Below, piece after piece: positions 1 to 38,021 of a DNA stretch of 38,021 nucleotides (the first letter of the stretch is position 1; every line of letters starts with the position of its first letter). Position numbers and translations under genes: made by a program. The notes below the pieces were generated by a model. The model had not been told where the DNA came from, did not search any database, and saw only the letters and a list, made by a program, of their open reading frames with translations. Source of the stretch: Nitrospiraceae bacterium (GTDB lineage Bacteria; Nitrospirota; Nitrospiria; Nitrospirales; Nitrospiraceae); the NCBI GenBank assembly GCA_014534095.1, contig JACVSD010000003.1:1-38021 (forward strand). Direction: 5' to 3'.

Positions 1-7
1 CTGCCTC

Positions 8-196
8 TCAGAGGGTAAAAGATTCCTGAACCTTACCACCTTTTATGCCGCTATCAATCACTTTATGGAAAAAGCGAAGGAGATCGGCCAGGTCGATCCA
101 AAACCCGCAGTTGAGGCACCGGGCATAAATCCGACGGTTCATAAGGGTGTAGTGCCGCTCAACCATCATGAACCCTTGGCATTTGAGGCACTGCAT
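8..196 (-). CDS. small zinc-ribbon-like protein, unknown function
   Basis: A 62-residue protein with two CxxC pairs: LKC-QG near residues 3-6 and ARCLNCG around residues 26-31. This spacing suits a small zinc ribbon. The ATG at 196 is preceded by AGGTGA about five bases upstream, which supports the start. It lies 18 bases after the stop of the 68-residue membrane protein, so the two may share a transcript. I recognise no family. The C-terminal half (around DLLRFFHKVID) looks helical. The gene is short but has a ribosome site, paired cysteines and correct strand context, so I think it is real. Confidence 0.55.
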   Translation of the reverse strand: MQCLKCQGFMMVERHYTLMNRRIYARCLNCGFWIDLADLLRFFHKVIDSGIKGGKVQESFTL

Positions 197-214
197 AGAT
201 CACCTGAAGGGCGG

Positions 215-421
215 TCAGCGCAAACGGTTCAGCACTAAGGCGACGCAGCCTGCGAGCAGTCCGCCTCCGAAAATGGTCGTCCCGAAGTATACGAACGCGT
301 TCGTCCCTCCGGCCGGCTGAGCGCCGTCCCAGAGATCACGAAGCCCGCCCTGTACCATGAGCACCGACAGCGTGATGAGAGAGCCGATGACGAACCACCA
401 TGTAAAGGATCGAAGGGCCAT
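215..421 (-). CDS. small two-helix membrane protein, unknown function
   Basis: A 68-residue protein with two hydrophobic segments, about residues 8-25 and 44-65, joined by a short polar loop rich in Gly, Asp and Pro. It is predicted to be an inner-membrane hairpin. No family is recognised. The ATG at 421 has no clear Shine-Dalgarno sequence, but a good sigma70-type promoter (TTGACA, 17 bp, TACAGT) lies just upstream at 457-485, which supports an independently transcribed gene. The 62-residue zinc-ribbon gene follows 18 bases downstream. Confidence 0.55.
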   Translation of the reverse strand: MALRSFTWWFVIGSLITLSVLMVQGGLRDLWDGAQPAGGTNAFVYFGTTIFGGGLLAGCVALVLNRLR

Positions 422-456
422 TGAGCTTGACAGGAGTGCACCGGTTCGCCGTCGCC

Positions 457-485
457 ACTGTAGCGAAGGGTTCCCAACCTGTCAA
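457..485 (-). promoter_or_regulatory. sigma70-type promoter for the small membrane protein
   Basis: On the minus strand TTGACA (485-480) is followed after exactly 17 bp by TACAGT (462-457). The expected start of transcription is near 450, which gives a leader of about 30 bases before the ATG at 421. The site lies just past the stop codon of the FG-GAP lipoprotein gene, so it would uncouple the two small genes from it. Confidence 0.6.
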
Positions 486-501
486 GAAGCGGACAATGGC
501 G

Positions 502-1695
502 TTACCCCTTGCTGTCTTGCTTCAGCGCTGTCTTGAGCCCGCGATGGAGAAAAATCGACACGCTCCCCTCGCCATTATCGGCAATCGCAAGACCCGGTTC
601 GTCCAGGTCGCTGGTGGTGACGCGAAAGACCGAGAGGGCAAAGGGCCCGCCTTTCGTGCGGTAGTTCCTGGGCGGATAATGGAATGTCCCGTCGCCTTTG
701 CCGAAAAGGATAGAGAGATCATTGGATTGCAGGTTGACGATCGCCACATCGGTGAGACGATCACCATTGAAGTCGCGGGCCAGGCCGAAATTGGGGCCGG
801 CATCGGCACCGGCATCCTTGCCGGATTGGAACGTGCCGTTCCCGTTGCCAAGGAACGTCGTAAAACTGTCCCGCTCCCCGTTGATGACCAACAAATCGCG
901 ATGGCGATCATTATTAAAATCCGCGAAGCTCACACCGAGCGGTCGTTTGCCGGTCGGATAATCCTTTGGGGCCTTGAACGTCCCATCGCCGTTGCCGATC
1001 CAGATGGACACGGCGTTGGACATGGGGCCCCCGTTCGTGACCACGAGATCCGGGGCCCCGTCTCCGTTGAGATCAGAGAGCGCGACAGAGGTCGGCGTGT
1101 CGCCGTACTCGTATTGCGTGCCGACGCGCAACTCTCCTTTGCCTGTTCCAAAGAATATTTTCAACTTATCATTCCGTAGGCCCACGACGAGGTCGGCATG
1201 ACCGTCGCCGTTGAGGTCGTCGGCCGCCAGTGCAATGGGAGTCCGGTGGACCGGATACCGCGGCCCTTCCTCAAACTTTCCATTGCCATGGCCAAGCAAC
1301 AAGGCAACTTCATCGCCCCCCGAGCACGCCAGCACAACATCCGCATAATCATCATGATTAAACTGCCCCAACACCAGCGCGCGCGGCTCCTTACAGACAT
1401 GCAACTGGACCTGATCTTTGAATGTGCCATCGCCGTTCCCCAGCAGAATGGAGAGCGTGTTGCTCGAGATATTCGTGGTGACCAGATCCGTAAACGAATC
1501 ATTGTTGAGGTCTGCGGTCGTGATGGTGGTGGGATTCTTGCCGACCTTGTAGCTGGCAAAATAGTAAAATGGATCAGGAGGATGGTAGGGATCGGCTTTT
1601 GAACAGGCGGCGACTCCTGGTACCAGGAAGAGGAGTGATGCCATGCAGCGGATCAAGGATATCGGCGGGGGGAGTCGCTTACGGTACGCACTCAC
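502..1695 (-). CDS. FG-GAP/VCBS-repeat lipoprotein
   Basis: A 397-residue exported protein. The N-terminus has a basic start, a hydrophobic stretch and a lipobox (PGVAAC, Cys31), so it is predicted to be lipid-anchored. The rest is seven FG-GAP repeats of about 45-50 residues. Each carries an acidic loop such as DLNGDG or DFNGDR followed by a D-L-V/D-V-A strand and a GNGDGTF-type turn. The Asp/Asn-rich loops resemble integrin-type calcium-binding loops, and seven copies predict a complete seven-bladed propeller. The start codon is GTG at 1695, supported by AAGGA seven bases upstream. Related proteins usually bind ligands or matrix at the cell surface; no catalytic domain is visible. The gene is monocistronic and diverges from the 106-residue gene at 1868. 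Confidence 0.85.
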   Translation of the reverse strand: MSAYRKRLPPPISLIRCMASLLFLVPGVAACSKADPYHPPDPFYYFASYKVGKNPTTITTADLNNDSFTDLVTTNISSNTLSILLGNGDGTFKDQVQLHVCKEPRALVLGQFNHDDYADVVLACSGGDEVALLLGHGNGKFEEGPRYPVHRTPIALAADDLNGDGHADLVVGLRNDKLKIFFGTGKGELRVGTQYEYGDTPTSVALSDLNGDGAPDLVVTNGGPMSNAVSIWIGNGDGTFKAPKDYPTGKRPLGVSFADFNNDRHRDLLVINGERDSFTTFLGNGNGTFQSGKDAGADAGPNFGLARDFNGDRLTDVAIVNLQSNDLSILFGKGDGTFHYPPRNYRTKGGPFALSVFRVTTSDLDEPGLAIADNGEGSVSIFLHRGLKTALKQDSKG

Positions 1696-1813
1696 ACGCG
1701 GTTCCTTTTCTCATGGATCCTGGATCCTGTCCACAGGTGACAGACCGATAGAAGCCGTCAGTATACCGAGGGCCTCTTTGCGCTGGCAATGATCAGATAT
1801 CGCAAAGGAGCCT

Positions 1814-1843
1814 TTGAATTTCCATCGCGGCTTGCGCTAGAAT
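1814..1843 (+). promoter_or_regulatory. candidate promoter for the 106-residue gene
   Basis: TTGAAT (1814-1819), 18 bp, then TAGAAT (1838-1843). The ATG at 1868 follows about 25 bases later, with GGAGG five bases before it. It is in the 172-base divergent gap next to the FG-GAP lipoprotein gene, which holds no other clear element. The assignment rests on motif and position only. Confidence 0.45.
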
Positions 1844-1867
1844 GGCCCCTCTTTTGAGGAGGGCTCC

Positions 1868-2188
1868 ATGAGTAACGTTCAGAATGTCGAAATCACGATG
1901 TATGGAATCGCCGAAGTCTTGATGTGGTGCCATGACCGCAATAAAGGGCGTGTCCCCGGCGTAGATACCCCGGGGTTTAAGAAGATGCAGGAACTACTGG
2001 CTGAGAAGCCGCAATCAGCCGACTATTTCACGCTGGATCAGTTCTGGAAAAAGCGCGTGACGCTGCCGCTGACCCAAGAAGAGGTCGCCACCATTGACCG
2101 CTGTCTGTACGACATTCCAAACTTGGACAACGAACCACTCCCTCAGATCCGCCACAAGTTTTGGCCGAAACCAGTCGAAACGCACTGA
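1868..2188 (+). CDS. conserved-looking hypothetical protein
   Basis: A 106-residue soluble protein with no signal peptide and no membrane segment. The start is the ATG at 1868 with GGAGG five bases upstream and a candidate promoter at 1814-1843. The N-terminal third reads like an amphipathic helix (MYGIAEVLMWCHDRNKG). The middle part is Lys/Gln-rich, and the C-terminus ends with Pro-rich acidic and basic residues (DNEPLPQIRHKF). I recognise no domain. It is a lone plus-strand gene between two minus-strand units. The codon use and the ribosome site support a real gene. The 129 bases after it, up to 2317, hold no gene and no clear terminator. Confidence 0.6.
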   Translation: MSNVQNVEITMYGIAEVLMWCHDRNKGRVPGVDTPGFKKMQELLAEKPQSADYFTLDQFWKKRVTLPLTQEEVATIDRCLYDIPNLDNEPLPQIRHKFWPKPVETH

Positions 2189-2317
2189 TGTCCAGACCGA
2201 AGCTCCCTGGTGCGCTCTCGGCGGCCACTCTACGTACACATCCTGAGTAGTCGGGACGTACCTCCACCGGCCGCCCCGCAGGTAGCGACGCCGCCGGGTC
2301 GCACGAGCGTGGCGAGA

Positions 2318-3316
2318 TTACAGAGGGCCGTCGCCCTTAAGGTATTTCCGGAAGCGGTCCATCAGATCCGCACCCAGCGTGCCGCCTTCCGGCTTCTTTG
2401 TCGACGGGTCAGCGAAGTGGCCTCGAATTTCCTGTAGGCGCTTCTCGGCCTGATCGTTCCCTTGGAGGCGCTTCGTCTTCTGAAGCGCGGTATCAAAGGC
2501 ATCGAAGGTTAGGTCTTGATAGCCGAAAGAGCGGATGCGCTTGACCGCCTTCATCATGGCTTGATTGCGAAACGTCGTCAGATGGTCCGAGTCGATCTCT
2601 TTCAGGCCCAGCTTGCGCGCCCGCCGCTCGGCGGCTTTCCGTATTCCGCTACGCACGAAGTCGGGCGAGGTCTGCAGCCGCTTCCAGGCCTCGTCGGTCC
2701 ATGACACGCGCTCCTGCGGTGCGTCCCACAGCGCGTGCAACACATCCTCGTCAATGCGGGTCAACCCCTTGTCGCGGGCCATATCTTCGCTGTCACGCTT
2801 GAGCATGTCGGTGACGAATTCCATGGCGATCGGCGGGGTCTGTTGCAACTTCTCGTGGAGTCTCGTCAAGGCTCCTTCGGTCCATTCCATCGGCGGTCCC
2901 GCCGCGTCTTGCAGATCGCCGAGCGCCTCAACTTTTTCAAACAGATCCACATTCACTTCAAGGTGTCCGCGCTCTTTGGCGATCTCTTCGGCAATCTGCT
3001 TGATCATCCCCCGCATGAATTCCGGGACGGCGGCCAGCCGTTCCTTGGCAGCGGCCGTCCAGGGCAAATGGCCTTGGGCCATGTCTTCGGCGGCCGACGC
3101 CATGCCGGCTTGGCCTCCCATGCTGCCCATCATCTGCCCCTTGAACTGATCCAGGATCTGCTCCGTGATTTCCTCATACCCGAGCTCCCGCGCTTTCTTT
3201 TCCGCGAGACGGCGCACCATGCCTCTTAGAAACAGAGGCGCACGCTCCATCCGCTTGAGCGCGGCGGGAGTCCAACGGACATCGGTGCTGGATTCTTGGG
3301 AATCGGAGACTGACAT
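2318..3316 (-). CDS. protein with four tandem PCP_red repeats
   Basis: A 332-residue protein made of four copies of the short PCP_red domain known from the C-terminus of the light-independent protochlorophyllide reductase subunit ChlB/BchB. Each copy starts with a Trp motif (RWTPAALKRM near residue 15, PWTAAAKERL near 86, EWTEGALTRL near 145, SWTDEAWKRL near 206). A Pro-Phe-hydrophobic-Arg segment and a helix (A-x-x-x-A-R-E-x-G) ending in an E-I/V strand follow. No catalytic ChlB part and no pigment gene is present, so the reductase name would mislead. The ATG at 3316 is preferred over one five codons upstream because AAGGAG lies five bases before it. It directly follows the IHF/HU gene and ends the long aromatic-rpsA transcription unit. 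Function unknown; the repeats may bind a cofactor or a protein. Confidence 0.8.
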   Translation of the reverse strand: MSVSDSQESSTDVRWTPAALKRMERAPLFLRGMVRRLAEKKARELGYEEITEQILDQFKGQMMGSMGGQAGMASAAEDMAQGHLPWTAAAKERLAAVPEFMRGMIKQIAEEIAKERGHLEVNVDLFEKVEALGDLQDAAGPPMEWTEGALTRLHEKLQQTPPIAMEFVTDMLKRDSEDMARDKGLTRIDEDVLHALWDAPQERVSWTDEAWKRLQTSPDFVRSGIRKAAERRARKLGLKEIDSDHLTTFRNQAMMKAVKRIRSFGYQDLTFDAFDTALQKTKRLQGNDQAEKRLQEIRGHFADPSTKKPEGGTLGADLMDRFRKYLKGDGPL

Positions 3317-3334
3317 AGGGGCTCCTTGCAAAGA

Positions 3335-3613
3335 CTATTGGTTCAGCAACTCCTTGAGTTCTTTGCCGGCTTTGAAAAACGGGACGCGCTTCGCGGGGAC
3401 CGCCACCGTCGCGCCGGTCTTGGGATTCCGCCCTTCTTTCATCCGACGGGCCCGCAGACGGAAACTGCCGAACCCACGGATCTCAGTCTTGTCACCATTC
3501 TTCAACGAGTCGCGGACGCAATCAAAGATGGTGTTGACCACCACCTCGGCTTGGCGCTTGGTCAACGTAGTCACTTGTTCGGAAACTCGTTCGATGATCT
3601 GTGCTTTAGTCAT
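3335..3613 (-). CDS. ihfB: IHF-beta/HU family DNA-bending protein
   Basis: A 92-residue nucleoid protein. It has the family's N-terminal helical dimer part (MTKAQIIERVSE) and then the beta-arm region with GFGSFRLRARRMKEGRNP. The GRNPKTG signature and the proline that intercalates in DNA are both present. The length fits HU or IHF subunits, usually 90-100 residues. The order rpsA...ihfB occurs in many proteobacteria, which favours the IHF-beta name. The sppA gene lies between them here. No alpha subunit is in the window, so it may act as a homodimer, and HU is an equally fair name. A second family member sits at 27516. Confidence 0.9.
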   Translation of the reverse strand: MTKAQIIERVSEQVTTLTKRQAEVVVNTIFDCVRDSLKNGDKTEIRGFGSFRLRARRMKEGRNPKTGATVAVPAKRVPFFKAGKELKELLNQ

Positions 3614-3664
3614 GCGCTCCCCCCTTCGTCCCTTGGTAAACCCATGCGACGCGATCTGACACGG

Positions 3665-4564
3665 CTAAAACGCCATGAGGTACTTCATGTTGACGCCGGG
3701 ATGAAAGTCAAGCTTGGGAAACAGTCCCGAGAATTGCGACTCAAGGACGTCACGAAGAGAAAACCGCCGTCGGGGTTCAACGACTTTTGGCTCGCCTTCA
3801 ATGCCCGCCACGTCCGCAGCCAATTGAATCGCATCTTCCAAGTTCCCAAGCTCATCGACCAACTTAGCGTCTTTTGCCTGACGGCCCGTCAGAATGCGCC
3901 CATCAGCCAGCGCCTGCACATCGGGCAGTTCCAGGGCGCGACCTGCGGCCACCGCTTCAATGAACTGTTTATGAACGTCGTCCATCACCATCTGCATGAG
4001 GCTGCGCTCTTCATCGCTCATTTTACGGAGTGGGGAGCCGACGTCCTTATACTTGCCGCTCTTGATCACGACGCCTTGCACCCCCAGCTTTTGCAGCAAG
4101 CCTTCCACGTTAGCAGTCTCCATGATCACGCCGATGCTGCCGGTCAACGTCCCGGGATTAGCGACAATCCGGTCGGTGGCCGCCGCAATGTAGTAACCGC
4201 CGGATGCCGCGACGCTGCCCATGGACGCAATGACCGCCTTGTTGCTCTTCGATCGAACGCGCTGAACGGCATCATGGATTTCCTGGGAAGGGACCACGCC
4301 CCCTCCCGGACTATCGATACGCAGAACGATGGCCTTGACAGACGGATTCTCTCCAAAGCGTTTGAGTTCCCCCACCGTCGCCTGAGAATCGAGAATCACC
4401 CCTTCCACTCGAATGAGGGCGATCCGGTCCTCAGTCGACAGATCCAGATCAGGGAATACAATATTCAGGAACAACAGCAACCCCAGCCCCACGGCCAGGA
4501 TCCACAACAGTGTGCGCACTGGACGACGCCTACCGCTGCGTCCCGGCGTTGCTTCATCCGCCAT
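3665..4564 (-). CDS. sppA: signal peptide peptidase SppA (short form, S49 serine protease)
   Basis: A 299-residue membrane-anchored protease that degrades cleaved signal peptides. A single N-terminal membrane helix spans about residues 17-36, and the S49 domain follows outside. The nucleophile is predicted to be Ser121 in GSVAASGGYY. The general-base lysine is predicted to be Lys169 in VIKSGKYKD, matching the Ser/Lys pair of Bacillus SppA. The SPGGG loop (residues 85-89) and the NPGTLTGSIGV segment are also family features. It is the half-length form that works as an oligomer, not the double-length E. coli type. It lies 38 bases after rpsA and 51 bases before the IHF gene, probably in the same transcript. 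Confidence 0.93.
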   Translation of the reverse strand: MADEATPGRSGRRRPVRTLLWILAVGLGLLLFLNIVFPDLDLSTEDRIALIRVEGVILDSQATVGELKRFGENPSVKAIVLRIDSPGGGVVPSQEIHDAVQRVRSKSNKAVIASMGSVAASGGYYIAAATDRIVANPGTLTGSIGVIMETANVEGLLQKLGVQGVVIKSGKYKDVGSPLRKMSDEERSLMQMVMDDVHKQFIEAVAAGRALELPDVQALADGRILTGRQAKDAKLVDELGNLEDAIQLAADVAGIEGEPKVVEPRRRFSLRDVLESQFSGLFPKLDFHPGVNMKYLMAF

Positions 4565-4602
4565 ATGGAATCACCATGACCACACAGGGCACACCAGATG
4601 GG

Positions 4603-6312
4603 TTAGTCATCTGCGTGCGATCGTTTCCGGCTTTGTTTCGCCGCACGTCCGAGGCTCTGATCCAATACGCCCTGAGAGGCATGATAGTCGTCGACCTGCT
4701 TTCGATCGGTATCCGTTTGGTGCTCACGAAGGCTCAAGGCGATTTTCCGCTCGTCACGATCCACCTTGATAATCTTCGCCGTCACATCTTCTCCGAGCTT
4801 GAACCGGTCTTCCAGCTTCGCGTTCGAATCCAGGCCGGATTCGCTGATGTGAATCAAGCCTTCCACCTCGCCGTCCAGTTCGACGAACAGGCCGAAATCC
4901 GCAACCTTGCTCACCTTCCCGGTGACGGCATCGCCAACGTGATACCGGGCGGGAATTTCATCGTCCCACGGATCACGCGTCAGCTGCTTGTACCCCAGCG
5001 ACAACCGCTCCTTGTCCTTATCGATGCGCAGGACGACGGCTTCCACCTTCTGCGCCTTCTTGAATAGCTCGGAAGGATGCTTGATGTGCTTGGTCCAGGA
5101 CATATCGGAGATATGAATCAGCCCATCGATCCCCTCTTCCAGGCCGATGAAGGCCCCGAAATCCGTCAGGCTCTTCACCTTGCCTTCGATCCGGGTCCCG
5201 ATCGGATACTTGCTCTCAATCATATCCCAGGGATTTGGCGCGGTTTGTTTCATGCCCAATGATATCTTCCGACTCCCTGGATCGACGTTGAGCACTGCCG
5301 CTTCCACCTGATCGCCTACGGACACCACGCGCGACGGATGCCGCACTTCATGGGTCCACGACATCTCGGAGACATGGACCAGACCTTCGACGCCCGGCTC
5401 AAGTTCGACAAAGGCTCCATAGTCGGTGAGACTCACCACCCGGCCACGGACCCGCGTCCCGATCGGATATTTCCCCGCGACGTTCGTCCACGGATCGGCG
5501 CTCTTTTGTTTGACACCAAGAGAAATGCGGCCGGTTTCACGATCATACTTCAGCACATTCACTTCGACTTTATCTCCGACGCTGAACATTTCCGAGGGAT
5601 GGCCGACGCGGCCCCAAGACATGTCGGTGATGTGCAACAATCCGTCAATCCCGCCCAAATCGATGAAGGCACCATAATCCGTGATGTTCTTCACCATGCC
5701 GGGAATCAACTGGCCTTCCTTCAGATTGGCGAGCGTGGTCTTTCGCTTCGAGTCGCGCGTCTCTTCCAACAACACTCGCCGCGATACGACCACGTTGCCC
5801 CGCCGATGATTGATCTTGATGATCTTCAGCGGGAAGGTTTTTCCGACAAGCCCGTCAAGATCGCGGACCGGGTGCAGGTCGATCTGCGAACCGGGGAGGA
5901 ACGCCTTGACTCCGATGTCCACCATCATGCCACCCTTGATCCGCGACACGATTTTTCCCTCGATGCTTTTCTCGTCCTTGTAGAGCTTCTCGAGTTCTTC
6001 CCAAATCTTCATTTTGTCGGCTTTTTCTTTGGAAAGAACAAGATTACCGTCCGCGTCCTCGCATTCCTCGATATACACTTGCAGGCGATCGCCGACCTTC
6101 AAGTTCTGCAACTCCTCGCTGGAGAATTGATCTCCGGCGATCATTCCTTCGGATTTGTAGCCGATATCCACGACTACTTTGTCCTTCGTCAGAGCCACGA
6201 CACGGCCTTCCGTGATCGTCCCTTCTTGAAGATTGCGGAAGGTCTCTTCGTACAACGCGGCAAGCGCGTCGCGATCTAATTGTGCATCACTGCCTGTGGA
6301 CACGGTACCCAT
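4603..6312 (-). CDS. rpsA: 30S ribosomal protein S1
   Basis: A 569-residue protein with six S1 RNA-binding repeats, the full proteobacterial-type set. Repeats 1 and 2 (about residues 30-100 and 115-185) are divergent, as expected for the ribosome-binding end. Repeats 3-6 carry the classic pattern V-x-x-(I/L)-T-D-(Y/F)-G-A-F-(V/I) followed by HISDMSW-like strands. The length matches E. coli S1 (557 residues). S1 binds mRNA leaders and helps start translation on structured messages. It is co-oriented with plsC and cmk upstream, reproducing the widely conserved cmk-rpsA pair. The C-terminal tail after repeat 6 is basic and short. Confidence 0.97.
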   Translation of the reverse strand: MGTVSTGSDAQLDRDALAALYEETFRNLQEGTITEGRVVALTKDKVVVDIGYKSEGMIAGDQFSSEELQNLKVGDRLQVYIEECEDADGNLVLSKEKADKMKIWEELEKLYKDEKSIEGKIVSRIKGGMMVDIGVKAFLPGSQIDLHPVRDLDGLVGKTFPLKIIKINHRRGNVVVSRRVLLEETRDSKRKTTLANLKEGQLIPGMVKNITDYGAFIDLGGIDGLLHITDMSWGRVGHPSEMFSVGDKVEVNVLKYDRETGRISLGVKQKSADPWTNVAGKYPIGTRVRGRVVSLTDYGAFVELEPGVEGLVHVSEMSWTHEVRHPSRVVSVGDQVEAAVLNVDPGSRKISLGMKQTAPNPWDMIESKYPIGTRIEGKVKSLTDFGAFIGLEEGIDGLIHISDMSWTKHIKHPSELFKKAQKVEAVVLRIDKDKERLSLGYKQLTRDPWDDEIPARYHVGDAVTGKVSKVADFGLFVELDGEVEGLIHISESGLDSNAKLEDRFKLGEDVTAKIIKVDRDERKIALSLREHQTDTDRKQVDDYHASQGVLDQSLGRAAKQSRKRSHADD

Positions 6313-6367
6313 GTGAGCATCCTACTCTTCCGACTCCCGTCGGGTGCTGATGGTGAAAAGCCCGGGC

Positions 6368-7060
6368 TCACTCAGCATTGCGAGCGCCGGCGGTCATACT
6401 GTTCGGTGTCTGCCGCGACGGGTCATCCTTACCCTTAGGGGCCGGAACTTGCCCCAGACCCGCGATGTGCTCGATCACCGTCCGACTGACCTGTTCATAG
6501 AATCGCTTACTTTCTACCTTCTCGTTCTGACCTGCCGTCTTGAACGTGAGCGGGCCGCCGAATCGCACGGTCACCTGCCGGAACCTCGGCCACCAGGCTC
6601 CAGAGGGCAAGGCCTCGAACGTCCCTTTGAGATACGCCGGCACAACCGGACAGCCCGTTTGCGAGACAATCACTCCGATGCCCGCCTTGGGCTGACGCAA
6701 ATGGCCATCATGGCTGCGTCCGCCTTCCGGAAAAATGACCACCACGTGGCCCGCTTGAATCAGGGTGATCGCCTTGCCAAAGGCCTGGCGATCCAATCGA
6801 CCCAGGCGTAACGGTATCCATCCTAAAGATTGGAGAATGCCGTTCAGAACCGGGACCGGAAACAAATCGCTACGCCCCAGATACCAAGCTCGCCGCTTCA
6901 TCCCGCAGCCAAGAAGCGGGATGTCCAGATAGCTGGCGTGGTTGGCGGCGACCAGCACTCCACCCTCGAGAGGAATCGTCCCTTCCACCCGATACCGAAA
7001 ACAGATCCACGCAATTGCCCTGGTGACCACCCACAGAACGCCGTATACAAATCCCGTCAC
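6368..7060 (-). CDS. plsC: 1-acyl-sn-glycerol-3-phosphate acyltransferase (PlsC-like)
   Basis: A 230-residue membrane-associated acyltransferase that adds the second acyl chain to lysophosphatidic acid, making phosphatidic acid. An N-terminal hydrophobic helix is followed by the catalytic block I, NHASYLDIPLL (an HX4D motif), and block III, FPEGGRSHDG, for the phosphate of the substrate. The start codon GTG at 7060 overlaps the TGA stop of cmk by four bases (GTGA), so the two are translationally coupled. A PlsC-like gene between cmk and rpsA is an insertion relative to the common cmk-rpsA order. The exact acyl acceptor cannot be read from the sequence. Confidence 0.88.
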   Translation of the reverse strand: MTGFVYGVLWVVTRAIAWICFRYRVEGTIPLEGGVLVAANHASYLDIPLLGCGMKRRAWYLGRSDLFPVPVLNGILQSLGWIPLRLGRLDRQAFGKAITLIQAGHVVVIFPEGGRSHDGHLRQPKAGIGVIVSQTGCPVVPAYLKGTFEALPSGAWWPRFRQVTVRFGGPLTFKTAGQNEKVESKRFYEQVSRTVIEHIAGLGQVPAPKGKDDPSRQTPNSMTAGARNAE

Positions 7061-7716
7061 GACGCAGCCGACACCGCCGCCATCATCTGCGCCACGACTT
7101 CCTCGATGTTAAGAGCCGAGGTGTCAATATGTCGGGCGTCCGCCGCCGCGATCAAGGGCGCAATAGCACGGGTGCGATCCCGGTTATCTCGGCCAGAGAG
7201 ATCCTGGTACGTCTTTTCCATCGCCGCCTGATGGCCGGCTGCCACGAGTTCTCTGTGCCGGCGGTCCGCCCGAACAGTGACGTCCGCGTCTAGAAAGAAC
7301 TTCAGCGGAGCAGACGGGAACACGCGAGTCCCGATGTCGCGGCCTTCCGCTACGACGGACCCTCGTTGCCCGATTTGCCGCTGGACAGGAAGCAGCCACT
7401 CTCGCACGGCCGGGATGGCGGACACCACAGACGCCGATGCGGAGACCTCCGGAGACCGGAGTTCATGCGTGACATCGCGGTCATCGACCGACACCGTCAT
7501 CCCGCCGTTCTTGAACTGCATCTGAATCGACGTGTTGGCTAACAAGTGGGATACGGCTTTGTGATCAGTCGGCTCGACGTTCTGACGCAGGACCTTCCAG
7601 GCCACGGCTCGGTAGAGCGCACCCGTGTCCAGATAGAGATAGCCCAGACGAGCGGCCAATAGCTTAGCCACCGTACTCTTGCCAACGCCGGCGGGTCCAT
7701 CAATGGCGATAATCAC
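7057..7716 (-). CDS. cmk: cytidylate kinase
   Basis: A 219-residue nucleoside monophosphate kinase that phosphorylates CMP and dCMP with ATP. The P-loop GPAGVGKST lies at residues 7-15. It is followed by LDTGALYRAVAWK for the monophosphate and by the family segment VVAEGRDIGTRVFP (about residues 120-133). The Arg-rich lid near DNRDRTRAIAPL is present. The length equals typical bacterial Cmk (about 220-230). The start codon is GTG at 7716. It follows aroA and overlaps plsC. The chain aroA-cmk-rpsA is a well-known conserved neighbourhood. Confidence 0.96.
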   Translation of the reverse strand: MIIAIDGPAGVGKSTVAKLLAARLGYLYLDTGALYRAVAWKVLRQNVEPTDHKAVSHLLANTSIQMQFKNGGMTVSVDDRDVTHELRSPEVSASASVVSAIPAVREWLLPVQRQIGQRGSVVAEGRDIGTRVFPSAPLKFFLDADVTVRADRRHRELVAAGHQAAMEKTYQDLSGRDNRDRTRAIAPLIAAADARHIDTSALNIEEVVAQMMAAVSAAS

Positions 7717-7758
7717 ACGATGCTCCGTACTGATACAGTGCCCTCGCGACGACCGCCC

Positions 7759-9087
7759 TCATACTTTCGATGCTCCGCTCAACAGCGTGCTCAGCGTGGA
7801 GTCAAAGCCGGGAAACGACGTATCCACACAGGCCGTGTCGGCAATGGTCATGCCTTGCTCCGCTGTAAGGCCGGCAATGGCGAGTGACATGGCCACTCGA
7901 TGATCGCCATGGCTGCGTGCATGGCTCGCGGCACGTAGCCGACCGTTCTTGCCGGGTCCCCCGAGTCCTTTAATCACCATCCCGTCGCTCTTTTCTATGA
8001 TCTGCGCCCCCATGGCTGTTAATTCAGCGCTCATCGTGGCGATGCGGTCACTTTCCTTGACTCGAAGCTCTTCTGCCCCGCGAATGACTGTCTCGCCTTC
8101 GGCCACCGCGGCAGCCACGCACAGGATCGGAAACTCATCGATGGTCTGCGGAATCAGCTCTCCGCCGATGGCAACGCCAGTGAGTGGAGCGGAAGTGACT
8201 CGCAGATCGGCCACCGGCTCTCCTGCCTCTTCACGAACGTTAAGGATCTGAATCGTAGCCCCCATGCTCCGCAGCACCTGGATCAATCCCGTCCTCGTCG
8301 GATTGATGCCGACATGCCGGATGGTCACATCGGATCCCGGAACGATCGTGGCGCCCACCATGAAGAAAGCGGCCGCAGACGAGTCTCCTGGGATCATCAC
8401 GCGGCGTCCTCCCCAGCCCACAGCGGGACGACCCTCCAGGACTAACGTATCGCCCTGGCGGACCAGGGGAAGTCCAAAAAATTCAAACATGCGCTCGGTG
8501 TGATCTCGGGACAAGCGCGGTTCAACAAAGCGCGTCGTGCCCTCGGCAAACAAACCGGCCAACAGCACGGACGACTTCACTTGTGCGCTCGCCACCGGCG
8601 AACGATAGCTGATGCCATGCAACCGCGTCCCCGTTATGGCCAATGGGGCCAGTTCCCCACCTTTCCTCCCGGCAATGGCAGCCCCCATGTCTCGCAATGG
8701 GGTGACCACCCGGCCCATCGGCCGCCGCCTGATTGAGTGATCACCGGTAAGGACCGTAAAAAAATCCTGGCCGGCCAGCAGCCCTGCCAACAGACGAATG
8801 CCAGTACCGGAATTGCCGCAATCGATCGGTTCGCCGGGTTCGGACAGGCCCCACAATCCTTTACCGTGCACCATCAGGTCGTCAGGCGTCTCATCGATCC
8901 GGATACCCATCGCCTGAAAGGCCCGCATGGTGTTCAGACAGTCCTCTCCGCGACAATAGTGCGAGACGACGCTTGTACCTTCTGCCAGGGCCGTCAGTAT
9001 GATGGCACGATGCGTGACGGACTTATCTCCCGGAACCGTGATCGATCCCCTGAGCGCCCGACCTGGGTTGATAGTTATTGACGCCAT
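7759..9087 (-). CDS. aroA: 3-phosphoshikimate 1-carboxyvinyltransferase (EPSP synthase)
   Basis: A 442-residue enzyme of the shikimate pathway that joins phosphoenolpyruvate to shikimate 3-phosphate. The N-terminal GDKSVTHRAIIL motif contains the substrate-binding Lys and Arg. GNSGTGIRLLAG (near residues 92-103) is the second signature, and the catalytic C-terminal DHRVAMSLAIAGL block is intact. The two-lobed fold length of 420-450 is normal. The usual LPG-type stretch after the GN motif is absent; GNSGTG with Gly-Ile-Arg is typical of class II-like or divergent enzymes. The gene starts six bases after the tyrA stop and leads into cmk. Confidence 0.96.
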   Translation of the reverse strand: MASITINPGRALRGSITVPGDKSVTHRAIILTALAEGTSVVSHYCRGEDCLNTMRAFQAMGIRIDETPDDLMVHGKGLWGLSEPGEPIDCGNSGTGIRLLAGLLAGQDFFTVLTGDHSIRRRPMGRVVTPLRDMGAAIAGRKGGELAPLAITGTRLHGISYRSPVASAQVKSSVLLAGLFAEGTTRFVEPRLSRDHTERMFEFFGLPLVRQGDTLVLEGRPAVGWGGRRVMIPGDSSAAAFFMVGATIVPGSDVTIRHVGINPTRTGLIQVLRSMGATIQILNVREEAGEPVADLRVTSAPLTGVAIGGELIPQTIDEFPILCVAAAVAEGETVIRGAEELRVKESDRIATMSAELTAMGAQIIEKSDGMVIKGLGGPGKNGRLRAASHARSHGDHRVAMSLAIAGLTAEQGMTIADTACVDTSFPGFDSTLSTLLSGASKV

Positions 9088-9093
9088 GATCGG

Positions 9094-9987
9094 TTAGGCC
9101 GGGACAGAGGCCTGCACATTGAGCTTTTCGCGTTCGCCTTTTGCCCGCTCCAGCGATTGCTCGATTCCTGTCGCATCGCCCGCCTGTATCAGCTGCTTTA
9201 ATTCCTCGAGCGCCCGCGCGTAGCCGTCGATAAAAGACACCACGTTATCCCGGTTCCAGAGAAAGATGTCGCGCCACATTTCCGGTGAACTGGCGGCAAT
9301 CCTCGTGGCGTCCCGTAAACCTCCACCGCTATGGCTCGCCAAGTCCAGAGCAGACAAATGGCGATCCCGCAGGTCGGCCAGGGCATTCATCATGGCAAAC
9401 GCGGCGGCATGCGGCAGATGACTGACCGCGCCCAGAATTTGATCATGGAGATGCGGCTCCATGGTCAGCACCAGCGCACCGGTCTCTTGCCATAGCTGGC
9501 GGATCTGCTCCAGCGCCCGGGCATCGGTCTTTGCGGTGGGCGTAATAATGCAGCGCGCCCCGGCGAACAGTTGGGCCGAGGCGGCAGCAACGCCCGTCTT
9601 TTCCTTTCCGGCAATGGGGTGCGCGCCGACGAAATGAACGCCCATCGGCATGGCGGATTCTGACTGTTCGACGAGATGGCCCTTGACGCTCCCTACATCG
9701 CTCACGATGGCACCCGCGGCCAAACAGTGCGCCCACTCCTTGAGATGCTCCTCATAAGTATCCACCGGCGTTGCCAGGATCACCAAATCGGATCCGCGCA
9801 CCCCTTCCTTCGGTTCTGAAACATAGCGGTCAATCGCGCCCAATTGAACCGCTCTGTCCAGGTTCTCGACACGGCGGCCGATGCCGACGACATGGTCTGC
9901 CAATCCCTGAGCGCGCATAGCCAGGCCCAGGGAACCGCCGATCAGACCCACGCCGATGATCGCTACCTGCTTAAAATGAACGGGCAT
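9094..9987 (-). CDS. tyrA: prephenate (or arogenate) dehydrogenase
   Basis: A 297-residue NAD(P)-dependent dehydrogenase of tyrosine synthesis. The Rossmann motif GVGLIGGSLG is near residue 12. The family segments DVGSVKGHLVE, GAHPIAGKEKTGV (substrate-binding His and Lys) and SHLPHAAAFAMMNAL follow. A helical dimerisation region completes the protein. There is no fused chorismate mutase and no C-terminal ACT domain, so it is a minimal TyrA. Chorismate mutase is supplied by the PheA fusion upstream. Whether prephenate or arogenate is preferred cannot be decided from the sequence alone. Confidence 0.94.
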   Translation of the reverse strand: MPVHFKQVAIIGVGLIGGSLGLAMRAQGLADHVVGIGRRVENLDRAVQLGAIDRYVSEPKEGVRGSDLVILATPVDTYEEHLKEWAHCLAAGAIVSDVGSVKGHLVEQSESAMPMGVHFVGAHPIAGKEKTGVAAASAQLFAGARCIITPTAKTDARALEQIRQLWQETGALVLTMEPHLHDQILGAVSHLPHAAAFAMMNALADLRDRHLSALDLASHSGGGLRDATRIAASSPEMWRDIFLWNRDNVVSFIDGYARALEELKQLIQAGDATGIEQSLERAKGEREKLNVQASVPA

Positions 9988-10006
9988 ATCGACTCATTGA
10001 TCCGGT

Positions 10007-11020
10007 TTAGATTTCGCGGGCGACCGCGCGCGCGATATTCCCCATATCGTGCATCAGCTCTTTGAACTTCGAAGGCTTGATGGATTCTTCTCCGTCACAG
10101 AGCGCACATTCGGGATTGGAATGCACTTCAATGAGCAGCCCGTCGGCGCCCGCCGCTACGGCCGCTTTTGACATCGGTGCAACGAGCGCCCACTTCCCGG
10201 TCGCATGACTGGGATCCACAATCACCGGTAGATGCGAGAGTTCTTTCAGCGTCGGAATGGCCGCCAGATCCAAGGTATTGCGATACTGCGTTTCGAACGT
10301 GCGGATGCCCCGCTCACAAAGCATCACGTTTCGGTTGCCCCGGGACATGATGTACTCCGCTGACAGCAGGAATTCCTTTATAGTCGCCGAAAGACCGCGC
10401 TTCAAGAGGACCGGTTTGTCGTAGGCGCCCACTTCCTTGAGGAGCTCAAAGTTCTGCATGTTTCTCGCGCCAATCTGAATAATATCGGCCTTCTCAAGAA
10501 ATAATTCGATATCGCGCGTATCGAGAATTTCGCTCACCACCGGCAGCCCCGTTTGCTTCTTCGCTTCCTGGAGATAATCCAATCCTTCCCGGCCCAACCC
10601 TTGGAAGGAATACGGTGACGTTCGCGGTTTGTAGGCTCCGCCTCGAAGGACTGACGCCCCGGCCGCTTTGACTTCATGGGCGATGCCAACCGTCAATTCC
10701 AGACGCTCCACAGCACAGGGCCCCGCCATGATCGCTAACTTCTTTCCGCCGATTTTCACGGCCCCGACTTCGATGATCGTGCCTTCACGCTTGAACTCAC
10801 GACTCACAAGTTTCCACGGAGCAAGGATGGGCAGCACGCTTTCGACACCGGCTAGAGCCGTCAGCGGCTGATTCTGAAGAATGCGGTCGTCCCCAATGAC
10901 GCCGATAATGGTGCGCTCCTGACCGGTCGAAATCTGGGACTTCAACCCCAACTCCCGGAGCCGATCAATAATGTGATCGACTTCACGTTCAGTCGCCTCA
11001 GGTTTCAGGACGATGATCAT
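10007..11020 (-). CDS. aroF: 3-deoxy-7-phosphoheptulonate synthase, type I beta with ferredoxin-like N-domain
   Basis: A 337-residue enzyme that condenses phosphoenolpyruvate and erythrose 4-phosphate, the entry step to aromatic compounds. Residues 1-70 form a small ferredoxin-like regulatory domain seen in Thermotoga-type enzymes. The catalytic barrel follows, with IMAGPCAVE (metal-binding Cys), [37 protein letters not shown] and [11 protein letters not shown]. The length and domain order fit the type I beta subfamily and not the E. coli AroFGH subfamily. The ATG at 11020 has GAGG five bases upstream. Feedback by phenylalanine or tyrosine is common for enzymes with this N-domain but is inferred here. 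Confidence 0.95.
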
Positions 11021-11044
11021 AGTGCCCTCGCGATCCAGCTCTTC

Positions 11045-12121
11045 CTACTGTAAAACCTTTTTCAGGGCCTGAAGGAAGGCGTTATTTTCGTCAGGTTGAC
11101 CGATGGTAACCCGGAGCATCCGGCCTTCGATATGCCGCACAATAATGCCTTCGCGCAGGAGCGCATCGAAGACCGGCCTTCCGTCGCGCTTGACATCGAA
11201 ATACACAAAATTTGCTTCGCTCGGGAGAGGATGAAAACCGAGCGCACCAAGACCATGGCGCAATTGCTCCATACCCGCCACGTTGGTCGCCCGGCTCTTC
11301 GCCACATGGTCATCATCGGTCATGGCGGCCAGCGCTGCGCGCTGGGCCAGGCTATTGGCGTTAAACGGAGGGCGGATACGGTTGAGGTGGTTGTTTATCT
11401 CCGGCAGGGCGATGCCATAGCCGATCCGCAATCCTGCCAAGCCGTAGATTTTTGAAAATGTCCTTAACACAATGGCCTGGCGGCCGTCCTTGACGTAGGC
11501 GAGCGTGTCGGGAAAATCGGCACTCTGTACATATTCCAGATACGCCTCATCGAATACGACAATAACGTCTTCGGGAATCTGAGCCATGAACCGATGCACC
11601 GCTTCTGCCGACACCATCGTGCCAGTCGGGTTGTTGGGATTACACACAAATACAAGCCGAGTCCTGGGCGTAATCGCGGACGCCATCGCGTCAAGATTAT
11701 GCGCCCAGTCGGAAAGCGGAACGGTCACCGCCTTGCCATGAGCGGCCACGACTTCCATTCGATAAATGACGAAGGTGTGATCGGCCATCACGGCTTCCTC
11801 GCCGGGCGACAAAAAGGTGCGGGCCAAGAGGCCCAATATTTCATCAGACCCGTTACCAAGGATGATGTGGTCGGGCGTCACTTTCCATCGGTCGGCAATG
11901 GCTTGTCTCAGTCGATACGCCCCACCATCCGGGTAGCGGTGCAGGCTTTCCGCTCCCCCGGTCAGCGCGGCCACCGCCTTAGGCGAAGGGCCCAGCGGGT
12001 TTTCGTTCGAAGCGAGCTTAATAATACGCGTGAGTCCGAGCTCGCGCTGCAGTTCATCGATGGGCTTGCCTGGCACGTAGGGGCTGAGTGACGCGATATC
12101 AGGATGGACGTGTAGTGCCAT
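11045..12121 (-). CDS. hisC: histidinol-phosphate/aromatic aminotransferase
   Basis: A 358-residue PLP-dependent fold-type I aminotransferase. The motif KLASNENPLGPSP opens the enzyme. GNGSDEILGLLARTF, CNPNNPTGT, VVFDEAYLEY and the Schiff-base lysine segment RTFSKIYGLAGLRIGYG (Lys in SKIYG) are all intact. The family acts on histidinol phosphate, and members inside aromatic operons often transaminate prephenate, phenylpyruvate or 4-hydroxyphenylpyruvate. The position between pheA and DAHP synthase, away from other his genes, points to an aromatic role. Dual function is possible. It starts four bases after the pheA stop. Confidence 0.94.
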   Translation of the reverse strand: MALHVHPDIASLSPYVPGKPIDELQRELGLTRIIKLASNENPLGPSPKAVAALTGGAESLHRYPDGGAYRLRQAIADRWKVTPDHIILGNGSDEILGLLARTFLSPGEEAVMADHTFVIYRMEVVAAHGKAVTVPLSDWAHNLDAMASAITPRTRLVFVCNPNNPTGTMVSAEAVHRFMAQIPEDVIVVFDEAYLEYVQSADFPDTLAYVKDGRQAIVLRTFSKIYGLAGLRIGYGIALPEINNHLNRIRPPFNANSLAQRAALAAMTDDDHVAKSRATNVAGMEQLRHGLGALGFHPLPSEANFVYFDVKRDGRPVFDALLREGIIVRHIEGRMLRVTIGQPDENNAFLQALKKVLQ

Positions 12122-12125
12122 GTGC

Positions 12126-13202
12126 CTAGGCGTGCGCCGGGTAGGAACCCAAAATCTTGAGAAACAGGCAGCGCCCCTTGATTTCTTCCACCGCCTTATT
12201 CACGCGTTCTTCTGCCATATGGCCCTCAACATCCACGAAAAAGATGTATTCCCAAGCTTTCCTGCGGGAAGGGCGCGATTCGATCTTGGTCATGCTGAGG
12301 CCATGCGACGCAAAGGGACGCAGCAAATCATACAAGGCGCCGACCTTATCCTTCACGGACAACATCAGAGAGGTCTTGTCCTTGCCCGTCCGCTCAGGCG
12401 CCTTTTGGGAAAGCACTAAAAATCGCGTGAAATTGTTCAGATTGTCTTCGATGCGCGATTTGATCACCTTCAGGCCATAGAGCTGCCCGGCCAATTCCGA
12501 GGCAATGGCCGCGGAAGCCGGCTCATCCATGCAGAGTTCCGCGGCGCGTGCCGTGCTCGCCACCTCGGAAACGGGCACGTGGGGGAGATTGGTTTCTAGC
12601 CAATTGCGGCATTGCGCAATGGCGTGAGGGTGCGAGTAGATCTTCTTCACTTCGTCCCCCACTCCGGACTGCGATAACAGATGATGCGAGACCTCCTGCT
12701 GAACTTCGCCATAAATCAGGAGGTTCGAATCCACGAACATGTCGAGCGTATGATTCACGACCCCTTCGGTCGTATTCTCAATGGGCACGACCCCGAAGTT
12801 CGCGCGACCCCGCTCGACCTCGCTGAACACCTCCTTGATACTGTGGACGGGGACATACTGAGCAGAGGAGCCGAATTTCTGCATGCAGGCCATGTGCGTG
12901 AAGGTGGCACGTGGACCGAGATAGGCCACCTTTTGCGGTCCCTCCAAGGAAAGGGAAGCCGACATGATTTCTCGATAAACCGCCCGAATCGCGTCAGTAG
13001 GGAATGGGCCCGTATTCTGCTTCATCAACCGATCAAAAATAGCCGCTTCTCTCCCTGGTGTATGGAGGTTGGCTTCGGCATCTTGTTCTTTTTTTAGCTT
13101 TCCGATCTCGACGACGCTTTTGGAACGCTCGTTGAGCAGGCGTAGAATTTCGTCATCGATACGGTCGATCTCGCTGCGGTACTCGGACAAATCCCTGGGC
13201 AT
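12126..13202 (-). CDS. pheA: bifunctional chorismate mutase / prephenate dehydratase
   Basis: A 358-residue fusion that leads chorismate to phenylpyruvate. Residues 1-85 are an AroQ chorismate mutase (EYRSEIDRIDDEILRLLNER). The dehydratase follows, from VAYLGPRATFTHMA, with the catalytic Thr-Arg-Phe segment NNFTRFLVLS. A C-terminal ACT domain has the GALYDLL and ESRP motifs that bind phenylalanine, so feedback inhibition is expected. The ATG at 13202 is chosen because the mutase domain begins there and the length matches other PheA fusions. The frame stays open for 35 more codons upstream, but that stretch resembles no known domain. It is the first gene of the aromatic unit. Confidence 0.95.
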   Translation of the reverse strand: MPRDLSEYRSEIDRIDDEILRLLNERSKSVVEIGKLKKEQDAEANLHTPGREAAIFDRLMKQNTGPFPTDAIRAVYREIMSASLSLEGPQKVAYLGPRATFTHMACMQKFGSSAQYVPVHSIKEVFSEVERGRANFGVVPIENTTEGVVNHTLDMFVDSNLLIYGEVQQEVSHHLLSQSGVGDEVKKIYSHPHAIAQCRNWLETNLPHVPVSEVASTARAAELCMDEPASAAIASELAGQLYGLKVIKSRIEDNLNNFTRFLVLSQKAPERTGKDKTSLMLSVKDKVGALYDLLRPFASHGLSMTKIESRPSRRKAWEYIFFVDVEGHMAEERVNKAVEEIKGRCLFLKILGSYPAHA

Positions 13203-13282
13203 TGACGCGAACCTCGGACTTCTGGACTGAGGGATGGCGCCCATCCCCGATGAAGAATCAACCACACTTGGACAAGGGGTGA

Positions 13283-13312
13283 ATCTTACAGGAACGGCCG
13301 AATCCATTGCAA
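13283..13312 (-). promoter_or_regulatory. candidate promoter of the aromatic unit
   Basis: On the minus strand TTGCAA (13312-13307), 18 bp, then TAAGAT (13288-13283), about 80 bases before the pheA ATG. It lies in the 146-base gap between the ruvB stop and pheA. That gap is the only clear break in the series of minus-strand genes here. No leader peptide or attenuator hairpin was recognised. The call is tentative. Confidence 0.35.
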
Positions 13313-13348
13313 GGATAGTCCTGTCAAATCAAAAACTTGCTGCTGTCG

Positions 13349-14338
13349 CTAGAGCAAAATCGTGGAGGGTCTTTGGAAATGGTCGAAGGCTTGGCGCGTC
13401 ACCTGGCGGCCCCGGCCGGTGCGTTCGAGAAAGCCGGCCTGGATCAGATACGGCTCATACACGTCTTCAAGGGTCCCTTTATCGTCTTGGACCGCGGCGG
13501 CCAAGGATTCTATGCCCACGGGACCGCCGTTGAATTTCTCAATGATCGTCAGAAGGATCTTGCGGTCCATCTCATCAAAGCCGGCCTGGTCGATGCCAAG
13601 CCAGGCCAACGCCTCCTGGGCGACGGTCCGGTTGATCTCACCGCCGGCTTTGATCTGTGCATAGTCCCGCACCCGCTTAATGAGCCGATTCACGATCCGT
13701 GGCGTCCCGCGTGCCCGCCGGGCGATTTCTGCCGCACCCTCACGCTCAATACCGACATCCAAGACGGCAGCCGATCTGGTCACAATGGCTTCAAGATCCG
13801 TAGGAGAATAGAACTCGAGCCGATACACCAAGCCAAAGCGATCCCTCAGCGGTGAGGTGAGCGCACCGGCGCGCGTGGTCGCTCCCACGAGTGTGAAGCG
13901 TGGCAGGTCCAGCTTCACCGTGCGAGTCGCGGGGCCTTGCCCAATGACCAGATCAAGCTGGTAATCCTCCATGGCCGGATAGAGCGCCTCTTCGACGGAA
14001 GCCGGAAGCCGGTGAATCTCATCGATGAATAGCACGTCATGCTCCTGCAGGTTGGTCAGGATGGCGGCCAAGTCCCCGGCGTGCGCCAGCACTAAACCGG
14101 ACGTGGACCGTAAGGCGGCCCCCATCTCTTTGGCGATGATGTGCGCAATGGTCGTCTTACCGAGACCGGGAGGACCATAGAATATGGCATGATCCAGGGC
14201 TTCTCCACGCTGCTTCGCGGCCTGTATGCAGATACGGAGCGACTCCTTCATCTTTTCCTGGCCGACATACTCATCAAGCGATTGCGGACGAAGGACGTTG
14301 TCTGTGCTCCGCTCCTCTTCGGTCAGATGGTTCGTCAT
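13349..14338 (-). CDS. ruvB: Holliday junction branch migration DNA helicase RuvB
   Basis: A 329-residue AAA+ motor that, with RuvA, drives branch migration of Holliday junctions. The Walker A motif is GPPGLGKTT, Walker B is FIDEIHRL, sensor 1 is GATTRAG, and the sensor 2 arginine lies in [16 protein letters not shown]. The C-terminal winged helix with [12 protein letters not shown] is present. The ATG at 14338 ([10 protein letters not shown]) is selected because GGAG lies eight bases upstream and the length then equals the family. An upstream extension of 70 codons would run into the preceding gene. It follows the secreted Cys-rich gene by 29 bases. Confidence 0.96.
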
Positions 14339-14367
14339 GAGTCGTTCTCCCATGAGCAAGACCCGCT

Positions 14368-14856
14368 CTAGTGAGCACCGGGCATCGGTTGGTACCTCGG
14401 CGGCGGAGGCAATGCTCCTTCGCCGGGCGTCCCCGTCGTCCCACAGTCGGGAGGGCACCGTTTGTATCCCTGCGATGGATCGGGTGGGGTGTGCTCCATG
14501 TGAAGCAGCTGGCATTGAGTTAGGAGGCCTCCATCCCGGCTGCCGCAACGCGCGGGCACGGACGACCTGCCGATCTCCTTGTATCCCTCGGGACAGGATC
14601 CACAGATTGGCAAAAGGTTACTCCCCAAGGGAACACATTGAACCAAGGTGGGGTCCTCGCCCGTGCAGATGTCCGCAGCCTGAGTCACGCCGGTCGTGGC
14701 GTACCCGTCAGGACATCTCCCACAGGTCATCCGTATACTTTTCGGCTCTTGGGCCTCCTCGGCGAAGACAATGGAAGGTACACCAATCAGAGTAACGGAC
14801 ATATACCACGCCAGCATGAGTCTCGGCATGGCCGCGGCGATGTTTTTTGCAATCAT
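14368..14856 (-). CDS. secreted cysteine-rich repeat protein, unknown function
   Basis: A 162-residue protein with a signal peptide (hydrophobic residues about 13-30, likely cleavage after VFA at residue 32). The mature part has two 40-residue repeats. Each reads C-x2-C-x-D/E-GY-x12-C-x9/10-C, with cysteines at 45, 48, 64, 74 and 85, 88, 104, 115. A shorter CPPDC unit at 134-138 and a Pro-rich tail follow. The regular cysteines suggest disulfides or metal binding in the periplasm. No family is recognised. The ATG at 14856 lies two bases after the ruvA stop, with a GGGGGTAAGG ribosome site inside ruvA's end, so it is translated with ruvA. ruvB begins 29 bases later. Finding an exported protein between two recombination genes is unexpected. 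Confidence 0.72.
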
Positions 14857-14858
14857 CC

Positions 14859-15467
14859 TTACCCCCGTGCCAGTTCCTTGAGCCCTTCTCGGATCAAATC
14901 TTTAAGGGGCACAGATCCTTCAGTCGTGGCAGAGACTCTCTTGAGGGCGTCCTTCGCATCTTGCGGACGGTAACCTAGATTGACGAGGGCGGACAAAGCG
15001 TCCTCGTACGGGCCATCCGCAGTGACGGGCGGGGTGGCCTCGCCAAGCACACCGGCAACGCTGATTTTCACTGTTTTGTCCTTCAATTCCAGAGCCAGCC
15101 GTCCGGCCGATTTCTTACCGATGCCAGGCACACTGGAAAGCTTATCGATATCGCCGGATTGAATAGCAGAGACCAGATCCGCTACGGGAAGGCTGGACAA
15201 GACGCTCAAAGCGAGCTTAGGGCCGATGCCAGACACCGACGTTAGCAGCAGAAATGAATCCTTTTCCGCTTGGGTAAAAAATCCAAACAGTTGAATAGCG
15301 TCTTCCCGAAGATGCGTATGAATATGCAAGGCGGTAGGCGCCTCTGCGGAGGGGAGGGCGTAATACGTACTGAGCGGAATCCAGACCTCATATCCGACGC
15401 CTTGCACATCAAGCGTGAGATGCGTAGGAGTCTTACGCGCTAACCGCCCCGTGAGAAAGGCGATCAT
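14859..15467 (-). CDS. ruvA: Holliday junction branch migration protein RuvA
   Basis: A 202-residue protein that binds four-way junctions and loads RuvB. Domain I starts at MIAFLTGRL, the canonical RuvA start. The two helix-hairpin-helix motifs are VSGIGPKLALSVL and VPGIGKKSAGRLALELK. The C-terminal domain III (ALVNLGYRPQDAKDAL) that contacts RuvB is intact. The frame is open for 15 more codons to an ATG at 15512 that overlaps the yebC stop (ATGA). I prefer 15467 by family length (about 200), though the ribosome site there is weak. No ruvC is in the window, although ruvC often sits between yebC and ruvA. Confidence 0.94.
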   Translation of the reverse strand: MIAFLTGRLARKTPTHLTLDVQGVGYEVWIPLSTYYALPSAEAPTALHIHTHLREDAIQLFGFFTQAEKDSFLLLTSVSGIGPKLALSVLSSLPVADLVSAIQSGDIDKLSSVPGIGKKSAGRLALELKDKTVKISVAGVLGEATPPVTADGPYEDALSALVNLGYRPQDAKDALKRVSATTEGSVPLKDLIREGLKELARG

Positions 15468-15508
15468 GAAGTCTCGCTGGCTCGGGATGACACCATGGTG
15501 GAGCGAAC

Positions 15509-16267
15509 TCATCCGGCCGCGGCAGCGGCCATCTTTTCCATCACTTCGTCGGGAATGTCGAAGTTCGCATGCACTTTCTGCACATCCTCGTGCTCGTCCA
15601 TCACTTCCATCAACTTGAGCATCTGCTCGGCAGGTTTTTCCTCTAATCGAATTGTATTTTGGGGGAGATAGGTGATTTCGGCTAGGGTGCTCTCAATTTT
15701 AGCATCCACCAACGCTTTCTTGACTGCTTCAAAGTCATGCGGCCCGGTAATGACCTCATAGCTCTGGTCCCCGACTTTGACGTCTTCCGCGCCGGCCTCG
15801 AGCGCAAGCGACAATAAGGTATCTTCGTCGACTTTGCCCTTTTCGATGGTGATGAGACCCTTCTTGTGGAACTGCCACGACACGGCACCGGCCTCGGCCA
15901 TATTTCCATGATTCTTAGTAAAGAGGCTCCGGATTTCCGCAACCGTCCGATTGCGGTTATCACTCGTGATATCAAGCAGCACCGCCGTGCCACCAGGCCC
16001 ATAGCCCTCGAGTTGAAATTCTTCATAGGTCACACCCGGCAGTTCTCCCGTGCCGCGCTGAATCGCTTTCTTCATGGTATCGCCCGGCATGTTGGCTTCC
16101 TTGGCCTTGGCGACGGCAAGACGAAGTCTGGGGTTGCCGTCCGGGTCTCCGCCGGAGCGCGCCGCAATGGTGAGTTCCCGGATTATCCGCGTGAAGACCT
16201 TGCCGCGCTTGGCATCCTGCGCAGACTTATGACGTTTGATGGTCGCCCAGTGGCTGTGTCCGCCCAT
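15509..16267 (-). CDS. yebC: YebC/PmpR family protein
   Basis: A 252-residue YebC/TACO1 family protein. The signature start MGGHSHWATIKRHK is followed by the helical domain with AKEANMPGDTMKKAIQRGTG. The two alpha/beta domains come next (YGPGGTAVLLDITSDNRNRT and the acidic C-terminal part). The family was described as DNA-binding regulators, and more recently as translation factors for difficult peptide sequences. The ATG at 16267 has GAGGAGG five bases upstream. The longer frame to 16309 is rejected. It heads the yebC-ruvA-x-ruvB unit, a common association with the ruv genes. Confidence 0.95.
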   Translation of the reverse strand: MGGHSHWATIKRHKSAQDAKRGKVFTRIIRELTIAARSGGDPDGNPRLRLAVAKAKEANMPGDTMKKAIQRGTGELPGVTYEEFQLEGYGPGGTAVLLDITSDNRNRTVAEIRSLFTKNHGNMAEAGAVSWQFHKKGLITIEKGKVDEDTLLSLALEAGAEDVKVGDQSYEVITGPHDFEAVKKALVDAKIESTLAEITYLPQNTIRLEEKPAEQMLKLMEVMDEHEDVQKVHANFDIPDEVMEKMAAAAAG

Positions 16268-16372
16268 GCATTCCTCCTCTAAACCAGCGAAAACGCTGAC
16301 TAGAGTCAACCGATCGTGGTATGTCGTGTAGACCTAGCATAGGGCTCAGAAGAGAGTCAATCGTGCACAGCA

Positions 16373-17182
16373 CTACTCCGAGTACAGAAGGAGTTCCACA
16401 CCGATCAAGAATACAAGACCGGCCCAGCATAGTTCCCAGCATGATTGCGCTGGCGCCCGAGTGCCGCTGTTCCAGGCGGAGATCAGTCGGGACACGCCGG
16501 CTATGACGGCCAATGTACCCATGATGGCATGGTGCAAGGCGATACGCTCGGTCGCAGGATGTGACCCGTGGGTATGACTGAACAACATCGCTCCTCCTAA
16601 GATGGCGAAAACCGGAAGAGGAACCATCCATGCAGAATGCCTGAGGCGCCCGGACCGACGAAGAATCTCGACTGCCGCCGTGATGAACGCGCACAAGCCG
16701 TACGTCTTGTGCTGAAGAATTTCCTGATCGCCGCCGAAGATGGTTTGCCACAACGTCAGATGCCCGACCGGCCAGGCCTCATGGTCACTCCATATCAACA
16801 GAAATAGTCCTGTGATTCCTAAGGCCCCCGGCAACAGGAGGCGGGCCCATATTGCAGACGATGAGCGCACCGTCTGGCACCACTCAGCCACCCCGATCAC
16901 CAGTAACAGCAGACCCGCAACGCGATGATTGAACTCGGAATACGCGATGCCTTCGCGAGACCCTTCCCAGATCGGGAGCGCGCCCGACTCATGGTGGCCA
17001 TGCGACAAGGGAATCGCTGGATCGGGTCCGTCAACTACGTAGTGAGGGAGGACGGAATGCGTCCACAGCAACTGCCACAGCAAGACTATCAATAAAGCGG
17101 TTCTTGCTAAACGATGCAGAGGACAAGTGGACAACGGAAAGGCCCATCCGGCCGTCCGGATGAGCCTCACAAAATTCGGCAT
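16373..17182 (-). CDS. seven-helix membrane protein with conserved-looking histidines, unknown function
   Basis: A 269-residue integral membrane protein with about seven hydrophobic helices: residues near 25-45, 85-105, 112-132, 160-180, 187-206, 215-235 and 245-268. Histidines sit at or near helix ends: FNHRVAG, LQHKTYG, FSHTHGSHP, ALHHAIMG. This pattern recalls copper- or haem-binding membrane proteins such as CopD-like or cytochrome b-like families, but I cannot assign one. The loop between helices 1 and 2 is His-rich (LSHGHHESG). The ATG at 17182 has no clear Shine-Dalgarno sequence and starts 17 bases after the PCP_red gene's stop, so coupling to that gene is likely. Confidence 0.65.
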   Translation of the reverse strand: MPNFVRLIRTAGWAFPLSTCPLHRLARTALLIVLLWQLLWTHSVLPHYVVDGPDPAIPLSHGHHESGALPIWEGSREGIAYSEFNHRVAGLLLLVIGVAEWCQTVRSSSAIWARLLLPGALGITGLFLLIWSDHEAWPVGHLTLWQTIFGGDQEILQHKTYGLCAFITAAVEILRRSGRLRHSAWMVPLPVFAILGGAMLFSHTHGSHPATERIALHHAIMGTLAVIAGVSRLISAWNSGTRAPAQSCWELCWAGLVFLIGVELLLYSE

Positions 17183-17199
17183 GTGGAGTCGGGAGGGTG

Positions 17200-17958
17200 T
17201 TACATGAACTTCATGAATTTGTCTTTGGTCTCATCCATCACCTGCGCCGTGATGGTGGCAAGGCCGCGTTCCCTCGCGACGCGCTCAATCTCCTTACGCG
17301 CCATGGGCCGAATAAAATCCGGGATGTTCTCTAACCGTTGTTCGGCTTCACGGGACCACGTCATGCCGCTGGAGGAATCACTTTTCGACTCATCCATGAC
17401 CTGCAGGGTAATCGTCGTCAGCCCATGCTTGCGCGCATAGGCCTCCACGCTGCCTTGCACCATAGGCTTTACGAACGAGGGCAACCGATCGAGTTTTTCC
17501 TTTGCATCAGGTGTCCAGCTAAAATCCGACGATGCCGCCGTCCCGGTGGCGGGTTTGCCGCCGTTCGTAAGGCCCATTTCAGCCACCATCGCCGAAAACG
17601 GACAGCCGCCCGTGCTTTTCTCGCCAGCCTTCGCGGGGGACGAAGATGCCGAAGCGGTCGGCAGCGGTTGACCGCCCTGAATTTTCTCGTTCAAGTAGGC
17701 GCCCATTTGACCGGCGCCGGCAAGAGCTTCATCTTTCAAAGTTCCGCGTGTCATTTCAAACGGCGCGGCGGTGTCGGTGCGGCCGCCCAACTTGACGCCC
17801 AATGAGCTGACCATCTGCGTTTCGCCAGGATTGGTCACCATTGAAAACTTGGCATTGCAGGACGGACAGCCGAAGAACACCCCCAAAGACCCTTCGCCCG
17901 GCTTCTCCACCTTCTCAAAGTTCATATAGGTTTCGCAATTGAGACAAACAAATTTCAT
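17200..17958 (-). CDS. zinc-ribbon protein with two PCP_red repeats
   Basis: A 252-residue protein. The N-terminus is a treble-clef or zinc-ribbon module with CLNC (Cys5, Cys8) and CPSC (Cys31, Cys34). A low-complexity Ala/Ser/Gly linker follows, and then two PCP_red repeats (FSWTPDAKEKL and MTWSREAEQRL), each with the Pro-Phe segment and the A-R-x-x-G-L helix end. It shares this repeat with the four-copy protein at 2318-3316. The ATG at 17958 is chosen because GAGAGGAG lies five bases upstream; the longer frame overlaps mrp. It directly follows mrp, whose product is an iron-sulfur carrier ATPase, so a role in cofactor or cluster handling is a plausible inference. Function unknown. Confidence 0.78.
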   Translation of the reverse strand: MKFVCLNCETYMNFEKVEKPGEGSLGVFFGCPSCNAKFSMVTNPGETQMVSSLGVKLGGRTDTAAPFEMTRGTLKDEALAGAGQMGAYLNEKIQGGQPLPTASASSSPAKAGEKSTGGCPFSAMVAEMGLTNGGKPATGTAASSDFSWTPDAKEKLDRLPSFVKPMVQGSVEAYARKHGLTTITLQVMDESKSDSSSGMTWSREAEQRLENIPDFIRPMARKEIERVARERGLATITAQVMDETKDKFMKFM

Positions 17959-17986
17959 AGAAACTCCTCTCCCAACGGCACATGTC

Positions 17987-18907
17987 TCAGAGTTTATCCG
18001 CCAAGACTTTCTTATAATCCAACAGTGTCCGGATACGTCCGGCGATGTCCTGATAGCGCTGTATCGTCGGATATGATTCGTCGAGCAACGGCATGCCCTT
18101 GTCGAACGTGCGAGCCAGTGTACGGTCAAACGGAATCCGACCCAACAGAGGAAGGTCCAGCACCTCGCACATCGCCTCCGTATTACCTTCGAACAATTCG
18201 TTCAGTTCGCCGCAGGACGGGCAACGGTACTCGCTCATGTTCTCAAGGATTCCAAGAACCTTGATTCCCATATCGCGCGCATAGGTCACGGATTTTTGCA
18301 CCACATCTGAAGCCACTTCGGACGGCGTCGTGACGACGATGGCACCCGCTAAGTCGGGGATAAACCCTGCGATGACGGGGGGCTTGTCAGCGGCGGCACC
18401 GGGAGGCAGGTCTGCGAGAAGATAATCCAGGTCTCCCCACTGTACATCGGACAGGAATTCACGGATGACGTTCATTTCCATCAGACCGAGCCAGACAGGA
18501 CTCACATCCATCGGGCCTTTCCATCGGACCGGTGAGGCGTCGTCGAGGAAAAAGTCCATGGATGCCACCTTCACTCCCAGGGGACCGACCGGAGGGATGG
18601 CTCCGTCGGAGGTCATGGTAAGCGACCGGCCATGCAACCCCAGCATTCGCGGGACGCAAGGACCATTGAGATCTACGTCGAGCAACCCGACGGTCGCGCC
18701 CTGTCGGGCGAACGCCAAGGCGAGATTGACAGTCGTCATGCTCTTCCCGACACCGCCCTTCCCGCTCATGACCACCAGCTTATGCTTGATGCCAGCCATG
18801 CGGGCATGGACCTGTTTGGTTTGCTCGGTAATCTGCTCGACCACCTTGGCATCGTCTGAGTACTTTAATTTCCCGAGGATGGTCTTCAGATCCTTTTCAG
18901 GTGTCAT
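17987..18907 (-). CDS. mrp: Mrp/NBP35-type iron-sulfur carrier ATPase
   Basis: A 306-residue P-loop ATPase of the Mrp/ApbC family. The deviant Walker A motif is SGKGGVGKSMTTVN. The helix-strand elements LLDVDLNGPCVPRML and LADLPPGAAAD come next, and then the C-terminal pair YRCPSCGE, whose CxxC bridges a [4Fe-4S] cluster in the dimer. The family transfers Fe-S clusters to apo-proteins. The ATG at 18907 (MTPEKDL) is used since the frame upstream runs into the end of cysN. A candidate promoter lies at 18954-18983. The position beside a sulfite and APS reductase operon fits a demand for Fe-S clusters. Confidence 0.9.
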   Translation of the reverse strand: MTPEKDLKTILGKLKYSDDAKVVEQITEQTKQVHARMAGIKHKLVVMSGKGGVGKSMTTVNLALAFARQGATVGLLDVDLNGPCVPRMLGLHGRSLTMTSDGAIPPVGPLGVKVASMDFFLDDASPVRWKGPMDVSPVWLGLMEMNVIREFLSDVQWGDLDYLLADLPPGAAADKPPVIAGFIPDLAGAIVVTTPSEVASDVVQKSVTYARDMGIKVLGILENMSEYRCPSCGELNELFEGNTEAMCEVLDLPLLGRIPFDRTLARTFDKGMPLLDESYPTIQRYQDIAGRIRTLLDYKKVLADKL

Positions 18908-18953
18908 ATGCCTACCATGTTGGTGATGTGCCCAATCACAAGCGTGGTACGGT

Positions 18954-18983
18954 AACATAGGAATTTCTAACGAGTCAAACCAA
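18954..18983 (-). promoter_or_regulatory. candidate promoter for mrp
   Basis: On the minus strand TTGGTT (18983-18978), 18 bp, TATGTT (18959-18954). It falls in the 187-base gap between the cysN stop and mrp. The gap holds no other gene. The site suggests that mrp, the PCP_red gene and the membrane protein form a separate unit from the sulfur operon, but read-through is possible. Confidence 0.4.
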
Positions 18984-19094
18984 CGAAACTGAATGAAAAC
19001 TGCTCGAGCCTCAGAGTACTGGATTGATCTGGGAGGCGGGGGCAAGAACGTCCGAAGCGTTCCGCAGGTCCCTCGCGGAGTCACGATTACGGAC

Positions 19095-20939
19095 TTAGAT
19101 GGAGTATTGAAACGTCGGTTTGGCCCCAATCGCCTGCGCCAACACGCCCCGTCGCTTCAGTTCATCCATGATGCGTTTCGTCGCCGCATCAAAGTCTGTC
19201 GGTCCGCTGAGCACCACATCGGTATTGGGAGGCGGGTCCTCATCGGTTTTGCTCATATGAACCGCGATCACCGGTGCCGGATGCACCAGCGTCCTGATCG
19301 CTTCGACGGCCTCTCGATAAGCCAATCCAAATGGATTTGTGGTGGAGACCACAATCAATCCTGTGTCGATCAAGAGCCGCGCCACCTCGCCATAGCGCCG
19401 GGCCATCTCGGTTGTCTGGCCTCGCATGCCTTCGCTCAGATCGGCATCAAGACCTCGCCGCAGATTTTCTCCGTCCAGTAAGTAGGCGTGCCGCCCATCC
19501 GCCACCAGACGCCCTTCTAATGTGCGGGCCAGGAATGATTTACCCGTGTGACGGCCGCCAGTAAAGAGAACCACGGCAGCCCGGTGACCGTATTGCTGCG
19601 CACGTTCTTCGACGCCGACCTCGCCTTTCACCCAGGCGAAATCGCGCCGTCGGGCCTCTTCCCGGAGGAACTCCTGATCGTCATGCACCAGTTCGGTAAT
19701 GATCCCGCCACCGGCAATATCATACTCGTCCACCAAGACGAACCTCCCGGTCGCTTCAAACGAAGCCGAGAGATCGAATGCGACCGGTGTCTTCGCCCGG
19801 AGCGTCAATTCCGCCACTTGATTTTTATTGACCGTGGTGCTGCCTTGCTGCTGGGCGAGATCCATGGTGTCGATGATTCGATGGATCGCCGCCACCTCGC
19901 AATCCACTTCCTTCGTTGCGATACGAAGCTGATATTTCCGTCCCTTCTCAAGCGCCTTCTTGCCCAACCAGAACACATTGGCTGTGAACGCCGTCGAAAC
20001 GAGCGGCAACTGATCTTGGTGTGAGGCGATCTCACCGCGCTCGACAAAAATTTGCTCGTCGAAGGTAATCCCGACCGACTGGCCGGCGGAGGCTTCGGTC
20101 GGCGGGGGCTCGATATTGAATGCTTCCACCGACTTGATATTGGCCCGCTTATTCGACGGCGAAAACACGAGATGGTCCCCGACTTTTAAGCGTCCCGCCG
20201 TGATACGACCGGTAATGATACGCCGCGCATCGAACTTGTAAACGTCCTGCACGGGCAGCCGAAGCGGTTGCTCGGAGCGGGCGGCTTCCTTTTTGAACGC
20301 ACTGAGCGTATCGAGGACCGTCGGCCCGGCAAACCAGGGCATGTGCTGACTACGGTTAAAAATGTTATCCCCCAGCTTGGCGCTGACGGGAATAAATTGC
20401 GACGGCACGGCTTTGAACTGCCCCAGAAACTCGCGATACTCCTTCTCGATCCCGTCAAACACGTCCTGCCGGTAACCCACGAGATCCATCTTATTGACAA
20501 CGACGGCAAATTGACGAACACCGAGCAGTGAGAGCAAATAGCCGTGCTTTTTCGATTGTTCTTTAACGCCTTCCAGCGCATCGATGAGCAAAAGCGCCGC
20601 CTCCGCGCGCGCAGCGCCGGAGATCATGTTCTTGAGAAACTCCTTGTGCCCGGGCGCGTCAATGATGATGTACTGGCGCCCTCTCCAACTAAAGAACGTT
20701 CGGGCCGTATCAATCGTAATGCCTTGCTCTTGCTCTTCGAGAAACGCATCAAAGAGAAACGCATACTCAAATTCTTTGCCCTGCTGCCGACAGATCGCTT
20801 GCACCTTTTCCAATTTGCCATCAGGCAGGGACCCTGTGTCGGCATACAGCCGTCCGAGCAGGGTCGACTTGCCGTGATCCACATGTCCAACGATGACGAT
20901 ATTGAGGTTCTCGGACGGCTTTGCATGAGTCTCTGTCAT
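19095..20939 (-). CDS. cysN: CysN-type ATP sulfurylase GTPase subunit fused to a degenerate APS kinase-like domain
   Basis: A 614-residue fusion. Residues 1-430 are an EF-Tu-like GTPase, CysN, that powers ATP sulfurylase CysD: P-loop GHVDHGKS (18-25), DAPGHKE (94-100) and NKMD (149-152), with two beta-barrel domains after it. Residues about 452-600 resemble APS kinase CysC, with P-loop GGRHTGKS (461-468) and [15 protein letters not shown]. The usual PLxxCExRDxKGLYKKAR segment that binds APS and forms the lid is absent; the protein reads [13 protein letters not shown] there. The kinase may be inactive. The ATG at 20939 has GGAG seven bases upstream and is better than the ATG two codons before it. 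It follows cysD by 138 bases and ends the sulfur operon. Confidence 0.9.
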
Positions 20940-21077
20940 ATCCATACTCCAGAATGCTATGCGGGCAGGCCAGCATTGCCGCAGGTGAAAGCCGCCCGGA
21001 AACGCCGTGTTTCAGGCCGGTTCGAGATACGTTCGAGCGGAGAACGACGTTGGAGTTTTATTGCGGCATTTTTGCCG

Positions 21078-21875
21078 TTACATGTACCCATCTTTGCGTA
21101 ACAACTCCATCCCGCGCCCTTCGTCTTGGGCACGCCCTGACCGCTCGGCCACGGTCGTGAGCCGAAGTTCGTCAATAATGTCGTCCACCGTTTTTGCCGT
21201 GGACTTGATGGGCGTCGTGCAAGGAGCGCAGCCCAGACTCCGGTATCGAGTCCCATCTCCCTTGTCGAGATACAGATCGATGAAAGGGATTTGCTCGAGT
21301 TTGATATATTCCCAAATATTGATCTCCGTCCAATCGAGCAATGGATGTATCCGGATATGCGTACCCGGTGGGAATGTCGTCTTATATTGGTCCCAGAGTT
21401 CCGGCGGTTGATCCCGAAAGTCCCAGTCGCCGTGTTTGTCGCGGGGAGAGAAATAGCGCTCTTTCGCTCTCGTGCCTTCTTCGTCGGCCCGAACACCGAG
21501 AATCACGCCGGTATATCCCTTTTGCTCCAGCAGCTGCTTGAGCCCGTTCGTCTTTAACGCCGTACAACAGGTCACGCGACCCATCGTGTGATTCATGCCT
21601 GCTGCGAGAGCCTCCTTGTTTTGCCCTACGACCAGATCGAGCCGCCATTCACGCGCCAAGCGGTCACGGTACTCGATCATCGCGGGGATCTTATAACTCG
21701 TATCCACATGGAGCAGAGGAAAGGGCACATGACCAAAAAAGGCCTTCCTCGCGAGCCACAGGAGCACCGTGGAATCTTTGCCCATGGACCACAGCATGGC
21801 CAGATTATCAAAATGTTTGTACGCCTCCCTGAGGATGTACACGCTTTGGTCTTCCAGTTGCCGTAGATGCTTCAC
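21078..21875 (-). CDS. cysD: sulfate adenylyltransferase subunit 2
   Basis: A 265-residue catalytic subunit of ATP sulfurylase, making adenosine 5'-phosphosulfate from sulfate and ATP. It belongs to the PP-loop family: [17 protein letters not shown] holds the ATP-binding loop. [34 protein letters not shown] and [13 protein letters not shown] are family blocks. The start is the GTG at 21875 ([10 protein letters not shown]), which matches the usual CysD start. AGGAAAGGA lies about nine bases upstream. It starts 16 bases after the TrpD-like gene. It pairs with the CysN part of the next gene. Confidence 0.96.
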
Positions 21876-21891
21876 GATCCGTAATCCTTTC

Positions 21892-22953
21892 CTATCGCGA
21901 GAATCCTGACGATGCCGCCGCCATTGGGGCTTGCACCAATTCATCCAGCTTCCGTCCCGCCGCGCCGCCGTCAATTGCTGCCCGCGCCAGGGCAAGACAG
22001 GCCGTGACGGACGCGCCCTTTCCAGCCGCGTACAGGATCATCGCCGCGTTCATCAACACCCATTCCTTTTGTCCGCCCTGCACCTGATTTCGTAAGATAC
22101 GTCCCAGTAAGTCGGCTTCCTTCGCTCGCTGTTCTGCCGGAAAGCCGGCCATCTCGCGGGCCGTCGTAAATGGCAGGCCGAAGTCCTTGGGGCTTACACC
22201 CCACGGCGTGATTCGTTCCTCTCGCAGTTCCAACACTCGCGTGACCATGGAGCCCGACAGCTCCGGATCACCTTCGACACCGCGTATCACGAGCGCGCGA
22301 GGGCACCCGAGCATTCGGAGGGCCTCGACGGTCTTCTCAAAATGCGGCGGATGTGAAAGGCCCACCACCTGCGCCGCCGCTCTGGCCGGATTCAACAGCC
22401 TCGCCACCGGATGAAACACATTTCTGACGCCCAACTCTTGCCGCATTTCCAAGAACCGGTAGACGGGCGGATGATAGAGGCCAATATCGAGATAGGCGAA
22501 CCCCTTGTTGTTCACCTCATCCGCCACCACAATGGACTCCAAATCGACCGGAATACCTAATGCCTTCAGGACGCCCGCGCTGCCCGCCCGGCCGGGGACA
22601 CCATCATACCCGTGCATCAGGACAGCAACACCGGCTGAGACGGCCACAATGCAGGCGGCAATGAGAGCATGAAACGTGTCTTGTTTGCCCGCATAGGTCG
22701 GCACATCGACGAGCGCCAAATCTTTCGACACCGGAAGCGGCGCCACATAGTGCCGGGCCGCGGCTGTGAAGGCGGCCAGTTCTGTGACCGATTCCATCTT
22801 AAACCGCATGGCAATCAAAAAGGCGCCCACCTGCGCAGGGGTGGCCTGCCCTTCGATTAAGGCTTTGACCGCTTGCTTGGACTCTTCCCAGGTGAGGTCT
22901 TTCGAGGCCTTGGGGCCCTTGGCAATTTTCGCCAGGATATCTTGAATAGGCAT
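21892..22953 (-). CDS. TrpD/glycosyltransferase family 3-like protein in the sulfur operon
   Basis: A 353-residue protein with the two-domain layout of anthranilate phosphoribosyltransferase: an N-terminal helical domain (about residues 1-75) and a phosphoribosyltransferase-type alpha/beta domain. The classical pyrophosphate motif GTGGD is replaced by [11 protein letters not shown] (near residue 105), so the protein is not TrpD proper. [17 protein letters not shown] and [14 protein letters not shown] match the YbiB/TrpD2-like branch. Members bind nucleic acids or have unknown substrates. The ATG at 22953 follows the cysH stop by one base, so the genes are coupled. The place between APS reductase and cysD suggests a role in sulfur metabolism, but this is inference. 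Confidence 0.8.
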
Positions 22954-22954
22954 A

Positions 22955-23680
22955 TTAGGATTTGTGCAATCCGCACTCAGTCTTTGCAAAGTTTTTCCAA
23001 CGGCCTGCCCGCGGATCGTCCCCCGGGGACACGGCCGCCGTGCAATGCGTGCAGCCGATGCTGGGATAATTCCGGTCATGGAGAGGATTGTAGGGCACGT
23101 CGTAAAGACGGATATAGGTCCAAACTTCTGCCCAGGTCCATCGGGCCAACGGGTTTACTTTCACGAGGCCAAATTTCTCATCCCACTCGATTATGCCGGC
23201 CTGCGCTCGAGAGGGCGCCTGGTCCCGTCTGATTCCTGTGACCCAGGCGTCAAAACCAGGGAGCACCCGGGTCAGGGGCTCAATCTTTCGCAGTTGGCAG
23301 CAGCGGTCCGGCTCTTTGCTCCACAACGCCTCTCCATACTGCTCGGCTTGTTGGGCGGGAGTGAGCAAGGATTTAACCTCAAGCACCTGAGACGGCTTTA
23401 GTCTGTATTGCTGGATGAGGCGATCGCGCGTCGCATAGGTCTCCGGAAACAAGAACTCTGTATCAAGATAAAAGAGCGGTACGTCGGGATTGAGCCGATG
23501 GATCATGTCGACCAGCACCACATCTTCAGCGCCGAAGCTACAGGCGAGGACTATCCTAGAAGCAAAGCGCTCAATGACGGCGGCCAACACCTCCTGCGGC
23601 TGCTTGGACTCGAACGAGTCGCTCCAGGCCTTGAGATCGCGGCTCCGATCAGACTGCGCTGACTCTTGGTGTGCGGTCAT
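22955..23680 (-). CDS. cysH: adenylylsulfate (APS) reductase, CysH family
   Basis: A 241-residue thioredoxin-dependent reductase that turns activated sulfate into sulfite. The PP-loop-like start LACSFGAEDVVLVDMI, the LDTEFLFPETYATRD block and the C-terminal catalytic TECGLH motif are intact. Two cysteine pairs, DRCCQLRK and IGCTHCTA, are the ligands of a [4Fe-4S] cluster. They mark enzymes that use APS directly, unlike the E. coli PAPS reductase. A PAPS intermediate is then not needed. It starts 18 bases after the sulfite reductase gene, so sulfite goes to the neighbouring product. The ATG at 23680 follows a GGGGAAGCGAG stretch. Confidence 0.94.
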   Translation of the reverse strand: MTAHQESAQSDRSRDLKAWSDSFESKQPQEVLAAVIERFASRIVLACSFGAEDVVLVDMIHRLNPDVPLFYLDTEFLFPETYATRDRLIQQYRLKPSQVLEVKSLLTPAQQAEQYGEALWSKEPDRCCQLRKIEPLTRVLPGFDAWVTGIRRDQAPSRAQAGIIEWDEKFGLVKVNPLARWTWAEVWTYIRLYDVPYNPLHDRNYPSIGCTHCTAAVSPGDDPRAGRWKNFAKTECGLHKS

Positions 23681-23698
23681 CGTCGGGTCTCGCTTCCC

Positions 23699-26182
23699 CT
23701 ATCCTTCAACTTTTTCAACCAGAACTCTGAAATGCGCGGCGTCGGGCTCGAGCGCTTCCTGAAACAAGATTTTGTGTCCGTCATTCTTAAGACTCATGGG
23801 CACGTTCTTGATCGGTTCGCCGGCATCCAGCCAGACCTCCAATTGTTCGCCCGCGTCCATCATCTCAAGTTTGAGCTTGGTCTTCACGTAGTTCAACGGA
23901 CAAGCGACACCACGCAGGTCATATAAAACCGCTGCGGTGGAGGGTGGCGCGGCCGGGATCGCCGGCGTCACCACCGCTGCCGAGGGAACCGAGGCTGCTT
24001 CAACCACCGGTGCGAGTTTCAAATCCTGGCCCATCTTTTCTGTGGCCGCCCGGCAGGCCTCCACGAAGCTTCTGGCGAAGGCCATTTTATCTTGGGCGGA
24101 TTTCGCGGTGGTATCTTTCGGGCCTAAATCGCCAACGAGGCTGCCAAGGTTCCGGTACATCGAAGGCACAATGCCCCTGTCCGCCAATCGTCGGTCAAAC
24201 TCGTGGAAGGTGTCGGCGTCAGTCGCTGGGTCGACTCCCTCGGTCACCAACAAAGCCTTCGCCGCCGCTAATACGGCGCGGTATGACTTATTGACGGAGA
24301 CGGAATACTGATGCTTATCGACGAGCAGCTTCGCTTGATAAAGCTCCTGGTCCGCTTCCAAGATGCCGTTTTCGATCATCTCGAGCGCTCCGCCGGCACA
24401 TTCGCCCGGCCCGAGATCTTCCAGGATAAATTCCTCCTCTCCTTCCCAATCGTAGTAAAAGGTGGGATCTTCCTCATACGGCGGAACGATGGTGTACGGT
24501 ATGAGCTCCTCTTTTAGGCGGTTTTTCCCCGCCCGCGTGATGAACGCCGGCAGGCCTTCGTTAGGCTGACGCTCCCGCCGATAGACCTCAACCAGATGGC
24601 TCAAAGCCGCCGGGACCGCTTTCGCGGGCAGCTTCACGATCATCTGTCCAATTTTGGCTGTCCCATTCACGGACCCGCCGAGGTGCAATTCGTAGTGCGG
24701 CGCAACATGCTCCCCCAGGCGCTTGCCAACACCGTGTAAGCCGATAGTCGAGATATGGTGCTGCGCACAGGAGTTGTGGCACCCGCTGATCTTGACATTC
24801 ACATCGTGCAAGTCTTCCGCCACACGACCCGCCGGAAAGACTTCGGCCAGGGCGCGTGCAAGCCCTTTCGATGAAGTGATCCCGAGGCCGCAGGTATCTG
24901 TACCGGGGCAGGCGATGATGTCCTCAACGAGTTCTGCTCCGGGGTCGGCCAGCCCATGCGACTTCAAATCGTCGTAGAGATGGAGGATCATGTCCTCCGG
25001 AACCCAACGAAGGACCACATTCTGATTGATGGTCGTCCGCAAGTTCCCATTTGAATACCGGTCCGCAAGATCAGCCACGAACAGCATCTGCTCCGCCGTA
25101 ATGTCACCCATGAACAGCTTGATGGCTGCCGTCACATAGCCTGGCTGCTTCTGCCTGACGACGTTCGTCCGCTTCCACATTTGATAGGGCGTCTCTTCTC
25201 CTACCAGGTGGCTGCCATTGCCGTTGTTGTGGCCGTTCCCGGAACCGGGACGTGTCGGCATGATAAGCTGGGCCGGCTCATCGGCATGCTGGAGCAAACT
25301 CAGCGGTCGGTTCACCGGAACGGCGTAGCCCATGGCCGTATAGGCGGCCTCCCACCGGCGCTTGAACTCGTCGAAACCGAGTTTATCGATGACGAACTTC
25401 ATGCGGGCCTTATTGCGGTTCTTGCGGTTACCCAGGGTATCGAACACTTTGATGACCGCTTCAATGCTCGGGATCAGCTCGTCCATCGGCGTGAACTCCC
25501 GCAGCAACTGGGCCACCCGCGGTGTGGAGCCGAGCCCTCCGCCAACCACCATACGAAACCCGATCGCGCCATCGGCTTGCCGAGCGGCGAGCAAACCGAT
25601 GTCGTGGATCGGCGTCAGCGCGCAATCATGCTTGCATCCCGAAAAAGCGATCTTGAATTTCCGCGGGAGGCTTTGGTTCAACGGATTACGCAACAGGTGA
25701 TAGGCCACCGTTTTGGCATAAGGTGTGACATCGAACACTTCTCCCTGGCAGACGCCCGCGAGATGACAGGCCGTCACGTTTCGCACGGTGTTCGCGCAAG
25801 CCTCTCTCGTCGTCAATCCGACTTCTGCCAGCGCGCGCATGATCGTCGGCACTTTCTTAAGTTCCACGAAATGGAGTTGAATATCCTGCCGAGTGGTGAC
25901 ATGGCCCACCCCTGTGGCATAGCGGTCGGCAATTTCAGCCACGCGCCTGATTTGGTTGGAAGAGATGCCCCCGAACGGGATCTTGATGCGGACCATCTGG
26001 ACGCCGGGCTGGCGCTGACCATAGATGCCGTATTGCAAACGAAACGGTTTGAACAGATCGCTCGAGACGTCTCCGGCCAGCGTCTTCATCGCCTCGGCTT
26101 CGAAGGTTTCGATCTCTTCCTCGATAGCTGCGGGAATGGGAGCGGTTCTGATTTCGGGGATCACGAGCTGCGGCGTGCTCAT
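23699..26182 (-). CDS. siroheme nitrite/sulfite reductase with C-terminal TusA-like domain
   Basis: An 827-residue fusion protein. Residues 30-560 are two tandem ferredoxin-like plus siroheme/Fe-S halves of the NiR/SiR family. Cysteines sit at 139, 145, 183, 187 (CHLAGVC, CKHDC) and again at 425, 431, 468, 472 (CPGTDTC, CHNSC). A Gly/Asn-rich linker near 313-325 separates the halves. Residues 570-725 are a helical region of unknown role. After an Ala/Pro linker, 752-827 is a TusA/SirA-like sulfur carrier with RGVACPLNYVKTKL (Cys761). In the cys operon it most likely reduces sulfite to sulfide, and the TusA domain could carry sulfur. The ATG at 26182 has AAAGGAGG eight bases upstream. Nitrite activity cannot be ruled out. 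Confidence 0.9.
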   Translation of the reverse strand: MSTPQLVIPEIRTAPIPAAIEEEIETFEAEAMKTLAGDVSSDLFKPFRLQYGIYGQRQPGVQMVRIKIPFGGISSNQIRRVAEIADRYATGVGHVTTRQDIQLHFVELKKVPTIMRALAEVGLTTREACANTVRNVTACHLAGVCQGEVFDVTPYAKTVAYHLLRNPLNQSLPRKFKIAFSGCKHDCALTPIHDIGLLAARQADGAIGFRMVVGGGLGSTPRVAQLLREFTPMDELIPSIEAVIKVFDTLGNRKNRNKARMKFVIDKLGFDEFKRRWEAAYTAMGYAVPVNRPLSLLQHADEPAQLIMPTRPGSGNGHNNGNGSHLVGEETPYQMWKRTNVVRQKQPGYVTAAIKLFMGDITAEQMLFVADLADRYSNGNLRTTINQNVVLRWVPEDMILHLYDDLKSHGLADPGAELVEDIIACPGTDTCGLGITSSKGLARALAEVFPAGRVAEDLHDVNVKISGCHNSCAQHHISTIGLHGVGKRLGEHVAPHYELHLGGSVNGTAKIGQMIVKLPAKAVPAALSHLVEVYRRERQPNEGLPAFITRAGKNRLKEELIPYTIVPPYEEDPTFYYDWEGEEEFILEDLGPGECAGGALEMIENGILEADQELYQAKLLVDKHQYSVSVNKSYRAVLAAAKALLVTEGVDPATDADTFHEFDRRLADRGIVPSMYRNLGSLVGDLGPKDTTAKSAQDKMAFARSFVEACRAATEKMGQDLKLAPVVEAASVPSAAVVTPAIPAAPPSTAAVLYDLRGVACPLNYVKTKLKLEMMDAGEQLEVWLDAGEPIKNVPMSLKNDGHKILFQEALEPDAAHFRVLVEKVEG

Positions 26183-26243
26183 CGAACGGGCCTCCTTTAA
26201 AATCTTCTCTTTCCCGGCATGGGGCCGGAGCAATCAGCACAGA

Positions 26244-26693
26244 TCAGATGTGGTACATGGGATTACGTTGCTCTTCGATGGCTTGTTGCCGGGCTGCCAA
26301 TTGGTCTATGGTGATCTTCTCGAGCACGTTTCGTTCTGCCCGTTGCACTTCGTCCCATACATGACCAAGCAACCGGTCCGCGCCTGTTGCTCCACTCGCA
26401 CTGCCCGAACCATAAAACGACTGGTGGAACACCGGACCGTCCAACGCCTCCATGATGTCGGCTACTGAAAGATCAGCTGGCTTTCGGCTCAGGCGGTATC
26501 CACCTTGCGCCCCACGGATACTTTCGACCAGACCTGCCTTTTTCATAGAATGGAGCACTTGTTCCAAAAAGCGGATCGGAATCCCCTGGTGCCGGGCGAT
26601 TAGCCGGGCCTGAACCGGCACGTCTTGGCGAACATGCATTGCGAGATCAACGGCCGCCATGATCCCATAAGTGACGCGCTGAGAGACTCGCAT
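26244..26693 (-). CDS. Rrf2 family transcriptional regulator (CymR/IscR-like)
   Basis: A 149-residue winged-helix regulator. The start MRVSQRVTYGIMAAVDLA is the family's recognition helix region. IRFLEQVLHSMKKAGLVES is the wing, and RGAQGGYRLSRKPADLSVADIMEAL is the Rrf2 signature. No cysteine is present at all, so it cannot hold an Fe-S cluster as IscR does and is closer to cysteine-responsive CymR. It heads the sulfur operon, with a 61-base gap to the sulfite reductase, and has a near-consensus promoter at 26722-26750. A repressor of its own operon that responds to cysteine or its precursor is a reasonable inference. The ATG at 26693 has no clear ribosome site. Confidence 0.9.
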   Translation of the reverse strand: MRVSQRVTYGIMAAVDLAMHVRQDVPVQARLIARHQGIPIRFLEQVLHSMKKAGLVESIRGAQGGYRLSRKPADLSVADIMEALDGPVFHQSFYGSGSASGATGADRLLGHVWDEVQRAERNVLEKITIDQLAARQQAIEEQRNPMYHI

Positions 26694-26721
26694 TCTTTAT
26701 TATTCCGGTAGGGATTCAGAT

Positions 26722-26750
26722 TTTATAATGGGTGGGCCCTGCACTGTCAA
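26722..26750 (-). promoter_or_regulatory. strong sigma70-type promoter of the sulfur operon
   Basis: On the minus strand TTGACA (26750-26745), exactly 17 bp, TATAAA (26727-26722). Transcription would begin near 26715, about 22 bases before the regulator ATG. The A/T-rich stretch around and after the -10 box (26694-26730) contains imperfect half-sites (TTATTATTCC and GGATT) and is the natural place for an Rrf2-type operator. The operator itself is a guess. Confidence 0.7.
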
Positions 26751-26861
26751 GGGAGGCTTCGCTGGTTCAGAAAACTTTTAAACGTCAGCAGCACAGTAGC
26801 TCGTAATTGACATCGCAGGGGTCCTGCGCAATAATCCCGCCTCTTCTTCGTGTGGTATTCC

Positions 26862-27449
26862 ATGCCCGTCCCTTCGCCTCTCTTTACACTTCTGTTGATG
26901 ACGACAGATCCGTCCTTGCAAAACCTTTTTGAGCACCTCTTCCAAGACGCGGCAATCACCGTGATTTCAAACGCTGGGGCTCTTCACAAAGCGCCCACGA
27001 AAGAACCGTTCGACGCGGTCATTGTGGAGTCTCCAGCGGGACAAGGACTGGCCGCCTCTCTCAGCGATCACGTTCACCCATCCCGGACATTGTTCGTGAC
27101 GGGCTCGCGTGCCGTGCTCAAAAAGACCGCGAAGATGATGCAGCTGATGAATCGGGCTAACGCACAGCCTGCGGATAAAATGACGGGGGCGTCGCTTGAA
27201 GGCTATCTCGAAATGAAGATGGGAGATTTCGTAAAAGGCATGCGCAACGGATCGGCAAGGAATCTCCATCCAATCCTGATCTCGGCCGTCGAACGCCCAC
27301 TCATTACGTCTGCATTGCGCGAAACTCAAGGCAACCAACTTCAAGCGGCTGAACTCTTGGGACTCAACCGCAATACGTTACGAAAAAAGATGACGGACCT
27401 CCATATCCCCTTGAAACGAACCAAGGCAAAAGCTAACCGGACTGTGTAG
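26862..27449 (+). CDS. pseudo-receiver and Fis-type helix-turn-helix protein
   Basis: A 195-residue putative DNA-binding regulator. Residues 1-100 look like a response-regulator receiver fold (LLLMTTDPSLQNLFEHLF, FDAVIVES, TLFVTGS). The phospho-acceptor Asp is replaced by Glu in AVIVESPAG, so it is probably a degenerate receiver. The C-terminal 50 residues are a Fis/NtrC-type domain: LISAVERPLITSAL, GNQLQAAELLGLNRNTL and RKKMTDL. The AAA+ sigma54-activating domain that normally links these two in NtrC proteins is missing. The start is set at the ATG 26862; a GTG at 26850 is possible. It diverges from the Rrf2 gene and precedes HU by 66 bases. The target is unknown. Confidence 0.75.
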   Translation: MPVPSPLFTLLLMTTDPSLQNLFEHLFQDAAITVISNAGALHKAPTKEPFDAVIVESPAGQGLAASLSDHVHPSRTLFVTGSRAVLKKTAKMMQLMNRANAQPADKMTGASLEGYLEMKMGDFVKGMRNGSARNLHPILISAVERPLITSALRETQGNQLQAAELLGLNRNTLRKKMTDLHIPLKRTKAKANRTV

Positions 27450-27515
27450 CGTTCTCGCAAATAGAGCATCAGCACGAGGTGGGCCTTCATGGTACTTAAC
27501 AAGGAGGGGACGGGG

Positions 27516-27788
27516 ATGACGAAAGAAGAAATCATCGCAAGGATGGCCGCGTCTGCGGGCATTACAAAGCTTGCCGCCGGTACGGCACTTCAAGCTTTTA
27601 CCGGAGCCGTGACCGCGTCCCTGAAGAGAGGGCAGCGGGTCTCTCTCATCAACTTCGGTACGTTCACCATCTCAAAGCGCAAAGCTCGCATCGGACGCAA
27701 CCCAAGGACGGGGGCCGCACTCAAGATTCCAGCTGCCAAAGTGCCCAAGTTCTCTGCCGGGAAGGAACTGCGTTCTGCGGTGAAGTAA
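27516..27788 (+). CDS. hup: HU family DNA-binding protein
   Basis: A 90-residue histone-like protein. The N-terminal dimer part starts at MTKEEIIARMAASAG. The DNA-arm has INFGTFTISKRKARIGRNP with the GRNPRTG signature, and the C-terminal helix KFSAGKELRSAVK is intact. The ATG at 27516 has AAGGAGG eight bases upstream. An upstream start at 27489 is rejected because it adds residues before the ribosome site. It is the second HU/IHF-type gene in the window and differs clearly from that at 3335. The Fis-like gene lies just before it. No clear terminator was found after it. Confidence 0.92.
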   Translation: MTKEEIIARMAASAGITKLAAGTALQAFTGAVTASLKRGQRVSLINFGTFTISKRKARIGRNPRTGAALKIPAAKVPKFSAGKELRSAVK

Positions 27789-27864
27789 TTCTCCCGGACG
27801 TGAAGCCTTGGCACAAAGGCGAGCTGCAACCAGCCACTGGTGGAAGCTCGGGAGCGCGGGTTTC

Positions 27865-27891
27865 TTGACTCTTCACGCGGCCCTATATTAG
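27865..27891 (+). promoter_or_regulatory. candidate promoter of tRNA-Val
   Basis: TTGACT (27865-27870), 15 bp, TATTAG (27886-27891); a 17-bp spacing reaches TTAGCA instead. The tRNA begins at 27910, about 20 bases on. The -35 box is good and the -10 box is poor, so the call is moderate. Confidence 0.45.
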
Positions 27892-27909
27892 CATGCGCAC
27901 CCAGACGAT

Positions 27910-27984
27910 AGGCGCGTAGCTCAGGGGGAGAGCGCTACCTTGACACGGTAGAGGTCGACGGTTCAAGACCGTCCGCGCCTACCA
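27910..27984 (+). tRNA. tRNA-Val(GAC)
   Basis: A complete 75-base cloverleaf with an encoded CCA end. The acceptor stem AGGCGCG/CGCGCCT has seven pairs and the discriminator is A. The D stem is GCTC/GAGC. The anticodon stem CTACC/GGTAG encloses the loop TTGACAC with anticodon GAC, which reads valine codons GTC and GTT. The T stem is GACGG/CCGTC with loop TTCAAGA. It lies upstream of thrS and is followed by a palindrome and a terminator hairpin. Confidence 0.95.
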
Positions 27985-27998
27985 TCCATCGATGGATG
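27983..27998. repeat. 16-base perfect palindrome at the tRNA-Val 3' end
   Basis: CATCCATC followed by its exact reverse complement GATGGATG. The first two bases (CA) are the last two of the tRNA CCA end. It has no loop, so it may be a protein-binding dyad or a processing signal and not a terminator. Confidence 0.7.
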
Positions 27999-28008
27999 TA
28001 TCGTTTTG

Positions 28009-28044
28009 AGGCACTTCTTTGCCTATCGAGGCGGGGTGCCTTTT
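28009..28044 (+). terminator. hairpin terminator after tRNA-Val, possibly thrS attenuator
   Basis: AGGCAC pairs with GTGCCT, and an inner GCCT/AGGC pair lies around an ATCG loop. The stem is followed by TTTT at 28041-28044. It lies between tRNA-Val and the thrS start at 28092. It most simply ends the tRNA transcript, and it could also attenuate read-through into thrS. No T-box motif is visible. Confidence 0.6.
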
Positions 28045-28091
28045 GTCGTTTCTTAGCGAGCCTGGAAAAAAATAGGTCAACTGACATTGGT

Positions 28092-30023
28092 ATGCAGATT
28101 ACATTGAAGGATGGCAGAAGCGGCGTCGTGGACCCCGGGCAAACTGTTGGAGCCGCCCTGTCTGCGCTCGGCGTGACACTCGGGCCCGATATTCTGGCCG
28201 CCAAGGTGAACGGGCAAGTTGTCGACCTTTCACGACCCCTCTTGGAAGACGCGACGATCGAGCCGGTGCGGTTCGACAGTCCTGAGGGACGGGATGTATA
28301 CCGCCACAGCAGCACCCACATCATGGCGCAGGCAGTGAAAGAAGTCTTTCCCAACGCACAATTGACCATCGGTCCGGCGCTGGAAGACAGCTTCTTCTAT
28401 GATTTTGCATTTGAGCGGGCGTTTACCCCTGAGGATCTGGAAAAAATCGAGAAACGGGCAGCGGAGATTATAGGACGAAACCTGACGATCACGCGCCGCG
28501 AATTCACCAAGGATGAGGCCATCGCGTTCTTCAACGCTCGAGGAGAACACTATAAGGTCGAACTGATCCGGAGTTTTCCCGAGAACGAGCCGATCTCGGC
28601 ATATGCGCAAGGAGACTTTGTAGATTTGTGTCGAGGCCCGCATCTCCCGGCAACCGGCCAAGTCGGGGCCTTTAAGCTGCTCAGTACGGCGGGCGCCTAC
28701 TGGCGCGGTGATGAACGCAATCCCATGTTGCAACGAATCTACGGCACGTCCTTTCCGACTCAGGCCGATCTCGATGCTCATTTGGCGCGTTTAGAGGAAA
28801 TCAAGCGGCGGGATCATCGGAAAGTCGGCAAAGAACTCGATCTCATTTCCGTCCAAGACGAGATTGGCCCTGGTTTAGTGCTGTGGCATCCGAAAGGGGC
28901 CGCCATTCGTCTTTTGATCGAAAACTTTTGGCGCGAACAGCACATCAAGGATGGCTATGAGCTGGTGTATTCGCCACATGTCGCACGCCTGGACCTCTGG
29001 AAAACCAGCGGACACGTCGATTACTACCGCGACAATATGTTCGCCTCCATGAAGATCGAAGGCAGCGAATATCAATTAAAGCCGATGAATTGCCCCTATC
29101 ACATCATGATTTACAAGTCGCATCTTCGAAGCTACCGCGACCTGCCGATTCGATATGGCGAACTGGGGACTGTTTACCGGTATGAGAGGACAGGCGTCCT
29201 TCACGGTTTGCTCCGGGTACGCGGATTCACACAGGACGACGCGCATCTGTTCTGCCGCCCCGATCAAATGGAGCCGGAAGTCAGCCGCGTCTTAGACTTC
29301 ACCTTCCTTGTCTTGCGCACGTTCGGGTTCTCGGAGTTTGAAGTGTACCTCTCCACCAGGCCGAAAGAGTCGGTCGGTTCGGATGAACACTGGACGCTCG
29401 CCACAAGCGCCCTGGAAGCGGCGCTGAAAAGCCGAAACATTGCCTACACTGTGGACGCGGGAGGAGGAGCCTTCTACGGCCCCAAGATCGACATCAAGAT
29501 CAAAGACGCCCTCGGCCGTTCATGGCAATGCTCAACCGTCCAGGTCGATTTCAATAACCCCGAGCGGTTCGACTTAAGTTATATCGGCGAGGATGGCAAA
29601 GCCCACCAGCCCATCATGATTCATCGCGCACTGATGGGATCCATAGAGCGGTTCTTCGGCATTTTGATCGAACATTACGGCGGAGCCTTCCCGACTTGGC
29701 TGGCCCCTGTTCAGGTTATGGTAATGAATATCACTGATCACCAACGTGACTATGTCGCGGCCGTGGTTGCCCAATTGAAAACGGCCGGCTTTCGTGCCGA
29801 AGCCGACCTGCGGAACGAAAAGATCGGTTTAAAAATCCGCGAAGCAGAGAAGTCAAAGATTCCTTTCATGCTCGTCGCCGGGGATCGTGAAGTGCAAGGC
29901 GGAACAGTCTCCGTTAGAGGCCGGAGTGGATCAAACCTGGGCAGTATGACGGTGGCTGCGTTGCTGGATCTCTTGCGCGCCGACATCACGCGCCCGCAGC
30001 ACGAACTTCAACACACACACTAA
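28092..30023 (+). CDS. thrS: threonine--tRNA ligase
   Basis: A 643-residue class II aminoacyl-tRNA synthetase. The N-terminal TGS domain starts at MQITLKDGRSG. The editing (SAD) domain has HSSTHIMAQAVKEVFP with the catalytic HxxxH, and GDFVDLCRGPHLP. The catalytic core shows KPMNCPYHIMIYKS with the zinc-binding Cys, motif 2 (RYERTGVLHGLLRVRGFTQDD) and motif 3 (HRALMGSIERFFGILIEHYGG). A C-terminal anticodon domain completes it. The length equals E. coli ThrS (642). The ATG at 28092 fits the family start; its ribosome site (AGGT) is 14 bases away and poor. It leads into infC with only ten bases between. Confidence 0.96.
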   Translation: MQITLKDGRSGVVDPGQTVGAALSALGVTLGPDILAAKVNGQVVDLSRPLLEDATIEPVRFDSPEGRDVYRHSSTHIMAQAVKEVFPNAQLTIGPALEDSFFYDFAFERAFTPEDLEKIEKRAAEIIGRNLTITRREFTKDEAIAFFNARGEHYKVELIRSFPENEPISAYAQGDFVDLCRGPHLPATGQVGAFKLLSTAGAYWRGDERNPMLQRIYGTSFPTQADLDAHLARLEEIKRRDHRKVGKELDLISVQDEIGPGLVLWHPKGAAIRLLIENFWREQHIKDGYELVYSPHVARLDLWKTSGHVDYYRDNMFASMKIEGSEYQLKPMNCPYHIMIYKSHLRSYRDLPIRYGELGTVYRYERTGVLHGLLRVRGFTQDDAHLFCRPDQMEPEVSRVLDFTFLVLRTFGFSEFEVYLSTRPKESVGSDEHWTLATSALEAALKSRNIAYTVDAGGGAFYGPKIDIKIKDALGRSWQCSTVQVDFNNPERFDLSYIGEDGKAHQPIMIHRALMGSIERFFGILIEHYGGAFPTWLAPVQVMVMNITDHQRDYVAAVVAQLKTAGFRAEADLRNEKIGLKIREAEKSKIPFMLVAGDREVQGGTVSVRGRSGSNLGSMTVAALLDLLRADITRPQHELQHTH

Positions 30024-30033
30024 GAGGTGGCCT

Positions 30034-30543
30034 ATCGTTCCCAAACTGCGCGTGAATCGTGAAATTCGTGTCCGGGAAGTGAGGGTTATCGGTCCAGAAG
30101 GCGAGCAACTGGGTATTCTTCCCACCCCTGACGCGTTTCGCCAAGCACAGGAGCAAGGCTACGATCTTGTAGAAGTGGCGCCCACTTCTGTGCCGCCTGT
30201 CTGCCGTATTATGGATTACGGCAAGTACAAGTACGAAACTAGCAAGAAGGAACACCAGAGCCGCCGGCATCAGAAGTCGACGCAAGTGAAGGAGATCAAG
30301 CTGCGTCCCAGGACGGACAAGCATGACTTGGAGATTAAGATTCGGCAGATGAAGACCTTCCTCGAAGAAGGGAATAAAACGAAAGTCACCCTGACGTTCC
30401 GCGGGCGTGAAATGGCCAATCAGGAAATGGGACGTGCGTTGATGAGCGCTGTGATTGCGCAGGTTTCCGATACAGGCACCATCGAGTATGCGCCACGAAT
30501 GGAAGGTCGTAGTCTGATCATGATCGTGGCCCCGAAGCACTGA
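30034..30543 (+). CDS. infC: translation initiation factor IF-3, probable ATC start
   Basis: A 169-residue factor that prevents joining of ribosome subunits and checks the initiator codon. The N-domain (RVNREIRVREVRVIGPEGEQ) is followed by a linker and the C-domain with RGREMANQEMGRAL. The only standard start is GTG at 30052, which would cut the usual N-terminal residues and lies 24 bases from the ribosome site. GAGGTGG at 30024-30030 lies ideally placed before ATC at 30034 (reading V-P-K-L-R-V after it). IF-3 genes often begin with rare codons such as ATT, which permits autoregulation, so ATC is chosen. It lies in the conserved thrS-infC-rpmI-rplT order. Confidence 0.88.
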   Translation: MVPKLRVNREIRVREVRVIGPEGEQLGILPTPDAFRQAQEQGYDLVEVAPTSVPPVCRIMDYGKYKYETSKKEHQSRRHQKSTQVKEIKLRPRTDKHDLEIKIRQMKTFLEEGNKTKVTLTFRGREMANQEMGRALMSAVIAQVSDTGTIEYAPRMEGRSLIMIVAPKH

Positions 30544-30578
30544 TGAGGCCGGGTCTACTAAACCAAAGGGATTGAACC

Positions 30579-30773
30579 ATGAAAATGAAAACACACAAGG
30601 GCGCAAGCAAACGCTTTGCAAAGACGGGATCTGGAAAGATCGTGAGACGCAAGGCCGGAAAGCGCCATCTATTGACGCACAAGAAGCGAGACCACAAACG
30701 GCGTTTGAGCGGAACGCAAGTCGTCGACACGACGGCCACAATGTCTTTGAATCGGCTATTGCCCTATGCCTAA
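30579..30773 (+). CDS. rpmI: 50S ribosomal protein L35
   Basis: A 64-residue basic protein that matches L35 across its length: MKMKTHKGASKRFAKTGSGK at the N-terminus and RRKAGKRHLLTHKKRDHKRR in the middle. The start ATG at 30579 is preceded by AAAGGGA. The gene is between infC and rplT with gaps of 35 and 43 bases, the normal order in bacteria. Confidence 0.97.
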   Translation: MKMKTHKGASKRFAKTGSGKIVRRKAGKRHLLTHKKRDHKRRLSGTQVVDTTATMSLNRLLPYA

Positions 30774-30816
30774 CGAGTCCCCTCACGCTAAACGATCTTA
30801 AAAAGGAGTATCCCTC

Positions 30817-31185
30817 ATGCCTCGCGCAAAAGGTGGACCTAAAACCAGACATCGACGAAACAAGCGGCTGAAGCTTGCCAAAGGGCAGTATGGGGCTAAG
30901 AGCCGGCTATTCCGTTCCGCTACAGAGAGCGTGGATAAAGGCCTAACCTATGCCTATACGGGGCGGAAAAACAGAAAGCGGGATTTCCGGCGCCTTTGGG
31001 TGGCTCGCATTAGCGCCGCCGTCCGAGCTCGTGGATTGACCTATGGCCGGTTTATCAATGCGCTCAAGAAGGCGAACGTATTGCTAGACCGCAAGGTCTT
31101 GTCAGATATGGCAATCAAGGACAGTGCCGGTTTTGAGAAGCTGGTCGGCCTCGCCAAGGAACAGTTTTCTTCCGCCGCGGCGTAG
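30817..31185 (+). CDS. rplT: 50S ribosomal protein L20
   Basis: A 122-residue protein needed for early 50S assembly. [19 protein letters not shown] is the basic N-terminal extension that threads into 23S r[23 protein letters not shown] and the C-terminal globular part with [19 protein letters not shown] are typical. AAGGAG lies eight bases before the ATG. In E. coli L20 represses its own operon by binding the leader; no such leader structure was checked here. It is the last gene of the thrS unit and is followed by a terminator. Confidence 0.97.
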
Positions 31186-31220
31186 CTGCCGTTTCGTTCT
31201 CCCATATCATCCGACGCGTG

Positions 31221-31251
31221 AAAGGGGACGACATCATGTCGCTCCCCTTTT
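31221..31251 (+). terminator. terminator of the thrS-infC-rpmI-rplT unit
   Basis: AAAGGGG at 31221-31227 pairs with CCCCTTT at 31244-31250. An inner CGACA/TGTCG pair surrounds a TCA loop, and a T run continues after the stem. It lies 35 bases after rplT, and the next gene on the other strand (pheT) converges. The 148-base gap holds nothing else. Confidence 0.8.
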
Positions 31252-31333
31252 ATGTTTTAGGGTTCAATCCAGCGCATCGGATCATGTACCGTTGACCGGG
31301 CGCACGGTATGGCAGGGCGGGGAAAACTGGCGT

Positions 31334-33052
31334 CTAGGGCAGATCGACAAGCTGGGACAAATTGACGTCGAAGGACACAACGGGCACGGCGAGTTGCCAG
31401 CGTTCGAGGACTTCCGGATGGACCTCACCGATGATACCAATCGGTTTATCGGCCACCATGATCCGGCCGGCCCGGCCTTCCAAAAACGAGGGATGCGGAA
31501 CAGGCTCCAGAGTGTACTCCTTGCCGAGGTGATAGAACAGCACGTCGAGGCACGAATGGATCTCAGAAAAGTGTGCAGTAGCGTGCGCGATGACTGCACC
31601 CAGGACGGTTTCGGTTCGGGACCCCAATACATGTGCACGATCCGGGATGCCGACATCGCCCGCTTCAAATAGGCGATGCGGATAAAAGGCACGGCTCGAC
31701 GCCGTTTCAACACGTAACAGCGACGGCAGCATCCATTGCCGCAAGCAAGAGAATGTGACCGCCATGGCGTTATCGACCTCCACCATCCGCCCCCATTCCG
31801 TCCCATCGATACGCATTGCGGTACGATAGTGTTCCGGCGATCCCAATATGTTGGAGATGATCTCCTGAAATCCTAGCCCGACCATCAGTTCACGCGCCCG
31901 GTCGGACGTGTACTCAATACGTGAGAGGCCTCCTACGGTAAACTGCGCCGGCATCACCGGAGCGAATGCGCCATACCCTTCGCTAATGGCCACATCTTCG
32001 ACGACGTCCATCGGATGCATGACGTCATGCCGGTAGGGTGGTAGCTTAGCTTTGATGGTGCGTTTCCCCTCTGATACATCGTAGCCATACGCTTCGAGCG
32101 CCTGCGTCACGGTCTTCACGCCGAGTTCCTGACCCAGTGCTTGCTCGATGGTTTCGATCGCGATCGTGCGCACCGTGCCGAGATCTTGGGGCGTGACGAC
32201 TCGCTTGCCCAGCGCGGTACCGGTGGGATACTGGACTTCAATCCGGTCGATGGCGGCGCCACGATCTGCAAGATTGACCGCAAAGATATTGAGGGTCAAC
32301 ACGACCATCGGCAAGTCCGTCCCGGTCACCTCGACGAACAGCTCATCATCCCCTACGCGTACCTCACCGATCTCCCGACTGTTGATGATCGGAGGAAATG
32401 ACAAGGGCTGATCCTTCGCATCACGCAGAACAGGCAGCCGGCTATGCCCCGCAAGAATATGCCCGTATTCGAGCCCCTTCGGATGAACCATCAGCATTTC
32501 AGACAGCGTCATCACGGTGTCCATTCCAAGCGGCATAAAACGGGCCTCATCCGGCTGCACCAATTCGTATCGGACAGGGAACTCAATCTTCGGCAACTGA
32601 TACATGCCGATGGAAACGGTCTTTCGTTTGTGCCCGAATATGTCAGCCAGCTTCTCTTGGGTCTGAATCAGCTGGGCCAATCCTTCGGTCGTCACCCGAT
32701 ACCCTTTAGCCGTGCAGGCTGCGACATAGGGCCGCACTCGTTCAAGGCCTGGGCCCACAATCAGGCGCTGAGGAGATGCAGGCTTCTGGTGGAAAAAGGC
32801 ATACGGCTCCAGGCTACCGCGTCGCTTAATGCGGATTTGTCGCGCAATGCCCTCGCAACACCAGAGGTCTGGCCGGTTACTGTCCTGTTACTCGATTCGA
32901 ACTTCGCCGCTTTCGCTGTGATGGCCCTTTAGCTCCCCCTTGACGAGCATGAGCCATTCTTCTAGTTGCTCGATCGAGATAGCACAGGCGGCAGAGCGAT
33001 CACCGCCGAGAAGGGATTCGAGGTCCTTTTTAAAGATAGAAATGGTCGGCAT
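31334..33052 (-). CDS. pheT: archaeal-type phenylalanyl-tRNA synthetase beta subunit, interrupted by an in-frame TAA
   Basis: The frame from the ATG at 33052 (MPTISIFKKDLESLL) to 31334 has 572 codons and stays in one frame, but codon 55 (32890-32888) is TAA. Before it comes GEVRIE, after it QDSNRPDLWCCEGIARQIR, the conserved N-P/D-RPDL-EGIAR motif. So the stop cuts a continuous gene. It may be a point error, a real mutation or read-through. The protein is of the short archaeal/eukaryotic PheT type (about 550-600 residues). The B5-like motif YRHDVMHPMDVVEDVAISEGYG (first 20 residues enough) is present, and the FDX-ACB and EMAP-like parts of the usual bacterial 800-residue form are missing. The next in-frame start after the TAA, GTG 32758, would lack about 98 residues. 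The ATG lies eight bases after pheS. Confidence 0.8.
32888..32890 (-). other. pheT: in-frame TAA within pheT
   Basis: The three bases read TAA on the minus strand in the pheT frame. Homologues that I know from spirochaetes and archaea have a hydrophobic residue, often Leu, at this position (IE-L-x-D-x-NRPDLW). A single change from TTA (Leu) would explain it. No frameshift is involved. Confidence 0.8.
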
Positions 33053-33060
33053 AGGTTGAT

Positions 33061-34623
33061 TTAAAACATGCCCCTAGTCGTCCGAATGAGTTCCAGGTTG
33101 TCGGTAAACAATTCGCGTATGTCATGAATGCCCAACGCCACCATAGCCATTCGATCCAGTCCGAGCCCCCAGGCGATCACGGGGACTTTGATGCCTAATG
33201 GCAAGGTCACTTCCGCACGAAACAGGCCGGCACCGCCTAGTTCCATCCACCCCAGGCGGGGATGCCGCACATGCATTTCAACCGACGGCTCGGTAAAAGG
33301 GAAATAGGCAGGCAGGAACTTGACGTCCTTGGCTTGGGCCACTTCCCGTGCGAATAAATTCAACAGTCCGAGCAGTATCCGGAAATTAATGTCCTCGCCT
33401 AAGACGATGCCTTCAACTTGGAAGAAGTCAGTGGCGTGGGTTGCGTCCACCTGGTCGTATCGGAAACAGCGGGCAATCGAAAAGTATTTTCCCGGTATCG
33501 CCGGCGCAGACGACAGGGTTCTCGCAGACACTGCCGTCCCTTGGCTCCGTAACACCAACCGCTTCGCTCGCTTGGCGTTAAAGCTGTACTTCCACCCCGT
33601 GGAGCCGGTATCCCCGCCGTTCTCGTGCGTCTGCGTGACGCGGCTCAGAAACGGCTCAGCAATCTCGGTGGCATATGCCGGTTCCTTGACGAAGTACACA
33701 TCATGAATGTCACGGGCGGGATGGAATTGCGGCATGAACAACGCATCCATGTTCCAGAACTCGGTTTCAACCAAAGAACCGCGCATCTCTTGAAACCCCA
33801 TACTCACGAGCTTCGTCTTGACGGTATCTAGAAACTCTCGATAGGGATGTTTTTTTCCGACTGCAATACGAGGGGCCCGCAAACCGATGGTGTATTTCCT
33901 GAAGCGTTTTCCGCGCCAGCTGCCATCCTTCAGGAGATCCGGGCTGAGCTGCGAGACCTCGTCCATCACCCCGAGATTGGCCAGATGCCCAGCCGCGGCC
34001 AAACCCATGGGCGAAAGCGCAAAGGCTCGACCCACACGGTCGTCCACCCGGAAGGGCTCTTTGGCATTGCCGCGTTTCACGGCATGGTCTTGGATGATCT
34101 GCTGCTCGAAGTCAGAAAGCTCGGCGAGTTCTCGCGGGTTTTCATGAACTAACCGAAGAAGCGCACGGAGCGCCTCAGCTGAGGGACTGGGCCGTCCAGT
34201 GGATTCAATGCAGCCGCCCTGCACAATCAGCAGCACGCCCTCCTTCTTGAGCCGGCCGACGGCCTTGCTGACGTCGGACGGATCTAGCCCTTCCATGGTT
34301 TGCAAATCTGGAATTGTGAGACGCTTCCCCGCGGTCGCGGCTTCACGGACCGCCGCGAGGATCCGTTCGATCGGAGCAGACGACGCAACATATGACTCAC
34401 CAACGGCGGTGAGCGTTACCGTAGGGGTCACGGTCTCGGAATGGATGACGAGCAAACCTTTGGCTAGCAGCCACTCCACTGCCATGCTGAGCTGCGATGG
34501 CTCCAAGTCCGTCCCGGCCGCCAACTGCTCGGTGGAAAGTATGATTCCAGAACTGCTTCCAAAGGCTTGCAGCAGTTTGACTTCGAGGGGATGGAGACTG
34601 TCGAACGAATCCGAGATGTTCAC
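33061..34623 (-). CDS. pheS: archaeal/eukaryotic-type phenylalanyl-tRNA synthetase alpha subunit
   Basis: A 520-residue class II synthetase subunit. The N-terminal 180 residues are winged-helix-like modules (LHPLEVKLLQAFG, LTAVGESYVASSAP, DPSDVSKAVGRLKKEGVL), the hallmark of archaeal and eukaryotic PheS; normal bacterial PheS is about 340 residues with a coiled coil. The core has FHPARDIHDVYFV, motif 2 FRYDQVDATHATDFFQVEG and motif 3 GLGLDRMAMVALGIHDIREL. The GTG at 34623 (VNISDSFDSLHPL) is chosen: AGGT lies eight bases before it and the rpe stop ten bases before. The longer ORF upstream would overlap rpe. Spirochaetes also have this type, so lateral origin is plausible. The pheT gene follows. 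Confidence 0.92.
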   Translation of the reverse strand: MNISDSFDSLHPLEVKLLQAFGSSSGIILSTEQLAAGTDLEPSQLSMAVEWLLAKGLLVIHSETVTPTVTLTAVGESYVASSAPIERILAAVREAATAGKRLTIPDLQTMEGLDPSDVSKAVGRLKKEGVLLIVQGGCIESTGRPSPSAEALRALLRLVHENPRELAELSDFEQQIIQDHAVKRGNAKEPFRVDDRVGRAFALSPMGLAAAGHLANLGVMDEVSQLSPDLLKDGSWRGKRFRKYTIGLRAPRIAVGKKHPYREFLDTVKTKLVSMGFQEMRGSLVETEFWNMDALFMPQFHPARDIHDVYFVKEPAYATEIAEPFLSRVTQTHENGGDTGSTGWKYSFNAKRAKRLVLRSQGTAVSARTLSSAPAIPGKYFSIARCFRYDQVDATHATDFFQVEGIVLGEDINFRILLGLLNLFAREVAQAKDVKFLPAYFPFTEPSVEMHVRHPRLGWMELGGAGLFRAEVTLPLGIKVPVIAWGLGLDRMAMVALGIHDIRELFTDNLELIRTTRGMF

Positions 34624-34633
34624 CCTGCGGTAC

Positions 34634-35329
34634 CTATGGGTGCACCGAGGCCGCCGGCATGGCGGATGTTTCGGCCGCTCCCCGCAATGCCGCAATAGTC
34701 GCCTTGTAGTCGGGGTAACAAAAGATCGCGGATCCAGCCACGAGTGCCGTGGCGCCGGCTTCCACAATCTGCCGGGCGTTTTCAACTTTTACCCCGCCGT
34801 CCACTTCGAGCAGCGCGGAACTGTTGGCGTGATCCAGCATGGCACGTGCCGCCCGGATCTTTCTGAGAACAGCGGGGATGAATTTCTGTCCCCCGAACCC
34901 GGGATTCACGGACATTACCAACAGCAGATCGATGTCAGGCAGAATTTCTTCCAGTGATTGCAGCGTAGTGGCAGGGTTGAGGGTCACCCCGGCCTTAACT
35001 CCGCGCTCCTTGATGGACTCGACGGTGCGATGCAAATGAGGACAGGCCTCAACATGGACCGTCAAATAATCAGCGCCGGCTTCGGCAAACTCCTGTATGA
35101 ATGCGTCAGCATTCGTGATCATTAAATGGACGTCCAGAGGCAGCTTGGTCACCTTCTTTAAGCTTTCCACGATAGGGGGACCGACGGTCAAGTTCGGTAC
35201 AAAATGACCATCCATCACATCGACGTGCAACAGATCCGCTCCTCCCCGCTCGACCGCCGCGACCTCCTCGGCAAGACGCGCAAAATCCGCCGAGAGAATC
35301 GACGGCGCGATGAAGACTGGATGGCCCAT
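34634..35329 (-). CDS. rpe: ribulose-phosphate 3-epimerase
   Basis: A 231-residue TIM-barrel enzyme that interconverts ribulose 5-phosphate and xylulose 5-phosphate. The family blocks are APSILSADFARLAEEV, LLHVDVMDGHFVPNLT (metal-binding His and Asp), VHLMITNADAFIQEFAEAGAD, VMSVNPGFGGQKFIP and the C-terminal DGGVKVENARQIVEAGA. The ATG at 35329 shares one base with the rsmB stop (TGATG) and gives the usual length. It is coupled with rsmB and followed by pheS after ten bases. Pentose phosphate supply for nucleotides or for the DAHP synthase substrate is the general role. Confidence 0.96.
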   Translation of the reverse strand: MGHPVFIAPSILSADFARLAEEVAAVERGGADLLHVDVMDGHFVPNLTVGPPIVESLKKVTKLPLDVHLMITNADAFIQEFAEAGADYLTVHVEACPHLHRTVESIKERGVKAGVTLNPATTLQSLEEILPDIDLLLVMSVNPGFGGQKFIPAVLRKIRAARAMLDHANSSALLEVDGGVKVENARQIVEAGATALVAGSAIFCYPDYKATIAALRGAAETSAMPAASVHP

Positions 35330-36723
35330 CACGAGACCTTTCTCATACGGACGGCGTAAAAAGCGTCCATTCCACAATCATTGCTCATGGTCGACAATGC
35401 ACCCTGCGGAGTTACGAACGGAAGAGCCGAAGGGGGTACCCAGGGCGCAACGCTTTCCCGCTGCCACTGCTGATGGTGGTGACAGAACTGCTCTATCACC
35501 TCCTCCGTTTCTTCTGGTTCGATGGAGCACGTACTATAGACCAGCACCCCGTCGGGCCGCAAGACAGCACCAACGGCCGCAAGGAGTTCGCACTGCAAAC
35601 GGTGGTGACGGGCGAACATGGCCGTATGTTTCTTCTGTTTCGCTTCGGGATGCCGACGCAGAACGCCAAGACCACTGCAGGGCGCGTCGAGCAACACCCG
35701 ATCTACGGAGGCGAGCACATGAGTGGAGAGCGCTTCCGCCGGTCTCCTGGCATCGCCAACTACGGGCATGACCGCAGTGGCGGAAAGGCGACGACAGTTC
35801 TCCTCAAGACGGACCACTCGATCCTTATGCCGATCCATGGCTACAATCCGTCCTTGGTTACGCATCAATTCAGCCAGATGGGTCGCTTTGCCTCCCGGAG
35901 CGGCACAGGCATCGAGAATGGTATGCCCGGGTTGAGGATCGAGAAGAGGCGGAATGAGTTGCGCCGCTTCATCTTCAACATAGAAGTGCCCTTCATCGAA
36001 ACCAGGAAGCGTCGTGACCTGCTGACCTTTGTCGAGGATCAGTCCAACCGGACTGATCCTAGTCGGCATGGCCGCAACACCGGCCGCTTGCAGCCGGACC
36101 AGAACAGCGTCTCTTGTCGCCCGTTGTTGATTCACACGCAGCGTCAGGGACGGCATGGCGCTGGCCGCGCGACAGACTGTCTCAGCCCGTTCAATCCCCA
36201 GCCGGTCAACCCAGCGCTGGCACAGCCAGAGAGGCAACGAATACGTTACTGATAGCGCCTCGCTCGGCTGACCGCGACGGTCGGGTGCGGGAGGCTCCGG
36301 TAGCCGGAGCAGGTTCCGTAAAACCGCATTGACGTAACCGGTCCAGTCTCGACCGAGCTGTTGGGAGTATGCTCTCGCGATCTTAACCGACTCGTCCACC
36401 GCCGCAGACGCCGGGATGCGATCAAGATAGAGCAGTTGGTAGGCGCCCATTCTGAGCAACATCTGAACCACGACGGGAAGACGGTCAAGCGGCTTTCTGA
36501 GAACCGGCCTCAAGCGCCAATCCAGCGTCTCCTTTCGCCGAAGCACTCCGGAGGCCAGTTCCATCGCGAGCGCGCGATCTCGTGGGTCAAACGCACCTCC
36601 CTTACAATTCTCATTCAGGAGTTCCTCGACCGCGCCATCTCCGCTGTGTGTGGAAAGAAGGATAGACAAGGCGGCAGCTCGCGCAGGTGACCGTTCGGTA
36701 GGCGGGGAGCTTTCAGCCTTCAT
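35329..36723 (-). CDS. rsmB: 16S rRNA (cytosine-967-C5)-methyltransferase RsmB
   Basis: A 464-residue SAM-dependent RNA methyltransferase. The N-terminal NusB-like domain (about residues 10-150, ALAMELASGVLRRKETLDWR) precedes the Rossmann core with DACAAPGGKATHLAELM for SAM. Its two catalytic cysteines lie in LDAPCSGLGVLRRHPEAK and STCSIEPEETE. The NusB-plus-Fmu layout is typical for RsmB (about 430 residues). The ATG at 36723 has GGAA before it; a TTG six codons upstream is possible. It follows fmt and overlaps rpe by one base. The fmt-rsmB pair is common in bacteria. Confidence 0.94.
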   Translation of the reverse strand: MKAESSPPTERSPARAAALSILLSTHSGDGAVEELLNENCKGGAFDPRDRALAMELASGVLRRKETLDWRLRPVLRKPLDRLPVVVQMLLRMGAYQLLYLDRIPASAAVDESVKIARAYSQQLGRDWTGYVNAVLRNLLRLPEPPAPDRRGQPSEALSVTYSLPLWLCQRWVDRLGIERAETVCRAASAMPSLTLRVNQQRATRDAVLVRLQAAGVAAMPTRISPVGLILDKGQQVTTLPGFDEGHFYVEDEAAQLIPPLLDPQPGHTILDACAAPGGKATHLAELMRNQGRIVAMDRHKDRVVRLEENCRRLSATAVMPVVGDARRPAEALSTHVLASVDRVLLDAPCSGLGVLRRHPEAKQKKHTAMFARHHRLQCELLAAVGAVLRPDGVLVYSTCSIEPEETEEVIEQFCHHHQQWQRESVAPWVPPSALPFVTPQGALSTMSNDCGMDAFYAVRMRKVS

Positions 36724-36768
36724 ATGGATTCCGGACAGCAAAGGTTAGAGAGACAACCCATGCATCTC

Positions 36769-37725
36769 TTAGTACACAGGCAAGGAGACACCACCGGCCC
36801 CGAACCGTGCGCCCACAGTCACTGAATGACCGGCAAGGAATTGACTGACTGCCATGCGCTTGGAGTTCGCCGTTTGCACCTCCAGCAATTCCAGGACCCC
36901 TTGGCCGGTGGTGACCAGTATGGAGTGGTTTGTAAGGTGCACAATCGTTCCTGGCTCTTGAGGAAAATGATCCAAGCGAGGGGCGGCTTTCCACACGTTC
37001 CAACGATCACGGCCCAGGAACGTGAAAGCCCCAGGCCATGGAGAGAGGCCTCGGATTCGATGACCCAAGGCGGCGGCTTCCATAGCCCAATCAATCGCGC
37101 CGTCCTCCTTCTTGAGTAAGGGCGCCAACGTCGCTCGAGCGTGATCTTGTGGTCGAGGTGTCAGCGTACCGTTTTTCAGTTGCCTGATGGTCTCGACCAG
37201 CAGTCGGCCTCCCAGCTCGGCGAGACGCAGAGCTAGACTACCGGCGGTATCCTCCTGAGTGATGGCCAGTGGCTCTTGGAGCAGCATGGGCCCCGTGTCC
37301 ATCCCTTCGTCCATCAGCATCGTGGTGATACCCGTTTCACTTTCCCCATTGATCACCGCCCATTGGACCGGAGCCGCTCCACGGTATTTCGGAAGCAAGG
37401 ACCCATGCACGTTGACGCAACCCATGCGCGGAAGATGCAGAATCGGCGCGTGAAGAATTCGACCGAAGGCGGTCACGGCAATAAGGTCCGGCGACCAGGC
37501 AGCGAGCCGTTCTAGGAAATCCGGTGTCCTTATCTTCTGCGGCTGCAGGACCGGAATGCCGACGCTTTCTGCGATGACTTTGATGGGAGGAGGGGCCAGC
37601 GCATGACCCCGCCCTTTGGGACGGTCCGGTTGCGTGACCACTCCCACCACTTCATCGTCGGACTTCAGCAGCGCCTTAAGCGACGGCACGGCGAACTGCG
37701 GGGTGCCCATGAAGACGATACGCAT
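36769..37725 (-). CDS. fmt: methionyl-tRNA formyltransferase
   Basis: A 318-residue enzyme that formylates Met on the initiator tRNA. The N-terminal domain begins MRIVFMGTPQFAVPSL and continues with VVTQPDRPKGRG. The catalytic SLLPKYRGAAPVQWAVINGE has the conserved His-equivalent region and the formyl-folate site, and GITTMLMDEGMDTGPML follows. The C-terminal OB-like domain with LSPWPGAFTFLG contacts tRNA. The length is normal (about 310-320). It is the first gene of the fmt-rsmB-rpe-pheS-pheT unit and diverges from the initiator tRNA at 37811, its substrate. Confidence 0.97.
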   Translation of the reverse strand: MRIVFMGTPQFAVPSLKALLKSDDEVVGVVTQPDRPKGRGHALAPPPIKVIAESVGIPVLQPQKIRTPDFLERLAAWSPDLIAVTAFGRILHAPILHLPRMGCVNVHGSLLPKYRGAAPVQWAVINGESETGITTMLMDEGMDTGPMLLQEPLAITQEDTAGSLALRLAELGGRLLVETIRQLKNGTLTPRPQDHARATLAPLLKKEDGAIDWAMEAAALGHRIRGLSPWPGAFTFLGRDRWNVWKAAPRLDHFPQEPGTIVHLTNHSILVTTGQGVLELLEVQTANSKRMAVSQFLAGHSVTVGARFGAGGVSLPVY

Positions 37726-37775
37726 GACATCGCTTTAACACCGGAGTAATGCGAATGCAACGGGATGGCATCAAC

Positions 37776-37804
37776 TTGACTTGCCGTTTAGCGCTTTGTT
37801 AGAT
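37776..37804 (+). promoter_or_regulatory. promoter of the initiator tRNA gene
   Basis: TTGACT (37776-37781), exactly 17 bp, TTAGAT (37799-37804). The predicted start point lies within one or two bases of the tRNA's first base (37811), so little or no 5' leader would be made from this promoter. Another upstream promoter may exist. Confidence 0.6.
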
Positions 37805-37810
37805 TCCGCC

Positions 37811-37887
<77 letters not shown>

Positions 37888-38021
37888 ATCCTTCCATACA
37901 GGCAGCATCTCTCCATACAGGGTCATACAACGGACGAATCTGCAAACGGCTAACGCTCCGTGTCGCTGTTCCCTTGGGGCGGCAACTCCACGGACATTGA
38001 GGTCGGCAGCTTGCTTCGATA

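Follow-up and report, generated by a model that had tools for sequence, protein, structure and literature searches.

Results

An interrupted pheT gene and its surroundings

In the window, by which we mean the whole 38,021-nucleotide stretch of DNA that was analysed, the following features lie at the locus.

33061..34785, minus strand: pheS, intact, given here as its longest ORF; the true start is probably near 34626
31334..33052, minus strand: pheT, archaeal-type phenylalanine--tRNA ligase beta subunit, with a single interruption (432 bits to TIGR00471 after the stop, full-length alignment to relatives)
32888..33052, minus strand: N-terminal piece of pheT, 54 codons plus TAA, in which purifying selection persists (pN/pS roughly 0.18-0.29)
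32888..32890, minus strand: in-frame TAA at codon 55, a leucine codon in relatives (seen in the translation, the bases and the codon alignment)
31334..32758, minus strand: ORF as a gene caller using ATG, GTG and TTG would give it, with a GTG start and 474 aa

The pheT frame runs from the ATG at 33052 to a TAG and comprises 573 translated positions, with codon 55 as the single internal stop in addition to the terminal one. Translation thus agrees with the earlier note, in which the frame was described as open except for the TAA at 32890-32888. The bases around codon 55 are ATC GAG TAA CAG GAC AGT AAC CGG. GTG 32758, which opens the 474-aa ORF, is codon 99 of pheT, and a start there would indeed cost the 98 residues that had been predicted. 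In the protein collection, the pheT of this contig is represented by two products, a 54-aa N-terminal piece and a 504-aa protein whose implied start codon is ATT 32848 (codon 69).

The only leucine codon one substitution away from TAA is TTA, which accounts for 53 of the 945 leucine codons over the 25 ORFs of the window included in the count and stands at codon 55 in 2 of the 42 relatives in the codon alignment. Since these 25 ORFs were picked as open and some of their starts are arbitrary, the absence of internal stops from them is uninformative.

The 517 residues after the stop matched TIGR00471 (pheT_arch) with 432.1 bits over model positions 50-550 of 551, passing the curated cut-off of 282.65 bits, while the N-terminal 54-codon piece alone gave no match in a Pfam search. 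When 23 relatives were compared by tblastn, 22 alignments began at codon 1 and crossed the stop; the remaining locus (L019) lacks the N-terminus. The pheT frame is no chance ORF, and the earlier claim that both flanks belong to one archaeal-type PheT holds, the TAA at codon 55 being what separates this gene from a PheT encoded in one uninterrupted reading frame.

The contig is Nitrospira-like: in the genome collection, all 23 confirmed loci carry Nitrospira, Nitrospiraceae, Nitrospirae or, in one case, Nitrosospira in their titles. Five related genomes are collinear with the window wherever the compared stretches reach, with pheT facing rplT; the window pheT is the native, syntenic gene and not a displaced copy. 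Directly upstream of pheT lies the intact pheS. Its longest ORF, which begins at TTG 34785, extends over part of the ORF 34634-35377; the true start is placed near 34626 because the alignments to two relatives begin there.

Codon 55 in relatives

The codon alignment has leucine at codon 55 in all 42 relatives and a stop in none, which confirms the view of the earlier note that this is a leucine position. Read individually, codon 55 could be determined in 22 of the 23 loci and was leucine throughout (CTG in 9, TTG in 6, CTA in 4, TTA in 2 and CTC in 1); most of these 22 loci are also among the 42 relatives. Eleven of the loci L001-L053 were omitted from the codon alignment, being identical copies or loci in which no full frame was found by the script.

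Three protein searches (the best 120 of 3946 matches, the best 120 of 215 and all 102) listed 301 database proteins, 294 of which cover codon 55, with leucine in 293 and valine in one. By construction, protein sequences cannot show a stop, yet they could show an end there, and no listed homologue ended at codon 54-55 apart from the window's own pieces. The seven listed proteins that do not cover the codon are the two window products, four ORFs whose alignment stops at codons 40-51, and a fragment from codon 120 (P0109), which is 93% identical, was apparently truncated where its contig ends and is uninformative on codon 55. A recurrent break at codon 55 in homologues was considered and rejected, as the breaks lie at scattered places.

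On the relatives compared, the stop is therefore private to this contig. Absence from independent relatives, here from all 42 in the codon alignment and all 294 listed proteins that cover the codon, is what a sequencing or assembly error predicts, whereas read-through or recoding predicts a stop conserved among relatives. The earlier note had held that a sense codon in related genomes would mark the TAA as a sequence error. The sense codon was found, but its weight is limited by distance: among the matches listed in the three protein searches, no homologue of more than 85% identity covers codon 55, and because the closest relative that does so is only about 85% identical, the comparison leaves room for a recent mutation in the strain.

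Selection on the interrupted gene

Against its 12 closest relatives, the window gene gave a pN/pS of 0.18-0.29 (mean 0.24) in codons 1-54, 0.14-0.27 in codons 56-110 and 0.13-0.16 in codons beyond 110; these values are rough, as pS in codons 1-54 is near saturation (0.62-0.85). Among the relatives themselves, 43 of 66 pairs were distant enough for the comparison, and their codons 1-54 gave 0.12-0.33 with a mean of 0.20. The ratio of pN in the N-terminus to that in the rest averaged 1.79 for the window, within the span of the relatives' means (1.19-2.02) but towards its upper end. Residues private to the window numbered 2 of 54 before the stop versus 20 of 517 after it (3 of 55, then 17 of 462), and of 260 columns without variation among the relatives, five differ in the window, one by the stop and four by amino-acid changes. 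The relaxed selection of a broken copy was not seen, pN/pS and private residues being as in the relatives.

These comparisons indicate that constraint persists in the 54 codons ahead of the stop and that pheT worked at full length until practically now. The stop must then have arisen very recently, be an artefact, or be translated through. A genuine nonsense mutation that arose very recently in the cell or strain sequenced, as a variant that is dying, rescued by a suppressor elsewhere in the genome or covered by a pheT copy off the contig, would also explain the constrained N-terminus.

Read-through, suppression and internal starts

Decoding of the stop by read-through, recoding or a suppressor tRNA, giving full-length PheT, would fit the open frame and the constraint seen both before and after the stop. 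We consider it very unlikely: in addition to the leucine found at this position in the relatives, TAA terminates 11 of the 25 window ORFs, including pheS, thrS and fmt, and no suppressor tRNA was found in the window, whose tRNAs are tRNA-Val and tRNA-Met only. Two 100-nt stretches after and around the stop gave RNA-fold z-scores of -0.46 and 1.13, like shuffled sequence. Nothing in the window points to a dedicated read-through mechanism.

Synthesis of PheT as two pieces, or by initiation at an internal codon after the stop, is scarcely credible. For it speak the 504-aa product listed from ATT 32848, which is preceded by GAGG (-5.3 kcal/mol with the anti-Shine-Dalgarno sequence), and the scores of the later in-frame codons GTG 32737, GTG 32695 and TTG 32680 (-3.2 to -4.5 kcal/mol). 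However, ATT is a rare start codon, and since the GAGG encodes a Glu-Gly that is conserved in the relatives, it is not special to this contig. GTG 32758 is a valine codon inside a conserved stretch and scored +1.2, and the homologues listed do not end where a first piece would. The native ATG of pheT has no Shine-Dalgarno motif either (+1.5); because the native starts of pheT, thrS and infC all lack one, a missing motif does not count against a start. Thus, of the three options that had been left side by side in the earlier note, read-through and translation in two pieces received no positive support, and sequence error is favoured.

Second copies and other PheT types

A search of the genus for archaeal-type PheT matched 74 of 79 genomes, with exactly one match in 69, more in 5 and none in 5, and a search of the family matched 169 of 175. 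Both were queried with the 517 residues after the stop, so that their count of internal stops is blind to codon 55; in the genus search, an internal stop was found in one listed row only, a TGA by a contig edge. The five genomes with more than one match hold a gene in pieces separated by N (G011), genes split over contigs (G024 and G052), one open gene reported twice (G068) and an extra 36-residue piece (G017). This small PheT C-terminus piece (G017:C6:564377-564484) lies ca. 8 kb from the main gene.

Several genomes were considered as parallels with a damaged pheT and rejected. The gene of G068 is open throughout; in G024, a single TGA falls three residues short of the end of a match that lies at a contig edge; N interrupts the gene of G011; in G020, the gene begins only at codon 108, next to 100 N; and G075 holds a piece at a contig edge that is open from codon 107 onwards. 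Just after the gene in G075 (L067, 321-386) lies a second, weak PheT C-terminus match holding one stop.

Bacterial-type PheT was not found above the family cut-off in any of ten related genomes. The matches below the cut-off fell on the archaeal-type gene and, at model positions 43-125, on another protein; in two of the ten genomes, the first match overruns the gene end and takes in one TAA, presumably the gene's own terminator. No plasmid copy of pheT was matched at near identity.

Loss of PheT should be lethal. A fresh nonsense mutation is in keeping with the absence of any other lesion from the compared stretch of the window, but in related genomes pheT is single or, in the others, absent or in pieces, with no bacterial-type PheT above the cut-off, and a variant that kills the cell would not be expected in a consensus sequence. 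We therefore regard such a mutation as unlikely.

Broken genes in assemblies and the state of the window

Broken pheT copies are common in assemblies, since of the 120 short homologues listed, 46 run out at scattered places into tails with no relation to PheT. The public pheT fragments P0200, P0201 and P0220 carry terminal tails such as EIGRAHV, which resemble translated sequencing adapters.

A lone stop was also met in another gene. In the Nitrospira assembly G001 (C9 stretch, L061), the frame of a cysD-like gene is open except for one in-frame stop, at a position occupied by Gly in the window. This gene is more than 93% identical to its homologue in the window (21081-21893, CysD by NF003587 with 365.7 bits), and its lesion may be an error or a mutation alike.

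In the window genes matched from ca. 14 to 38 kb, no other frame lesions were seen on comparison with relatives. Among eight ORFs in 4603-13307, six (rpsA, cmk, aroA, DAHP synthase, hisC and prephenate dehydratase) reached their NCBIfam cut-offs with matches spanning nearly the whole model or domain, and the prephenate dehydrogenase-like and acyltransferase-like ORFs scored below theirs. Genes for aromatic amino acids follow one another on the minus strand at 7057-13307: cmk, aroA, the prephenate dehydrogenase-like gene, DAHP synthase, a hisC-like aminotransferase and chorismate mutase/prephenate dehydratase. Two HU/IHF-like DNA-binding proteins of ca. 90 aa are encoded at 27516-27785 (plus strand) and 3350-3628 (minus strand); the best-scoring models, HU-beta at 97 bits and IHF-beta at 109 bits, did not reach their curated cut-offs.

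Discussion

We put at roughly three in four the probability that the TAA is an assembly artefact in which one base was substituted, through a read error or a low-coverage consensus; the contig itself appears to be a metagenome-type assembly. The affected gene would then be the ordinary, intact and essential pheT of a Nitrospira-like bacterium that is uncultured, with leucine encoded at position 55 in the living cell and PheT synthesised as a single chain of 572 residues.

This explanation is favoured by a stop private to one contig, by constrained and syntenic sequence on both sides of it, by 54 N-terminal codons without decay, by the gene order shared with five related genomes, and by the lack of a visible PheT backup in related genomes; a lesion of this kind also occurs in the cysD-like gene of G001. 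Against it stand the otherwise clean state of the compared window, a source codon (TTA) that is a minority leucine codon here, and the lack, among the matches listed, of a same-species sequence with a sense codon at 55. In addition, most broken public copies show frame or chimera breaks and not one substituted codon. Taken together, an error most likely accounts for the stop rather than a fresh mutation, as far as sequence comparison can tell.

If the TAA is an error, the matter is one of annotation only: a start at GTG 32758 drops 98 residues and one at ATT 32848 drops 68. If the stop is real, a natural essential gene would be read through UAA, which would be surprising. It is extremely unlikely that the TAA is real and fixed in a Nitrospira strain in which UAA is efficiently decoded by a suppressor tRNA or a weakened release factor. 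Such decoding would tie phenylalanine charging to termination efficiency, as the PheT product charges tRNA-Phe. Most probably, the lone stop represents no new way of reading genes, and instead a one-base error or a rare fresh mutation.

Compared with the archaeal-type PheT of Nitrospira (TIGR00471), the window gene is alike in its ca. 81-85% identity to the nearest full-length relatives, its gene order, its partner pheS and the conserved motif after the stop, and differs in the TAA at codon 55, which is absent from the relatives covering that codon. With genes broken by assembly errors it shares a lesion confined to a single assembly, as in the scattered breaks of pheT and the lone stop of the cysD-like gene in G001. 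Most of the listed pheT breaks are unrelated tails of indel, chimera or adapter-like kind, whereas in the window pheT the frame resumes after one codon.
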